In this document: positions 1-64,000 of the stretch, one piece after another | Layout of the letters: each line of letters opens with the position of its first letter | Position numbering within the stretch: the first letter of the stretch is position 1 | Position numbers and translations under genes: made by a program | Source of the DNA: Guyparkeria hydrothermalis | GTDB taxonomy: Bacteria; Pseudomonadota; Gammaproteobacteria; Halothiobacillales; Halothiobacillaceae | DNA length: 64,000 bases | Direction of reading: 5' to 3' | NCBI RefSeq assembly: GCF_023555385.1 | Contig: NZ_JAJSED010000001.1 | Span: forward strand, 62,001 to 126,000 | The notes under the pieces: model-generated | The model's input: the letters and a program-made list of their open reading frames with translations, nothing else | Databases searched by the model: none | What the model was told of the DNA's origin: nothing

Positions 1-1811
1 GCGTGCTCCTCGCCCTCGCCGATGATCAGGCAGCGGAATGAGCGCGTCGAGCGGCGATTGAGCTCGTCGAGGGCGGCGATCAGGAAATCGATGTTCTTCT
101 CCTGGCTCAGTCGCGACACGCTCACCAGCACCCGTTCGTCCTCACCGATGCCGTGCGCCTGGCGCAACGTCTCGACCGCCGCCGTGTCGACGGCCTGGAA
201 GCGATCGAAGTCGATGCCGGTCGGATGGACGTAGATCGGTGATGTCACCCCGATGACCCGCAGGTACTCCTCGGCCGACTCGGTCGGCACGATCACCCCG
301 GTGCAGCGATTGGCGAAGCGCCGGATCGCCGTGTGCGCGATCAGGTTGCGGAACAGCGGCCCCGGCAGCGGCACGAAGTGCGAGTAGTGCTCGAGGCGGG
401 TGTGGTAGGTGAACACCGTCGGTACGTGCAGCCGTCGGGCACGCCACAACGCGGTCCATCCCAGCCAGAAGGGGTGGTGGATGTGAATGATGTCCGGCGC
501 GAAACCTTTCAGGCCGCGTCGGATGCGCGGCGAGAGCGGGTTGGCCAGCCGGAACTCGTCCTTTCGGCCCATGCTGATCAGCGACGGGATCCGGATCACG
601 TCCATGTCGTGATCGTCCTGAGCGGCATAGCTTGGCGCGATGATGCGAACGCGGTGGGCCAGCTGCTCGAGCCCGCGGCGCAGACGGTCGATGGAGATCG
701 GCACGCCGCCGATGAAGGGCAGGAAATTGTTGGTCACCATCGCGACCTTCAGCGGGCGATCCCGCCACGGCGAGGTGTCGAGATCGTAGTTCCGGTAGTA
801 GTCGCGCTCGACGAAGATCGCGCTGTAGAGCTTGATCGCCAGCAGTGCCAGCAGCCCGAGCACCAGCAGGAAGTTCAGGTGCCCGACGTAGAACAGCGAG
901 TGGATGAAGAACCACAGGCTCTCCAGCGTCTTGAAGAACTGGTGCTGGCCGATGTCGAGCCGCTGGACGCTGATCGACACCTCGCCGCCCTCGGTGGTCA
1001 CGTCGACGTAGTGGTAGAAGCTGGTCTCGTCGTTGAGCACCAGTCCGCCTGCCCCGCCGGTGACGACGTAATCGACGCCGTCGCGCACCTGATGATCGAA
1101 CAGGTGCAGGTTGCTGGAGAACACCGCGTCGACGGCATGCTCTGAGAACAGCTGGTGGAGGCGGTCGCGAAAGGCGGTATCGCCGAGGTACTGGTCGTCG
1201 AAGTCCAGCGGGCTTTCCTTGGCGGTCTGGAACATCGGGTGGCCGATGAACACGAACCGGTGCGCCGCCGACGGGTCTCGCAACTGCTCCCTCAGCCAGT
1301 GGAGCTGGAATGGATAGGTGTCCGGGTCGGTGCTGTCGAGGAACAGGAACTGGCTGCCGCCGGCGCGGAAGCCGAAGAAGTAGGGACCGAAATGCTCGTA
1401 GTAGTTGAACGAGCCGAAGGCGCCGCTTTCCTTCTCGCCCACGGTGAGCAGATAGGGCATCTCCAGGTGGGATAGGGTGCGGTACAGCGCCCGGTACTTG
1501 TCCTCGCCGCCGCCGCTGACCGCGTTGCCCGCCGAGACGACCAGGTCGAGGTTTGCCCGATTGAGCATCGGGATCATCTTGCGCTCGAACAGGCCCACCG
1601 AGTTGTTGATATTGCCGACCACGGCGAAATGCAGGCCGTCGGCCGCGCGGGACTGGACCCGCTCGATCTGATCGGCATGGACCGCGTGGTAGGTCTGCTC
1701 GAAGAACGACAGATAGATCCGATAGCCGATCAGCAGCAGGATCGCCATCAGCGTCAGGTAGAAGGCGAGCTTTAGCCGGCGCGGGGTGAGCTTCTCCGAC
1801 AGCCGGCTCAT
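1..1811 (-). CDS. Membrane-anchored pseudo-metallophosphoesterase fused to GT4 glycosyltransferase (partial, 3' end outside window)
   Basis: An open frame begins at the ATG at 1811 and runs off the left edge (about 603 codons seen). Residues about 14-35 form a membrane anchor. Residues about 55-300 resemble a calcineurin-like phosphoesterase, but the metal-binding motifs are changed: GNIN replaces DxH, AGNAV replaces GD, VGEKE replaces GNH(D/E), and SNLH replaces GHxH; only GHPMF looks normal. A second hydrophobic stretch lies at about 300-335. From about residue 351 there is a GT-B GT4 enzyme with VTNNFLPFIGGV, HIHHPFWLG, HPTGID and SRLSQEKN motifs. The start overlaps the stop of the upstream membrane protein gene (ATGA), so the two are probably translated together. 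The likely role is transfer of a sugar to an envelope lipid or glycan, with the first domain non-catalytic. Acceptor and donor cannot be told. Confidence 0.85.
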   Translation of the reverse strand, partial: MSRLSEKLTPRRLKLAFYLTLMAILLLIGYRIYLSFFEQTYHAVHADQIERVQSRAADGLHFAVVGNINNSVGLFERKMIPMLNRANLDLVVSAGNAVSGGGEDKYRALYRTLSHLEMPYLLTVGEKESGAFGSFNYYEHFGPYFFGFRAGGSQFLFLDSTDPDTYPFQLHWLREQLRDPSAAHRFVFIGHPMFQTAKESPLDFDDQYLGDTAFRDRLHQLFSEHAVDAVFSSNLHLFDHQVRDGVDYVVTGGAGGLVLNDETSFYHYVDVTTEGGEVSISVQRLDIGQHQFFKTLESLWFFIHSLFYVGHLNFLLVLGLLALLAIKLYSAIFVERDYYRNYDLDTSPWRDRPLKVAMVTNNFLPFIGGVPISIDRLRRGLEQLAHRVRIIAPSYAAQDDHDMDVIRIPSLISMGRKDEFRLANPLSPRIRRGLKGFAPDIIHIHHPFWLGWTALWRARRLHVPTVFTYHTRLEHYSHFVPLPGPLFRNLIAHTAIRRFANRCTGVIVPTESAEEYLRVIGVTSPIYVHPTGIDFDRFQAVDTAAVETLRQAHGIGEDERVLVSVSRLSQEKNIDFLIAALDELNRRSTRSFRCLIIGEGEEH

Positions 1812-2884
1812 TGTCTGCCCCGTCGGCTCGCGGCGATCTCGCGCTGGGTGACGAACAGGCCGATCAGCATGCCCAGATAGATCGTCAGCGCCCGCCAGGC
1901 GACCGTCACCAGCACCAGGTGCGAGGCGGTGACCAGGTCACGGAAGAAGTGGCCGAACACGCCCTCGGCAATGCCCGAGGCCCCCGGCGTGGGCGAGAAA
2001 TACATGACGAAGGTGGTCATCACCATGCGGCCGATGACCACCCAGTAGTCGAAGCCGTAGCCCAGCGCCCAGAAGAGCAGGGCGGGGAACGAGAACAGCG
2101 CCAGCAGGAAGATCGCCGTGAAGAGGAACGAGGCGGCGATGTCGGTCCAGCGCCCCTGGAAATAGCGCACGAAGCCGTGGGCGAAGCGCTGCAGTTCGCG
2201 GACCAGCCGATGGCGCCAGCGGTGATGCCGGCGAGCGCTGATCAGATGCAGTTCATGCAGGAACTTGAGCAGGCCCAGAAGCGGCCGCAGCAGCCAGTTA
2301 GATCGGAGCACCAGCACGGTGAAAAACCCCAGGTAGAGGATCACCGAGACGATCAGGGTCGCCACCAGCGACTGGCTTTGTGCCGCCTGTTCAGCGCCGG
2401 GCAGGGTGAGCAGGAGCACCGGGGTGGCGCCGAAGATGAACAGCACCGCGAGCGCGGTGCGGATGGTGGTCGCCGTCAGGCCGGTGCCAACTGGCACGCC
2501 GCGCCGGCGCATGAACCAAACCTGGGCCACGCCGCCGCCGGTGGCCAGCGGCGTGATGTTCGAGACGAAGATGTTGAGGAATACCAGTCGGGCGATCGCG
2601 CTCAGCGGCATGGTCTGGCCGAGCGCCCGCAGGGTGAACCACAGTCGCAGGCCGTCGGCGGTGAAGTAGACCAGCAGCAGGGCCAGGCTCGCCAGGATGA
2701 GCGACGGGGAGAGCAGACGGCTGTCCCAGGTGATCGTGTGGCCCGCGACCTGTGAGTAGACCGCATAGAGACCGGCCGCGCTCAGTCCGATGAACAGCAC
2801 TGCGAACCAGAACAGGCGACGACCGCGAAAGGCCGGTTCGTCCTGAATCTCGAATCGATCGGGTTGGTGGTGCGGGTCGGTCAT
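1808..2884 (-). CDS. Lysylphosphatidylglycerol-synthase-like integral membrane protein (UPF0104/YbhN type)
   Basis: A 358-residue polytopic membrane protein with about eight hydrophobic segments. The NITPLATGGGVAQVW and SPTPGASGIAEG segments are typical of the flippase-like membrane part of MprF and of AglD/YbhN proteins. No soluble aminoacyl-transfer domain is present, so lipid lysinylation is unlikely; members of this type are thought to move or handle lipid-linked intermediates. Its stop overlaps the start of the downstream glycosyltransferase fusion by ATGA, which suggests a shared envelope glycolipid task. The start is the ATG at 2884. The family call is firm and the substrate is unknown. 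Confidence 0.85.
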   Translation of the reverse strand: MTDPHHQPDRFEIQDEPAFRGRRLFWFAVLFIGLSAAGLYAVYSQVAGHTITWDSRLLSPSLILASLALLLVYFTADGLRLWFTLRALGQTMPLSAIARLVFLNIFVSNITPLATGGGVAQVWFMRRRGVPVGTGLTATTIRTALAVLFIFGATPVLLLTLPGAEQAAQSQSLVATLIVSVILYLGFFTVLVLRSNWLLRPLLGLLKFLHELHLISARRHHRWRHRLVRELQRFAHGFVRYFQGRWTDIAASFLFTAIFLLALFSFPALLFWALGYGFDYWVVIGRMVMTTFVMYFSPTPGASGIAEGVFGHFFRDLVTASHLVLVTVAWRALTIYLGMLIGLFVTQREIAASRRGRQ

Positions 2885-2942
2885 GCGGCTCCGCGATCAC
2901 GGCACGCCGCTATTGTCACGGCTGCCGGGATGCCAGACACAG

Positions 2943-2966
2943 AAAAACCCGCGCAAGGCGGGTTTT
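2943..2966 (-). terminator. Intrinsic terminator of the tRNA-Gly/tRNA-Cys transcript
   Basis: The two 9-base arms are complementary (AAAACCCGC and GCGGGTTTT on the plus strand) around a 5-base loop. Read on the minus strand the hairpin ends in a run of five T. It lies 13 bases past the end of tRNA-Cys. Confidence 0.8.
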
Positions 2967-2979
2967 CTGCAAACGGTTT

Positions 2980-3053
2980 TGGAGGCTGGACCCGGAGTCG
3001 AACCGAGGTAAACGGATTTGCAATCCGGTGCATAGCCACTCTGCCATCCAGCC
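2980..3053 (-). tRNA. tRNA-Cys (GCA)
   Basis: A 74-base cloverleaf is read on the minus strand. The acceptor arms GGCTGGA and TCCAGCC pair fully, the T-loop is GGTTCGACTCC, the anticodon loop TTGCAAA carries GCA, and CCA is encoded. It lies seven bases after tRNA-Gly, the Gly-Cys order that is common in Gammaproteobacteria. Confidence 0.96.
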
Positions 3054-3059
3054 GCAATC

Positions 3060-3135
3060 TGGAGCGGGAAACCGGATTCGAACCGGCGACCCCAACCTTG
3101 GCAAGGTTGTGCTCTACCAGCTGAGCTATTCCCGC
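3060..3135 (-). tRNA. tRNA-Gly (GCC)
   Basis: A 76-base cloverleaf is read on the minus strand. The acceptor arms GCGGGAA and TTCCCGC pair, the anticodon loop contains TGCC with GCC as anticodon, the T-arm is GCCGGTTCGAATCCGG, and CCA is encoded. It is the first gene of a two-tRNA transcript. Confidence 0.96.
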
Positions 3136-3148
3136 TTGAGGGGGCGCA

Positions 3149-3177
3149 ATTTTCATCAGGAACCGCCCCCTTGTCAA
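3149..3177 (-). promoter_or_regulatory. Sigma-70 promoter of the tRNA pair with GC-rich discriminator
   Basis: On the minus strand there is a perfect -35 (TTGACA, 3177-3172), a 17-base spacer, and GAAAAT as -10 (3154-3149). These are followed by TTGCGCCCCC before the first tRNA. A GC-rich discriminator of this kind is typical of stable-RNA promoters under stringent control. Confidence 0.7.
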
Positions 3178-3245
3178 GTCGCTTTTGGCCCGGTCGCACG
3201 GATCACGCTGGCGCCAGTGGTCGAGGGTGGGTCGGTGCGGTGACA

Positions 3246-3653
3246 TTATCGCTGACGCAAACGGGCAAGAAGCCAGCGCTGCAACATGCGGTTGCGCGAT
3301 TGTCGCGCCCGGTTACACTCGGTACGGTCGGTCTGCAGACAGGCGGCAGGGTGGCGCGGATCGTGCAACTCCGCCGAGCGGGCGTCGAGATAGATGCGTA
3401 CCCGCAGGACGACAGGATGTTGTCGCGAGTCGAGTACCGCGTGGTCGGTGAAGGCGAGCTCGAGGGTGAAGCGGCCGCGCTCCGTGACCCGGGCGACCAC
3501 CTGGAATCCGAGAGTGAACTCGTCGCCCGGGGCCAGTCGGCGCAGATCGCCGAGTAATCGGCGAATCAGGATATAGTTCTGTTCATAGAGATCCATCAAC
3601 TGATCGAATGGATCGTGTTCGGTGTAGCGAGGGATGCCGGTGTTGACGTTCAT
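3246..3653 (-). CDS. DUF1249 (YqiB-like) protein
   Basis: A 135-residue protein. The DPFDQLMDLYEQNYILIRRL segment near the N-terminus and the LEL..TDHAVLDSR region match the DUF1249 family, small cytosolic proteins of unknown function found near nudF and cpdA in enteric bacteria. The frame stays open upstream, but the ATG at 3653 gives the family-like N-terminus (MNVNTGIPRYTEHD). It is divergent from the lytic transglycosylase gene, with 25 bases between starts, so the promoters must share this gap. The C-terminus is basic and longer than the conserved core. Confidence 0.75.
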   Translation of the reverse strand: MNVNTGIPRYTEHDPFDQLMDLYEQNYILIRRLLGDLRRLAPGDEFTLGFQVVARVTERGRFTLELAFTDHAVLDSRQHPVVLRVRIYLDARSAELHDPRHPAACLQTDRTECNRARQSRNRMLQRWLLARLRQR

Positions 3654-3678
3654 GCCTGCCAGTTTAGGGAACCTCCGC

Positions 3679-4347
3679 ATGAATCGGAAACGTCCCGGGC
3701 TTTCCGGGACGCCCGCGGGCAGGGCGTCAGTAATCTGTCGGCCGGCAGTCGTCGGTGCGCTGGCGGTCTGCCTGCTGCTCGGCGCCACATCCGCCATGGC
3801 CGATGTCTACAAGTACCGCGATGCCCAGGGCGTGGTTCATCTGACCAACGTGCCCCAGCAGTCGTCCAACGAGCCCTACAAGCTCTGGCGCAAAGGTGAG
3901 GCCACCAAACCCAAGGGCTGGCAGGACGGCTACCGCGTGCTGCCGAAACTCGACCGCGAGCGGTTTGCCGACGTGGTCAACCGCTTCTCGGTGCGCCATG
4001 GCGTGGACCCCTCCCTGGTGCGCGCCGTCATCCATGCCGAGAGTGCCTTCCGCCCCGATGTGGTCTCGCCCAAGGGGGCCGGCGGCTTGATGCAGCTGAT
4101 GCCCGGCACCGCCAAGCGCTTCAATGTCGTCGATCGCTTCAACCCCGAAGAGAACATTGCCGGTGGCGTCGCCTACCTGGCGCTGTTGCTGAAGATGTTC
4201 CGTGGCGACCGCGAACTGGCCGTGGCCGCCTACAACGCAGGGGAAAACGCCGTGAAGCGTTATGGCGGGATTCCGCCGTACCAGGAAACGAAGACCTACG
4301 TGCGTCGCGTCATGCAGCTGCAGGCGGCCTACGCCGGGGCGGGGTGA
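3679..4347 (+). CDS. Lytic transglycosylase (DUF4124 + SLT domain)
   Basis: A 222-residue secreted protein. A signal peptide covers residues about 20-41 (ends SAMA). A short DUF4124 segment follows (VYKYRDAQGVVHLTN), then a soluble lytic transglycosylase domain at about 95-215. The catalytic Glu is residue 121 in HAESAFRP; GLMQLMPGTA and AAYNAGENAV are the other family motifs. It should cleave peptidoglycan in the periplasm with formation of 1,6-anhydro-MurNAc ends. The ATG at 3679 follows AGGGA at good spacing. The stop overlaps the GTG start of the next gene. Confidence 0.9.
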   Translation: MNRKRPGLSGTPAGRASVICRPAVVGALAVCLLLGATSAMADVYKYRDAQGVVHLTNVPQQSSNEPYKLWRKGEATKPKGWQDGYRVLPKLDRERFADVVNRFSVRHGVDPSLVRAVIHAESAFRPDVVSPKGAGGLMQLMPGTAKRFNVVDRFNPEENIAGGVAYLALLLKMFRGDRELAVAAYNAGENAVKRYGGIPPYQETKTYVRRVMQLQAAYAGAG

Positions 4348-4865
4348 GCCCGGCCGTGGCATTGAACCAGGACGCGGACGACACCCCCGACCTTGCCGCC
4401 GAGAACGGCCGGTTGGACGCGTTTCTCGGCGGGCAGTCCGCCTTGGTGCTTGCCGTTACTTCAGCCGACGATGGTCCGCCGGTGATCGGGACTCTGCCGT
4501 TTGCACGAGTCGACGGTGCCCTCTGGGTGCTGGCGAGCGAGCTTGCCCCGCACACTCGTCCACTACTGGATGGTCGCGAAGCCAGTGTCGCGCTGCTCGC
4601 CGACCAGTCGGACACACGCAACCCCTTTGCCCGTGAGCGCGCCCAGTGGACCGTGAGCGTCGAGCCCGTCGCACGCGATGACGATCGCTTTCCTGGGATC
4701 GCCGCCGCGCTGCGCGCGCGGCACGGCAAGACCGTCGACCTGCTCTGTGGACTGGGCGATTTCCACCTGCTGGGCTTTCACCTCGGGGCGGGCAGCTACG
4801 TCAACGGCTTTGGCAGCGCCTTCGTGCTCGATGGCTTCTCGGTCGTCTCGCAGCGGCGCGGCTGA
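4344..4865 (+). CDS. HugZ/HutZ-like split-barrel (PPOX-type) protein
   Basis: A 173-residue protein with the FMN-binding split-barrel pattern (AVTSADDGPPVIGTLPFARVDG, then ASVALLADQSDTRNPFARERAQ). It resembles the pyridoxamine-phosphate-oxidase-like part of HugZ/HutZ heme-utilisation proteins. The DFHLLGFHLGAGSYVNGFG segment near residue 140 matches the HugZ pattern. A GTG start at 4344 overlaps the upstream TGA. A heme-degrading role is plausible but not shown, because no heme transport genes are adjacent. Confidence 0.7.
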   Translation: MSPAVALNQDADDTPDLAAENGRLDAFLGGQSALVLAVTSADDGPPVIGTLPFARVDGALWVLASELAPHTRPLLDGREASVALLADQSDTRNPFARERAQWTVSVEPVARDDDRFPGIAAALRARHGKTVDLLCGLGDFHLLGFHLGAGSYVNGFGSAFVLDGFSVVSQRRG

Positions 4866-4871
4866 ACGCCC

Positions 4872-5879
4872 TCAGCGCCAGCGCAGCAGCTCGATCGCCT
4901 CATCGATGACCGTCGGGTCGTCGGCCCGTTTCGGTGCCTGTTCGCTCAGGTGGCGGCGATAGGCACGTGCTCCCGGCTTGCCCTGGAACAGGGTGAGGAT
5001 GGGCTTGATCAGCGTGGGCAGGCGCGTGCCCCGTTCGATCTCCGCTGCCGCGTAGTCCCGGTAGGCCTGCAGCGCTGCCAGCCGGTCGACCCGCCGCTCG
5101 TCGCCGAACAGGGCGGCGTCGATCTCGGCCAGCAGGCCGACGTTCTGGTAGGCCGCACGCCCCACCATCACCCCGTCGACCTCGTCGAGGGCGGACTGCA
5201 TGGAGTCGATTCCCGTCAGGCCGCCGTTGAGCACCACGGTCAGATCCGGTCGTTCCTGCTTCAGCCGGGTGGCGAACTCGGGGCGCAGCGGCGGCACATC
5301 GCGATTCTGCTTCGGCGAAAGCCCCTTCAGCCAGGCCTTGCGGCTGTGGACGATGAACACGTCGGCGCCGCCTTCTTTCGCGACGATGTCGACGAATTCG
5401 CGGAATTCCTCGTATGTTTCCTGATGATCGATGCCGATGCGGCTCTTGACTGTCACCGGGACATCGACTGTCTCCTGCATGGCGGCGATGCATTCGGCCA
5501 CCAGGGTCGGCCGGGCCATCAGGCAGGCGCCGAAGGCGCCGTTCTGCACCCGGTCGCTCGGGCAGCCGACATTGAGATTGATCTCGTCGTAGCCCCACTC
5601 GGCACCGATGCGGGCGGCCTTGGCCAGTGCCTCGGGGTCTGAGCCGCCCAGCTGCAGGGCGACCGGGTGCTCGGCCGGGTCGAAGCGCAGGTGGCGCTCG
5701 ATGTCGCCGTGCAGCAGTGCCCCGGTGGTGACCATCTCCGTGTACAGGCGCGCGTGGCGGCTGAGCTGCCGCGCGAGGAAGCGGTAGTGCCGATCCGTCC
5801 AGTCGAGCATGGGCGCAATACAAAATCGCCAAGGATTGGCATGAGCCTGTGAGGTGCTTTTTGGTGCGCTTTGAGTCAA
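4872..5879 (-). CDS. dusA: tRNA-dihydrouridine(20/20a) synthase DusA
   Basis: A 335-residue FMN enzyme reducing uridine 20/20a in the tRNA D-loop. CIAPMLDWTDRHYRF lies at 20-34, the EINLNVGCPSDRVQNG motif at 99-114, the catalytic Cys is residue 119 in GACLM, and KSRIGID and HSRKAWLKGLSPKQNR follow. The length is normal. The first 18 or so residues are not the ancestral ones: the sequence upstream of 5822 belongs to an integrated element, and a second copy of the dusA 5' end, carrying the same SPWRFCIAPMLD reading, lies at 7395-7508. The gene therefore appears intact but with a replaced N-terminus and promoter. Confidence 0.95.
   Translation of the reverse strand: MTQSAPKSTSQAHANPWRFCIAPMLDWTDRHYRFLARQLSRHARLYTEMVTTGALLHGDIERHLRFDPAEHPVALQLGGSDPEALAKAARIGAEWGYDEINLNVGCPSDRVQNGAFGACLMARPTLVAECIAAMQETVDVPVTVKSRIGIDHQETYEEFREFVDIVAKEGGADVFIVHSRKAWLKGLSPKQNRDVPPLRPEFATRLKQERPDLTVVLNGGLTGIDSMQSALDEVDGVMVGRAAYQNVGLLAEIDAALFGDERRVDRLAALQAYRDYAAAEIERGTRLPTLIKPILTLFQGKPGARAYRRHLSEQAPKRADDPTVIDEAIELLRWR
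5803..5822. repeat. Attachment-site repeat inside intact dusA
   Basis: The 20 bases TCGAGCATGGGCGCAATACA are identical to 7395-7414. They encode the CIAPMLD start of DusA on the minus strand. The copies remain similar for about 12 bases on the 5' side of dusA and diverge completely on the other side within about 10 bases, as expected for a recombination crossover. Confidence 0.75.
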
Positions 5880-5946
5880 CTTTTTAGTTCTGGGTGAGGT
5901 GTAGAACTGGCGAAAAATATCGCCGCTTTTTACCTGATTTGAAGCC

Positions 5947-5987
5947 GTGGTGCTACCAAAGTGCTACCACACTTCGCTGGTAGCACA
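5947..5987. repeat. Clustered GTGCTACC repeats, possible recombinase arm sites
   Basis: GGTGCTACCA (5949-5958) and GTGCTACCAC (5961-5970) are direct repeats with a 12-base period. TGGTAGCAC (5978-5986) is the inverted copy. A related GGTGCTACTA occurs at 7325-7334 near the other border. Short direct and inverted repeats beside an att core are typical of tyrosine-recombinase arm binding; that role is inferred. Confidence 0.5.
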
Positions 5988-6141
5988 GCTAGACATGATA
6001 GGTAGGTCTCTGGCTCAAGGGGTGGAAGGGCGGCAAAGATGTGTGTTCGTCCAAATATTGATTGGACGGACGGTTTAGCGCTGATCCTTTGCGGTCGGAA
6101 AGAGGGGGGGGCAGGTTCGACCGTGTTCGCAGAGCCTTTGC

Positions 6142-6393
6142 TCAAGGGGCGCTGATCGCGCTCGTGACCATCCCATTGATGTCGAAGGTAACCGTCATTG
6201 GCGGCTTGTCGTGGTAACCCCACATTGTCGGGCTTTTGAAATCCGGGGCACCCAATGCGGAGCGGACCTGGTCCTTCGTCATACCGTGAGTGATCTCCGG
6301 CCGTGACGGCGTGCTGACCGGCTTGGCGTTGCCGGCCTTTCTCTCGGTCCTGCCATCGGTCATTGCTTGGTCGCGCTCTAAAATGCGCGTCAC
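6142..6393 (-). CDS. BamE/OmlA-like small protein, possibly the separated C-terminal half of the upstream gene
   Basis: An 83-residue product with a GTG start at 6393 that overlaps the stop of the DUF4124 gene by GTGA. The C-terminal half (ITHGMTKDQVRSALGAPDF, then TVTFDINGMVTSA) is the helix and strand pattern of the SmpA/OmlA (BamE-like) fold. It has no signal peptide of its own, which is unusual for a fold normally exported. Either it is translationally coupled cargo of the element, or one DUF4124-BamE-like secreted protein has been split by a frameshift at the overlap. Confidence 0.65.
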   Translation of the reverse strand: MTRILERDQAMTDGRTERKAGNAKPVSTPSRPEITHGMTKDQVRSALGAPDFKSPTMWGYHDKPPMTVTFDINGMVTSAISAP

Positions 6394-6572
6394 TTTTCTC
6401 GCTGTTGTTTAGTCGGCTCATTAGCCCGCAAATCGACTTCCTCGTTTTGTTGCCCAGGGCACGGTTTGTCCGAGAACGTCAGGCTTCCATCCGTTGCCGT
6501 GCACTTGTACGCACCGGCGTTGGCCGCCCCCGCTAAGCAAAGCAGGGCAGTGATTAAGATGGGTCTGGTCAT
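6390..6572 (-). CDS. Secreted DUF4124 small protein
   Basis: A 60-residue product. The signal peptide is residues about 1-18 (ends AANA), followed by a DUF4124 core (AYKCTATDGSLTFSDKPCPG) with two Cys likely to form a disulfide in the periplasm, and a charged tail. The ATG at 6572 follows a perfect AGGAGGTG. The function is unknown. It lies in the dusA-element remnant and overlaps the BamE-like frame downstream. Confidence 0.7.
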   Translation of the reverse strand: MTRPILITALLCLAGAANAGAYKCTATDGSLTFSDKPCPGQQNEEVDLRANEPTKQQREK

Positions 6573-6579
6573 GGCGAGC

Positions 6580-6592
6580 ACCTCCTGTGCCG
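6580..6592 (-). promoter_or_regulatory. Strong Shine-Dalgarno box GCACAGGAGGTGC before the DUF4124 gene
   Basis: On the minus strand GCACAGGAGGTGC precedes the ATG at 6572 by a few bases and decides that start. The same 13-base context occurs before the small membrane protein gene whose start is at 7026, so the two cargo genes share a leader. Confidence 0.6.
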
Positions 6593-6834
6593 ATCGGAGC
6601 CCTTCTTGCTCTAAGGAGACAACGGACCACGCCGTCGATGTTTGCGATGGGTGAAGGATGAGGGTGGACAGCTTGGCGACTAGCATTCGAGTCATGCATG
6701 CCTCGGGTGTCGTCAGCCAGACGGATAACCTAATCGTGGACGGCTACCCGCTTGGCGGGAAATACACACCAGCGTTGATCTATGAGACAGCAGGGCTGTC
6801 GCCAGTGTTGGTGAGCCCATCGCGCTCGTCTAAA

Positions 6835-7026
6835 TCAATCGCCGTCGGCAATCCGCTCATTCGCTGCCGCCTCGGTAAGGCCAGCGTATGCAGCGCTGTA
6901 TCCGCCGAGCGACAGCACGATGAACACCCACCAGGCGATGTAGTCACCAAATCCCCAGTAGATCAGGGCAGGGAATGCGATGCCGCCGAAGACAACCGCG
7001 GACCATGTGCGTGCGTTCTTGTTCAT
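6835..7026 (-). CDS. Small two-pass membrane protein of the dusA element
   Basis: A 63-residue product: MNKNART, then hydrophobic segments at about 8-25 (WSAVVFGGIAFPALIYW) and 29-48 (YIAWWVFIVLSLGGYSAAY), and a polar tail. The start at 7026 is chosen because a perfect AGGAGGTG lies seven bases upstream. I recognise no family. It is the first of three minus-strand cargo genes in the element remnant. Confidence 0.65.
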   Translation of the reverse strand: MNKNARTWSAVVFGGIAFPALIYWGFGDYIAWWVFIVLSLGGYSAAYAGLTEAAANERIADGD

Positions 7027-7153
7027 GTTGTGCACCTCCTGTGCTGGTGGGTAGTCCTGCCGTGGCAATAGCGCCACCTCAAGTGTCCATTGTAGAAGAT
7101 ACCGTTTTTTAGAAGTGACTCGTGCGCAGAGCAGAAGCAAGTCATTGAAAATA

Positions 7154-7228
7154 TGGTCGGAGTGGAGGGGGTTGAACTCCCGACCACCTGCACCCCATGC
7201 AGATGCGCGCCAGGTTGTTGCTCATCCG
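7154..7228 (-). pseudogene. Decayed tRNA-Pro (GGG)
   Basis: Read on the minus strand, the 3' two thirds are a near-perfect tRNA-Pro: anticodon stem TCTGC/GCAGG around ATGGGGT (anticodon GGG), T-arm, acceptor strand CACTCCG and CCA. The 5' side is damaged: CGGATGA pairs with the acceptor strand at only four of seven positions, and the D-arm is two bases short. A good 3' part with a wrong 5' part is what an element leaves after integrating in a tRNA gene. It is unlikely to be functional. Confidence 0.6.
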
Positions 7229-7394
7229 TGAGCAGGTAGCCCGCTTGCTTCTCAGGTTTAATGATTTGTGAGCAACAAGCCTCTTGGTCCTGCGCGAGCG
7301 ATTCCTGATGGCCGGTGCTTCCATGGTGCTACTATCGAGCCCCGACGTGGCGTAACACATTGACAAAAAGCGATAAATAGGAGCGTCTATACAA

Positions 7395-7508
7395 TCGAGC
7401 ATGGGCGCAATACAGAACCGCCACGGGCTGGCAGTCGGAGTCGGGGGCGAGTTCTGGGCGCGGTCTGAGGTGATCGCGAGCGGCTCGGTGGCGAACGGTC
7501 CGGCATTG
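7395..7508 (-). pseudogene. Displaced original 5' end of dusA
   Basis: The minus strand reads SPWRFCIAPMLD in frame, as in intact dusA, up to the 20-bp repeat at 7395-7414, and then turns into unrelated sequence. There is no in-frame ATG and only the 5' tip is present. It is the half of the ancestral gene cut off by the element. A TACAAT box near 7505-7510 may be the old dusA promoter. Confidence 0.7.
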
Positions 7509-7542
7509 TAACGGCAGCAGCCCAAGGCGTCAGGGGAGGCCG

Positions 7543-8271
7543 TCAGGGCAGCAGGCCCTTGACGACCGCGCTGATGCCGGCGATGGCCGCAATGCCGAGA
7601 ATCACCGGTCGCAGGGCGGCGAACGGCACCCGGTGGACCAGATGACCGGAGGCGAGAAAGCCCAGTAGCGTGCCGGGGAAGATCGCGGCGAATAGCTGCC
7701 ATTCCCGTGCCCCGATGAAACCGGAGAAGAACAGCGCCACGGCACTGGCGAAACTGGCGAACAGGAAGAAGGCCGACATGTTGGCTCGCACCAGTGGCCC
7801 GCGCTCGTTCTGGTAGATCAGGGCGATGGGCGGGCCGCCCACGGCGGTTATCGTGCCCATGTACCCCGACGCCCCGCCTGCGATCACGCTGTTGCGCGCG
7901 TTGAGCCGTGGCTGCAGGCCCACCACGCTCAGTAGCACGGCGAGCAGAATCAGGATGCCGAAGGCCAGTTCGAAGCCGCGCGGGGTCAGCACGGCCAGCG
8001 TGGCCACCGCGAGCAGGGTGCCGATGATGTCGCCGCCGATGGCGAAGCGGACCTGGCGGAAAGCGAGGTTGGCCCGGCTGCGCCACAGGATCAGCACCGT
8101 CAGCAGCACGGCGTTGAGGATCAACGGCCCGGGCAGGAACAACGGGCTGATCAGGAATAGCAGTGGGGCCGAGAGCGTACCGATGCCATAACCGGCCAAC
8201 CCCTGAAGCAGAGCGCCGGCGAAGATGGCCAGGTTGGCCAGCACGAGTTGGAGCAGGGTGACGTCGTCCAC
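7543..8271 (-). CDS. TauE/SafE family membrane exporter
   Basis: A 242-residue protein with about seven to eight hydrophobic helices. The repeated half-signature ALLQGLAGYGIGTLSAPLL near the N-terminus and GYMGTITAVGGPPIALIYQ in the middle is diagnostic of the TauE/SafE (DUF81) family, whose members export sulfite, sulfoacetate or related anions. In a sulfur-oxidising bacterium sulfite export is reasonable, but the neighbours do not test it. The start ATG is at 8271. Confidence 0.85.
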   Translation of the reverse strand: MDDVTLLQLVLANLAIFAGALLQGLAGYGIGTLSAPLLFLISPLFLPGPLILNAVLLTVLILWRSRANLAFRQVRFAIGGDIIGTLLAVATLAVLTPRGFELAFGILILLAVLLSVVGLQPRLNARNSVIAGGASGYMGTITAVGGPPIALIYQNERGPLVRANMSAFFLFASFASAVALFFSGFIGAREWQLFAAIFPGTLLGFLASGHLVHRVPFAALRPVILGIAAIAGISAVVKGLLP

Positions 8272-8310
8272 GCGTGGTTACTCCGGGCATCTCGGTGAAT
8301 GGCGGCAACG

Positions 8311-8335
8311 AAAAATCCCCGGCCGGGCCGGGGAT
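8311..8335 (-). terminator. Intrinsic terminator of the YjfB-like gene
   Basis: Arms ATCCCCGG and CCGGGGAT pair over a 5-base loop, and on the minus strand the hairpin runs into TTTTT. It follows the small motility-type gene at 8374-8589 and separates it from tauE. Confidence 0.8.
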
Positions 8336-8373
8336 CGGGGAACCGTGCGGGCGGTTCGGTCTGGCGCGGAGTC

Positions 8374-8589
8374 TCAGGCGTAGGTGTTGATTTGCCCGCC
8401 GAGGGGACCGTCGCCGGAGGGGGCTGCGCTCTGACCGCCACCCTGGGCGATCGATTCGAGCAGCGGCGCCATGGCCTTTTCCTGCGTTTCCATTGCCTCC
8501 TTCTGGACGCGTACGCCGATTTCCTGTGCCAGCTGAAGGTTCGCCATTGCGGCCTGCATGCCGTTTGCTGCGGATACCGGGTCGGCCAT
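8374..8589 (-). CDS. YjfB-like putative motility protein
   Basis: A 71-residue helical protein: [20 protein letters not shown], then a heptad-like stretch to about residue 50 and a flexible tail. The pattern fits the YjfB putative motility family (short proteins found beside flagellar or chemotaxis genes, no known activity). SD GAGGAGAA lies before the ATG at 8589. It diverges from a chemoreceptor gene that has a flagellar sigma-28 promoter. No such promoter was seen on its own side. Confidence 0.6.
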
Positions 8590-8751
8590 GTCGCATTCTC
8601 CTCGGTGCGGTGTCTGGGCTTATGGATGCATCACCAAAAGCGAATGCATCAGATGGACAGAAGTGTACGCTCTCGGCCGCCGACGTGCACCCCGACTGCC
8701 GCCCTGCAAGCTGCCCGATCATCCGCCCCGCGTTGATGTTAATAGGATGGC

Positions 8752-8778
8752 TAAAGGTTGGGCGGCTGGTGCCGATCC
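8752..8778 (+). promoter_or_regulatory. Sigma-28 (FliA) promoter of the chemoreceptor gene
   Basis: TAAA (8752-8755), 15 bases, GCCGATCC (8771-8778). This matches the enterobacterial sigma-28 consensus TAAA-N15-GCCGATAA at ten of twelve fixed positions. It is 57 bases before the ATG. Confidence 0.8.
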
Positions 8779-8834
8779 AAGGCGCACATCCAAGACAAGA
8801 ACGCAGCAAGCGTCATCCCGAGGAAAGCCCATTC

Positions 8835-10457
8835 ATGAACCGTTTGAACAACACCACCAAGATACTGCTGGCCTTTGCCGTGTCGGCCATCCTCTTCATC
8901 GGGGCTCTGGTCTACGCCCTGAGTCAGATGGAGTCGGTTTCCGAGCAATACCTGCAGGTCCAGCACCAGGACAATGCCCGCGTCGAGGCTTTGCAGGACG
9001 TCATGAGCAACGGCCTGCTCGGTGGGGTCGCCACCCGCAACAAGGTGTTCCGTCCCGAGCTCGAGGGCGCCATCAAGGTGATGCGCAAGACCGACGAGGT
9101 GGTGCGTGCCTCGATCGCCGAGGCCCGGTCGCTTACGGCGGTCGAGAACGACAAGGCACAAGCCCTTCTCGACGGCATCGAGGCAAGCTGGCAGCAGGTG
9201 ATGGCCGCGCGGCTGGCCGTGTTCGAGCAGGTCGAGGCCGGCAATATCGCCGCGGCGGAGCGGCTACTGGTACGTGACGAGCATCCGGTCTGGCAGCAGA
9301 TCCGCAAGGACATCCAGTCGCTGATTGCCTCGGCCAAGCAGCGCGAGACCGAGCGCACCGAGGCGGCCATCGACCATAAGGAAGCGGCCTTCTCCGCCAC
9401 GGTTGTCATCGGCGTGGTCGCGCTGGGCGTCGGCGTGTTCCTGCTGGTGCTGGTGATGGCCTCGTTCACCCGCCGGATCCGTTATGTCATCAGCGCGATG
9501 CGCGATATCGCCGAAGGGGAGGGGGATCTGACCCGCCGCTTGCCCGCCGACGGGCATGACGAATTCGCGCAGTTGTCAGGCGCGTTCAACCAGTTCGTGG
9601 CACGCATCCAGACGCTGGTTTGCGAGATCACCGACTCGACCGGACAACTGGCAGCCTCGGCCGAGGAGATGTCGATGATCACCCGCCAGTCGCGCGAGAG
9701 TACCCACGAGCAGAACGAGCAGACGCAGATGGTCGCCTCGGCTATCGAAGAGCTGACCGCGACCACGCGCGAGATCGCCGAGAACACCAACCAGACGGCG
9801 AGCGCGTCCAACGAGACCGAGGAGGTCACGCACGGCGGGCAGCGGGCGCTCAAGCGCTCGATGGAAAACGTGAACCAGCTGATGGACTCGATGCAGGACA
9901 CGGCGGCCTCGATCGGCCAGCTCGAGTCGCAGACCCAGGACATCGGCAAGGTGCTGGACGTGATCCAGGGCGTGGCCGAGCAGACCAACCTGCTGGCGCT
10001 GAACGCGGCGATCGAGGCGGCCCGGGCCGGGGAGCAGGGTCGCGGCTTTGCGGTGGTCGCCGAGGAGGTGCGCAACCTGGCGAGCCGGACCCAGCAGTCC
10101 ACCGAGGAGATCAAGGGCATCATCGACAGCCTGCGTGACCGGGCCCGCCGGACCGTCGAGGCGATGGACGTCAGCCGTTCGCAGGGCGAGGCGACCCTGG
10201 AGGCGGTCAACGAGACCGACGACTCCCTCGATGCGGTCGTGCGCCACGTCAATCACATCAACGAGATGACGATGCAGATCGCCACCGCTGCCGAAGAACA
10301 GTCGGCGACCGTGGAGGAGGTCAACCGCAATCTCGAGCGTATTCGGGCCAAGAGCGCGGAGCTCGACGACGCCTCCGAGCAGGTCTCCACCGCCGGTGGC
10401 GACCTCACCCACCTGTCGGCGAACCTCGACGGACTGGTCAACCGCTTCAAGACCTGA
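8835..10457 (+). CDS. Methyl-accepting chemotaxis protein
   Basis: 540 residues. TM1 is at about 10-30, followed by a helical periplasmic sensor at 31-185 (four-helix type), TM2 at 186-210, HAMP to about 265, then the methylation and signalling coiled coil. The hairpin tip [20 protein letters not shown] begins near residue 375. There is no C-terminal pentapeptide for CheR docking. It should couple an unknown ligand to CheA/CheW. The frame is open upstream, but the ATG at 8835 after AGGAAAG gives the proper TM1. Transcription comes from the sigma-28 site upstream and ends at the terminator at 10481. Confidence 0.93.
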
Positions 10458-10480
10458 GGCGCTTGAAAGAGCAGCACGAG

Positions 10481-10509
10481 AAAGGGCCGGCGACATGCCG
10501 GCCCTTTTT
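10481..10509 (+). terminator. Bidirectional terminator between the chemoreceptor and fieF-like genes
   Basis: Eleven-base arms AAAGGGCCGGC and GCCGGCCCTTT pair around GACAT, with T runs on both strands. The two genes converge here. Confidence 0.85.
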
Positions 10510-10557
10510 GTTGGTTCGTCGGTTCCTGCCGGGGCGAGCTCGCCGCCCCAGCCGTGG

Positions 10558-11580
10558 TCAGGAGCCGGCGATACGCCGGATGAAGGGCAGGCGGCGCCAG
10601 AGACTCGGTTGCGTGTCGGTCAGGTCGCGGCAGGTCTCGCATTGTCCGGCACGCGGTCGGCGTGTGGTCAGTGGTTCGATGCGCATGGGAGAGGGGCCGT
10701 TGCCCGGCTTCCAGGCCGAGAGCGGCTCCTCGTGGATCATCACGTCCGCCCCGGGGAAGGTGCGCAGCAACCGCGCCTCGACCTCGTCGCCGACCTGGTG
10801 GGCGTGGTTGAGATCGATGTGATTGTCCAGATAGAGATAGAGCTGGATGATCATGGTGCGCCCGGCAAGCCGGGTGCGAATCTGGTCGACCGCGTGCACC
10901 GACGGATGCGCGGTGGCGATCTGGGCGACGCGGTTCTCCGTTCCGTCGAGCACCTCGCGATCCATGAGGTGGTCGAGCGCCTCGCTGCCCACCTTCCAGG
11001 CGCTGTAGAGGACGAACACGCCCACGGCGGCACCGAAGGCCGGGTCGAGCCAGTTGAGCCCGTAGCCGGCAAGGATCAGCACGGCGATGGTCGAGGCGTT
11101 GACCAGGAAGTCCATGCTGTAGTGCGAGGCGTCCGCCTTGATGGCGGGCGAGCGCGTCTTGACGATCACGTAGCGCTGGAAGGTGATCAGCGCGAGCGTG
11201 GCGACCATCGAGAACAGCATTACCGCCACGCCCCAGTCGACCGCGTCGATCGGTTGCGGGCGGATCAGGCGCTGCAGCGCCTGGACCATCAGGAATACGC
11301 CGGAACCGGCAATGAAGGTGGCCTGCGCGAGCGCGGCCAGCGGTTCGGCCTTGCCGTGGCCGTAGCGGTGATCCTCGTCCGGCGGCTGCAGGGCGATGCG
11401 CACGGCGACCAGCGTCACCAAAGAGGCCAGGAGGTCCATGGTGGAATCGATCAGCGAGGCGAGCATGCTCACCGAGTTGGTTGTGATGCTCGCCGCGAGC
11501 TTGAGCGCCATCAGCGTCAGGGCGAGGGTCACCGAGGCGGTGGTGACCATGCGCAGCAGTTTCGCGTGTCGATTGGCCAT
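10558..11580 (-). CDS. Cation diffusion facilitator, FieF/YiiP-like metal efflux protein
   Basis: 340 residues. Six membrane helices span about 12-215. The transport-site residues of FieF are present at the same numbers, Asp45 and Asp49 in LIDSTMDLL, with the second pair in ASHYSMDFL. A cytoplasmic cation-efflux domain follows. It should exchange Zn, Fe or Mn for protons at the inner membrane. After the usual domain there is an extra tail of about 45 residues with a CETC motif that FieF lacks and that could bind metal. The start ATG is at 11580. Confidence 0.9.
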   Translation of the reverse strand: MANRHAKLLRMVTTASVTLALTLMALKLAASITTNSVSMLASLIDSTMDLLASLVTLVAVRIALQPPDEDHRYGHGKAEPLAALAQATFIAGSGVFLMVQALQRLIRPQPIDAVDWGVAVMLFSMVATLALITFQRYVIVKTRSPAIKADASHYSMDFLVNASTIAVLILAGYGLNWLDPAFGAAVGVFVLYSAWKVGSEALDHLMDREVLDGTENRVAQIATAHPSVHAVDQIRTRLAGRTMIIQLYLYLDNHIDLNHAHQVGDEVEARLLRTFPGADVMIHEEPLSAWKPGNGPSPMRIEPLTTRRPRAGQCETCRDLTDTQPSLWRRLPFIRRIAGS

Positions 11581-11664
11581 GTGTGGTGGTCGCCTCGTCA
11601 GGGTCGATGCCGGTCCCGGGCGCGCGCATGAGGCCGTGGCGTGCCATCGGGAAAGTTAGGCAAG

Positions 11665-11686
11665 ACTAATACCGAACTAGATTAGT
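11665..11686. repeat. Inverted repeat in the fieF-ycjX divergent region
   Basis: ACTAAT (11665-11670) and ATTAGT (11681-11686) form an inverted repeat with a 10-base spacer in an AT-rich pocket between two divergent genes. The size and place suit an operator, but no factor can be named. Confidence 0.3.
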
Positions 11687-11832
11687 ACCATTTTAATGCA
11701 GCCCGGCGTTGAGCGCCAGCCCGGCGGGAACATGGGACCGCAATGCGCTTGTCGGGCGCGCAGGGCTTGGGCGCCGTGGCCGGCTCGACTACCATCGGTC
11801 CACCTTGTTCGTTCGCGAGAGCCGTGCCATCG

Positions 11833-13170
11833 ATGGCCCATGATTCGTCCTCATCCCCGATCACCGGCTGCCCGGTCACCCGCATTGGCATCACGGGATT
11901 GTCCGGCGCCGGGAAATCGACGCTGATCACGGCGATCATCAATCACCTGGAGAATGCCCGGCGCGGCGCGCTCACCGATCATCCTGGACTGGCGGCGATC
12001 CGCCACGGTCGCTGGCATCGCGAGATCGAGCGGGCCTTCGACTACGACCACGCCCTGACCGCCCTGACCAGCCAGCCGCCCAGCTGGCCCGAGTCGACCC
12101 GCGACTGGTCGATCGCCCGCCTGACGCTCGACTACCAGCGGCGCTGGTACTCGCTGCGTCCGCGCCGGCGTTGCCTGGAACTGTTCGACTACCCCGGCGA
12201 GTGGTTGCTGGACCTGTCGCTGCTCGACTGGTCGTTCGCCGACTACAGCGCCCATTGGCGCGACTGGCTGGCGCGTCATCCGCGCCGGGAGATTGCCCCG
12301 GGACTGCTCGAGGAGCTGGCGGGGATCGATCCGGCGGCACCGCTCGATCCGGAACAGATGGAGTCGCTGTCGCAACGCTGGTCGATGATGCTTGCCGACA
12401 GCCGCCTGCCGCCGCATCGCCTGTCGCGCAACCTGCCCGGACGCTGGCTGATGCCGGGCGAAGGCTTCGATCCCGATGCCATGCCGTTCCTGCCGCTACC
12501 GGCCGCGGTCGAGCAGCCGGCCGGCGAGTATCCGCAGGGATCGTGGGGCGAAGTCTGCCAGCGCCATTTCGCGTATTACCGCGACCGGATCGCCCGGCCG
12601 TTCTTCGAGTCGCATTTCGGCCGCCTCGATGCCCAGGTGATCCTGGTTGACCTGCTCGGGGCGCTGCGCAGCGGGCGCGCTGCATTGGCGGACATGCGGG
12701 CGGCGCTCGAATCGATTCTCGAGCCGTTTCGCTACCGCGAGGGGCACTGGCTGGCGAACCTGTTCGGCCGGCGCATCCGCCGTGTGGCCATTGTCGCCAC
12801 CCAGATCGATCACCTGCTGCCCGCCGACCAGGCGCGACTCACCCGGCTTCTCGACAGCTATCTGTTCGAACTGACCCAGTCGCTGGCAGGCAAGGACGTC
12901 GAGTTGCGCCTGTTTGCCATCTCGGCGGTGACGGCGGCCCAGTCGCGGGAGGATGGTCGCGGTGAGCCGATGCTGGTGGGCACCGAGAAGAGCTCCCGGC
13001 AGAAGATTGCGTTCACTCCACCTTCCATTCCCGAGCAGATGCCGCACGACCTCGACCTTGTCATCGATGACCTGCCCACGCTGGCGCCACCGGCCGGTCT
13101 CGACCGGGCCCGACCGTTTCCGGGGCGGCGCGTGGATGGCCTGCTCGACTTTCTCATCGGGGAACACTGA
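11833..13170 (+). CDS. ycjX: YcjX-like P-loop NTPase (DUF463)
   Basis: 445 residues. The Walker A motif GLSGAGKST is at 22-30; conserved YcjX segments follow (DYPGEWLLDLSLL near 118, LVDLLGALRSG near 275, AIVATQIDHL near 320). E. coli YcjX is a GTPase-like stress protein encoded with ycjF. The first in-frame ATG after the AT-rich intergenic stretch that puts the P-loop near the start is 11833. The next gene, 22 bases on, is the ycjF homologue, as in E. coli. The biochemical role is unknown. Confidence 0.88.
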   Translation: MAHDSSSSPITGCPVTRIGITGLSGAGKSTLITAIINHLENARRGALTDHPGLAAIRHGRWHREIERAFDYDHALTALTSQPPSWPESTRDWSIARLTLDYQRRWYSLRPRRRCLELFDYPGEWLLDLSLLDWSFADYSAHWRDWLARHPRREIAPGLLEELAGIDPAAPLDPEQMESLSQRWSMMLADSRLPPHRLSRNLPGRWLMPGEGFDPDAMPFLPLPAAVEQPAGEYPQGSWGEVCQRHFAYYRDRIARPFFESHFGRLDAQVILVDLLGALRSGRAALADMRAALESILEPFRYREGHWLANLFGRRIRRVAIVATQIDHLLPADQARLTRLLDSYLFELTQSLAGKDVELRLFAISAVTAAQSREDGRGEPMLVGTEKSSRQKIAFTPPSIPEQMPHDLDLVIDDLPTLAPPAGLDRARPFPGRRVDGLLDFLIGEH

Positions 13171-13192
13171 CTATGTACACAGGAGAATCGGC

Positions 13193-14185
13193 ATGACTGA
13201 TGCTCGATCCCCTCGCGAGGGCCACCTGGCCACGCGGATTCATGCCCAGGGCGAGGGGGTGCCCGATATCGATCCCGAGGCGCTTTACGACGCGGCGGAC
13301 TTGGAAGACGACGGCGAGAACCTGCTCGAGCCCCGGCGCGGGTTCCCGTGGCTGGCCACAGTGTTCGGCGTGGTGGCCATCACGTGGATCGCGATCAACT
13401 GGCTGCAGGCGATCTACTGGGCGCACGCAACCCACCCGTCGCTGGGCTGGGCGGTGTTCGGCATCGGCGTGTTTGTGGCTGCCGTGGGCTTGGTGCTCGT
13501 GGGGCGGGCCTGGCATCAGCGCCACCATATCGACGCCATCGCGCTGTTGAATCGACGCCTGGCCGACGCCGAGCGTGACGGCGAAGCCGGGCAGTCGGTG
13601 GTCCAGCTGCGGAACGCGGCCGAACACCTGCTGGCCGACAGCCCCTACCGAAAGACCTTCGAGGACAACCTGCTCGGCATCGATGCCGGCAGTCATGCCA
13701 CCGAACTGGTCGTGGCCCTCGAGCGCGGTTATGCCGAGGCGGACGAGCGCGCCCGGGCACTGATCCAGCGCGAGGTGGTGCGCACGGGGCTGTTCATTGC
13801 CGCCAGTCCCTATCCGGCGCTCGACCTGCTGCTGGTGGCCTGGCGCAATGCACGCATGGTCAATGTCATCGCCCGCATCTACGGCTTGCGACTCTCGTTC
13901 CCGGCGCGGCTGCGGCTCTACCGGATGATCGTGCAGAACATGGCCTTCGCCTCGGCCACCGAGACCGTGCTCGATTCGGCCAGCGAGGGCTGGGCGAGCA
14001 ATCTGCTGGTCAACTTAGGCGCCCGCGCCGGGCAGGGCGTGGCAGTGGCGCTCTACTCGCTGCGCATCGGGCGACAGGCGATGCGCGCTTCGCGGATCGC
14101 CCCCGAGCACCGGCCGTTGGTCGACCGCAACCTGGCCCGGCTGATCCTGGGCGCAATCCGCGAGCGGTCCGCCGGGAACCGATAG
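13193..14185 (+). CDS. ycjF: YcjF-like DUF697 membrane protein
   Basis: 330 residues. The N-terminal 50 are polar and acidic, two membrane helices lie at about 55-75 and 85-107, and a soluble DUF697 domain ends in a hydrophobic AVALYSLRIGRQAMRASR stretch typical of YcjF. The ATG at 13193 follows AGGAGA. It is paired with ycjX, and the partners probably act together at the inner membrane under stress. The function is not established. Confidence 0.85.
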   Translation: MTDARSPREGHLATRIHAQGEGVPDIDPEALYDAADLEDDGENLLEPRRGFPWLATVFGVVAITWIAINWLQAIYWAHATHPSLGWAVFGIGVFVAAVGLVLVGRAWHQRHHIDAIALLNRRLADAERDGEAGQSVVQLRNAAEHLLADSPYRKTFEDNLLGIDAGSHATELVVALERGYAEADERARALIQREVVRTGLFIAASPYPALDLLLVAWRNARMVNVIARIYGLRLSFPARLRLYRMIVQNMAFASATETVLDSASEGWASNLLVNLGARAGQGVAVALYSLRIGRQAMRASRIAPEHRPLVDRNLARLILGAIRERSAGNR

Positions 14186-14210
14186 CGAGCCACCCTGCGA
14201 GGGAAAACGC

Positions 14211-14669
14211 ATGGAACAGCGTGTGAGCGTGATCACCCTGGGCGTGGCGGACCTGGCCCGTTCGCGGGGCTTCTACGAACAGGGCATGGGGTGGACCGTC
14301 GGCGACAGCGCGGAGCAGGTCGTCTTCTTCCAGCTCAACGGCACGGTGCTGGCGCTCTACCCGCGTGAGGCGCTGGCCCGGGATGCCTTGGGAGAGGATG
14401 CCGGTATCCCGGCCGCGGGCAACGGCTTTTCGGGGATCACCCTGGCTCACAACGTGCGCTCGCCGGCGGCGGTCGACGAAGTGCTCGCGCAGGCGAAGGC
14501 GGCGGGCGGTCGTATCGTCAAGCTTGGGGAGAAGGCCTTCTGGGGCGGCTACTCCGGCTATTTCGCCGATCCGGACGGGCATCTGTGGGAGGTGGCCTAC
14601 AACCCGTTCTGGACGCTCGATCCGGACGGCACCGTCTGGCTGGATGTCGAGCTCGGGGATCAGAGCTGA
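14211..14669 (+). CDS. VOC (glyoxalase/bleomycin-resistance) family protein
   Basis: A 152-residue single-domain protein with the VOC pattern: VITLGVADLARSRGFYE at the N-terminus, FADPDGHLWEVAYNPFW near 118-134. Metal-site His and Glu candidates are present (His in GHLWE and the following Glu). The family includes dioxygenases, lyases and thiol transferases, so the reaction cannot be told. It ends in TGATG overlap with the next gene, which suggests co-translation. Confidence 0.8.
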   Translation: MEQRVSVITLGVADLARSRGFYEQGMGWTVGDSAEQVVFFQLNGTVLALYPREALARDALGEDAGIPAAGNGFSGITLAHNVRSPAAVDEVLAQAKAAGGRIVKLGEKAFWGGYSGYFADPDGHLWEVAYNPFWTLDPDGTVWLDVELGDQS

Positions 14670-15307
14670 TGACGAACCGGGCAGGCGAGCGCTTCTGGCT
14701 CCTGACCGGCGGGACGTTGTTGGTCCTCGTCGCGCTGGTTGCCTCCGGTATCGATCCGTACGACCGGGCCACCTGGATGCTCGAGGTCGCGCCCGCGGTG
14801 ATCGCCCTGCCGATCCTCTGGCTGACCCGGCATCGCTTCCCGCTGACCCCGATCGTCTACGTCGGCATCTTCCTGCACGCCTTGGTGCTGATCTACGGCG
14901 GCGCCTACACCTACGCGCGGGTGCCGCTGGGATTCGAGATTCAGGACTGGTTCGATCTGGCGCGCAACCCCTACGACCGCATCGGCCATTTCTTCCAGGG
15001 GTTCGTGCCGGCCCTGATCGCCCGCGAGATCCTGATCCGCGGAGCATTCGTCCGCGGGCGCTGGATGCGCGATTTCCTGGTGGTCTGTGTGGTGCTGGCG
15101 ATCAGTGCGAGCTACGAGTTGCTCGAATGGGCGGTGGCGGTGTTCGCCGCCGACGGGGCAGTTGCCTTCCTCGGCACACAGGGCGATCCCTGGGACACGC
15201 AGTCCGACATGTTCCTGGCGCTGCTGGGAGCGCTTGCTGCGCTGGTCACGCTGTCGCGGTGGCAGGATCGTCAGATTCGGCAACTGACGTCGGTTCGCGG
15301 CGGCTGA
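14669..15307 (+). CDS. YjdF-like DUF2238 membrane protein
   Basis: A 212-residue membrane protein with about six hydrophobic segments. The conserved middle YDRIGHFFQGFVPALIAREI, YELLEWA and DPWDTQSDM are the hallmarks of the DUF2238/YjdF family, whose function is unknown. The ATG at 14669 overlaps the stop of the VOC gene. Its end is two bases from the end of the convergent diguanylate cyclase gene, leaving no room for a separate terminator. Confidence 0.85.
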   Translation: MTNRAGERFWLLTGGTLLVLVALVASGIDPYDRATWMLEVAPAVIALPILWLTRHRFPLTPIVYVGIFLHALVLIYGGAYTYARVPLGFEIQDWFDLARNPYDRIGHFFQGFVPALIAREILIRGAFVRGRWMRDFLVVCVVLAISASYELLEWAVAVFAADGAVAFLGTQGDPWDTQSDMFLALLGALAALVTLSRWQDRQIRQLTSVRGG

Positions 15308-15309
15308 TC

Positions 15310-16251
15310 TCAGGTCGGGGAATGGATGCAGTTTCGCCCGCGGCCCTTGGCCCGGTAGAGATGGCAGTCGGCAGTCTCGACCAGCTCGACGGGGTCCATT
15401 TCCTCGGTCGGGATGGTCGTGGCGACGCCGAAGCTTGCGGAGAGGTGCGGGCCGATCGGTGACCTGGCGTGGAGGATCCGCTGGTCGAGGATCAGCTGCC
15501 GGCAGCGTTCGGCCACGCGCTGCGCGGATGGCTCGTCGGTGTTCGGCAGCAGGAGCAGGAATTCCTCGCCGCCGAAGCGGGCCAGCAAATCGCCGGACCG
15601 CAGCCCGGAGGCTTCCAGTGCCCGGGCGACCGCCTTGAGGCAGTCGTCGCCGGCGAGATGGCCGTACTCGTCGTTGTATTGCTTGAAGTAGTCGATATCG
15701 AGCATCACGACCGAAATGGGCTGGCCGTGACGCTGCGCGTTGGCCCATTCCACCTCGAGGATCGAGTCGAACATGCGCCGGTTGGCCACGCCGGTGAGAC
15801 CGTCCTTGAGCGACAGCTCCTCGAGTTCCTTCTGCAGTCGGAGCAGCTTTTCCTCGCTGGCCTTGCGTTCGCTGATGTCGAACATGAAGCCGACCAGGCT
15901 GTCGACCTTGCCGCTCTCGTCGCGCATCACGTGCACCACGTCGCGAATCCAGAGGTAGTCGCCGTCCTTGGTGAGCGCGCGGTAGTCGGCCTCGTGGTCG
16001 GACCCGGCCTTGGACTGCGCCACGCAAAAGTTGACCACCCGCTCGCGGTCGTCGGGGTGCATGCGCTCGGCCCAGTCGTCGATGCCGACCCAGCTTTCCG
16101 GGCTCCAGCCGAGCAGTCTCTCGATCTGCGGGCCGATGTAGGAGAACGTCAGCGTCTCCCAGTCGATCTTCCACGGGATCGCCTTGGTGGATTCGAGCAG
16201 GGTCCGGTAGACCTCGTGATCGGGTTCCATCACGTTTTCCGGGCTTGTCAC
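15310..16251 (-). CDS. PAS-GGDEF diguanylate cyclase
   Basis: 313 residues, soluble. A PAS/PAC sensor covers about 15-140 (LGWSPESW, RALTKDGDYLWIRDVV), followed by a GGDEF domain from about 150. The A-site GGEEF and the product-inhibition site RSGD five residues before it are intact, so c-di-GMP synthesis with feedback is expected. DGLTGVANRRMFD marks the domain start. The start ATG is at 16251. One of three GGDEF proteins in the window. Confidence 0.9.
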   Translation of the reverse strand: MTSPENVMEPDHEVYRTLLESTKAIPWKIDWETLTFSYIGPQIERLLGWSPESWVGIDDWAERMHPDDRERVVNFCVAQSKAGSDHEADYRALTKDGDYLWIRDVVHVMRDESGKVDSLVGFMFDISERKASEEKLLRLQKELEELSLKDGLTGVANRRMFDSILEVEWANAQRHGQPISVVMLDIDYFKQYNDEYGHLAGDDCLKAVARALEASGLRSGDLLARFGGEEFLLLLPNTDEPSAQRVAERCRQLILDQRILHARSPIGPHLSASFGVATTIPTEEMDPVELVETADCHLYRAKGRGRNCIHSPT

Positions 16252-16396
16252 GGTGCCGGCTTCCTCTAACTGGTGACGTCAGGGCGCGACGGTCGCCCGA
16301 GGGCGGGGCTGCTATTTTCGATCGCAGTTGTCGATACCCGCGAGACGCAATGTATATCGAAAACCGTATGAGCGGGAAGCACTCGTCGCGGCGGGG

Positions 16397-17476
16397 TCAA
16401 GAGGCCGTGCCTGCGCCCACGGCGTTCCGGCCACTTTCCTTGGCCGCGTAGAGAAGCCGGTCTGCCTCGGCTAGGACCATGTTGATGTCTTCGGTCTCTG
16501 GGTCGGCTGCGACCGCGCCCAGACTGATGGTGACGGCGATTTCCCGCCCGCCAGCCGCGATCGGGGTGGCGGCAATGGCCTGTCGCAATGATTCGGCCCG
16601 CTGCCCTGCCTGTGACTGGTTGCAGTCCAGCAGCAGGATGGCGAACTCGTCCCCGCCGAGCCGGCCGACCAGATCGTCCCCGCCGAGCCGGCCGACCAGA
16701 TCGTCCGCGCGGATGTTGGCCTTGAGGCGTTTCGCCACCACGGCAATCACCTGGTCGCCGGCGATGTGGCCGTGGGTGTCGTTGATGTGCTTGAAGTGGT
16801 CGATGTCCAGCAGGACGAGCGCGTACGGGCGGCCCTCGGCCTGCAGGGTCTCGCGCATGCGGTTGAAATATTCGACGAAGTGGCGGCGATTCGCCATCCC
16901 CGTGAGGGAGTCGCGGTTTGCCAACTCCGCGATGCGCCGGTGGGCTTCCTCCCGCGAGCGCTCCTGGTAGTAGGCGATCAGGCCGAAACCGATCAGGGCG
17001 CCGACCAGATTGGTCAGCGTTGCCACCGGCTGCAGGGCGGGCCATTCGTCCCGTTGCAGGAGCACCAGCAGACCCATCAGGGCGACATAGGCCAGATAGA
17101 CCACGGTCCCGCGTCGGGTGCCCAGCAGGTAGAAGGCAATGAGCGCGAAGAACACCACCCAGGCCAGGGAGGAAAACCTCGCCTGGACGTAGATGAAGTA
17201 GAAGACGATCAGCAGTCCGGTGATCAGCACCGTTGCCCACGCCGCGCGGTCGACGTCGCGGTTGATATGTAGGTCGAACAAGGCGGCCAGGGTGACTGCC
17301 AGCTCCATCGCCGCGAGCGGATAGGCGTGGAAATGGAACGTGTTGACGAGGGTGTAGCCGAAGGCGAGGGCAGCAATCACGGAGAGGAAGAACCGGGATA
17401 GTCCCGTCCGTCTGCGTTGCTGCTGCCCAGCGCTGCCCCCGGCGTTGCCGCGGGTCCATGCCTCAGGTCCGGTCAT
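16397..17476 (-). CDS. Membrane diguanylate cyclase with duplicated segment beside the active site
   Basis: 359 residues. About five to six membrane helices (32-190) form a MASE-like sensor, followed by a GGDEF domain (DSLTGMANRRHF onward). The A-site GGDEF is present, but a 9-residue block (DDLVGRLGG) occurs twice directly in front of it, from an exact 27-bp tandem repeat. The I-site RADD is therefore pushed nine residues further from GGDEF than normal. Activity, inhibition, or both could be altered. It is encoded just downstream of hemB on the same strand, with about 60 bases between. Confidence 0.88.
   Translation of the reverse strand: MTGPEAWTRGNAGGSAGQQQRRRTGLSRFFLSVIAALAFGYTLVNTFHFHAYPLAAMELAVTLAALFDLHINRDVDRAAWATVLITGLLIVFYFIYVQARFSSLAWVVFFALIAFYLLGTRRGTVVYLAYVALMGLLVLLQRDEWPALQPVATLTNLVGALIGFGLIAYYQERSREEAHRRIAELANRDSLTGMANRRHFVEYFNRMRETLQAEGRPYALVLLDIDHFKHINDTHGHIAGDQVIAVVAKRLKANIRADDLVGRLGGDDLVGRLGGDEFAILLLDCNQSQAGQRAESLRQAIAATPIAAGGREIAVTISLGAVAADPETEDINMVLAEADRLLYAAKESGRNAVGAGTAS
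16647..16700. repeat. 27-bp perfect tandem duplication inside a GGDEF gene
   Basis: Bases 16647-16673 and 16674-16700 are identical and in frame (27 = 9 codons). A further partial copy, TCGTCCGCG, follows with one change. Replication slippage is the simplest cause. Confidence 0.95.
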
Positions 17477-17534
17477 CCCGGTGCGCTCCTTCTGCTCGCT
17501 GGGTCATGCGATAACTCGGACCCGTGGGTTGGGG

Positions 17535-18620
<1,086 letters not shown>

Positions 18621-18635
18621 TCAGCCGGAGGGGGC

Positions 18636-19058
18636 ATGTACGAATTCACGTTTCTCACACCGGATGGTGGCGCGAGCTTTATCAGGCGTCTGGAGTCGCT
18701 GGGGCTGGAGGTGAAGGTTGCCAGCGATCCGATCGCCGAGGAGGCGACCACCGTCTCGATCCCGGACAACATCGACGATGACCTGGCCGACCAGATCGAG
18801 GGCTGGTACGAGGAGGCCGCCCAGGCGGCGGAGGCCGAGCTGTTCGCCAGCGGCGATGCCGAGGCGGATGTCTCTGCCGGGGTCTGGGTGCAGTTGACGG
18901 ACGGCCGCTCCAGCTTCGCGCCGATGCCACCGGAGATGGTCAGCCGCATCCTGTCGGTACTGAGCGCCGAGGAGCTGGGCGATTTCGTCTCGCGCATCGC
19001 GAGCGCGGTCGAGCACCCGGACGACACCCCCATCTGCCGCCGCCCGGCGGAAGAGTGA
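18636..19058 (+). CDS. Conserved-looking hypothetical protein
   Basis: A 140-residue acidic soluble protein. GGAGGGGG lies before the ATG at 18636. The C-terminal half has a regular helical look (MPPEMVSRILSVLSAEELGD). It diverges from hemB with about 105 bases between starts. I do not recognise a family; codon use matches the neighbours, which supports a real gene. Confidence 0.7.
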   Translation: MYEFTFLTPDGGASFIRRLESLGLEVKVASDPIAEEATTVSIPDNIDDDLADQIEGWYEEAAQAAEAELFASGDAEADVSAGVWVQLTDGRSSFAPMPPEMVSRILSVLSAEELGDFVSRIASAVEHPDDTPICRRPAEE

Positions 19059-19207
19059 GGGCAAGGCGCTGTTTCTGCAGCGCTATCGCCGCATGAATGG
19101 CCTACGCTCAGGGGAAGGGCAACCGGATCACCCCGGCCCGATGCGGGGCCACTCGTCACAAGGCGCCCGTCGGCAAAGCCGATCCGGCCCGGCGAGAGGT
19201 GCTGACC

Positions 19208-19750
19208 ATGAAACGCCCGATTCCCCTCCGTTCGTACTGGCGCCAGGCGGCACTGGCCTTTCTGCTCTGCTTCGGTCTCGGCTCGACCACCGCTTGGGCA
19301 CAGGCCAAGGTGATCACGCCCGACTACCAGCCGCCGAAGGTGGTTTACGACTTCTACCTGGATGATCCGCAAAAGATCAATGCGGCGATCTACTGGATCC
19401 GTTCGCTGGTCAACCCGTTGCAGGCGGCGCCCTACAACATGGACCCGATGCTCGACATGGACATCGTGGTGATCATTCACGGCACCGAGATCGTCACGGT
19501 GGCGAAGAAGAACGAAGAGAAATACGCCGAGGCAGTCGACCGGATGCGCTATTACGCCAACCTCGGCGTGGACTTCCACGTTTGCGGGCTGGCCGCCGAG
19601 GACTACGACTACGACCGCGAGGACTTCCAGGACTTCATCACCATGGTGCCGTCGGCCTTTACCGACCTGGTCCACTATCAGCAGCAGGGCTATGCCGTGA
19701 TCAAGCCCGAGGTGTTCGTGCGGACGCAGTCGATCGAATCGATGCGCTGA
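19208..19750 (+). CDS. Secreted DsrE-fold protein
   Basis: 180 residues. A signal peptide at 1-33 ends TAWAQA. The mature part has the DsrE/DsrF-like pattern: MDIVVIIHGTEIVTVAK, a central VDFHVCGLAAED with one Cys in the usual position, and a C-terminal ITMVPSAFTDLVHYQQQGYA. Cytosolic DsrE proteins carry sulfur on such a Cys; exported members are less studied. The start at 19208 is chosen because it gives the signal peptide. A sulfur role is inferred. Confidence 0.8.
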   Translation: MKRPIPLRSYWRQAALAFLLCFGLGSTTAWAQAKVITPDYQPPKVVYDFYLDDPQKINAAIYWIRSLVNPLQAAPYNMDPMLDMDIVVIIHGTEIVTVAKKNEEKYAEAVDRMRYYANLGVDFHVCGLAAEDYDYDREDFQDFITMVPSAFTDLVHYQQQGYAVIKPEVFVRTQSIESMR

Positions 19751-19813
19751 CGGTCGGCGAGCCGGGTTTTGCCGTATCCTAGGGGAAGATTCACCCCTTC
19801 CGAGGAGACCGGC

Positions 19814-20431
19814 TTGGACCCGCACCAGATTCAGTCGATCGACCAGCTCGATGCCCTGTTCGACGCGCCCGGCGGGGCGGCGATCAAGAAGGAGGTCGAT
19901 CACCTGGTGCCGGTCTATCGGCGCCTGATCGAGGCCTCGCCGTTCTACGTCATGGCGACGCACGGCCCTGACGGGCTGGACTGCTCCCCGCGCGGCGACC
20001 CCTCTGGGTTCGTCAAGGTGCTCGACGACCGACGCATCGCGCTGCCCGAGCGGCGCGGCAACAACCGTATCGACAGCCTGCGCAACCTGGTCGAGGATCC
20101 GCACATCGGCCTGTTGTTCCTCGTTCCGGGCAAGAACGAGACGCTGCGGGTCAACGGCCGCGCGCGCATCACCACCGACCCGGCCCTGCTGGAACAGACC
20201 AGCATGCGTGGCAAGCCACCGCAGTGCGTGATTGTGGTCGAGATCGAAACCGTCTTTTTCCAGTGCGCCCGGGCCCTGCTGCGTGCCCGGTTGTGGGACG
20301 CCGAGAGCCGATCGCTGGCGGCCGACACGCCGACGGCCGGCGAGATGCTGGCCGGCGTCCCCGATTCCGGTATCAACGGGGCGTCCTACGACGACGGGCT
20401 GGACGAGCGTCAGGAGCGCACGCTCTACTGA
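19814..20431 (+). CDS. FMN-binding PPOX-type split-barrel protein (MSMEG_1061-like)
   Basis: 205 residues. FYVMATHGPDGLDCSPRGDP and IALPERRGNNRIDSLRNLVE are the typical flavin-binding strands of the pyridoxamine-phosphate-oxidase-like family known by MSMEG_1061, followed by IGLLFLVPG and LRVNGRA. The reaction is unknown. No ATG is available; the TTG at 19814 follows GAGGAGA at six bases, and another TTG exists at 19769 without a ribosome site. It is the second split-barrel gene in the window. Confidence 0.8.
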   Translation: MDPHQIQSIDQLDALFDAPGGAAIKKEVDHLVPVYRRLIEASPFYVMATHGPDGLDCSPRGDPSGFVKVLDDRRIALPERRGNNRIDSLRNLVEDPHIGLLFLVPGKNETLRVNGRARITTDPALLEQTSMRGKPPQCVIVVEIETVFFQCARALLRARLWDAESRSLAADTPTAGEMLAGVPDSGINGASYDDGLDERQERTLY

Positions 20432-20543
20432 ACATCGTGGCCGCGCTCGGGTCCGACACGGCGTGAATGACGCGGGGCCTTTTCGGTCAACCTGTTAGAA
20501 TCGCGCGCCACACACGCACCAGATTGATCCGGAGCCCCCTTTT

Positions 20544-21983
20544 ATGACCCAGGGCATGACCCAGGCTTCCTCAAACGGCACCACCCGCAAGGCGCCCGAG
20601 CTGCTTTCCCCGGCGGGGACGCTCAAGTCGATGCGTTATGCCTTCGCCTACGGCGCGGACGCCGTCTATGCCGGGCTGCCGCGCTACTCGCTGCGGGCGC
20701 GCAACAACGATTTCCTCGAGGACAATCTGCGCATCGGCATCGAGGAGGCGCACGCGGCTGGCAAGCAGTTCTTCGTCACCGTCAATCTCTCGCCGCACAA
20801 CAGCAAGCTGAAGACCTTCATCCGCGACATGGAGCCGATCGTCGCGATGAAGCCGGATGCCTTCATCATGGCCGACCCCGGTCTGATCATGATGGTGCGC
20901 GAGGCCTTCCCGGAAATGCCCATCCACCTGTCGGTGCAGGCCAACACGGTCAACTGGGCGACGGTGAAGTTCTGGGAGTCGGTGGGCGTGAGTCGCGTGA
21001 TCCTCTCGCGCGAGCTGTCGCTCGACGAGATCCGCGAGATCCGAGAGAAGTGCCCGAACATGGAGCTCGAGGTGTTCGTCCACGGGGCGCTGTGCATCGC
21101 CTACTCGGGGCGCTGCCTGCTGTCGGGTTACTTCAACCACCGCGACCCGAACCAGGGCACCTGCACCAATGCCTGCCGCTGGGAATACACCCCGCAGAAC
21201 GCCTCCGAGGACATCTCCGGCGTCGTCCGTCCCGAGCCGTCCGATGAGAAGCCCCAGGAAAAGCCCATCTCGCTGGATGCCCTCAATGCGGCCAACCCGA
21301 TGCGCGACGGCGCCATGGGCGAGCAGGAGCGTCACCCGCTCGCCGACCAGGTGTATCTGCTCGAGGAGAAGAGTCGCCCGGGCGAGCAGATGCCGATCGA
21401 AGAGGACGAGCACGGTACGTACATACTCAACTCGCGCGACCTGCGGGCCGTCGAGCACGTCCAGGCCCTGGTCGACATCGGCGTCGACTGTCTCAAGATC
21501 GAGGGGCGCACCAAGTCGCACTACTACGTCGCGCGCACCGCGCAGGTCTACCGTCAGGCGATCGACGATGCCGTCGCCGGTCGGCCGTTCGACGAGTCGC
21601 TGATCGCGGATCTCGACAACCTCGCCAACCGCGGCTACACCGACGGCTTCTACAAGCGCCATCACACCCAGGAATACCAGAACTACATCGAGGGTGTGTC
21701 CAAGAGTCGCCAGCAGCAGTTCGTCGGCGAGATCAGCGAGGTCGAGGGCCCCTGGGCCCGGGTCGAGGTCAAGAACAAGCTCAAGGTCGGTGACCAGGTC
21801 ACCTTCCTGCTGCCCGATGGCAACCGGGTCGACCAACTCGCCGAGATGCAGACGCTGGAAGGCGAGCCGCTGGACGAGGCGCCCGGCGGGGGCTGGCGCG
21901 TGCGCCTGCGCCTGCCGGAAGGCGCCGAGGCCTTCGGCGATCGCCTGCGCTACGGGCTGATTGCCCGCAACCTGGCCGACTGA
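20544..21983 (+). CDS. trhP: tRNA uridine 34 hydroxylation protein TrhP (U32 peptidase family)
   Basis: 479 residues (E. coli YegQ 453). U32 signature ALCIAYSGRCLLSGYFNHRD with Cys-rich GTCTNACRWEY, then EDEHGTYILNSRDLRA and KIEGRTKSHYYVA. TrhP takes part in prephenate-dependent 5-hydroxyuridine formation at tRNA position 34. About 25 additional residues sit between the Cys cluster and the EDEHGTY motif (polar, PEPSDEKPQEK). The ATG at 20544 has GGAG nine bases upstream. It ends four bases before the lptF start. Confidence 0.93.
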   Translation: MTQGMTQASSNGTTRKAPELLSPAGTLKSMRYAFAYGADAVYAGLPRYSLRARNNDFLEDNLRIGIEEAHAAGKQFFVTVNLSPHNSKLKTFIRDMEPIVAMKPDAFIMADPGLIMMVREAFPEMPIHLSVQANTVNWATVKFWESVGVSRVILSRELSLDEIREIREKCPNMELEVFVHGALCIAYSGRCLLSGYFNHRDPNQGTCTNACRWEYTPQNASEDISGVVRPEPSDEKPQEKPISLDALNAANPMRDGAMGEQERHPLADQVYLLEEKSRPGEQMPIEEDEHGTYILNSRDLRAVEHVQALVDIGVDCLKIEGRTKSHYYVARTAQVYRQAIDDAVAGRPFDESLIADLDNLANRGYTDGFYKRHHTQEYQNYIEGVSKSRQQQFVGEISEVEGPWARVEVKNKLKVGDQVTFLLPDGNRVDQLAEMQTLEGEPLDEAPGGGWRVRLRLPEGAEAFGDRLRYGLIARNLAD

Positions 21984-21987
21984 CGGC

Positions 21988-23079
21988 GTGCGGCTCGGCG
22001 GTTACTTGCGCCGTGAGGCGCTGATCTCGATCGGGGCGGTCGCCACCGTCCTGATGCTGATCATGGCCACCAACCTGCTGGCCCGCGCGCTGTCGCTGGC
22101 GGCCGACGGCACGCTGCCGGCCGCGCTGGTGCCCAAGCTGCTGGGCTTCAACCTGGTCAAGATGCTGATGTACGTCATCCCGGTGGCACTGTTCATCGGG
22201 CTGATGTTCGCGCTCGGGCGGCTGAACCGCGACAGCGAGCAGACCATCATGCGCGCCAGCGGCTTCGGTCTGTGGCGGATCACGGCGGCTCTGCTGCCGA
22301 TCGGCGTGATCCTCGCGGCGATCACCGCGTGGATTTCCCTTCAGGGCTGGCCGATGGCCGAGCAGGCGCGCGACCGGATGATGGAAGTCGCCCAGGCCGA
22401 CTACATCGGCCAGCAGGTGCCGGTCGGCCGGTTCATCGAGGCCAATGACGGCCGTCTGGTGGCCTACGTCGGTGCGGCGGAGAACGGCCGCTATCGGCAC
22501 ATTTTCGTCTACGACCGTGCCGAGGACGGCTCGGTGGCCGTGGAAAGCGCGCCCAGCGGCGTGATGGTCGAGGAGGACGGCAGTCGCTACGTCGCCCTGG
22601 AGGACGGCCGGCGGATCAGCGGGCAGATCGGCACGGCCGAGTGGAACCGTCTCGACTACGAGCGCCACCTGATGCGTCTGCCCGGTCAGTCCGAACAGAG
22701 CGAGGCACAGACTAGCGTACGTTCGTCGGCCGCGCTCTGGGCCTCCGGGTCGCCGAACGACCGCGCCGCGCTGTTCGAGCGCATTTCACAGGGGGTGGTG
22801 GCGCTGGTGCTGATGTTGATCGCCATCCCACTGGCACAGGCACCGCCCCGCAGTGGCCGCTACGGTCGGCTGTTCTGGGCCTTCCTGATCTACGCGCTCT
22901 ATTTCAACGCCGTGCCGCTGGCCGCCGACGGCATCGAGGCCGGTCAGTATGGCCTGGGCGGGGCGCTTCTCGTCGCGCACGGTGGCTTCGTGTTGCTGTG
23001 GGCCGCCCTGTTCTGGTCCGCTCGTGGTGGCTGGGGACGGTTCCGTCGACTCTGGAAGGGACGCCGTGAATACGCTTGA
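21988..23079 (+). CDS. lptF: LPS export permease LptF
   Basis: A 363-residue inner-membrane protein. Three helices come first (ISIGAVATVLMLIMATNLL), then a periplasmic beta-jellyroll at about 130-260, then three more helices. Together with LptG and the ATPase LptB it extracts lipopolysaccharide from the inner membrane. SEQTIMRASGFGLWRI is the conserved coupling helix contacted by LptB. The GTG at 21988 is the start; the gene overlaps lptG by 14 bases. Confidence 0.93.
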   Translation: MRLGGYLRREALISIGAVATVLMLIMATNLLARALSLAADGTLPAALVPKLLGFNLVKMLMYVIPVALFIGLMFALGRLNRDSEQTIMRASGFGLWRITAALLPIGVILAAITAWISLQGWPMAEQARDRMMEVAQADYIGQQVPVGRFIEANDGRLVAYVGAAENGRYRHIFVYDRAEDGSVAVESAPSGVMVEEDGSRYVALEDGRRISGQIGTAEWNRLDYERHLMRLPGQSEQSEAQTSVRSSAALWASGSPNDRAALFERISQGVVALVLMLIAIPLAQAPPRSGRYGRLFWAFLIYALYFNAVPLAADGIEAGQYGLGGALLVAHGGFVLLWAALFWSARGGWGRFRRLWKGRREYA

Positions 23080-24163
23080 TCGTTATCTGATCCGTAGTGT
23101 GGTGACCGGCGGGCTGGGTGCCTCGGCCGCTTTCGCCGTCTTGATCCTCGTGTTCGGCATGATCGACGAGGCGAGCAAGATCGACGCGGACTACAACACG
23201 CTGCAGGCGGCGTGGTTCGTCGTGCTGACCACGCCGGGTTACCTCTACGAGTTGTTCCCGGTCACGGTGCTGGTGGGTGGTCTGCTGAGCCTCGGTGCGC
23301 TGGCGGCCCATTCGGAGCTGACCGTAATGCGGGCGACCGGCATGTCGCTGTTGCGCCTTGCCCGCCCGGTACTGATCGCCGGGGTGATTCTTGCCGCCCT
23401 GGGCACGGTGATGGGCGAGACCGTTGGCTCCTGGGGGCAGGCAAAGGCCAACATGATGCGCGCGGCGGTAACCGACAGCCAGGTGAGCACGGATCTCGCC
23501 AGCGGTTTCTGGCTGCGCGAGGGCGACCGGATCGTCAATGTCGAGCGGGCACTGGTGGATGGCTACCTGATCGGCGTGCGCGTCTTCGAACTGTCGGCCG
23601 ACGGTCGGCCGGAGCGGGTAATCCGGGCGGCGCGTGCGGAGAGCCTGGGCGAGAACCGTTGGCGGCTGGAGCAGGTGGTGGACACCCGGTTACCGATTGC
23701 CGAGCCCGAGGGCTCGGTCAGCGTCGAGCGGCATCCGGCTCGCGAAATGGTGCTGTTCGATCGGCAGGTGATCGAGATCGCCGCGCTCAACCCGCGGTAC
23801 ATGAACGTCGCCCAGTTGTCCGAGTACGTGGCCTACCTCGAGCGTAACCAGCTGGATACCTCGGTCTACGCCACGGCGATGTGGTCGCGTGTGGTCCAGC
23901 CCATTTCGGTACTGGCGATGCTGCTGGTGACATTGCCGTTCGTCTTCGTCGCCCAGCGGGGTGGGTCGGCCGGCCGCTGGCTGTTCATCGCCATCCTGCT
24001 GGGCGTGGCGTACATGACGCTCACGCAGATCGTCGCGGCGCTGGCACCGGCCTACGGTATTTCGCCGATCCTGAGTACCATCTTGCCACCGGCCCTGTTC
24101 TCGGCGGCCGGGGTGGCGGCCCTCTATCGGGCCACCCCGCGGACGCGCCGCCAGGCGGCCTGA
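23066..24163 (+). CDS. lptG: LPS export permease LptG
   Basis: A 365-residue partner of LptF with the same plan: helices at about 10-35, 60-80 and 100-120, a periplasmic domain, then three helices. LTVMRATGMSLLRLARP is the coupling helix. The GTG at 23066 lies inside the end of lptF, so the two are translated as a coupled pair, which fits a 1:1 complex. Confidence 0.93.
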   Translation: MNTLDRYLIRSVVTGGLGASAAFAVLILVFGMIDEASKIDADYNTLQAAWFVVLTTPGYLYELFPVTVLVGGLLSLGALAAHSELTVMRATGMSLLRLARPVLIAGVILAALGTVMGETVGSWGQAKANMMRAAVTDSQVSTDLASGFWLREGDRIVNVERALVDGYLIGVRVFELSADGRPERVIRAARAESLGENRWRLEQVVDTRLPIAEPEGSVSVERHPAREMVLFDRQVIEIAALNPRYMNVAQLSEYVAYLERNQLDTSVYATAMWSRVVQPISVLAMLLVTLPFVFVAQRGGSAGRWLFIAILLGVAYMTLTQIVAALAPAYGISPILSTILPPALFSAAGVAALYRATPRTRRQAA

Positions 24164-24201
24164 CGCTTACGGGAAGCTCCTAGCGAACTCAAGGGAACCG
24201 C

Positions 24202-26436
<2,235 letters not shown>

Positions 26437-26503
26437 GCCGTTGGCGGAATAAAGCGCGTTCCCCTCCGGACGCAAGCGGCGCGGATATTGGTTAGCGCTA
26501 CAC

Positions 26504-26531
26504 CTTGAAAATGCGCCGTGGCGCCCCAGAT
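26504..26531 (+). promoter_or_regulatory. Sigma-32 heat-shock promoter of htpX
   Basis: CTTGAAA (26504-26510), 13 bases, CCCCAGAT (26524-26531). The -35 box is perfect for sigma-32 and the -10 box differs from CCCCATNT by one position. It lies 76 bases before htpX, a known heat-shock gene. Confidence 0.8.
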
Positions 26532-26606
26532 TGGGGTAATCTTCCCACGTTGCGGGTCGGGCGTTTCCGGCCCGCCTGACGTTACCAACCCCATTTCGAG
26601 GTAGAG

Positions 26607-27521
26607 ATGAAACGCATCGGCTTGTTCCTGTTGACCAACCTGGCCGTGATCGTCGTCCTGATGATCGCCTGGTTCGTGATTTCCAGCGTCTTCGGTCTCG
26701 GTCGAACGATGGATTACCAGGCTGGGACGATCAATCTGACGTCCACGCTGGTGCTGGCCGCGGTATTCGGTTTCGGCGGCTCGCTGATCTCGCTGCTGAT
26801 GTCCAAGTGGATGGCCAAGCGGAGCGTCGGCGCGCAGGTGATCGAGACCCCGCGCAACGAGTCCGAGCGCTGGCTGGTCGAGACCGTCCAGCGGCAGGCG
26901 CGCGAAGCCGGTATCGGCATGCCCGAGGTGGCGATCTACGACTCGCCGGAGATCAACGCCTTCGCCACTGGTGCCAGCCGCAACAAGGCGCTGGTGGCCG
27001 TTTCCACCGGGCTGTTGTCGAGCATGACGCAAGACGAGGCAGAGGCCGTGCTGGGTCACGAGGTGGGTCACATCGCCAATGGCGACATGATCACCCTGAC
27101 GCTGATTCAGGGCGTGGTGAACACCTTCGTGATCTTCTTCGCCCGCATCGTGGGCTTCTTTGTCGACCGGATGGTCTTCAAGAACGAGGAGGGGCCGGGC
27201 ATCGGCTTTTTCATCACCACGATCGTCGCCGAGATCATCTTCGGCATCCTGGCGAGCATGATCGTGATGTGGTTCTCCCGTCAGCGTGAGTTCCGTGCCG
27301 ATGACGCCGGTGCACGCTTTGCCGGCCGCGAGAAGATGATCGCCGCGCTCGAGCGCCTGAAGGTGAATTACGATCGGCCGTCGGACATGCCGGCGCAGAT
27401 GACCGCCTTCGGTATCTTCGGCCGCACTGGCAACTTCGGTCGCCTGTTCATGTCGCACCCGCCGCTCGATGAGCGCATTGCCGCCCTGCGTGCGGCGGCC
27501 GGTCACGCCCGCACGGCCTGA
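26607..27521 (+). CDS. htpX: Membrane zinc metalloprotease HtpX
   Basis: 304 residues. Membrane helices lie at about 5-27 and 43-66, zinc site HEVGH at 151-155 with the third ligand Glu further on in the [11 protein letters not shown] motif, and two more hydrophobic segments between. M48-family protease that removes damaged inner-membrane proteins. It is transcribed from a sigma-32-type promoter and ends at an intrinsic terminator at 27597. Confidence 0.95.
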
Positions 27522-27596
27522 GGCCGCTACCGGGCGTTTGAAACGCCGCGCGCCGCGCGTGACAATGCCGACTCGGTGAGTCGGTTCGTTCGAGAG

Positions 27597-27621
27597 GGCC
27601 CGCCGATGAGCGGGCCTTTTT
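27597..27621 (+). terminator. Intrinsic terminator of htpX
   Basis: Arms GGCCCGC and GCGGGCC pair around CGATGA and run into TTTTT. It lies between htpX and ccoS. Confidence 0.8.
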
Positions 27622-27652
27622 CTCGGCGATGGAAGCCCATTGGAGGAATGCG

Positions 27653-27886
27653 ATGGAAGTCCTGTACCTGTTCGTCCCGTTGAGCATGCTGGTGGTTGCC
27701 GGGCTGGTCTGGGCCGCGTTCTGGGCGATCCGCAACAACCAGTTCGAGGACCTCGAAGGGCCGGCGCACCGCATCCTGATGGATGACGATGACCCGAAGA
27801 TTCCGACTCAGGGCGAGGCCTCCGAGAGTGATGAGGAACCGGCGCGGGAGGCACGGCGAAGCGACGAGGATAGCGGTCGGCAATAA
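27653..27886 (+). CDS. ccoS: cbb3-type cytochrome oxidase assembly protein CcoS
   Basis: 77 residues. One membrane helix covers residues about 4-24 (FVPLSMLVVAGLVWAAFWA), followed by the diagnostic NNQFEDLEGPAHRILMDDDD and a charged tail. CcoS is needed for cofactor insertion into cbb3 oxidase. Normally it sits next to ccoI/ccoG; those genes are not here, so it has been separated from the cluster. GGAGG lies before the ATG at 27653. Confidence 0.92.
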   Translation: MEVLYLFVPLSMLVVAGLVWAAFWAIRNNQFEDLEGPAHRILMDDDDPKIPTQGEASESDEEPAREARRSDEDSGRQ

Positions 27887-27900
27887 CCCCGTCCGGACTA

Positions 27901-27929
27901 GTGACATTGCGTGAAGGCTGGTTTACGAT
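27901..27929 (+). promoter_or_regulatory. Sigma-70-like promoter of the 33-residue membrane peptide gene
   Basis: GTGACA (27901-27906), 17 bases, TACGAT (27924-27929). These match five and four of six consensus bases with ideal spacing. The predicted start near 27936 leaves a 20-base leader containing GGGAGGAG. Confidence 0.5.
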
Positions 27930-27956
27930 AGCTCCAAGTTACGGGAGGAGCCTCAC

Positions 27957-28058
27957 ATGAAAGAAATGTTCAACTTCGATAATTTCGCGTTCACGTTCAC
28001 CGTCGGCCTGATCGTCTTTTCCTGGCTGAGCTTCCTGAGCGTGATCTTTTTCGGCTGA
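27957..28058 (+). CDS. 33-residue single-pass membrane peptide
   Basis: MKEMFNFDNFAFTFTVG begins the peptide and a hydrophobic helix follows to the end (LIVFSWLSFLSVIFFG). GGGAGGAG lies seven bases before the ATG, a sigma-70-like promoter lies upstream, and a strong terminator begins 26 bases after the stop, so it looks like a complete one-gene unit. The position after ccoS makes an accessory subunit of a respiratory oxidase one possibility. I recognise no family. Confidence 0.6.
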   Translation: MKEMFNFDNFAFTFTVGLIVFSWLSFLSVIFFG

Positions 28059-28083
28059 TCGACTTCGCGTCGTTAGCCAGTGA

Positions 28084-28112
28084 AAAGGCCACCGCATTGC
28101 GGTGGCCTTTTT
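28084..28112 (+). terminator. Strong terminator between the 33-residue peptide gene and the convergent GGDEF gene
   Basis: Twelve-base arms (AAAGGCCACCGC and complement) pair over a 3-base loop, followed by TTTTTGTTTT. The A run on the other side makes it usable from both directions. Confidence 0.88.
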
Positions 28113-28126
28113 GTTTTCGGCCCCTC

Positions 28127-29587
28127 TTATTCGGTCATGGCTGCCGCATGCGTGGTCCGGTTGCGGCCTCCGCACTTGCTGGCATACAGGGCCCGATCGG
28201 CCTGAGCGATAAAGTGCTCGACACTCGGGAGAGGCCCTCCCGGGCCGCAGGTACTTGCTCCGACACTGACGGTAATGCGGATTTCCCCGCTCTCGGTGGT
28301 CGTGGTGGCGGATTCGACCGCCTGTCGGATTCGCTCGGCCATGCGTTCTGCCCCGGCACGGTCGGTTTCCGGCAGGATCACGATGAACTCCTCGCCGCCG
28401 TAGCGACCGACGATGTCCTGCTGCCGGGCGTTGTCGTTCAGGGTGTCCGCCAAGGCCCGAAGCACATCATCTCCGGCCAGGTGACCATGGTTATCGTTAA
28501 CGGCCTTGAAGTGATCGAGATCGAGCATCAGAAGTGAGAGTTGTGTGTCATTGCGGCGCCGGACTCTCGCCAGCTCTCGCTGCAACGATTCCTTCAGGTG
28601 GATATGGTTGTACAGCCCGGTCAGCCCGTCACGGTGGGACCGCTCGATCAGCTCTTCCTCGCGCAGCAGCGCGTCGATGACGGGTTGAAGTACCCGCACG
28701 GTCAATGCGAAGAGCAACAGCGCGGTAGCGGCCAGGCCGCCCAGCAGGGTGCCCATATGCCAGTTGATGTCGCTGAAGAAGCGCTTTTCGTCGATCACGG
28801 CATATAGCCGCCAGTCACAGTTGTCGAAGGCGCGGTCACGGATCAGAAAATCGCTTCGTTCCGCCGACATTCCCACCCGATGAGCTCGCAGGACGTCAAA
28901 GGCGGGACGGTCCCGCTGCTCGCGTGGGTAGACCATCCTTCCATGGTCGTAGAGGGCGAAATGGACGACTGCGCTTCGTGCAGGGCTCTCGATGAGCTCG
29001 CGGATGCCGGATTCGCTGATTATCAACACATCGGTTCCCAAATGCGTGCCGCTTGGAGATAGTAGCGGCGAGCAGTAGACCAGCCGGTGCACTCCGCCAA
29101 TGAGTCTCGGGGAGAGCAGGTGGATGTCATCCGCCCCCTGCGCCTGACAGTACTGAGCGACCGCATCGGGTGCGGGCAGGCCGGCATCGACCAGCCGCGC
29201 GCCGTCACCATCCAACCGGGTGATTCCGAGAATGTCCTCGTGTGCGCGGATGGCATCCGTCAGCTTGGGGCGGCTGAAGCGGCGCAGGGCGTCGCTTGTG
29301 ATGGTCCCGTTCTCGTATTGGCGGAGTTGTTCCCGGATCGCGCTGCGGCTGGCGATCTGCTCGGCCAGGTTCTGATGTTTCTCGATTTCTTCCTGGACCA
29401 GCTGAAGGGTCGTGTTCAGGGACATGTCGATGCGCTGTGCATGCTCGTCATGGAGCGTGCTGGCGAGAGGGCGGAACCCCGCGAGATAGAAGGCGAGGGA
29501 CAGCAGGATCAGGCTGCCTCCGGCGACCAGGTAGATGCGAGAGACGGCTTTCCGCGCCGGTCGGGAAAGCTGCTGGCTGGAATACAT
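28127..29587 (-). CDS. Cache-like sensor diguanylate cyclase
   Basis: 486 residues. TM1 is at about 18-40, a periplasmic sensor of about 240 residues with a dCache-like pattern (ILGITRLDGDGARLVDAG, HFALYDHGRMVYPRE) follows, TM2 is at about 285-307, then a GGDEF domain from about 330. The A-site GGEEF and I-site RQQD are intact, so it should make c-di-GMP in response to a periplasmic signal. The start ATG is at 29587. The C-terminus converges on a shared terminator. Confidence 0.9.
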   Translation of the reverse strand: MYSSQQLSRPARKAVSRIYLVAGGSLILLSLAFYLAGFRPLASTLHDEHAQRIDMSLNTTLQLVQEEIEKHQNLAEQIASRSAIREQLRQYENGTITSDALRRFSRPKLTDAIRAHEDILGITRLDGDGARLVDAGLPAPDAVAQYCQAQGADDIHLLSPRLIGGVHRLVYCSPLLSPSGTHLGTDVLIISESGIRELIESPARSAVVHFALYDHGRMVYPREQRDRPAFDVLRAHRVGMSAERSDFLIRDRAFDNCDWRLYAVIDEKRFFSDINWHMGTLLGGLAATALLLFALTVRVLQPVIDALLREEELIERSHRDGLTGLYNHIHLKESLQRELARVRRRNDTQLSLLMLDLDHFKAVNDNHGHLAGDDVLRALADTLNDNARQQDIVGRYGGEEFIVILPETDRAGAERMAERIRQAVESATTTTESGEIRITVSVGASTCGPGGPLPSVEHFIAQADRALYASKCGGRNRTTHAAAMTE

Positions 29588-29674
29588 GCGTCACCACGTC
29601 CTGTGTGTAACGGTCAGGATAGGGGGGTGGGGCTGGCCTGTCTAACAGCGGATGCTTGTGCTAGGTCACGCATG

Positions 29675-29702
29675 AAAAAAGCCACCGCGCGGGCGGTGGC
29701 TT
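29675..29702 (-). terminator. Intrinsic terminator of rpoH
   Basis: On the minus strand arms AAGCCACCGC and GCGGTGGCTT pair over a 4-base loop and run into TTTTTT. It starts 44 bases after the rpoH stop. Confidence 0.85.
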
Positions 29703-29745
29703 GAGGACGTATGGCGCCGGGCTTGAGCCCGCCCGATCAGATTGA

Positions 29746-30651
<906 letters not shown>

Positions 30652-30697
30652 CGACTCGCCTCGCTGCAAGTATCCCAATATTTCATCACCTCGCATT

Positions 30698-30724
30698 TTA
30701 GCACTCGCGAAGTGAGAGTGCTAA
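30698..30724 (-). promoter_or_regulatory. CIRCE operator (HrcA site) in front of rpoH
   Basis: TTAGCACTC (30698-30706), 9 bases, GAGTGCTAA (30716-30724). All 18 fixed positions match the CIRCE consensus. It sits 47 bases upstream of the chosen rpoH start, at or just after the expected transcription start. A second hairpin (AACGGGG/CCCCGTT, 30724-30746) abuts it and may end ftsEX transcripts, though it has no T run. Confidence 0.93.
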
Positions 30725-30788
30725 ACGGGGGAAAGAGTTCCCCGTTACCGCCGGGAAAACCCGAGACTACTGCAGGGCGCGGCAAAAT

Positions 30789-31751
30789 TCACGGGGTGCT
30801 GAGGCGGCCGATGTAGAAGCGGCCGATTGCCTGTGCTGACAGCCAGCCTAGAAAGGCGCCAGCGGCGAGCAGCAGGCCGATCACGGCCGGATCGATCTGT
30901 GGCGAGATGGCCGCGCCATAGGACGAGGCGAACCGTTCGATCGGTCCGGCGGTGACGGCCACGGCCGTGGCGACCAGCACCGAGGCGACCGCACCGCCGA
31001 GCAGGCCGGTCATCGTGCCGTCGTAGAGCAGTGGGCGCAGCATGTAGCGCTCGGTCCCGCCGATCAGTGCGATCAGCGCGATCTCGCGCCGGCGCTCGTG
31101 CAGTTCGAGGCGCAGTGTGTTGCCGGCGACGAACACCACGGTCAGGCCGAGCAGGAGCAGCAGCCACCACCCCAGCTCGTCGAAGAACAGGCGGATCTGC
31201 TCGAGGCGTTCGACCCAGTCGCCACCGGTGGCGAACTCGGCTATGGCGGGTTGCTCCCGCAGCGCCTCGGCCAGTGTCAGGCGCGTGTCGAGACGTGCAT
31301 CGACCAGCGTCAGCTCGATCACCCATGGCAGGGGGTTGGCATCAAGGGATTCCAGCCCCTCAATGCGCAGGCGCTCGGTCAACTCCTCCAGGCCGGCCTC
31401 GGGCGGGATGGCTCGCTGCTCGGCGACTGCGGTCTGGCGATCCAGCCAGTCGCGCAGGGCCTGCCGTTCGCTCTCCTCGATGCCGGGCACGAGATACAGG
31501 TCCATGCGCGCCGCGTCGGTCATCCAGATGGAGCCGACCCGTTCGACTTGGTGGCCGAGCGTCATCACCAACGCCGGCAGGCTGAGCATGACGCCGAGGA
31601 CCACGATGGTTGCCCAGGCGCCGAGCGGGCGCCGGACCAGTCGCTTGAACGCGCCCCGCAGGCACTGGCGGTGGTGACGTCGCCACGCCGCCAGCGGATG
31701 GCGGCTTTTCTCGCGTGTCGTCGGGGTTTCGGCCTGAGAGCGGGGGCTCAT
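30789..31751 (-). CDS. ftsX: Cell division protein FtsX
   Basis: 320 residues. TM1 is at about 45-68 (WATIVVLGVMLSLPALVMT), a periplasmic domain follows to about 195, and three further helices lie near 198-222, 245-270 and 285-308. With FtsE it forms the divisome transporter-like complex that activates peptidoglycan hydrolases through EnvC in E. coli. It overlaps ftsE by four bases (ATGA). Confidence 0.93.
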   Translation of the reverse strand: MSPRSQAETPTTREKSRHPLAAWRRHHRQCLRGAFKRLVRRPLGAWATIVVLGVMLSLPALVMTLGHQVERVGSIWMTDAARMDLYLVPGIEESERQALRDWLDRQTAVAEQRAIPPEAGLEELTERLRIEGLESLDANPLPWVIELTLVDARLDTRLTLAEALREQPAIAEFATGGDWVERLEQIRLFFDELGWWLLLLLGLTVVFVAGNTLRLELHERRREIALIALIGGTERYMLRPLLYDGTMTGLLGGAVASVLVATAVAVTAGPIERFASSYGAAISPQIDPAVIGLLLAAGAFLGWLSAQAIGRFYIGRLSTP

Positions 31752-32419
31752 GAGTCGGCCTCCTCGAAGGCATTGATCCGCCCCTCGTTGAGGGCGATCC
31801 GCGGTACCGGGTATTGCTTGAGCAGTTCGACGTCGTGACTGGCGATCAGGACGGTGACACCGACGGCGTGGAACTCGAAGAAGCGGTCGAAGATGTCGCG
31901 CGACAGGTCCGGGTCGAGGTTGCCGGTGGGTTCGTCGGCGAGCAGGATGCGCGGCCGGTTGACCAGCGCGCGGGCGATGTTGACCCGCTGCTTCTCCCCG
32001 CCGGAAAGTTCGTCGATCTGGGCGCGCTGGCGTCCCAGCAGACCGACCTTGTCGAGGGCGGCGTCGACACGACGACGGACGTCACTCGGCAGGTAGCCCG
32101 ATACCAGCAAGGGAAGCGCGACGTTGTCGAACACGCAGCGGTCCGGCAGCAGGTGGTGGTCCTGGAACACCACGCCGATCTGCCGGCGCAGTTTGGGATA
32201 CTGGTGCCGCCCCATCTTGCCCAGGTCGTAGCCGCCAATAAGCACTTTGCCGGAGGTGGGGCGGTCCAGGGCGGGGATCAGTCGTAGCAGCGTGGACTTG
32301 CCCGCACCGGAGTGACCGGTGAGGAACGCCATCCGCCCGGCGGGCAGACGAAAGCTGATGTCCTGCAGGCCGAACTGGCCGTTGGCGTAGCGACGGGAGA
32401 CGTTGGCAAACTCGATCAT
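31748..32419 (-). CDS. ftsE: Cell division ATP-binding protein FtsE
   Basis: A 223-residue ABC ATPase. Walker A is GHSGAGKST at 35-43, Q-loop VVFQDHHLLPD, signature LSGGEKQR, Walker B ILLADEPTGNLD and the H-loop SHD. The length and sequence are typical of FtsE. It drives FtsX. About 150 bases separate it from ftsY upstream on the same strand. Confidence 0.95.
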   Translation of the reverse strand: MIEFANVSRRYANGQFGLQDISFRLPAGRMAFLTGHSGAGKSTLLRLIPALDRPTSGKVLIGGYDLGKMGRHQYPKLRRQIGVVFQDHHLLPDRCVFDNVALPLLVSGYLPSDVRRRVDAALDKVGLLGRQRAQIDELSGGEKQRVNIARALVNRPRILLADEPTGNLDPDLSRDIFDRFFEFHAVGVTVLIASHDVELLKQYPVPRIALNEGRINAFEEADS

Positions 32420-32572
32420 CGGGACGGGTACCTCGAAAGACGGGCCGCGCCGACCGGCGGTTGAGTCACGCGCGGGCTCGCGTCTCGATTAGCTTCCTGA
32501 CGTGTCTTGTCGCTCAATGCGCGGGCTCCTTGCACTCGACTTGCTTGTGACGGTATTCGAGGTATCGGGATC

Positions 32573-33775
32573 TCAGTCGGGGCGATGGTCGAGAAGCGCG
32601 TCGACGAAGGCGCGCGGCTCGAACGGACGCAGATCCTCGGGTTTCTCGCCCACGCCGATGTAATGGATCGGCAGGCCCAGTTCCTCGGCGATGGCAAACA
32701 CGATGCCGCCTTTGGCGGTGCCATCGAGCTTGGTGACGATCAGGCCGGTCAGCTTGACGGCGTCGTTGAACTGTCGGGCCTGGATCAGCGCGTTCTGGCC
32801 GATGCTGGCATCGATGACCAGCAATACCTCGTCGGGCGCCTCGGGCTCGGCCTTGCTGATGACACGGATCAGCTTGCCGAGTTCATCCATCAAGCCCGAC
32901 TGGGTGTGCAGGCGACCGGCCGTATCGACGATCAGCATGTCGCTGCCGCGTGCCTTGGCCGAGCTGACGGCATCGAAGGCCACCGAGGCCGGATCGCCCC
33001 GCCCCGGCTCGCCGATCACGCGCACGTCGTTGCGTTCGCCCCAGGCGATCAGCTGTTCGACGGCCGCCGCGCGGAAGGTGTCGGCGGCAGCCAGCGTCAC
33101 CTCCCGACCCTCGCCCTTGAAGCGGTGGGCGAGCTTGCCGATGCTTGTGGTCTTGCCGCCACCGTTGATGCCGCAGACCACCATCACGTGGGGGCGGCCT
33201 GGTTGGCGACGTGCGGGCGGGGCGGCCGGCTGGACGGCCTCCAGGCGTTCGACCATCAGGCGGTAGAGCGTTTCGAACAGCCGCTCGGGATCGTCGACGT
33301 GCTTGCGATCGATCTCGTCGGTGAGCTCGTCGATCAGTGCCATCGTGGTCTGCTGGCCCACGTCGGCCATGATCAGACGGGTCTCGAGTTCCTCGAGCAT
33401 GTCCTCGTCGATCTTCTTCTTGCCGAGGAAGAGATCGCCGAGTCCCTCGGTCAGCCCAGAGCGCGTTTTGGCCAGACGGCTGAACAGGGAGCCCGAATCC
33501 TCGCCCGCCGGTTTTGGGGCAGGGGTGGAGGCGGTGGTCGGTGCGGTGTCGGATTCCTGACGCTGCTTCTGGCGGTCGTCCGGCTCCGGGGTGCTCGGTG
33601 TCGCGGGAGTCGCGCTCGCTGTCGGTTCGGCGGGACTAGGGTCGTCGCCGGGCGGCTCGGGCGATGCGTCGGCCTCGGCGGGGCTGGTTTCGTCGCCGCT
33701 CAGGGGCGCTGACGATTCTTCCGGCGCCTCGGCGACGTCTGTCTTGCGTTTCTTGCGTCTGAGAAATCCGAACAT
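32573..33775 (-). CDS. ftsY: Signal recognition particle receptor FtsY
   Basis: 400 residues. MFGFLRRKKRK starts a basic then long acidic, Pro/Ala-rich A domain (to about 105), followed by the N domain and the SRP-type GTPase: G1 GINGGGKTTSIGKLA, DTFRAAA, DTAGRLHT, TKLDGTAKGG. It docks ribosome-SRP complexes at the inner membrane. The frame is open further upstream but the ATG at 33775 gives the family start. Divergent from rsmD, as in many relatives. Confidence 0.95.
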   Translation of the reverse strand: MFGFLRRKKRKTDVAEAPEESSAPLSGDETSPAEADASPEPPGDDPSPAEPTASATPATPSTPEPDDRQKQRQESDTAPTTASTPAPKPAGEDSGSLFSRLAKTRSGLTEGLGDLFLGKKKIDEDMLEELETRLIMADVGQQTTMALIDELTDEIDRKHVDDPERLFETLYRLMVERLEAVQPAAPPARRQPGRPHVMVVCGINGGGKTTSIGKLAHRFKGEGREVTLAAADTFRAAAVEQLIAWGERNDVRVIGEPGRGDPASVAFDAVSSAKARGSDMLIVDTAGRLHTQSGLMDELGKLIRVISKAEPEAPDEVLLVIDASIGQNALIQARQFNDAVKLTGLIVTKLDGTAKGGIVFAIAEELGLPIHYIGVGEKPEDLRPFEPRAFVDALLDHRPD

Positions 33776-33897
33776 GGAGCGTGATGGTACCTGGGTTGGC
33801 GACGGGGTGTTCCGGGGTAGCTGCCCCGCGCGGCGCCGACGAAGTTTATCATGCACCCTCTGGCCGACAGCGACTCGTTCTAGGGAGGATTTCGTCG

Positions 33898-34497
33898 ATG
33901 CCCAGTACCGCCAAGGGGCGCCGCCCGTCACGCGGAGAGCAGGTCCGGATCATCGGTGGGGAGTGGCGGTCGCGTCGGCTGCGCTTCCCGGCGGCCCGCG
34001 ACCTGCGTCCGACGCCTGACCGCGTGCGGGAAACCCTGTTCAACTGGCTGGGGCAGACCGTGACCGGCTGGCGCGCGCTGGATCTGTTTGCCGGCAGCGG
34101 GGTGCTCGGATTCGAGGCCCTGTCGCGCGGCGCGGCATGGGTCGGGTTCGTCGAGCAATCGCCACGCGTCGCTCGTGCGATCGCGGAGAACCTCGAGCAG
34201 TTGGGTGCGGATCACTCGCGGTACGTCGTCTGGACCCGCGATGCGCTGAAATGGCTTGACCAACCCAAGCTGGACGATGGGTCGATTGATCTGGTGTTTC
34301 TCGATCCGCCGTTCCGGCAGCCGGCATTGCTGCAGAACTCGCTTGAGCGGGTGGCCGCCGCCCCTTGGCTTGCCGAAGGAGCGCGGGTATTCGTCGAGGG
34401 CGCGGATCTGGATGCGCTGCGGCTGCCGGCGGGTTTTGTCGTCAGTCGGGAAACGCGTGCCGGGGAAAGCCGGTCGGTGCTGTTGGCCCGGGAGTGA
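33898..34497 (+). CDS. rsmD: 16S rRNA (guanine(966)-N2)-methyltransferase RsmD
   Basis: 199 residues. RIIGGEWRSRRL near the N-terminus, motif I DLFAGSGVLGFEALSRGA, catalytic LDPPF near residue 140. It methylates G966 in 16S rRNA. AGGGAGGA precedes the ATG at 33898. The pair ftsY/rsmD, divergent, is conserved in proteobacteria. Confidence 0.93.
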   Translation: MPSTAKGRRPSRGEQVRIIGGEWRSRRLRFPAARDLRPTPDRVRETLFNWLGQTVTGWRALDLFAGSGVLGFEALSRGAAWVGFVEQSPRVARAIAENLEQLGADHSRYVVWTRDALKWLDQPKLDDGSIDLVFLDPPFRQPALLQNSLERVAAAPWLAEGARVFVEGADLDALRLPAGFVVSRETRAGESRSVLLARE

Positions 34498-34506
34498 GGT
34501 AGTAAG

Positions 34507-34986
34507 TCAGGCGTCGCCCAGCGTGCGCCCGCGTCCACCGGTCTGGCTTTCGCTTCCCTTGGCGGTATACAGCGAGCCGCCCGATTCGTCGCGCTGCAGC
34601 AGGAAATCGATCCGCTCGCCGAGAAACTGGTCGATGCGCCGCAGTGCCATGAGGTTGGCCTGAGACAGCTGACGGAAACGGCGGGCCATTTCCTTGAGAT
34701 CGGCCCAACGGTTTCGGGTGTGCTCGGGCTGCTCGGCCAGGGCGTTTTCCATGTCGTCCGTGCCGATTGCCGCGGTCCATTCCAGACGAGCCTGTTCGGC
34801 CTCCGCCATGCCGTCGTTGTGCTGACGGATTGTCTCGAAGACTGCGTCGAATTCGTCCAGGGGCGGGGTGTCGCTGCGGCGCAGCAGGTCGGCGAGGCGC
34901 TCGTGCTGGTCGAGCAGCGCCTCGGCGTGCGTCTGCATGCTAGTCAGCCATGACGGGGCCGGATCGTTGGGAGTGGATTCGCTCAT
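34507..34986 (-). CDS. flgN: Flagellar secretion chaperone FlgN
   Basis: A 159-residue helical protein. The long N-terminal helices and the tail LYTAKGSESQTGGRGRTLGD fit FlgN, the cytosolic chaperone of the hook-filament junction proteins FlgK and FlgL. It lies downstream of flgM on the same strand. The 160 bases between them hold a GC-rich hairpin (around 35084-35110) without a T run. The start at 34986 gives MSESTPND; the frame extends upstream without a ribosome site. Confidence 0.82.
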   Translation of the reverse strand: MSESTPNDPAPSWLTSMQTHAEALLDQHERLADLLRRSDTPPLDEFDAVFETIRQHNDGMAEAEQARLEWTAAIGTDDMENALAEQPEHTRNRWADLKEMARRFRQLSQANLMALRRIDQFLGERIDFLLQRDESGGSLYTAKGSESQTGGRGRTLGDA

Positions 34987-35147
34987 CGTGGCGTCGCGCT
35001 CGGCGGGTGTGGTCTCAAGGTGAGTCCCGGCGTGCCGGGTTCCGAGGAGCATACGTCATTCCCCGGGACGCACGAAGCCCCGGGCCGGCGGGGTGCCGGC
35101 CGGGGTGGGCGGGATTGTTCCCGCTCGTCGAGCAGGGCAGATCGCCG

Positions 35148-35465
35148 TTACAGATTCTCGAACTGGCGCAGCCGCTCGGCGATCTTCGCGGAGTCGACCT
35201 GATATTCGCCCTGGCTGATCAGATCCTTGATCCGGTCGACCTTGCCCTGATCGAAAGGCGCGGTCTCCGCCAGCGACTGGCCGAGTTCACGAAGCTGCGA
35301 TGCCCCGCTGGAAAGTGTCACGGCGTCATCCTCCTTGATGCTCGCCGGCACATCGCCAGAAGGACGTTGCGACTCGCCCTTGGCCTCGCTGCGGCCGCGG
35401 GAGGAGTCTACCGACGAGTTCTGGCCCAGATTGCGCGGGCCAAAGCCGTTGATTTCGTTTGCCAT
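35148..35465 (-). CDS. flgM: Anti-sigma-28 factor FlgM
   Basis: 105 residues. The C-terminal half has the FlgM pattern (VTLSSGASQLRELGQSL, then FDQGKVDRIKDLISQGEYQ), and the N-terminal half is disordered and polar. It holds FliA inactive until the hook is complete, then is exported. The start is the ATG at 35465. It has its own sigma-28 promoter, giving the usual autoregulatory loop, and also lies behind flgA. Confidence 0.9.
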   Translation of the reverse strand: MANEINGFGPRNLGQNSSVDSSRGRSEAKGESQRPSGDVPASIKEDDAVTLSSGASQLRELGQSLAETAPFDQGKVDRIKDLISQGEYQVDSAKIAERLRQFENL

Positions 35466-35563
35466 GGTGCTTGATCCTTCCTGTCTCGGACGACATGTCC
35501 GCGCCGCCACCGAGGCGACAGTGCAGGAGTCTAGGTTAACGTAAATGTCCCTTCGCACTTAAA

Positions 35564-35590
35564 CCATCGGCGGTTCCCGGGAAAACTTTA
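35564..35590 (-). promoter_or_regulatory. Sigma-28 (FliA) promoter of flgM
   Basis: On the minus strand TAAA (35590-35587), 15 bases, GCCGATGG (35571-35564). It is about 100 bases before the flgM start. Confidence 0.8.
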
Positions 35591-35631
35591 GCGCCGACTG
35601 AAATACTTTTTCAAAGCGAGGGTTGTATGGC

Positions 35632-36408
35632 TCAACCGCCGATCGCATCCACGGTCCGGCTGTCGATGACCACGGCCTCGATCACCTTGCCCGAGCGGGT
35701 GTTCTTCACCCGCACGCGCTGACCCACGCCGGCTCGGTTCTGGACCTCCCCGGTCGAACCCACCACGAAGCCGCGCGTGCCGGCCTGGATGGAGACCAGG
35801 TCGCCCCGATCGACCACGGCGTTGATATCGAGGTCGCGAGCGGTGACCAGATGGCCGGACTGCAACGGTTGGGTGGCCATCATGCCGATGAGTTCCCGTG
35901 GATCGGTGTAGTAACGCTGTCGCGCCCGGTTGGCGTCGACCGTTGCCAGGCTCAGGTCGGCTGCGGTGATCACGTCGCCCCGGGCGAGCGGGCGGGCGGC
36001 GACCACGGCCTGCTGGCGGCGGGTGAGTTCGATCGGAACGTAGATGCGCCACGGCGAGCTGCCGTGGCAGCTTACCTTGACGGTCTGCCGCCCGCGGTTG
36101 AGGTTGAGCGGCCGGCCTTCGTTGATTTCCAGTGCCTGGTCGCAGACGCTCAGCCGCAGGCGGGGGTCGAGCCGGTCAGCGCGCAGGGTGAGGTTGCCCC
36201 GGTCACCGCCCTGTCGATCCAGATATCGGTCCATGGCGGAGGCAACCTGCGCCTGGACGCTGGCAGGCGCCGCGGGGGCTGCCGCCGTGGCCTGGGCGGC
36301 AGCCAGCAGCGCGGCGGCCGTCACCAGCACAAGCGCGAGGAGACTCGCCGCACGCCGATCCGGTTCGCGCCTTGGCATTGCATCGTTGGGAGAGGGTAAC
36401 TGGGTCAT
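35632..36408 (-). CDS. flgA: Flagellar P-ring assembly chaperone FlgA
   Basis: A secreted protein of 258 residues. A signal peptide ends near residue 42 (ATAAAPA); the SAF-like domain follows with ARPLARGDVITAADL and QPLQSGHLVTARDL repeats and the terminal GKVIEAVVIDS. It helps FlgI build the P ring in the periplasm. The start could also be 36378 or 36438; 36408 fits the sigma-54-type promoter upstream and a normal signal peptide. It diverges from cheV. Confidence 0.9.
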   Translation of the reverse strand: MTQLPSPNDAMPRREPDRRAASLLALVLVTAAALLAAAQATAAAPAAPASVQAQVASAMDRYLDRQGGDRGNLTLRADRLDPRLRLSVCDQALEINEGRPLNLNRGRQTVKVSCHGSSPWRIYVPIELTRRQQAVVAARPLARGDVITAADLSLATVDANRARQRYYTDPRELIGMMATQPLQSGHLVTARDLDINAVVDRGDLVSIQAGTRGFVVGSTGEVQNRAGVGQRVRVKNTRSGKVIEAVVIDSRTVDAIGG

Positions 36409-36466
36409 GAGAAATGGGTCATGGGAAAGCGGCAGCATGAACGGGTTGGATTACGCCGCTGGATCT

Positions 36467-36482
36467 TGCATTTACCATGCCA
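36467..36482 (-). promoter_or_regulatory. Sigma-54-like promoter of flgA
   Basis: The minus strand reads TGGCATGGTAAATGCA, with the essential GG and GC exactly ten bases apart. It departs from TGGCAC-N5-TTGCA at two other positions. The predicted start is about 45 bases before flgA. Confidence 0.55.
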
Positions 36483-36606
36483 CCGCGCCCGCATGCGGCG
36501 ACCGGCACGCAAGCGGTGTGTGTCTGCGCTACCATGCCCTGACAGTCGGTCCGCCTACCGAAAACAGGCAGGAATGGGCGGGGTCCCAGCCTCTCTCCCG
36601 GTGGGC

Positions 36607-36633
36607 TAAAGATTGTCTCCCCGGGGCCGATAC
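36607..36633 (+). promoter_or_regulatory. Sigma-28 (FliA) promoter of cheV-cheR
   Basis: TAAA (36607-36610), 15 bases, GCCGATAC (36626-36633). Eleven of twelve fixed positions match the consensus. It is 60 bases before cheV. Confidence 0.82.
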
Positions 36634-36692
36634 GACGTCTGGAAAATACAAGAATCAGCCAGCCCACCAATGCCACCAAGGCAGGACAAGTC

Positions 36693-37652
36693 GTGAAAAG
36701 CAACGTGATGTCATCAGTCGATTCCCGCACCCAGCTCGCCGGCCGCAACCGACTCGAGCTTTTGGTGTTCGGATTGGGCACGGATCAGCGCTTCGGGATC
36801 AACGTCTTCAAGGTGCGTGAAGTCATCCGCTGCCCGAAACTGACCGACGTGCCTCACTCGGACAGCTCCATCCGGGGTATTGCCGACGTTCGCGGTCACA
36901 CCATCACCGTCATCGATCTGTCGGAGGCCATCGGCAAGGGGCGGATGACCGAAGAGCAGGTGCAGGACGCGTTCGTCATCATTACCGAGTACAACCGCGC
37001 GGTGCAGGGCTTTCTGGTCCACTCGGTCGACCGCATCGTCAATCTGTCGTGGAAGGAGGTGCTCACCCCGCCGAGCGGCACCAACAACTCCAATTTCCTG
37101 ACGGCCGTAGCGCGCATCGACAAGCAGCTGGTGGAGATCATCGACGTCGAGCAGATCTTCGCTCGTGTCGTCGGCGTGGCCGAGACCGTGTCGGACGAGG
37201 TGATCGGTCAGTTCGGCGAGATCGCCAAGGGCAGCGACCTGGTGCTGGTCGTCGATGACTCGGTCGTGGCCCGCAAGCAGGTCGAGAGCACGCTGGAGCA
37301 GATGCACCTGCACCCGGTGGTCACGAAGAACGGGCAGGAAGCGATCGACACCCTGCGTCGCTGGAAGGAGAAGCAGCCGGAGCAGCTCGAACGGTTGGCC
37401 ATGGTCGTCTCGGACATCGAGATGCCGACGATGGACGGCTATACCCTGACGTCGCTGATCCGCCAGGACCCGAAGCTCAAGAGCCTCTACGTGATCCTGC
37501 ACTCCTCGCTCTCGGGTGTGTTCAACGAAAACATGGTCAAGCAGGTGGGTGCTGATCGCTTCATCCCGAAATTCCATCCGGACGATCTCGCCCGCGTCGT
37601 GGGCGAGGCGCTCACGCACCATGAGGTGCATCACGCTGTGGACGAGGCTTGA
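36693..37652 (+). CDS. cheV: Chemotaxis coupling protein CheV (CheW + receiver)
   Basis: 319 residues. A CheW-like domain covers about 18-165 and a receiver domain 183-312. The phospho-acceptor is Asp241 in VVSDIEMPTMDG, with the acidic pair in LVVDDS and Lys in RFIPKFH. It links receptors to CheA and adjusts the coupling by phosphorylation. The GTG at 36693 with AGGACA is preferred; ATG 36708 is possible. Next to cheR, as in Pseudomonas and Vibrio. Confidence 0.93.
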   Translation: MKSNVMSSVDSRTQLAGRNRLELLVFGLGTDQRFGINVFKVREVIRCPKLTDVPHSDSSIRGIADVRGHTITVIDLSEAIGKGRMTEEQVQDAFVIITEYNRAVQGFLVHSVDRIVNLSWKEVLTPPSGTNNSNFLTAVARIDKQLVEIIDVEQIFARVVGVAETVSDEVIGQFGEIAKGSDLVLVVDDSVVARKQVESTLEQMHLHPVVTKNGQEAIDTLRRWKEKQPEQLERLAMVVSDIEMPTMDGYTLTSLIRQDPKLKSLYVILHSSLSGVFNENMVKQVGADRFIPKFHPDDLARVVGEALTHHEVHHAVDEA

Positions 37653-37660
37653 CCGCGGGC

Positions 37661-38464
37661 ATGAAGGCCGAAACCTTCGCCCGATTCACCGCCTTTCTCG
37701 AGCAGCACAGCGGAATACTGCTGAGCCCGGACAAGCAGTACCTGGTGGAAACGCGGCTCTCACGAGTGGCGCGTGCGCAGGGGCATGCGTCGGTGGAAGG
37801 GTTGATCGAGACGCTTCTCTCCCGTCGCGATCGCACCCTGGCGCGCGACGTGGTCGATGCGATGACCACCAACGAGACGCTCTGGTTTCGTGATGGCTAC
37901 CCCTTCGCGGCCCTGGAAAAGAAGTTCTTCCCCGAGGCCGTTTCGGCCAAGAAATCGAGCTATCGCATCTGGTCGGCTGCCTGTTCCACCGGGCAGGAGG
38001 CCTTCTCGATCAGCATCACCGCCGAGGAACAGCGGGTGCCCTTCAATCTCGAGATCGTGGGCACGGATATCTCCGAGGCGGTGGTCGAGAAGGCGCGCAA
38101 GGGCGTGTTCGATGACCTGTCGCTGGGGCGCGGGCTCTCGCCGGAGCGCAAGCGTCAATATTTCGTCAAGACGGGCGAAGGCTGGAAGATCTCTCCGCAG
38201 GTCAGTCGCCGGGTGCTGTTCCGTCAGGGCAATCTGCTCGAACTGCGCCCGGAGGTCCGGCGCTACGATCTGGTGTTCTGCCGCAACGTGCTTATCTACT
38301 TCTCGCGCGAGACCAAGGCCAAGATCATCAACCGCATTGCCGACACACTTGTGCCGGGCGGTTACCTGCTCCTGGGCGCGTCGGAATCCCTTACCCAACT
38401 CAGCGACCGCTTCACGGCAGAGCGCCTGCCGACCGGTGGCACCGCCTACCGGCTCAAGGACTGA
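37661..38464 (+). CDS. cheR: Chemotaxis protein methyltransferase CheR
   Basis: 267 residues. An N-terminal helical domain (FTAFLEQHSGILLSPDKQYL) is followed by the SAM-binding domain with WSAACSTGQEAFSI, VGTDISEAVVEKA, and FCRNVLIYFS. It methylates receptor glutamates. The ATG at 37661 has GAGG upstream; a TTG at 37649 overlapping the cheV stop is an alternative. Transcripts end at the terminator at 38531. Confidence 0.93.
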   Translation: MKAETFARFTAFLEQHSGILLSPDKQYLVETRLSRVARAQGHASVEGLIETLLSRRDRTLARDVVDAMTTNETLWFRDGYPFAALEKKFFPEAVSAKKSSYRIWSAACSTGQEAFSISITAEEQRVPFNLEIVGTDISEAVVEKARKGVFDDLSLGRGLSPERKRQYFVKTGEGWKISPQVSRRVLFRQGNLLELRPEVRRYDLVFCRNVLIYFSRETKAKIINRIADTLVPGGYLLLGASESLTQLSDRFTAERLPTGGTAYRLKD

Positions 38465-38510
38465 CCGAGCCACCTTTCCGAGCTCGTTCGGCTCGGCCCT
38501 ACCGAAAAGC

Positions 38511-38526
38511 TGGCACGCTTATCGCA
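38511..38526 (+). promoter_or_regulatory. Sigma-54 promoter of flgBCDE
   Basis: TGGCACG, CTTA, TCGCA: GG and GC are ten bases apart and only one position departs from TGGCACG-N4-TTGCA. The expected start, near 38537, falls inside the left arm of the terminator that follows. Confidence 0.75.
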
Positions 38527-38530
38527 TAAG

Positions 38531-38563
38531 CCCTCGGCACTGACGCTGTGTCGAGGGTTTTTT
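38531..38563 (+). terminator. cheR terminator overlapping the flgB leader
   Basis: CCCTCGGCAC (38531-38540) pairs with GTGTCGAGGG (38548-38557) with one G-U pair, followed by seven T. The right arm also contains GAGGG, the ribosome site of flgB, nine bases before its ATG. Confidence 0.8.
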
Positions 38564-38566
38564 TCG

Positions 38567-38974
38567 ATGTCGATCATCAACGACCGCCTGTTTGGCATTC
38601 ACGACGATGCGCTGAAGCTCCAGGAGCGCAGCCTGAAGATGCGTGCCGAGAACATCGCCAATGCCGATACCCCGGGGTACAAGGCCCGGGTGATGTCGTT
38701 CGACCGCGCGATGGAGGCTGCATTGCAGTCCAAGTCCGCTCCCGGGGCCGCCGGGCAGCTGGCGACCAGTGATCCGCGGCAGCTGGGCGGCACCTCGTCC
38801 TCGTCGATCCGCGAGGGGTTCTCGGTGCCGGACCAGCCAGCGCTGGACGGCAACACGGTCGATCTGGACAAGGAACGCGTCGGCTACACGCAGGATGCGA
38901 TCGGCTATCAGACCACGCTCTCGTTTCTCAGCAGCCGGATTTCCGGCATCAAGAAGGCCCTGGGCGGACAGTGA
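38567..38974 (+). CDS. flgB: Flagellar proximal rod protein FlgB
   Basis: 135 residues. The family motif RAENIANADTPGYKAR is at about 26-41, and the C-terminal helix ends the chain (LSFLSSRISGIKKALGG). It forms the base of the rod just above the MS ring. First gene of the flgBCDE run; the ribosome site lies in the terminator-like hairpin upstream. Confidence 0.95.
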   Translation: MSIINDRLFGIHDDALKLQERSLKMRAENIANADTPGYKARVMSFDRAMEAALQSKSAPGAAGQLATSDPRQLGGTSSSSIREGFSVPDQPALDGNTVDLDKERVGYTQDAIGYQTTLSFLSSRISGIKKALGGQ

Positions 38975-39017
38975 TCCGCCGGGCGAATCCCACTTTTGGA
39001 GTCAAGACAGGTGAATC

Positions 39018-39425
39018 ATGAGCTTGTATGACGTTTTCAGCATCTCGTCGTCTGCCATGGCGGCGCAGTCGACCCGCCTCAACACGACCGCCTCCAACCT
39101 GGCCAATGCCAACGTGGACGCCTCGTCACCCGAAGAGGCGTACCGGGCGCGCCAGCCGGTATTCCAGACGGTACTCGAGGCCAACGGCGGCCGCGGCGTG
39201 AAGGTGGCCGGCATAACGGAGTCCCAGGCGCAGCCGGTGCAGAAGCACGACCCGGGCAACCCGCTCGCCGACGAGAACGGCTATGTCTACGGCTCGAACG
39301 TCAACCCCGTCGAGGAGATGGTCAACATGCTCTCCGCCTCGCGGACCTACCAGACCAACGTGCAGGTAATGGACACCACCAAGCAGCTGGCAATGCGCAC
39401 GCTTCAGCTTGGCCAGGGCCAATAA
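39018..39425 (+). CDS. flgC: Flagellar proximal rod protein FlgC
   Basis: 135 residues. The N-terminal motif MAAQSTRLNTTASNLANANV and C-terminal NPVEEMVNMLSASRTYQTN are those of FlgC. It builds the rod after FlgB. It lies 43 bases after flgB and 26 before flgD. Confidence 0.95.
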   Translation: MSLYDVFSISSSAMAAQSTRLNTTASNLANANVDASSPEEAYRARQPVFQTVLEANGGRGVKVAGITESQAQPVQKHDPGNPLADENGYVYGSNVNPVEEMVNMLSASRTYQTNVQVMDTTKQLAMRTLQLGQGQ

Positions 39426-39451
39426 GCGCGTAGCACCGCAGGGGATATGAC

Positions 39452-40153
39452 ATGGCCAGTTCCGTAAACAGCGATATCTATGCCGGCCTTGGGCTCGCCT
39501 CTGCGAAGGGCAGCAAGGGCGAGAACAAGCAGAGCCTCGACCAGACGGACTTCCTGAAACTGCTGACCACGCAGATGCAGAACCAGGATCCGATGAAGCC
39601 CATGGACAATACCCAGTTCGTGGCCCAGATGGCGCAATTCAGTTCGCTGCAGGGCATTCAGGATCTGAACGAGACCGTCTCGGGATTCCAGTCGTCCGTG
39701 CAGTCCAACCAGGTGATGCAGGCCTCCTCACTGGTGGGCAAGGCGGCCATCGTCAAGGGCGATACCGCGCAGCTCTACCACATGACCCAGGCGGACGGCA
39801 GCAAGGCTCCGTCGGGGATCCTCGGCGCAGTGGACGTGCCGACGGGTGCATCCGAGGTGAGAGTGGACATCACCAACGCCACCGGGCAGGTCGTACGGAC
39901 GATCGATGTGCCGGCAGAAGGCTCCGACCGGGCGACCTTTTCCTGGGATGGCCGGTTAAAGGATGGGCGCATGGCGCCCGAGGGAAATTACACGGTGAAT
40001 GCGAGCGCCACGGTCGACGGCAAGGGGCAGGCACCCCAGACCTACGTCGGGGCGGTCATCAGCAGTGTGGGCGTGACCAAGAATGGTCCGGAGTTGAATC
40101 TCGATGGTTTGTCGTCGGTCAAGCTGTCGGATATCGTTGAAATCATTAATTAA
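39452..40153 (+). CDS. flgD: Flagellar hook capping protein FlgD
   Basis: 233 residues. The N-terminal LDQTDFLKLLTTQMQNQDP and FVAQMAQFSSLQ are the cap signature; a FlgD Ig/tudor-like part follows (TFSWDGRLKDGRMAPEGNY). It caps the growing hook so that FlgE subunits can add. Confidence 0.95.
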   Translation: MASSVNSDIYAGLGLASAKGSKGENKQSLDQTDFLKLLTTQMQNQDPMKPMDNTQFVAQMAQFSSLQGIQDLNETVSGFQSSVQSNQVMQASSLVGKAAIVKGDTAQLYHMTQADGSKAPSGILGAVDVPTGASEVRVDITNATGQVVRTIDVPAEGSDRATFSWDGRLKDGRMAPEGNYTVNASATVDGKGQAPQTYVGAVISSVGVTKNGPELNLDGLSSVKLSDIVEIIN

Positions 40154-40168
40154 ACCGGAGGACGCAGC

Positions 40169-41521
40169 ATGTCGTTCAACACCTCCATTAGCGGCCTGAA
40201 CGCCGCGCAGAAAGACCTGAACGTGACGAGCAATAACATTGCCAATGCCAAGTCCACCGGCTTCAAGAAGTCGCGGGCGGAATTCGGCGATATCTATGCC
40301 GTCAGCGCGTTCGGCAATAGCAAAACTTCGGTGGGGCAGGGCGTCATCAACCAGGCAGTCACCCAGCAGTTCACGCAAGGGAATCTCGATTTCACCGATC
40401 GGTCTCTGGATCTGGCGATTTCGGGTGAGGGCTTTTTTGCCTTCCAGCCGTCGCTGGACTCGGCTGAGTCAGTATTCAGTCGAGCGGGCGCTCTCGGTGT
40501 CAACAAGGATGGTTATCTTGTGAACCAGGCCGGAGAGTTTCTGAAGGGCTTGCCGACGGATGCTGAGGGCAACTCGGTTTCGACGTCACTGGCTACGGCT
40601 GATCCGGTGAGATTGCCTGCTGAAGCGGGCGAGCCTCGGGCAACCACAACCGCAACTCAGTTGTTCAATCTGCCTTCAGAAGCCGAAGGGCTTCCTGTCA
40701 GTGCGTTTAATTGGAATGATCCGGAGACATATACTCAGGCAAATTCCCAACGTGTTTTTGACTCTCTGGGGAATCCGCACACTCTTACTTCTTACTTTGT
40801 GAAAGACGCGGGGCAAGATAATACTTGGAGGGTTTACTATCAGTTCGACAACGAGGACCCCGTCAACTTTGGTAGTAACACACACGGTATTGATACCGAT
40901 GGCGATTCTACTGCCGACGTGACAGTCGGTTATCAAATGCTCAGGTTTGATGGCAACGGTAGCCTTACAGATGCTGACGGGAATCTGCTCAGTTATGGTT
41001 CAGGTGTGCCCGGTACGTCTATGGATCCTGAGAATCCAACCCTCACCTTGGCATCTCCCGGTACTGGGGCCGAGGATTTGTCAGTGCAAATGCGGATTTC
41101 ACGCAACTCCACGCAGTACGCGGCAGGATTCAATATCGGTGATCAAGGTCAGGATGGTTATACCACCGGCCAATTGACGGGCGTGTCCGTGGGCAGTGAT
41201 GGCTTGATCCGTGCCAGCTACAGCAACGGTCAGAATCAGGCGTTAGGGAAGGTCGCTTTGGTTGATTTCCGCAATCCCCAGGCCTTGAAGCAGGTCGGTA
41301 ATAACCAATGGATCGAGACAGTCGACTCCGGCGAGCCACTTGCAGGCGAAGCGGGGACGGGCACCTTTGGGGCCATTCAGGGCGGGGCGCTTGAGACGTC
41401 CAACGTCGATCTCACCGCCGAGCTGGTCAACCTGATCACCGCGCAGCGGAACTTCCAGGCCAACTCACGGGCGATCGAGGCCAACAAGGCCTTGAGCGAC
41501 ACGATCATCGGCATTCGCTAA
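40169..41521 (+). CDS. flgE: Flagellar hook protein FlgE
   Basis: 450 residues. The ends are conserved (SGLNAAQKDLNVTSNNIANA near the N-terminus, LVNLITAQRNFQANSRAIE near the C-terminus). The middle, about residues 170-350, is the variable surface part of the hook and is clearly richer in A+T with codons rare elsewhere here (ATA, TTA, AGG). The gene is followed by its own terminator. Confidence 0.95.
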   Translation: MSFNTSISGLNAAQKDLNVTSNNIANAKSTGFKKSRAEFGDIYAVSAFGNSKTSVGQGVINQAVTQQFTQGNLDFTDRSLDLAISGEGFFAFQPSLDSAESVFSRAGALGVNKDGYLVNQAGEFLKGLPTDAEGNSVSTSLATADPVRLPAEAGEPRATTTATQLFNLPSEAEGLPVSAFNWNDPETYTQANSQRVFDSLGNPHTLTSYFVKDAGQDNTWRVYYQFDNEDPVNFGSNTHGIDTDGDSTADVTVGYQMLRFDGNGSLTDADGNLLSYGSGVPGTSMDPENPTLTLASPGTGAEDLSVQMRISRNSTQYAAGFNIGDQGQDGYTTGQLTGVSVGSDGLIRASYSNGQNQALGKVALVDFRNPQALKQVGNNQWIETVDSGEPLAGEAGTGTFGAIQGGALETSNVDLTAELVNLITAQRNFQANSRAIEANKALSDTIIGIR

Positions 41522-41542
41522 CGACGCATCGCCGTAAACGCG

Positions 41543-41570
41543 AAAGCGGGCCATCGGGCCCGCTTTTTTT
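41543..41570 (+). terminator. Terminator after flgE
   Basis: AAGCGGGCC pairs with GGCCCGCTT over a 4-base loop and is followed by TTTTT. It splits the flg genes into flgBCDE and flgFGHIJ(KL). Confidence 0.88.
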
Positions 41571-41621
41571 GTGCCTGCCGAAAGGCCGCGCCATGCCAAT
41601 TTTTCTCTGCCATTCCTGATC

Positions 41622-41637
41622 TGGCACACCTCCTGCA
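41622..41637 (+). promoter_or_regulatory. Sigma-54 promoter of flgFGHIJ
   Basis: TGGCAC, ACCTC, CTGCA: GG and GC are ten bases apart and one position differs from the consensus. It lies 61 bases before flgF and just after the flgE terminator. Confidence 0.75.
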
Positions 41638-41697
41638 TTAAAGCAGGGCATCCGGGGCTTTCCCCGAATCGAATCAGTGAATTGTTGGAGGTGCGAG

Positions 41698-42441
41698 ATG
41701 GATCGTCTGGCTTACATCGCCATGAGCGGTGCGTCGCAGACCATGCGGGCCCAGGCCACCAACGCCAATAATTTGGCGAACGTGAACACCCAGGGCTTCA
41801 AGGCGGATATCGATGCCTTTGCCAGTCTGCCGGTTTACGGCCCGGGGCAGGCTTCGCGCGCTTATACCGAGGCGCAGGGCAAGGGTGCCGATTTTTCGGC
41901 CGGCCCGTTGCAGACCACCGGTCGCGAGCTCGATGTCGCGGTCAAGGGGGAGGGATTCATCGCCGTCGAGGCGCCGGACGGCCGGGTCGCCTACACCCGG
42001 CGCGGCGACCTGCACCTGACCGCCAACGGTCAGCTGCAAACGGGTCAGGGCGATCCCGTGATGGGCAACCAGGGCCCGATCGCCATCCCGCCGGCGGAGA
42101 AGATCGACATCCACGCCGACGGCAGCATCAGCATCATTCCGGTCGGCGGCCAGGCGAATCAGCCGGCAATGGTCGACCGCATCCGACTGGTCAATCCGGC
42201 CCAGGCCGACCTGCAGAAGGCCCCCGACGGGCGCTTCTCGCTGCGGCCCGGCGTCGAGGAACCGCAGGCGGATGCCGCCGTGCAGATTGCCAGCGGCGTG
42301 CTCGAGGGCAGCAACGTCAACGCCGTCGAAGCCATGGTCAACATGATCGAGTACGGCCGCATGTTCGAAACACAGAGCCGCATGATCCGCACCGCCGAGG
42401 AAAACGGCGAGGCTGCCGATCGTCTCATGCGCCTCGGTTAA
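41698..42441 (+). CDS. flgF: Flagellar proximal rod protein FlgF
   Basis: 247 residues. AMSGASQTMRAQATNANNLA at the N-terminus and EAMVNMIEYGRMFETQSRMI at the C-terminus are typical of FlgF. The ATG at 41698 follows GGAGGTGCGAG. First gene of the second flg unit. Confidence 0.94.
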   Translation: MDRLAYIAMSGASQTMRAQATNANNLANVNTQGFKADIDAFASLPVYGPGQASRAYTEAQGKGADFSAGPLQTTGRELDVAVKGEGFIAVEAPDGRVAYTRRGDLHLTANGQLQTGQGDPVMGNQGPIAIPPAEKIDIHADGSISIIPVGGQANQPAMVDRIRLVNPAQADLQKAPDGRFSLRPGVEEPQADAAVQIASGVLEGSNVNAVEAMVNMIEYGRMFETQSRMIRTAEENGEAADRLMRLG

Positions 42442-42468
42442 CCCGTTACCAGTTAGGGGAGAAACACC

Positions 42469-43257
42469 ATGACCACACCCGCACTCTGGACAGCAAAGAC
42501 CGGCCTGGACGCGCAGCAGACGCGCATGTCGGTGATTTCCAACAACCTCGCCAACGTCAACACCACGGGCTTCAAGCGCGACCGGGCGGTGTTCGAGGAC
42601 CTGATCTACCAGAACTACCGCCAGGTCGGCGCGGCCAACAACCAGCAGGACGAAGTGCCCACGGGCCTGAACGTGGGTACGGGTGTCCGCGTCGTCGCAA
42701 CCGAGAAGCAGCACAGCCAGGGCAATATCCAGCAGACGGACAACGCGCTGGATATGGCCATCAACGGTCGTGGCTTCTTCCAGGTGTTGCAGCCGGACGG
42801 CAACCTCGCCTACACGCGTGACGGCGACTTCTCGCTCAACAGCGACGGCCAGCTGGTGACCGCCAACGGTCAGCCGGTCCAGCCGGCGATCAACGTGCCG
42901 CAGGGCGCGATCTCGATCACGATCGGCCAGGACGGCACGGTCAGCGCCCAGCTGGCCGGCCAGGCGCAACCGGTCCAGCTCGGCAGCCTCCAGCTGGCGG
43001 ACTTCGTCAACCCGGCGGGCCTGCAGCCGATCGGCAACAACCTGTTCGTCGAATCCGGTGCCAGCGGCGCACCGCAGCTCGACACCCCGGGGCTGAATGG
43101 CCTGGGCGCGATCCAGCAGGGCGCGCTGGAAAGCTCCAACGTCAACGTGGTTGAGGAGCTGGTCAGCATGATCGAGACCCAGCGTTCCTACGAGATGAAC
43201 TCCAAGGCCATCTCGACCACTGACGGCATGCTCCAGTACCTGAACCAGAACGTCTGA
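42469..43257 (+). CDS. flgG: Flagellar distal rod protein FlgG
   Basis: 262 residues. [20 protein letters not shown] at the N-terminus, the rod-specific insert [18 protein letters not shown], and [19 protein letters not shown] at the C-terminus. It forms the distal rod that passes through the P and L rings. Confidence 0.96.
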
Positions 43258-43297
43258 TGACCCATTTTTCCCGCGCGGCTCACGCCGGAGGCGCCTC

Positions 43298-43990
43298 ATG
43301 AAACCGTCAATCCACCGCCTTTTCCGGGTAACGGCCCTCGTCGGGCTGGCGCTGCTGGCCGGCTGTGCCAGCCAGCCGCCGATCAAGCCCGATCCGCAGT
43401 TCGATGCCGCCATGCCGCCGGAGCCGTCCCAGCACAATCCGGTGCAGAGCAACGGCGCCATCTTCCAGACGGGGCAGGTGGACAACATGTTCGCCGATGC
43501 CCGGCCCTACCGGGTGGGCGACATCCTGACGGTCATTTTGGAAGAGCGGATGCAGGCCTCGAAGAGTGCCCAGACTTCCACCGGCAAGAGCCAGGAAGTG
43601 GGGATCACCCCGCCGAACGTGCTGGGTCTCAGCGGCCCGCTGGTCGAGCGACTCAACGCCCAGATCGCCGGCGAGCGCGACTTCGCCGGTGACGGCGAAA
43701 GCAGCCAGCAGAACACGCTCAACGGCCAGATCACCGTCACCGTCTCGCGGGTGCTGTCGAACGGCAATCTCGTGATCCGCGGCCAGAAGTGGATCGGCAT
43801 CAATCAGGGCAGCGAGTTCATCAAGCTTGCCGGCATGGTGCGCCCGCAGGACATCGCGCCGGACAACACGGTCATGTCCACGCGTGTTGCCAACGCCAAG
43901 ATCGCCTACGGCGGCGAGGGCGTGATCAACGAGTCGAACAACATGGGCTGGATGGCCCGCTTCTTCAACAGCCCGGTGTTCCCGTTCTGA
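43298..43990 (+). CDS. flgH: Flagellar L-ring lipoprotein FlgH
   Basis: 230 residues. The lipoprotein signal ends at LLAGC (Cys25). The family signature [20 protein letters not shown] and [15 protein letters not shown] follow. It forms the outer-membrane bushing around the rod. It lies ten bases before flgI. Confidence 0.95.
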
Positions 43991-44000
43991 GGTCGGTGGC

Positions 44001-45134
44001 ATGACGATGATCAAGCACGCACGCGCATTTCTCTTCGGTCTGTTGCCCATGGTTCTGGTGGCCGCTGGCATCGCTTGGGCGCCGCAGGCCGGGGCCGAGC
44101 GGATCAAGGACGTGGCCAGCTTCGCCGGGGTTCGCGACAACCAGCTGGTCGGCTACGGCATCGTGGTGGGTCTCGCCGGTACTGGCGATCAGACCACGCA
44201 GGTGCCGTTCACCCGCCAGAGCATCCAGAACATGCTCGAGCGCCAGGGACTGTCGCCCGATGGCGGCAATGTCCAGCTGGCCAACGTTGCCGCCGTCATG
44301 GTCACCGCGACCTTGCCGCCGTTCGCCAAGCCGGGGCAGACCATCGACGTGACCGTGTCCTCGATGGGCAATGCCGACAGTCTCCGCGGGGGCGAGCTTC
44401 TGATGACGCCGCTCAAGGGCGCGGACGACAACATCTACGCCGTCGCGCAGGGCAGCCTGGTCGTCGGCGGGCTGGATGCCTCTGGGCGTGATGGCTCGCG
44501 GGTGACCGTCAACATTCCCACGGCTGGCCGGATCCCGAACGGGGCGACAGTCGAGCGCAGCGTGCCGAGCAAGATGGGCGGCGCGGGCGCCGTGTTCCTC
44601 AACCTGCACGAGCCCGACTTCACCACCGCTCGGCGGATGGAAAAGGCCATCAACGATGCGCTCGGCGGCGGGGTGGCGCAGGCCGTCGACGGCGGCACGG
44701 TCAAGGTGCGTGCGCCGGATGCGCCGGACCAGCGCGTCGGTTTCATGTCGGTGCTCGAGAATGTGAACGTCGAACCGGGGGATGGCCCGGCGCGCGTGGT
44801 GGTCAACTCGCGCAGCGGCACGGTGGTGATCGGCCAGAACGTCACCATCGAGGCGGCCGCCGTCTCTCACGGCAACCTGACCGTGACCGTGGACGAGAGC
44901 CTCAACGTGTCGCAGCCCGCGCCGTTCAGTCAGGGCGAGACGGTCGTCACGCCGGACTCGAACGTCGCGGTCCAGGAGGAAAACAGCCGCGCGTTCCTGT
45001 TCGATCCGGGCGTGAAGCTCAACGATATCGTGCAGGCGGTCAATGCCGTGGGTGCCTCGCCTTCGGACCTGGTGGCGATCCTGCAGGCGCTCAAGCGCGC
45101 CGGGGCGCTCAAGGCCCAGCTGATCGTGATTTGA
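44001..45134 (+). CDS. flgI: Flagellar P-ring protein FlgI
   Basis: 377 residues. A signal peptide ends near residue 32 (PQAGA). [20 protein letters not shown] and [13 protein letters not shown] are diagnostic, and the chain ends with [21 protein letters not shown]. It forms the peptidoglycan-level ring with the help of FlgA. Confidence 0.96.
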
Positions 45135-45143
45135 GGTGGCGTG

Positions 45144-46193
45144 ATGGTCGATCCGGCACAGATTCGTTCCTATACCGACTTCCAGGGGCTGAACCAGCTC
45201 AAGTCGCAGGCTGGCAAGGACCCGGCTCAGGCGTTAAAGACGGTCGCCTCCCAGTTCGAGACGCAGTTCGTCAAGATGATGCTGCAGTCGATGCGCGAGG
45301 CCACACCGCGCGACGGCCTGTTCAACAGCGACCAGATGAAGACCTTCGAGGGCATGTTCGATCAGGAGATCGCGCAGAAGCTCTCGAGTCGGGCAGGCGG
45401 TATCGGTCTGGCCGAGATGATCGAGCGTCAGCTTGCGAAGACCACCAGTGAGGCAAAGCCGACGCCGGAGGGCGGCTACCCGCTCGAGCGGCAGGCGGAG
45501 GGCATGACCACGGCGAGCGAAGCACGGGCGTATCCGCTGCCGGATGCCTCCGAGTGGACCCTGCGGCCGCATGCGTGGATGAAGCAGGAAGACGGCAAGG
45601 ACGCCGCTAAGGCCGAGGGCGACAAGCTCGAGCAGGCGGGGCCGACCAAGGAGCGTCTGGCGGCCATCCAGTCGGCGGGCCAGTCCGCACCCAGCGAGCC
45701 GACTTCGCGACAGCCGGCGTACTGGGAATCGCCGGAACAGTTCGTCGAGGCGATCCTGCCGCACGCCCGCGAGGCGGCCGACAAGCTGGGTGTCTCGCCC
45801 AAGGTGCTGGTGGCGCAGTCGGCGCTGGAGACCGGTTGGGGCAAGCATGTCCCGCACGACGACAGTGGTCGGGCGAGCCACAACTTCTTCGGCATCAAGG
45901 CCGACCGAGGCTGGGACGGCGAGCGCCAGGTGCACGGCACGCTCGAGTTCGAATCGGGCAGCCTGGTGCGCCGTCAGGCGGCCTTCCGCGAGTACGACTC
46001 CATGGCCGGATCGTTCAACGACTTCGCCCGTTTCATCCAGGACAACCCGCGCTACGGCAAGGCTCTTGAGGCACGCAATGATCCCGAACAGTTTGCCCGC
46101 GAGCTGCAGCAGGCCGGCTACGCCACCGACCCGAAGTACGCCGACAAGCTGATCTCGATTATGAACTCGCCGGCCCTGAAGGACGTGGTCTGA
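45144..46193 (+). CDS. flgJ: Flagellar rod cap and peptidoglycan hydrolase FlgJ
   Basis: 349 residues. The N-terminal rod-binding domain (ASQFETQFVKMMLQSMREAT) is followed by a variable linker of about 80 residues, then a glucosaminidase domain from about 195 with the catalytic Glu in AQSALETGWGKH and NFFGIKADRGWDG. It opens the cell wall for the rod. The linker is longer than in E. coli (313 residues in all). The start is the ATG at 45144 with GAGG seven bases upstream. Confidence 0.94.
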   Translation: MVDPAQIRSYTDFQGLNQLKSQAGKDPAQALKTVASQFETQFVKMMLQSMREATPRDGLFNSDQMKTFEGMFDQEIAQKLSSRAGGIGLAEMIERQLAKTTSEAKPTPEGGYPLERQAEGMTTASEARAYPLPDASEWTLRPHAWMKQEDGKDAAKAEGDKLEQAGPTKERLAAIQSAGQSAPSEPTSRQPAYWESPEQFVEAILPHAREAADKLGVSPKVLVAQSALETGWGKHVPHDDSGRASHNFFGIKADRGWDGERQVHGTLEFESGSLVRRQAAFREYDSMAGSFNDFARFIQDNPRYGKALEARNDPEQFARELQQAGYATDPKYADKLISIMNSPALKDVV

Positions 46194-46210
46194 GTGCCGG
46201 CGCCCGCAGC

Positions 46211-46237
46211 TAAAGTTTTTCGTTTTCCGGCCGATAC
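46211..46237 (+). promoter_or_regulatory. Sigma-28 (FliA) promoter of flgKL
   Basis: TAAA (46211-46214), 15 bases, GCCGATAC (46230-46237). It lies 30 bases before flgK and lets the junction proteins be made as late genes. Confidence 0.85.
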
Positions 46238-46267
46238 GGTCGGCAGTAAACCCTTCGAGGTCTCACC

Positions 46268-47989
46268 ATGGCGGACATTCTAAGTAACTCGGTCAGCGGC
46301 CTGCTCGCGGTGCAGCGTGCACTGACGACGACCGGGCACAATGTCTCTAATGCCAATACCGAGGGCTACTCGCGCCAGCGCGTCAGCATGAGTGCGCAGG
46401 TGCCGCAGTTCATGGGCAATGGTTACATCGGTACGGGCACGAAGGTCGACAGCATCACGCGCTCTTTCGACCAGTTCGTCGAGAGCCAATTGCGTGACGC
46501 CACCAGCGACAGCAGCCGTCTGTCCTATATCGAGAACTTTGCTAGCCAGGTCACCGGCGTGCTCGGCGATACCGAGACGGGTATTGCGGCAAGCACGGAT
46601 GCGTTCTTCAACGCTGCGGGCGATGTGGCTTCCAACCCGACCGACATCACGTCGCGGCAGGCCTTCCTGAATCAGGCTGGCGCGCTCGCCGACCACTTCA
46701 ATCGGGTCGATGCCCAATTGGCCCAGCTCGATCAGGGGATCGGTCAGCAGGCAGAGGCTATCTCGCGAGAAATCAACACGTTTGCCAATGAGGTTGCGGA
46801 TCTTAACGACAAGATCACCACGGCCTATGCGCAGGACCCCAATGCCTTGCCGAACGATCTGTTGGATCGGCGTGACAAACTGATCACCGACATTGCCGAG
46901 CGAATCAATGTTCGCGTGGTTGATGATGGGGCAGGATCGCTCAACCTGGCGGTAGGAACCGGTCAGCCGCTGGTGACGGCCAACATGGCCAGTCAGTTGA
47001 CGACCACCAACGCGCCCGGTGGCCTGCAGGTTTCGATTGATGGCCAGTCGATCACTCATCGCGTTACCGGTGGGGATCTGGGCGGCATGATCGAGGCGCA
47101 GGAAACCTTGATTCAGCCGTTGCGCAGTGAACTGGGGCGCACGGCGATGGTGGTCGCCCAAGAAGTGAACGCGATTCAGAAGGATGGGTTCGATCTGAAT
47201 GGTGATCCGGGTAAGGCTTTGTTCAACGTCGGACAAGGCGACCCAAATAATGATCTGATGGGTGGCAGCGTCATCGCTAGTCCAGGGAATGAGGGGGCCG
47301 CAGGTGCGGATGTCGCCATCACTGATGCGACTTTGCTAGAAAGCGGGCGTTACGTAGCTCGCTTCGATGGATCTGTCTGGAAGATTACGAAAGAAGACGG
47401 CTCTGGCGCTTCCACGACTGTCGATCCCACAAGCACCTCGGTGACCACTGACATTCCCGGCATGTCGATCGACTTTGACAGCGCGGGGGCTAAAACCGGG
47501 GATCGGTTGTTCATCGATGCTGGTCTTGGTGTCGCCGGTCGAATTACGACGACTGACCTTGGTCCAGCTGAAGTCGCCGCGGCTGGCTCTGTTGTGGATT
47601 CAAACGGTGATTCGGTCAGCGCCGGATCGCGAGATAACACGAATATCCAGAAGATTACCGAGATGGGTAATCAAGGAGTGGTCGGGCAGTCGACTTCCGA
47701 TTTCGGTGCTTCGGCTGACCCCGATGCCCTCGATGGCGAGACCATCGCCGGCTCATTGTCTTCTGCCGTCAGTCAGGCAGGCTCGGTTGCCCGCACAGCC
47801 GAGTTGCAGGGCGAATCAGCCCGCGCGGCTCTGGACAACCTTGAAGCCCGCAAGCAGTCGGTTTCCGGTGTGAATCTGGATGAAGAGGCGGCCAAGCTTC
47901 TGCAGTACCAGCAGCAGTACCAGGCGCTGGCCCGCAGTATCTCGATCGCTGGTGAGTTGTTCCAGTCGGTTCTCAATGCCGTTCGCTGA
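46268..47989 (+). CDS. flgK: Hook-associated protein 1, FlgK
   Basis: 573 residues. SGLLAVQRALTTTGHNVSNA at the N-terminus and EEAAKLLQYQQQYQALARSI at the C-terminus are typical. The middle (roughly codons 320-480) is richer in A+T and less conserved. It joins hook and filament; the chaperone FlgN is encoded at 34.5 kb. Confidence 0.95.
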   Translation: MADILSNSVSGLLAVQRALTTTGHNVSNANTEGYSRQRVSMSAQVPQFMGNGYIGTGTKVDSITRSFDQFVESQLRDATSDSSRLSYIENFASQVTGVLGDTETGIAASTDAFFNAAGDVASNPTDITSRQAFLNQAGALADHFNRVDAQLAQLDQGIGQQAEAISREINTFANEVADLNDKITTAYAQDPNALPNDLLDRRDKLITDIAERINVRVVDDGAGSLNLAVGTGQPLVTANMASQLTTTNAPGGLQVSIDGQSITHRVTGGDLGGMIEAQETLIQPLRSELGRTAMVVAQEVNAIQKDGFDLNGDPGKALFNVGQGDPNNDLMGGSVIASPGNEGAAGADVAITDATLLESGRYVARFDGSVWKITKEDGSGASTTVDPTSTSVTTDIPGMSIDFDSAGAKTGDRLFIDAGLGVAGRITTTDLGPAEVAAAGSVVDSNGDSVSAGSRDNTNIQKITEMGNQGVVGQSTSDFGASADPDALDGETIAGSLSSAVSQAGSVARTAELQGESARAALDNLEARKQSVSGVNLDEEAAKLLQYQQQYQALARSISIAGELFQSVLNAVR

Positions 47990-48000
47990 GGAGTGACCTG

Positions 48001-49044
48001 ATGCGTGTTTCCACTTCCATGATCTTCCAGTCCGGCCTGCAGAACCTGCAGCGCCAGCAGTCGGAAATGCTTCGGGCGCAGACTGACATTGCGACCGGTG
48101 TGAAGCTGCGATCAGCGGACGACGATCCGGTCGCTTTCTCGCGTGTAAGCCAGCTGAGCAGCCAGCAGGAGCGGGTGGAGCAGTTCCTGCGCAACAACGA
48201 TCTAGCCGATGGCAAGATCCGCTCGCAGGAAACCCGGCTGGCGGCCAGCACCGATATTCTCCAACGCGTACGGGAGATTTCGCTCGAGACTGGCAGCATT
48301 CTTCAGGATGCCACCTCGCGCAAGGCGCTGAGCAACGAACTTTCGCAACTGCGCGAGGCACTCACCGAGCAGATCAATGCGCGCGACGAGCGTGGTGAGT
48401 ATGTCTTTGCGGGGACCCGCGCGAACAGTCAGCCTTTTGACGAGAAGACTGGTCAGGACCAGTTTGTCGCTGGTGCTGCCCCGACTGCCGAAGTGAAGGT
48501 GGATGTCGGTGAAAACCAGCAGGTCACGACCCAGCGGGTCGCCACCGACATTTTCACGGTAACTCCGGGTGACGAGAATATTTATCCGTCTGATCTGCAA
48601 ACCAACAGCAGTCTTCCGGCGGAATTTCCTTTCGACCCCACGTATGACATTACGAATGTTGATCTTGCTGATGACGAGGCCGACCCTCGATCAGCGCTCC
48701 AAATTATCGACGGTCTGAAGTGGGCGATCGATAACCATGACGCCATTGAGAGTAGCGGTGCGGATGTAACCGAGTTCTACTCGGCCAGCCAGCAGGACGT
48801 GGATGTCTTGCTCGAGCAGGTGGTCGTCGCTCGGGGTGAGATGGGTAATGACCTCAATATTCTCGATCGGATGAAGAGCGATCAGGGGGCATGGAAGCTT
48901 GCCAATGAGCAGGTGGTGTCCGGTCTGCGCGATACCGACATGGCCGAGGCCATCACCCGTTTGAACGAGAACCACTACAACCTGCAGGCCACCCAGAAGA
49001 GCATGGTGAAGATTCAGGGGCTTTCGCTCTTCAATAACATCTGA
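48001..49044 (+). CDS. flgL: Hook-associated protein 3, FlgL
   Basis: 347 residues. The N-terminal flagellin-like helices (RVSTSMIFQSGLQNLQRQQS) and C-terminal helices (HYNLQATQKSMVKIQGLSLF) match FlgL. It is the second junction protein, 11 bases after flgK. The middle (about codons 160-260) has the same A+T rise as in flgE and flgK. Confidence 0.94.
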   Translation: MRVSTSMIFQSGLQNLQRQQSEMLRAQTDIATGVKLRSADDDPVAFSRVSQLSSQQERVEQFLRNNDLADGKIRSQETRLAASTDILQRVREISLETGSILQDATSRKALSNELSQLREALTEQINARDERGEYVFAGTRANSQPFDEKTGQDQFVAGAAPTAEVKVDVGENQQVTTQRVATDIFTVTPGDENIYPSDLQTNSSLPAEFPFDPTYDITNVDLADDEADPRSALQIIDGLKWAIDNHDAIESSGADVTEFYSASQQDVDVLLEQVVVARGEMGNDLNILDRMKSDQGAWKLANEQVVSGLRDTDMAEAITRLNENHYNLQATQKSMVKIQGLSLFNNI

Positions 49045-49301
49045 TCCGAGCTGCACCTCTCGCGTGGACCCGCGGGATAACTGGTCGCGGCCCGGGCTGG
49101 CGTTTCCTCCCTCCTTTGTTCCTCCGTCCCGGGTCGCGGTGATGACGCCCGCCTCCAGGGTTGGTGTTATCCGGACCCATCGATCGGACACCCCGCATGG
49201 ATTCCTGACCCCCTGCGATGCGTTGACGTCAAGGTGCGGGGTCAGCGCGCCAAGGCGGCTGTGATACGATCGCGGCCGTTTTTAATCGGCGAGGCGTGAA
49301 C

Positions 49302-50228
49302 ATGATTGCAGGGGTGTTTCCGGGGCAGGGTTCCCAATCCATCGGCATGGCTAGCGGCTGGGGTGAACACGAGGACATCGCGCAGGCGGTCTTCGATCGT
49401 GCCAGCGACGTGCTCGGTTACGACCTCTGGTCGCTGGTCGCCGAGGGTGAAGCCACCGACCTCAATCAGACCGAACGCACGCAGCCGGCCATGCTGGCGG
49501 CCGATGTCGCGGCCTGGCAGATCTGGCGTCACAACGACGGCGCCACGCCCGCTGCGCTGGCCGGTCACAGTCTCGGCGAGTACGCGGCGCTCGTCGCCGC
49601 CGAGTCGATCGATTTCGAGGCCGCCGTCGCCCTGGTGGCGCGCCGCGGCCAGCTGATGCAGTCGGCGGTTGCCGAAGGGCAGGGCGCGATGGCTGCCGTG
49701 CTGGGCCTTGAGGACGACGCGGTGCGTGGTGTCTGCGAGAAGGCCGCCGACGGCGACGTCTGCGAGGCCGTCAATTTCAATGCCCCAGGCCAGGTGGTGA
49801 TCGCCGGCGACCGCGCCGCGGTCGAGCGGGCCGAGGCCATCGCCAGCGACGAGGGCGCCAAGCGCTTCGTGCTCCTGCCGGTAAGCGTGCCGTCGCACTC
49901 GTCGCTGATGCGCGAGGCGGGCGAGCAGTTGCGCGGAGAGATCGCCCAGGTATCGATCCGCCCGCCGCGTGTGCCGGTGATCCACAACGTCGATGCACTG
50001 ACCCACGAGAATCCCGAGGCGATTGCCACCGCGCTGGTCGAGCAGCTGTTCCGTCCGGTGCAGTGGGTCGCCTGCGTTCAGGCGATGCAGGCCATGGGCG
50101 CCGGTGACCAGGTCGAATTCGGCCCGGGCAAGGTGCTGACCGGTCTGGCCCGTCGCATCGACCGTGGCATGGGTGCGAAGCCCGTGTTCGACCAGGCCAC
50201 GCTGGAAAAGGCGCTCGGCACCGAATAA
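49302..50228 (+). CDS. fabD: Malonyl-CoA:ACP transacylase FabD
   Basis: 308 residues. FPGQGSQSIGM at the start, nucleophile Ser90 in AGHSLGEY, SVPSHSSLM and the terminal EFGPGKVLTGL motif. It loads malonyl groups onto ACP. ATG 49302 is preferred to GTG 49296, because GAGG lies seven bases before the ATG. About 250 bases upstream separate it from flgL; no clear promoter was identified there. Confidence 0.96.
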   Translation: MIAGVFPGQGSQSIGMASGWGEHEDIAQAVFDRASDVLGYDLWSLVAEGEATDLNQTERTQPAMLAADVAAWQIWRHNDGATPAALAGHSLGEYAALVAAESIDFEAAVALVARRGQLMQSAVAEGQGAMAAVLGLEDDAVRGVCEKAADGDVCEAVNFNAPGQVVIAGDRAAVERAEAIASDEGAKRFVLLPVSVPSHSSLMREAGEQLRGEIAQVSIRPPRVPVIHNVDALTHENPEAIATALVEQLFRPVQWVACVQAMQAMGAGDQVEFGPGKVLTGLARRIDRGMGAKPVFDQATLEKALGTE

Positions 50229-50289
50229 GCCGCCGGGCCGTGCTGCAAGTCACAAGGACCACGACGAACCCAATTCGAGGAAACATCCC

Positions 50290-51048
50290 ATGTCCGAACA
50301 AGCGAGCCAATTTGCCAATCTGGAAGGGCGCGTCGCGCTGGTTACCGGCGCCTCCCGCGGTATCGGTGCCGCCATTGCCGATGCGCTGGTCGCCGCCGGG
50401 GCGACGGTGATCGGCACGGCTACCTCCGAGAAGGGCGCCGCTGCCATCAGCGAGCGTCTGGGTGACCAGGGTGCCGGCATGGCGCTGGACGTGACCCAGG
50501 GCGATCAGGTTGACGCGGTGATCAAGGAGATCGAGTCGCGCTTCGGTCCGATCGCCGTGCTGGTCAACAACGCCGGCATTACCCGCGACACGCTGCTGAT
50601 GCGGATGAAGGAAGACGACTGGGACGCGATCATCCAGACCAACCTGACCTCCGTGTTCCGCCTGTCGCAGAAGGTGATGCGCTCGATGGCCAAGGCGCGG
50701 TGGGGTCGCATCATCTCGATCGCCTCGGTAGTCGGCGCGATGGGCAATGCCGGGCAGACCAACTACGCGGCAGCGAAGGCCGGCATCATGGGCTTCTCCA
50801 AGTCGCTGGCCCGCGAGATCGGTCCACGTGGTGTGACCGTCAACGTGGTCGCCCCGGGCTTTATCGAAACTGATATGACCCGCGACCTGCCGGAGAAACA
50901 GAAGGAAGCGCTGCTGGGCAACATCCCCAACGGCCGCCTCGGTCAGCCTGAGGAAATCGCCTCGGCGGTGCGTTTCCTCGCTGCCCCGGAGGCCGGTTAC
51001 ATCAACGGCCAGACGATTCACGTCAACGGCGGCATGTACATGGGCTAA
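50290..51048 (+). CDS. fabG: 3-oxoacyl-ACP reductase FabG
   Basis: 252 residues. NADPH motif TGASRGIG at 19-26, catalytic Ser146, Tyr159 and Lys163 (NYAAAKAG), ending GQTIHVNGGMYM. It reduces 3-ketoacyl-ACP in each elongation cycle. Confidence 0.96.
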   Translation: MSEQASQFANLEGRVALVTGASRGIGAAIADALVAAGATVIGTATSEKGAAAISERLGDQGAGMALDVTQGDQVDAVIKEIESRFGPIAVLVNNAGITRDTLLMRMKEDDWDAIIQTNLTSVFRLSQKVMRSMAKARWGRIISIASVVGAMGNAGQTNYAAAKAGIMGFSKSLAREIGPRGVTVNVVAPGFIETDMTRDLPEKQKEALLGNIPNGRLGQPEEIASAVRFLAAPEAGYINGQTIHVNGGMYMG

Positions 51049-51102
51049 CGAACCCCGGCCGGAGCGCCTTTGGGCGGGCGATAAGTGGCAGGGCATTTTT
51101 AT

Positions 51103-51131
51103 TTGGCCTGCCGGGCGGTTTTCAATAGAAT
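51103..51131 (+). promoter_or_regulatory. Sigma-70-like promoter of acpP
   Basis: TTGGCC (51103-51108), 17 bases, TAGAAT (51126-51131). A separate acpP promoter is common in Gammaproteobacteria. Confidence 0.5.
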
Positions 51132-51142
51132 GCCGGTCAGTG

Positions 51143-51165
51143 TTGGCCCGGACTAGCCGGGCCAA
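51143..51165 (+). promoter_or_regulatory. Perfect hairpin in the acpP leader
   Basis: TTGGCCCGG and CCGGGCCAA form a 9-bp stem with a 5-base loop. No T run follows, so it is more likely a stabilising or control element of the very abundant acpP mRNA than a terminator. Confidence 0.4.
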
Positions 51166-51210
51166 AACGTTTAATTGAACAGTGTTTGTACCAGAAGAGG
51201 TTCGATACGA

Positions 51211-51450
51211 ATGAGCACCGTTGAAGAACGCGTCAAGAAGATTGTTGTTGAGCAGTTGGGCGTCAAGGAAGAAGAAGTCACCAATGAAGCTTCATTCGTT
51301 GACGACCTCGGCGCGGATTCCCTCGATACCGTGGAGCTGGTCATGGCGCTGGAAGAAGAGTTCGAGTGCGAGATCCCGGACGAGGAAGCCGAGAAGATCA
51401 CCACCGTTCAGCAGGCCATCGACTACGTCAACAACCACAAGGACGCCTGA
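51211..51450 (+). CDS. acpP: Acyl carrier protein
   Basis: 79 acidic residues. Ser37 in [11 protein letters not shown] receives the phosphopantetheine arm. It carries the acyl chain through fatty acid synthesis. Here it sits in the conserved fabD-fabG-acpP-fabF order. Confidence 0.97.
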
Positions 51451-51504
51451 TTCGGCCCTTGTGCGCTTCGCAGGCCCCGAACTGATGTCCGGGCTTGCGA
51501 ACTG

Positions 51505-51549
51505 AAAACCGTGTTTCGGCCTTCTGGATGGAAGGTCGATCGCGGTTTT
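51505..51549 (+). terminator. Probable partial terminator between acpP and fabF
   Basis: AAAACCG (51505-51511) pairs with CGGTTTT (51543-51549) outside a second stem (GGCCTTC/GAAGGTC), followed by TTTA. It would let acpP be made in excess of fabF. Confidence 0.4.
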
Positions 51550-51589
51550 TTACTTGGTGGTCGTCACCAACCGAACTGGAAAGAGCATC

Positions 51590-52837
51590 ATGAGCAAACG
51601 ACGCGTCGTGATCACCGGCCTCGGGCTGGTGACCCCGCTGGGGAACAACGTCAAGGATTCCTGGGACGGCATCCTGGCTGGCCGGTCGGGCGCTGCGCCC
51701 ATCGACCGTTTCGACACTGACAAGATGGCGGTCAAGTTCGCCGCCACCGTCAAGGACTTCGATCCGACGACGTTCCTGCCCGCCAAGGACGTCAAGAAGA
51801 TGGAGCCGTTCATCCACTACGCGCTGAGTGCCTCCATCGAGGCGATCGAGGATGCGCAGTTGATGAGCGACTCGCTCGACCTCGACCGGGTGGGTACCTT
51901 CATCGGTTCCGGCATCGGCGGGCTGGGCGGCATCGAGCGCAATGCACTCGCCTTGGAGAACCAAGGGCCGCGACGCGTCTCGCCGTTCTTCGTCCCCGGC
52001 GCGATCATCAACATGGCCTCCGGCCAGCTGTCGATCCGTTATGGCTTCCGTGGTCCGAACCTCGCCACGGTGACTGCCTGTACGTCGGGCACGCACAGCA
52101 TCGGCCAGGCCGCCCGTTTGATCGCCTACGGCGATGCCGACGTGATGGTTGCCGGTGGTACCGAGGGCGCGATCTCGCCGCTGGGTGTGGCCGGGTTCGC
52201 CTCGGCTCGAGCCCTGTCCACTCGCAACGACGATCCCGAGCGGGCGTCGCGTCCCTGGGATCGTGATCGGGACGGTTTCGTCCTGGGGGAGGGTGCCGGC
52301 GTGATGGTGCTCGAATCACTCGAGCATGCACAGGCCCGCGGTGCCCATATCTACGGCGAGATCAAGGGCTTCGGCATGAGCTCGGACGCCTATCACATGA
52401 CCCTGCCGGCTACCGACGGTAACGGCGCGCGCCGTTGCATGGAAGCGGCTCTCAAGGACGCCGACCTCAAGCCGACCGAGATCGACTACATCAACGCTCA
52501 TGGCACCTCGACCCCGGCCGGCGACGGCACCGAGGTGCATGCGATCAAGGCGTTGTTCGGTAACGAGCCGGTCAAATGCCCGGTCAGTTCGACCAAGTCG
52601 ATGACCGGTCACCTGCTGGGCGCTGCCGGTGGCATCGAGGCCGTATTCTCGGTGCTTGCGCTGCGTGACCAGGTGCTGCCGCCAACCATCAACCTCGACA
52701 ATCCCTCCGAGGATTGCGACCTCGATTTCGTGCCCCACGAGGCGCGCCGCGTCGAGGGCTTCGAGGTGGCCATGTCCAATTCCTTCGGCTTCGGCGGCAC
52801 GAACGGCACGCTACTCTTCGGTCGCTCGGTCGACTGA
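51590..52837 (+). CDS. fabF: 3-oxoacyl-ACP synthase II FabF
   Basis: 415 residues. The catalytic Cys is residue 164 in [11 protein letters not shown]; the two His lie in [11 protein letters not shown] and [10 protein letters not shown]. It condenses malonyl-ACP with acyl-ACP, including the step that sets the cis-vaccenate level. The ATG at 51590 gives the family start [10 protein letters not shown]. Confidence 0.96.
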
Positions 52838-52890
52838 TGGTCACCGGGCCGCGCTCGACATGCCGGCCTCTTGCTCCGGCCTGAGCTTCG

Positions 52891-54306
52891 GTGAGTGACC
52901 TTCCTGCCATCACCCGACTGTCGGGTGCCGGGCCGGAGCTGGCCGAGCTGCTTCTGGCTGCCGGCTCGGCCGGCAGCCACCTGTTCGAGAGTGTCACGGC
53001 GGGCGGCCCGCTAAGCCGCTGGTCGATCCTGTTCGCCGCGCCCACCGAACGGCTGGTCAAGTCGGCCGACGATGACACCCCCTTCCTGCCGCGCTGGCAG
53101 GAGGCCGTCTCCCGACGTCCCGACGATCGAAATGACTGGATGCGACGGCTGGCCGAGCATGATCTGCCGACCGACTTCCCGTTTGTCGGCGGCTGGAGCT
53201 TCTTCCTTGCTTACGAGATGGCCGGCGAGATCGAGCCGACGCTCGACCTCCCGGCCTTCGCGCTCGGCCAGGAGAGCGGCTTCCCGCAGGCGGTGGCCGA
53301 ATACCACCCGGCGGCGCTGATCCGAGATCACGAGCGGGGCGAGGACGTGGTGGTGCACGATCGGTCTGAGGCGGGCGTGCGGTTGGCCCGGCATCTGCTG
53401 ACCGCCCGAGAATCGGCAGCCGCGTCGCCCCCTCGGGCCGTCGAACTGGCCGAACTGCGTGCCCCCGAAGGAATGCCGCACCGCGAACGGGTCCAGCGCG
53501 TCCGCGACTACCTGTTCGCCGGTGACATCTTCCAGGCCAACCTCTCGCATGCCTGGGACTTCCGGCTGGCCGACGACGTACCTTCGAGTGCCGTCTATCA
53601 GTCGCTCTGTCGGCGCAACCCGGCCCCCTTCGCCGCCTGGTACCGGCAACCGGAGGGCGAGATCCTGAGTTCCTCGCCCGAACGCCTGTTGCGGGTGGCC
53701 GGCGGACGGGCGGAGACGCGCCCGATCGCGGGCACCCGACGGCGTGATGCCGACCCGACGCGCGACCGCGAGCTGGTCGAGCAATTGCAGGGGCATCCCA
53801 AGGAGCGCGCCGAGCACGTCATGCTGATCGATCTGGAGCGCAACGATCTCGGTCGGGTCTGCGAGCCGGGCTCGGTGTCGGTCGACGAGCTGATGGTGGT
53901 CGAGTCCTACGCCCACGTGCATCATCTGGTTTCGAATATCGGGGGTCGGCTGCCGGCGAGCACCTCGCCGCTTGCCGCCCTGGCCGCATGCTTTCCCGGC
54001 GGGACCATCACGGGCTGCCCCAAGGTCCGTTGCATGGAGATACTCGCCGAGCTCGAAGAGACCGGACGCGGCCCCTACACCGGCAGCCTCGGGTATCTGA
54101 GCAATCATGGCCCGATGGACAGCAACATCCTCATTCGTAGCGTGTTCCTCGCGCCGGACGGTCGCGGTCAGTTCCGCACCGGCGGCGGCATTGTCGCCGA
54201 CTCCGACCCCGCGCGCGAACTGGACGAGACCTACCAGAAGGCCCGCGGTGTGCTCGACGCGCTTGGCGGGGAATCGGCACTCGCGGCCGGGGTGCCCATC
54301 GAATGA
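52891..54306 (+). CDS. pabB: Aminodeoxychorismate synthase component I (PabB-type)
   Basis: 471 residues, chorismate-binding family. PSSAVYQSLCRRNPAPFAAW, SSSPERLLR, HVMLIDLERNDLGRV and FPGGTITGCPKVRCMEI are conserved. It makes 4-amino-4-deoxychorismate for folate with PabA. The catalytic segment near 277-281 reads PIAGT, the form usual in TrpE, where E. coli PabB has PIKGT. The next gene, pabC, and the position beside fabF argue for PabB. A GTG start at 52891. Confidence 0.88.
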   Translation: MSDLPAITRLSGAGPELAELLLAAGSAGSHLFESVTAGGPLSRWSILFAAPTERLVKSADDDTPFLPRWQEAVSRRPDDRNDWMRRLAEHDLPTDFPFVGGWSFFLAYEMAGEIEPTLDLPAFALGQESGFPQAVAEYHPAALIRDHERGEDVVVHDRSEAGVRLARHLLTARESAAASPPRAVELAELRAPEGMPHRERVQRVRDYLFAGDIFQANLSHAWDFRLADDVPSSAVYQSLCRRNPAPFAAWYRQPEGEILSSSPERLLRVAGGRAETRPIAGTRRRDADPTRDRELVEQLQGHPKERAEHVMLIDLERNDLGRVCEPGSVSVDELMVVESYAHVHHLVSNIGGRLPASTSPLAALAACFPGGTITGCPKVRCMEILAELEETGRGPYTGSLGYLSNHGPMDSNILIRSVFLAPDGRGQFRTGGGIVADSDPARELDETYQKARGVLDALGGESALAAGVPIE

Positions 54307-55178
54307 GCGCAGGCGTCGTCTCCGGACTCGATCGCGGGCTCGCCTTTGGTGACGGCCTGTTCGAGACGCTGTTCGTTCGTCATGGCCGACCGGTGGCGCT
54401 GGCGGAGCACATGACTCGCTTGCGTGTTGGCCTGGCACGGCTGGGGTTGCCCGAGCCGGAGTTCGACTCGATCATGGCGGCAATCGACGAGGCCGTCGGG
54501 GAGGGGGAGGCCACGGGTGTCTGCAAGCTCGTGGTCACTGCAGGGGCGGGGCCACGTGGCTACCGTCGCCCCAGGCACCCGGAACCGAGAATTCTCGCGA
54601 GCTTCGGCTCGCTGCCACCCGAGCCGCCCGGCACGTTGGCGGTAGATCTCTCACCGGTGGTAATGGCCGGGTCGGGCCGGCTGCGTGGTCTGAAACACCT
54701 CAATCGCCTCGTTCAGGTACTGGCGCAGGAGGCACTGCCCGACGAGCGCCGCGAGGCGCTGATGACTGACGACGAGGGGCGGGTGGTTTCCGGTACCATG
54801 AGCAACCTGTTCTGGCGTGAGGGCGGTCGCTGGCACACCCCGCCGCTGGTGGATGGGGCGATAGCGGGCACGCGGCGTGCTTGGCTGATCGAGGCGCTGG
54901 ATGCGCGCATTACCCCCTGCGCTGTCGGACGACTGGCGCTGGCCGATGCGGCGTTTCTCAGCAACGCCCTGTCGGCCTGGCGGCCTATCGAAAGGCTGCT
55001 GGGTCGCACGCTCGGGAGCGCGGATGTGCCGGACGCGTCGCTGACAGCAGTCGACGGTTTCTGGCAACCGGCGAGCACGGAGGCGGAACGCCCTTGGCCC
55101 GACTCCCTGACCGATGCCTTGAACACTACCTGCTGGGGGCGAACGGCTCGGCGCGAAGGGGTTTCGGGCAGCCTATGA
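54303..55178 (+). CDS. pabC: 4-amino-4-deoxychorismate lyase PabC
   Basis: A 291-residue PLP fold-type IV enzyme. GLAFGDGLFETLFVRHGRP at the start and the PLP Lys131 in GLKHLNRLVQ. It releases p-aminobenzoate and pyruvate. It overlaps pabB by ATGA. The C-terminal 30 residues are polar and longer than usual. Confidence 0.92.
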   Translation: MSAGVVSGLDRGLAFGDGLFETLFVRHGRPVALAEHMTRLRVGLARLGLPEPEFDSIMAAIDEAVGEGEATGVCKLVVTAGAGPRGYRRPRHPEPRILASFGSLPPEPPGTLAVDLSPVVMAGSGRLRGLKHLNRLVQVLAQEALPDERREALMTDDEGRVVSGTMSNLFWREGGRWHTPPLVDGAIAGTRRAWLIEALDARITPCAVGRLALADAAFLSNALSAWRPIERLLGRTLGSADVPDASLTAVDGFWQPASTEAERPWPDSLTDALNTTCWGRTARREGVSGSL

Positions 55179-55236
55179 CGGGCTCAGACGAACGATCGGG
55201 TTTAATCATAGATTCCACAATCTCTTGGAGTGGCGG

Positions 55237-56259
55237 ATGCGGCGAGCGGTCGGAGTTTTCCTGATCTGGATGTTGAGTATGGGATGGGCGGCCGTGGTCC
55301 TCGCGGTGGCGGCCCTGGCTTATCACTACTGGCAGATACCCCTGGCAGAGCAAGACACGACCGTGCAGATCGAGCCGGGCGAGTCGATGCGCGATGTCGC
55401 GGCCACTCTCCACGAAACGCGGCCGGCCCTGCCCGCTCGGGTGATCTACTGGACCGCCCGCTTTCGCGGTCAGGCCCGCCAGATCCAGGCCGGTGAATAC
55501 GAAATCCGTGCTGGTGAACGCCTGCCCTCACTGCTTGACCGGATGGTTGCCGGCGACGTCATCGAGTACCGCTTTACCGTGCCGGAAGGGGTGAGGGCGA
55601 GCGAGTTTCTCGCCCAGCTGGCCAAGGCGCCGAAGGTGCGCCGGACCCTCGATTCGATGACCCCCAAAGCAGTGATCGAGGCGCTGGACCTGCCGGTCGA
55701 CCATCTCGAGGGGTGGCTGTTCCCCACCACCTATCACTATCCGTCAGGGACCACCGATGTGGCGCTGCTGCGGCGCGCGTATCGCCACATGCGCGAGGAG
55801 CTGGATGCCGCTTGGGCCGGTCGGGCCGACGATCTGCCGATCGACTCGCCCTACGAGGCCCTGATTCTGGCTTCCCTGATCGAGAAGGAAACCGCCGTTC
55901 CCGACGAGCGTGGTCAGATCGCGGGGGTATTCGTCAATCGGCTCGAACGCGGCATGCGTCTGCAGACCGACCCGACCGTGATCTACGGCATGGGTGATGC
56001 CTACGAGGGGCGTCTCTATACCCGCCACCTCCGCGAGGACACGCCCTACAACACCTACACTCGTGATGGTCTGCCGCCTACGCCGATCGCACTGCCATCG
56101 GCCGCCTCACTGCGGGCGGCGACCCGGCCGGAGGAGACCAAGGCGCTGTACTTCGTTGCCGACGGCACCGGCGGGCATACGTTCTCGCGGACATTGAAGG
56201 AACACAACCGCGCGGTCTCGCGCTGGCGTGACCACAAGCGCGAGGCGGAGGCGAACTGA
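55237..56259 (+). CDS. mltG: Endolytic murein transglycosylase MltG
   Basis: 340 residues. One membrane helix at 7-30, a LysM-like domain, then the YceG domain with catalytic Glu218 in LIEKETAVPDE (the same number as in E. coli), and LQTDPTVIYGMG, PYNTYTRDGLPPTPI. It cuts nascent glycan strands near the inner membrane. The ATG at 55237 has GGAG upstream. TGATG overlap with tmk. Confidence 0.94.
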   Translation: MRRAVGVFLIWMLSMGWAAVVLAVAALAYHYWQIPLAEQDTTVQIEPGESMRDVAATLHETRPALPARVIYWTARFRGQARQIQAGEYEIRAGERLPSLLDRMVAGDVIEYRFTVPEGVRASEFLAQLAKAPKVRRTLDSMTPKAVIEALDLPVDHLEGWLFPTTYHYPSGTTDVALLRRAYRHMREELDAAWAGRADDLPIDSPYEALILASLIEKETAVPDERGQIAGVFVNRLERGMRLQTDPTVIYGMGDAYEGRLYTRHLREDTPYNTYTRDGLPPTPIALPSAASLRAATRPEETKALYFVADGTGGHTFSRTLKEHNRAVSRWRDHKREAEAN

Positions 56260-56894
56260 TGCCCGCAGCCACGAATGCGCGATTCATTACCCTGGAAGGG
56301 CTCGAGGGGGCCGGCAAGTCGACCGCGATGGCCTTCGCCCGTGACTGGTTCGAGGCCCGAGGGCAGGACGTGGTCTGCACCCGCGAGCCGGGCGGCACCC
56401 CGTTGGCCGAGGAACTGCGCAGCGTGCTCAAGGCGGTACGCGACGAGCCCGTCGCCCCGTCCACCGAGCTATTGTTGATGTTCGCTGCCCGTGCCCAGCA
56501 CGTCGAGCGCGTCATCCGCCCGGCGCTGGCCGAGGGCAAGGTGGTGATCTGCGATCGCTTCACCGATTCGACCCGTGCCTACCAGGGCGCGGGTCGGGGG
56601 GTGTCCATGGATATGATCGAGCAACTCGCGGATATCGCCCATCCCGACTGCAATCCCGGCCTGACCCTGTGGCTCGACGTGCCGGTGGCGCTGGGGCTGG
56701 AGCGGGCCGCGGCGCGCGAGGCCGCCGACCGCTTCGAGCAGGAGGCGCTCGACTTCTTCGAGCGGGTGCGTGGCGGTTTCGAGGCGCTTGCTCAGCACGA
56801 ATCGGAGCGTGTGCAGCGCATCGACGCCACCCGGCCGCTGGCCGAGGTGCAGGCGGCGGTCGAATCGGCACTGGAGGCCTGTCATGGCGGGTGA
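56259..56894 (+). CDS. tmk: Thymidylate kinase
   Basis: 211 residues. P-loop EGLEGAGKST at 13-22, TREPGGTPLAEELR, and DRFTDSTRAYQGAGRG. It phosphorylates dTMP to dTDP. Part of the conserved mltG-tmk-holB chain with overlapping ends. Confidence 0.95.
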   Translation: MPAATNARFITLEGLEGAGKSTAMAFARDWFEARGQDVVCTREPGGTPLAEELRSVLKAVRDEPVAPSTELLLMFAARAQHVERVIRPALAEGKVVICDRFTDSTRAYQGAGRGVSMDMIEQLADIAHPDCNPGLTLWLDVPVALGLERAAAREAADRFEQEALDFFERVRGGFEALAQHESERVQRIDATRPLAEVQAAVESALEACHGG

Positions 56895-57936
56895 CACGCA
56901 GGATCAGGCGATCGCGGGGCTGGCCGAGCAGCGGCTGGGCAGTGACCCGGCCACCATCCGGCAAGCGGGCTGGCTGAACGAGGCCTGGGGACGTCTGGAC
57001 CGGATGATCGAGGGAGGGCGGCTGCCCCACGGTCTCTTGCTGCACGGTCGACTCGGGGCACCGATGACCGCGCTGCTGGAGACACTCGCCCGGCGCCTGA
57101 TCTGCCATGCCCCCGACCAGGGCTGGCCCTGCGGTCAGTGCCCGGCCTGTCGACAGGCCGAGCAGGGCAGTTTCCCGGACGTCCAGCGGCTGGCCGATGA
57201 TGCCGAGCACCGCGATATTCCCGTGGATGCGATCCGTGGGTTGATCGATGGCGCGTTCCTCACGCGTTACGGTCGCATGCGCCTGGTGCTGATCGAGCGG
57301 ATCGAACGGCTCAACCGCGCCTCGGGCAACGCTTTGCTGAAGCTCCTGGAGGAACCGCCCGACTCAATGCAGTTCCTCTGCACGGTCGAGCAGGTGGACC
57401 GTCTGCTGCCCACGATTCGTTCACGTCTGCAGCGCCTGCGCCTGCGCGAGCCGCGGCCGGAGGAACAGGCGCGGTGGTGGCAGCAGACAGCCGGGTGCGA
57501 TTCCGAGCGGGCCGAGATGCTGGCCTTTATCGACGATCCGACTTTGGTCGACGGCAACCAGCCGACCTTCGACTGGCAGGCGGTGACCGAGGCCTGGGTG
57601 AGTCTTGCCGAGGAGCGTGGGACGCCGCTTGCTCCGCTGGCCCCGTGGCTGGCCACGCCCCGGCCGGTGCTGGCCCGCTGGCTCCTACGGCTGTGGCCGG
57701 CAGTCGCCCGACGACAGGCGGGGCTGGGCGAGGAGGCCCTGCCGGGTGCGCTCGAGGCTCCCATCGCCCGTTTGGCCGCCGCACATACCGCTGAGCACTG
57801 GCTGGCAGTCCAGACCCGCCTGATCCGGTTTGCCCGGGAGGCCGGTCACCCTCTCCATCCGGAGTTGTCGATCGAACAGCTGGCGCTGGATCTCGTCGAT
57901 CCGCGCCTGCCGCGACGTCTCGATCCGGCCGGCTGA
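56884..57936 (+). CDS. holB: DNA polymerase III delta-prime subunit HolB
   Basis: 350 residues. GRLPHGLLLHGRLGAPM takes the place of a Walker A motif and lacks the Lys, as in delta-prime generally. The zinc cluster CGQCPACRQ with an earlier Cys is near 78-90. ASGNALLKLLEEPPDSMQFL is the SRC-neighbour region. It is part of the clamp loader. It overlaps the end of tmk by 11 bases. Confidence 0.92.
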   Translation: MAGDTQDQAIAGLAEQRLGSDPATIRQAGWLNEAWGRLDRMIEGGRLPHGLLLHGRLGAPMTALLETLARRLICHAPDQGWPCGQCPACRQAEQGSFPDVQRLADDAEHRDIPVDAIRGLIDGAFLTRYGRMRLVLIERIERLNRASGNALLKLLEEPPDSMQFLCTVEQVDRLLPTIRSRLQRLRLREPRPEEQARWWQQTAGCDSERAEMLAFIDDPTLVDGNQPTFDWQAVTEAWVSLAEERGTPLAPLAPWLATPRPVLARWLLRLWPAVARRQAGLGEEALPGALEAPIARLAAAHTAEHWLAVQTRLIRFAREAGHPLHPELSIEQLALDLVDPRLPRRLDPAG

Positions 57937-58052
57937 ACGTTCCGCGCTTCGACGCGGCCGACAATGCCGTTAGACTAGGCGCTTATCCGGCGGCCTCGCA
58001 TCCAGGGGGCGGTCGGAATCTTCTTCGGCAAACCGTTACGAGGTAGCGTGCC

Positions 58053-58406
58053 ATGGCAGCAGGAGGCGGCCTGGGTGGAGGCATGATCCACCACAACATC
58101 CCGGACAAGGACACGCTCTACAAGTCCTATATGCCGTTCGTGAAAAACGGTGGCCTGTTCATCCCGGGACACACGCACATCCCCATGGGCAAGGAAATCT
58201 TCCTGACCCTGACGCTGATGGGTAGCGCCGAGCGACTGGCGGTTGCCTCCAAGGTTGTCTGGATCACGCCGCAGGGGGCGCAGAGCGGCAAGATCGCCGG
58301 CATCGGCGTGCAGTTCGGTCGCATGGATCAGGGACGCACGCGTCAGCAGATCGAGACCTACCTTGCCGGGGCGCTGGAGAAGGAAACTCCCACCTACACC
58401 ATGTAA
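58053..58406 (+). CDS. pilZ: PilZ-domain protein of the type IV pilus PilZ type
   Basis: 117 residues. KNGGLFIPGHTHIPMGKEIF and GIGVQFGRMD are typical of the original PilZ downstream of holB, which supports type IV pilus assembly. The RxxxR motif that binds c-di-GMP is absent, as in Pseudomonas PilZ, so it probably acts by protein contacts (FimX, PilB) and not by binding c-di-GMP. The place holB-pilZ-tatD is conserved. Confidence 0.9.
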   Translation: MAAGGGLGGGMIHHNIPDKDTLYKSYMPFVKNGGLFIPGHTHIPMGKEIFLTLTLMGSAERLAVASKVVWITPQGAQSGKIAGIGVQFGRMDQGRTRQQIETYLAGALEKETPTYTM

Positions 58407-58462
58407 ATACCAGGCGGGCTGCACGTGGCGGCGGCGCGCCTTTCCCCAAACTCCGGAGCGAC

Positions 58463-59281
58463 ATGCAACTGTTCGATTCGCACTGCCACCTCGATCGGGT
58501 GGAACTCGACGCCTTCGACAACGATTTCGACCGCTTCATGCACACCGCCTGGCTGGAGTCGGTCACCAGGATGCTCTGCGTCTCCATCAAGCCCTCGACC
58601 TGGCCGTCGATGACCGACCTGGTCTCGCCGTATCTCGCCAGCAACCCCGACCGAGGCGCGGAGCGCCCGGAGGTGTTTCTTTCCTACGGGCTGCACCCGA
58701 CCGACGATGCCGGCGCGGTGATTCCGGCCGAGGAGCTGGTGCGAGCCATCCGCGAGGATCGATATGCCGATTCGATCGTCGCGGTGGGTGAGACGGGGCT
58801 CGACTATTTTCACTGCGAGGAGGGCGAGCGCTGGCAGCATGACCGTTTTGTCGAGCACATCGAGGCGGCGAAGGCGGTCGGCAAACCGGTGATCATCCAT
58901 ACCCGCGGGGCGCCCAACGACACCATGGACGTGCTCGAGCGCGAGCATGCCGAGGAGTGCGGCGGGGTGATGCACTGCTTCGCCGAGGACTGGGATACGG
59001 CCCGTCGGGCGCTCGATCTGGGCTTCTATATCTCCTTCTCCGGGATCGTGACCTTCAAGAACGCCGCCTCCCTGCGCGAGGTGGCGCAGAAAGTGCCCGG
59101 CGATCGCCTGCTGATCGAGACCGACTCGCCCTATCTTTCGCCCGTGCCGTACCGAGGCAAGCCGAACAATCCGATCCGCGTGCGCCATGTTGCCGAGGTG
59201 CTGGCCGACGTGCGCGGTGAGAGCCTGCCGGAGATGGCAGCGCGTACACAGGAAAATGCCGCTCGCTGGCTGGGTATCTGA
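58463..59281 (+). CDS. TatD-family metal-dependent hydrolase
   Basis: 272 residues. Metal site SHCHLD at 6-11, GETGLDYFHCEE, PVIIHTRGA, MHCFAED, and ETDSPYLSPVPYRGKPN. A TIM-barrel deoxyribonuclease-like enzyme (TatD/YcfH). The exact cellular substrate is uncertain. It follows pilZ. Confidence 0.92.
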   Translation: MQLFDSHCHLDRVELDAFDNDFDRFMHTAWLESVTRMLCVSIKPSTWPSMTDLVSPYLASNPDRGAERPEVFLSYGLHPTDDAGAVIPAEELVRAIREDRYADSIVAVGETGLDYFHCEEGERWQHDRFVEHIEAAKAVGKPVIIHTRGAPNDTMDVLEREHAEECGGVMHCFAEDWDTARRALDLGFYISFSGIVTFKNAASLREVAQKVPGDRLLIETDSPYLSPVPYRGKPNNPIRVRHVAEVLADVRGESLPEMAARTQENAARWLGI

Positions 59282-59312
59282 TCGCCCGGCGGTCAAGCGG
59301 AGGGCAGCATCG

Positions 59313-59340
59313 AAAACGGGGCCAATCGGCCCCGTTTTTT
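59313..59340 (+). terminator. Bidirectional terminator between tatD-family gene and mltD
   Basis: ACGGGGCC and GGCCCCGT pair around AATC with a T run after and an A run before. The two genes converge here. Confidence 0.88.
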
Positions 59341-59344
59341 GTGG

Positions 59345-60886
59345 TCAGTTGCTGGCGACGACCAGCTCCTGGCCGGGCTTGAGGGTGGCGTTCCGCCCGA
59401 TCTGGTTCAGGTTGGTCAACTCGTCGACCGTCATCGAGAAGCGGCGCGCCAGCTGCCAGAGGGTGTCGCCGGGCTGGACCACGTACTTCGAGCCACCGTC
59501 CGGCGCGGTCTTGCTCTTCACGCCGACGACCACCTTGTCGCCCGGTCTCAACACCGGATTGTCGCCGTAGTGGTTCATGCGGCGCAGCTCGGCGAGCTTG
59601 ATGTCGTGCTTGCGGGAGATGGCCCAGAGGGAATCACCCGGCCGGACCGTGTAGGTTTGGGCGTTGCCGGATGCAATGGCCTGGTCGACGCGGCCGGCGG
59701 GCACCAGGATCACCTCGCCGGGACGAGCGAGGGCCGACTGGCGACGGTTGATGGCGAGCAGCTCGTCGACAGAGCTACCATAGCGCCGGGCGACGCGGTA
59801 GAAGCTGTCGCCCCGTTCGAAGGTATAGCGCTGCCAGTCCTCCGCGGCACTGGCTGCGGAAGTCAGCGTTTCCACGTCGAATCGGCCGCGGGCCTCGTGC
59901 GGGACCAACAGCTGCCGCGGCTTGTCGCCGGTGATCGAGCGCCCGAAGCCGGGGTTGAGCCGGTAGAGCGCCTTGTGGTCCATCCCGGTGAGGTTGGCCA
60001 GCTCGACCAGGTTGACCGACTTGTCCAGTTCGATCTGCGCCAGGGCAGGGCGATTCTCGATCGGATGGGGGTTGAAACCGTATTTTTTGGGGTTGGAGAA
60101 GATCTTCACCAGGGCAAAGAATCGCGCCGGGTAGTCCCGCGTTTCCTTGCGCAGCTGCTTGAGGCTCCAGAAGTCGGTCGACCGCCCACGGCGCTGGTTC
60201 TCGCGGATGGCGTTGAGCAGGGTGCCCTGACCGCCGTTGTAGGCGGCGATGACGGTCGGCCAGTCGTCATCGAACATGCCGCGCAGCTGGCTGAAGTAGG
60301 TCACTGCCGCGTCGGTCGATGCCTCGATGTCGCGCCGACCGTCGTAGAACGTGTCGCGCTCCAGACCGAAGTAGGTGCCGGTCGAGGGAATGAACTGCCA
60401 GATGCCAGCCGCGGAACTCGATGACAGGGCCTGCGGCAAATAGGCGCTTTCGACGATCGGCAGGAGCGTCAGCTCGAGCGGCAGGTTCGCCGCTTCGAGC
60501 TTCTCGACGATCATGTAGAGATAGGGTTCCGCCCGCTCGCTGACCTTGCGCAGGTAGTCCGGGTGCCGGGCATAGCGCCGCAGCTCGGCGTCAACCCGGG
60601 CGTTGTCCGGCACCGGCAGCGTGAAGCGCGTCGCCACGGCGCGCCAGAGATCATGCTCGTGATCGGCGGCCAGATGGCTATCGCTCTCCGGCCGACTGAT
60701 GGCGGGCAGAGGGGAGTAGTCCGGCTGTGTGGTGCGGTCCTGGCCGGCGGTGCGGGAGTCCGGCGGCACCAGGGACGAACAGCCGTGTAGCAACAGGACC
60801 GCCAGCGACAGGGCAAGGCCCCGCGTCCAGCCCGGCCGGCTGGGCCGCGGCAGGGTGGTGTGGAGCGAACGGAACAGGTGGTGCAT
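59345..60886 (-). CDS. mltD: Membrane-bound lytic transglycosylase MltD with three LysM domains
   Basis: 513 residues. The lipoprotein signal ends at LLLHGC (Cys36). The SLT domain has catalytic Glu146 in LPIVESAYLPQ, then AAGIWQFIPSTG and AAYNGGQGT. Three LysM repeats, near 350, 410 and 465 (each with the RPGDSLW-type core), bind peptidoglycan. It is next to gloB on the same strand, as in E. coli, where gloB and mltD are also neighbours. The start is the ATG at 60886. Confidence 0.94.
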   Translation of the reverse strand: MHHLFRSLHTTLPRPSRPGWTRGLALSLAVLLLHGCSSLVPPDSRTAGQDRTTQPDYSPLPAISRPESDSHLAADHEHDLWRAVATRFTLPVPDNARVDAELRRYARHPDYLRKVSERAEPYLYMIVEKLEAANLPLELTLLPIVESAYLPQALSSSSAAGIWQFIPSTGTYFGLERDTFYDGRRDIEASTDAAVTYFSQLRGMFDDDWPTVIAAYNGGQGTLLNAIRENQRRGRSTDFWSLKQLRKETRDYPARFFALVKIFSNPKKYGFNPHPIENRPALAQIELDKSVNLVELANLTGMDHKALYRLNPGFGRSITGDKPRQLLVPHEARGRFDVETLTSAASAAEDWQRYTFERGDSFYRVARRYGSSVDELLAINRRQSALARPGEVILVPAGRVDQAIASGNAQTYTVRPGDSLWAISRKHDIKLAELRRMNHYGDNPVLRPGDKVVVGVKSKTAPDGGSKYVVQPGDTLWQLARRFSMTVDELTNLNQIGRNATLKPGQELVVASN

Positions 60887-60920
60887 CAGTGGCTGGCTTC
60901 CTTGGCGTTGACAGTCGGGT

Positions 60921-61718
60921 TTACAACCGGGCGAGTCCGTCGAAATCGTCTTTCCAATGACGAAGTTGGGCAAAGGCCTCGATGTCGTCCTCGATGCGTT
61001 CGCCGACATAATCCTCGATCGCGTGCCGCAGGACCGGCTCGCGCACCCGCAGGAACGGGTTGGTTTTCTTTTCCAGCACCATCGAGGCACTCGCGGTCGG
61101 CTCGCCGGCCGCACGCTTGGCCTCCACGTCCTTCACCCGGGCCGCGATGTCCGCGTTCTGCGGTTCGGCATGGGCGGCGAACCGCAGGCTGTCGGTGGTG
61201 TATTCGTGCCCGCAGTGGATGGTCATCTCATCGCCCAGGGCCGCGAGGCGGTCGAGCGAATGGAGCATCTGCGCGGCCGTACCCTCGAACAGTCGGCCGC
61301 AACCCGCCGTGAACAGGGTATCCCCGCAGAAGACATGCTCGCCGAGGACATAGGAGAGATGATCCTGCGTGTGCCCCGGCGTTGCCATGGCGGCGAATTC
61401 GCCCACGCCGGTGATCTCGAAGGCATCGCCTTCGCCGACGACGTGATCGACTCCTGCCCGGCGGCAACTGTCCGGCCCGTATGCCGGTATCGAGTACTGC
61501 TCGACAAGGCGGGAGAGCCCCTGGACGTGGTCGCCGTGATGGTGGGTGATCAGGGTGGCCACGGGGCGGAGTCCGCGGGACTCGATCGCTTCGATCACCG
61601 GCGTGGCCTCGCCGGCATCGACGATCACCGTGGCGCCGTCGAGACCCTCGATCAGCCAGACGTAGTTGTCCGAGAGGATCGGAATGCAATGGATGGTCGG
61701 GGCGGTTACAGTGCTCAT
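60921..61718 (-). CDS. gloB: Hydroxyacylglutathione hydrolase (glyoxalase II)
   Basis: 265 residues. Metal site THHHGDH at 58-64, MATPGHTQDHLSY and FCGDTLFTAGCGR follow, with the glyoxalase II C-terminal helices (EKKTNPFLRV). It hydrolyses S-lactoylglutathione. The ATG at 61718 gives the family N-terminus. Confidence 0.95.
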   Translation of the reverse strand: MSTVTAPTIHCIPILSDNYVWLIEGLDGATVIVDAGEATPVIEAIESRGLRPVATLITHHHGDHVQGLSRLVEQYSIPAYGPDSCRRAGVDHVVGEGDAFEITGVGEFAAMATPGHTQDHLSYVLGEHVFCGDTLFTAGCGRLFEGTAAQMLHSLDRLAALGDEMTIHCGHEYTTDSLRFAAHAEPQNADIAARVKDVEAKRAAGEPTASASMVLEKKTNPFLRVREPVLRHAIEDYVGERIEDDIEAFAQLRHWKDDFDGLARL

Positions 61719-61828
61719 GGCGGCATGGTAACGCAGTCGGTCCGAGGCAAGGAATGCCCGTGATTGCGTGAGGGTCACCAAGCCCGCTCCGCCGTGAGGA
61801 TCACCCCTGCTGCAAGGACGCGGCTGCA

Positions 61829-64000
61829 TGCAAATTCATTCTTCTCCCCGCCCCGCTCGGCCGACGGGCGGTCGTCGGCCGCTGGCGCTGCGCTGGCTGC
61901 TGCTCGCCTGGGCGGTGGCGACCCTGATGGCGTGGTTCGTGCCGTGGCGATCATCGCCGGAATCGATCGGCATCGGGCCGTTAGGGGCCGCATGGCTCGC
62001 GGCGGGCACGCCGATCCTACCTCTGGTGCTCGCGTTGCTCTCCCTGGCCGCCTGGCGGGTTGGCCATTCGCGGATTGCCATCGTGATGGCCGTCGTTGCC
62101 GGCCTGGCGCACAGCCTGGGCGCCGCGGCAACGCTGGTCGTGCAGACACCGGTCTTCGATCAGCGTGTCGACTGCCGGATCGAGGGGCGCGTGGTCGGGC
62201 TGGTCGACGTGGCGCCCGATCGGCGACGCTTTCGACTGACGGTAACTCGAGCGGTCGCGCTGGATGGCCACGATCCGCAGGCCCGGCAGGTATGCGGGAA
62301 GAGGCTTGTCGGGGGTCGGTTACGGCTGAGCGACTACCAACGTGGGACATCCCGCCGGCTGCTGGCTGCCGGTCACGAATATCGGCTGGTCGCCCGACTC
62401 AAGCCGTTGCACGGTCACGTCAATCCCGGCGGGTTCGATTATCGCCGGTGGCTGTTCCGTCATCAGATCATCGCGACCGGCTACCTGCGCGAACCGCCGG
62501 TAGGGCTCGGGCCCGCCCCGGGGTGGCAGGCCGGCATGGATCGATTGCGCAGCCTCGCCCGCGAGCGTCTCGCCGCCAGCGTCCGTCAGGCCGACGAGTT
62601 CGGTCTCGCAAGCCAGGCACGGGCGGCCGGTGCGGCGCTGGCCCACGGACTCGCGCTCGGCGACCGGGGCGAACTCACGGAGCGGCAATGGGAGATGTTG
62701 CTCGCGTCGGGAACCAACCACCTCCTGGCGATCTCCGGCCTGCATGTCGGCATGATCGCCGCGCTGGTGGCACTGCTGGTGCGCTCTCTCTGGGGGCGCC
62801 TGGCCGTAAGTGGCGGCGTCCCGGCGCAGCGGGTCGCGGCCCTGGCCGCCGTTATGGCCGGCTGGGCCTATGCGTTGATCGCCGGGCTTTCCATTCCCAC
62901 CCTGCGCGCGGCACTGATGCTGACTGTGCTCCTGCTGGGGGTGCTCCTGCAGCGGCGTTGGCGTCTGGGCGACCTCTGGCTTTTGGCGTTCGCGCTGGTG
63001 CTCGCGATCGATCCGCTCGCGCCGCTGGACATGGGGTTCTGGCTATCGTTTGCCGCGGTGTTGCTGATCATCGTGTTCGTGCGCGGTCGCGAGGCGCTGT
63101 GGCGTCCTCTGGAGCTGCTTCGCCTGCAGTGGCTTCTGACGCTGGGGCTCCTGCCGCTGACCTGGGCGCTGTTCGACCGGATCGCCTTCGCCTCGTTGCC
63201 GGCGAACCTGGTGGCGGTGCCACTCGTGTCCATGCTGATCACCCCGCTGGCGCTCGCCGATCTGATGGTCTCGCTGCTGGCAACGCTGCCGGGGTTGCCG
63301 GCCGCGTTGTCCCTGGGCGGAGGCATCGCCTGGTTGATCGGTTGGCTGGGGGCGGGGCTGTTCGCGATGCTCGACTGGCTGGTGGCGGTGTTTCCCGAGT
63401 CGAGCCGGGCGCCGCCGAACGGATTGGCTCTGTTCTTTCTGGCAATCGGCCTTGTCTGGTTGATGCTGCCGCGCCGTTTCCCGGGCCGGGCGTGGGCCCT
63501 GGTGCTGTTGGTCCCGGCCGTGGCAGTTGGACCGTCTAGACCTGAGGCTGGCCGGTTCGAGGCAACGGTCCTTGACGTGGGCCAGGGGCTTGCCGTGCTG
63601 GTGTGGACGGCCAACCATGCCCTTGTCTATGACGCCGGCCCCCGCTTCGGGCGCTTCGATACCGGGGAAGCGATTGTCTTGCCCGCGATGCGGTCGCTGG
63701 GGATCGGCGAGCTGGATCGCGTGGTGATTAGTCACGACGCCCGCGATCATGCCGGTGGGCTGGCCGCGGTGCGATCGACGTTTTCGGAGGCGGCGGTGGT
63801 CGGCCTGGTCGGTCCGGCACAGGGGCTTGAGGCCGGGGTTGGTTCACCCTGTCGTCACGGTGATGGCTGGACCTGGGATGGAGTGCGGTTCGAACTGGCC
63901 CGCCCTCCATTCGGTTCGGCCAACGACCGTTCCTGTGTGCTGCGGGTGGTGGGTCGAACGACGTCGTTGCTGTTGACCGGTGACACCGAGTCTGCCGGGG
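61829..64000 (+). CDS. comEC: DNA uptake channel protein ComEC/Rec2 (partial, 3' end outside window)
   Basis: 724 codons are seen, open at the right edge. An N-terminal membrane pair and OB-like domain come first, then the competence domain (SGTNHLLAISGLHVGMIAAL near 303) with about eight helices, then a metallo-beta-lactamase domain (VLDVGQGLAVLV, ISHDARDHAGG, LLLTGDTE). It carries single-stranded DNA across the inner membrane and may degrade the other strand. The ATG at 61829 has AAGGAC upstream. Together with pilZ this fits natural transformation through a type IV pilus. A longer frame starting at 61764 in another phase is a shadow. Confidence 0.93.

Follow-up and report, generated by a model that had tools for sequence, protein, structure and literature searches.

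How can a cell end one transcript and begin the next when the signals for both occupy the same few bases? Insulation between neighbouring genes is usually drawn with the terminator first and the promoter second. The junction between cheR and flgB in a 2.39-Mb genome of Guyparkeria (Halothiobacillaceae) raises the question of a different arrangement, since an earlier note on this DNA had proposed that the sigma-54 promoter of flgB fires inside the terminator of cheR.

The stretch that we analyzed (the window, 64 kb) is a flagellar and chemotaxis region, in which open reading frames and family matches give the plus-strand order cheV, cheR, flgBCDE and flgF. The cheV frame (36693-37652, plus strand) encodes a CheW domain and a receiver domain (CheW and response-regulator family matches). 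It is followed by cheR (37649-38464, plus strand; CheR family, E = 1.5e-42, under the curated cut-off of the model) and, after a gap of 102 bp between the cheR stop (end at 38464) and the flgB ATG (38567), by flgB (38567-38974, plus strand; TIGR01396, 92.8 bits against a cut-off of 59.05). A consensus scan placed a sigma-28 promoter for cheV-cheR at 36607-36633 (plus strand; TAAAGATT-N11-GCCGATAC, 14 of 16 letters), 60 bp ahead of cheV, and the genes for both FliA and RpoN (TIGR02395, 470.9 bits, above cut-off) are present in the genome. In the cheR-flgB gap we saw no sigma-70-like promoter. Because cheV has its own sigma-28 promoter and flgB a sigma-54 promoter, the segment between them separates two regulatory classes, as the earlier note had it in setting late cheVR apart from flgB. 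The same scan gave flgM a sigma-28 site and flgA, flgB and flgF sigma-54 sites; strong sigma-28 sites lie at 46211-46237 (plus strand; TAAAGTTT-N11-GCCGATAC) and at 35590 on the minus strand, immediately upstream of flgM (TAAAGTTT-N11-GCCGATGG).

The flgB promoter is the element TGGCACGCTTATCGCA at 38511-38526 (plus strand), the top-scoring sigma-54 site in the window. It carries 11 of 12 consensus letters, with GG at -24, GC at -12 and the correct spacing. Counted from 38525, the C of the -12 GC, the predicted transcription start (+1) lies by convention 12 nt further 3', at 38537 (plus strand), and purines are found close to it (38536, 38537 and 38539). These are the site and the approximate start, within the left arm of the hairpin, that had been claimed for flgB. 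By itself the sigma-54 motif is weak evidence on the genome scale, a loose pattern giving 69 matches compared to 58 in a reversed control; position and family-wide conservation are what make the flgB site a credible candidate. An A-tract directly 5' of the -24 element is present in 10 of 10 Guyparkeria genomes (AAA invariant, mostly CAAAAAC), and this tract before 38511 is perhaps a polymerase contact or a bend.

Two bases past the final letter of the promoter begins a stem of 13 pairs (38528-38560). Its left (5') arm, AAGCCCTCGGCAC, occupies 38528-38540 with a core at 38531-38540, the loop 38541-38547, and the right (3') arm, GTGTCGAGGGTTT, 38548-38560; a U-tract of seven T (38558-38564) overlaps the last three stem pairs. 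All of these elements are on the plus strand, as is the flgB ribosome-binding site, GAGGG (38553-38557), which is held within the right arm 9 nt before the ATG. With a stable, G+C-rich stem and an adjoining U-tract, 38528-38560 has the features by which a putative intrinsic terminator is recognized, and it ranked first in a terminator scan of 10 kb (11 sites found, compared to 6.3 +/- 2.5 expected). The 101-nt region around it folds with a z of -3.57, and none of 200 shuffles folded equally well. A comparison of the segment with the Rfam families returned no match up to E = 1.

The two RNAs that could traverse this segment differ sharply in their computed energies. The stem amounts to -21.9 kcal/mol for RNA entering from cheR, as opposed to -3.9 kcal/mol for 5' ends at 38537-38541. 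The RNA from 38537 retains just the last four of the ten core bases of the left arm, and the best that its terminator stretch can form is another structure, a weak one. With the 5' end at 38535 or later the hairpin has -7.9 kcal/mol or weaker, and a 5' end at 38533 would keep a hairpin of -12.6 kcal/mol; as modeled, the stem contrast appears robust to the uncertainty of the predicted start. Each sequence variant in the genus gave the same pattern, with -18.1 to -21.5 kcal/mol for the full stem and -1.3 to -3.9 kcal/mol from +1. The cost of opening GAGGG, fully paired in the cheR-derived RNA, is 14.0 kcal/mol, compared to 3.1 to 4.1 kcal/mol for 5' ends at 38536-38541, where weaker alternative pairings keep the site partly paired (unpaired probability of 0.1-0.55 per base). 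The strong terminator that the earlier note described, the loss of most of its left arm from the flgB transcript, and a ribosome site hidden in cheR read-through and freed in flgB RNA (an opening cost falling to about 4 kcal/mol) are thus all reproduced in the calculations.

Based on these models, 38511-38566 is probably a start-within-terminator insulator, by which the RNA of cheR terminates and that of the flgB promoter escapes. A polymerase that had begun at the sigma-28 promoter of cheV-cheR would copy both arms, and the strong hairpin with its seven U would terminate the transcript at about 38558-38564. A sigma-54 polymerase would start near 38537, inside the left arm; its RNA could not form the terminator, because most of the left arm is missing, and would proceed into flgBCDE. 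The missing arm would also leave GAGGG largely free, while any cheR RNA that read through would bury it in the stem. The analysis shows that the elements are present, that the predicted energies differ as described and that the genus conserves the segment; where exactly the RNAs start and end, that cheR RNA terminates in vivo, how translation responds and what the cell gains are inferred. That the masking of the ribosome site in read-through RNA matters in the cell we judge to be about as likely as not, because only RNA already past the terminator is affected.

Joint conservation of promoter and hairpin was the comparison that the earlier note had proposed, and it supports the insulator. We searched 11 genomes of the genus, of which 10 contained flgB (the eleventh is 64% complete). 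The promoter, both arms and the U-tract (at least five T in all Guyparkeria) were kept in all ten, and no insertion or deletion changes the interval from promoter to left arm. The core of the right arm, GTGTCGAGGG, is invariant across all Guyparkeria, whereas the loop varies freely (TGACGCT, TGACCAC, TGACATT, TGACATC, TAACGAT and one form a base shorter), as does the distance from the U-tract to the ATG. Across the ten species the mean pairwise identity was 0.91 for the block and 0.89 for the portion of it that follows the promoter, compared to 0.52 for the spacer upstream of the promoter (near random; shuffled, 0.49) and 0.58 at the fourfold codon positions of cheR and flgB; therefore, the stem is under selection. 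These numbers also weigh on the reading that the overlap arose by chance and has no function. Of 65 random placements of the two elements within the 102-bp gap, 5 (7.7%) have +1 inside the left arm, so for a single genome a coincidence would be only moderately unlikely. Loose sigma-54 patterns also overlap terminators elsewhere without an obvious gene. Maintenance across ten species weighs more, and it is this together with the energies that carries the case; chance appears very improbable. The stem showed no compensatory base-pair changes among its eight distinct sequences. Ten of the 13 pairs never vary, one alternates between A-U and G-U, and one G-U pair is a U-U mismatch in three of the eight. 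The right arm could be conserved merely as ribosome site and early leader, but such a role would leave the conserved left arm and U-tract unexplained. As the ten species share one hairpin origin, their agreement shows maintenance and not repeated invention.

A conserved inverted repeat at this place might instead act as DNA, bound by a protein that regulates the promoter, such as an activator of the FleR/FlrC type sitting downstream of the start. Some flagellar sigma-54 activators do bind downstream of the start, and the repeat is highly conserved. However, CCCTCG-N5-25-CGAGGG occurs nowhere else in the window, the flgF and flgA promoters included, the sister genera have the promoter without the repeat, and the U-tract beside the repeat is kept in all Guyparkeria. 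We regard a regulator site as very unlikely. Most Guyparkeria have a second hairpin, without a U-tract, in the spacer that follows the cheR stop and precedes the sigma-54 site (38478-38496 in the window). Its stems differ by species (for example CCGAGC/GCTCGG, GGGTGC/GCACCC, CCCGGC/GCCGGG and GAACGAC/GTCGTTC), and the folding of the spacer beats most shuffles in six genomes (L004-L009; at most 16 of 200 shuffles as good). This second hairpin may protect the 3' end of cheR or may be a remnant of an older terminator.

Outside the genus the arrangement was not encountered. We searched the 300 bases upstream of flgB in other gammaproteobacteria, for the 92 regions where the position of flgB could be assigned, and tallied them by eye. 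A sigma-54 site is present in nearly all of them, usually 41-66 bases ahead of flgB, whose start was extrapolated from the protein alignment; cheR is upstream in 41 of the 92. In none did a terminator span the predicted flgB start; the terminators that were seen within the 300 bases are all upstream of it. The closest genera with cheR adjoining flgB (L020, L022 and L024) have an equally short gap and no terminator. Within the cluster itself, the flgE-flgF junction (41521-41698 of the window) also places a terminator and a sigma-54 promoter between two flagellar operons, but in the ordinary order, with the terminator (41543-41566) before the promoter (41622-41637), and it serves as a natural control. 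This ordinary order indicates that the overlap was not forced by the habits of the genome and, together with the lack of overlap in other genera, that the Guyparkeria layout is most simply a derived one. A search of the same genome for TGGC-N9-GC with six T within 14-44 bases gave 10 matches, compared to 7 in the reversed control, and flgB was the only convincing overlap among the 10. One other match with a terminator (L206) has a sigma-54 site of just 8 of 12 letters at the 3' end of a gene. The class-wide pattern search gave, as judged by eye among the matches listed, the Guyparkeria cases and scattered matches; one of the latter with a real hairpin (L244) has no downstream gene near enough. 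A U-tract followed by CATG at 29702-29679 (minus strand) in the window is no more than the terminator that follows a sigma-factor gene.

These comparisons bear on a more economical account, in which termination is real, the overlap merely saves space and masking the ribosome site contributes nothing in its own right. In the family, cheR and flgB are 83-104 bp apart and the promoter lies at about -53, and the sister genera keep the same distance with no terminator; because the gap was already short, a terminator would most easily have arisen over the promoter. A strong terminator would, moreover, leave little read-through RNA to be masked. Against this stands the near-random spacer of 40-62 nt upstream of the promoter in Guyparkeria, which could have accommodated a terminator of the ordinary kind, such as flgE-flgF has. 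We hold space economy to be a serious possibility, at somewhat below even chances.

The geometry of the insulator has a further consequence. Because the terminator lies downstream of the promoter, every polymerase from cheR crosses the -24/-12 element, and late cheVR transcription might occlude the sigma-54 promoter before terminating, lowering flgB once sigma-28 is active. The usual layout, as at flgF here and in several other species, would stop a cheR-type polymerase first; on the other hand, cheVR may be transcribed too rarely to cause occlusion. Such occlusion is compatible with the insulator and not exclusive of it, and we think it rather unlikely. More doubtful still is the fullest version, a discriminator of transcripts by origin, in which the segment would stop and translationally silence upstream RNA, would spare its own, and would let late cheVR turn the middle promoter down. 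The genus-wide, three-way overlap of sigma-54 start, left arm, and ribosome site with U-tract would be the basis of such a discriminator, and to this reading of the overlap we give low credence.

Terminators, sigma-54 promoters and overlapping operons are known; their combination here appears new. In the open literature, which excludes most subscription journals, we found no direct precedent for a start inside a terminator, an absence that argues only weakly for novelty. Both tasks would fall to one short segment, which would tell RNAs apart by their origin. If confirmed, the segment would be a compact insulator that could be transplanted with ease. It would also caution that programs for terminator prediction can mistake a leader for an attenuated one, and would provide a clean natural setting in which to ask if polymerases elongating from a late flagellar unit disturb a middle one.

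Three known systems are instructive for comparison. In Vibrio cholerae flgB depends on sigma-54 and FlrBC and cheV is independent of these, and in Pseudomonas aeruginosa flgB requires sigma-54 and FleSR (PMC7064773). The sigma-54-dependent flgB promoters of these polar flagellates are of the same class, at the same gene and in the same place as that of Guyparkeria, the difference being the terminator over the start, seen at none of the 92 flgB regions outside the genus. At cbbA-fHbp of Neisseria meningitidis, a rho-independent terminator between co-directional genes determines, as is predicted for cheR-flgB, how large a share read-through contributes beside the promoter of the second gene (PMC8026042); that terminator precedes the fHbp start, and the available part of the source describes neither an overlap nor masking of the ribosome site. 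The closest likeness in form is frd-ampC of E. coli (Grundstrom and Jaurin 1982, cited in PMC11838884), where a promoter sits within the end of the operon before it and a single hairpin terminates the upstream RNA inside the leader of the gene that follows, as predicted at cheR-flgB. There the downstream transcript carries the hairpin as well, and ampC is attenuated. At Guyparkeria flgB, by the predicted start, the transcript does not carry the terminator that an attenuator would require: unlike ampC, flgB starts inside the left arm, and its own transcript is predicted to be exempt.
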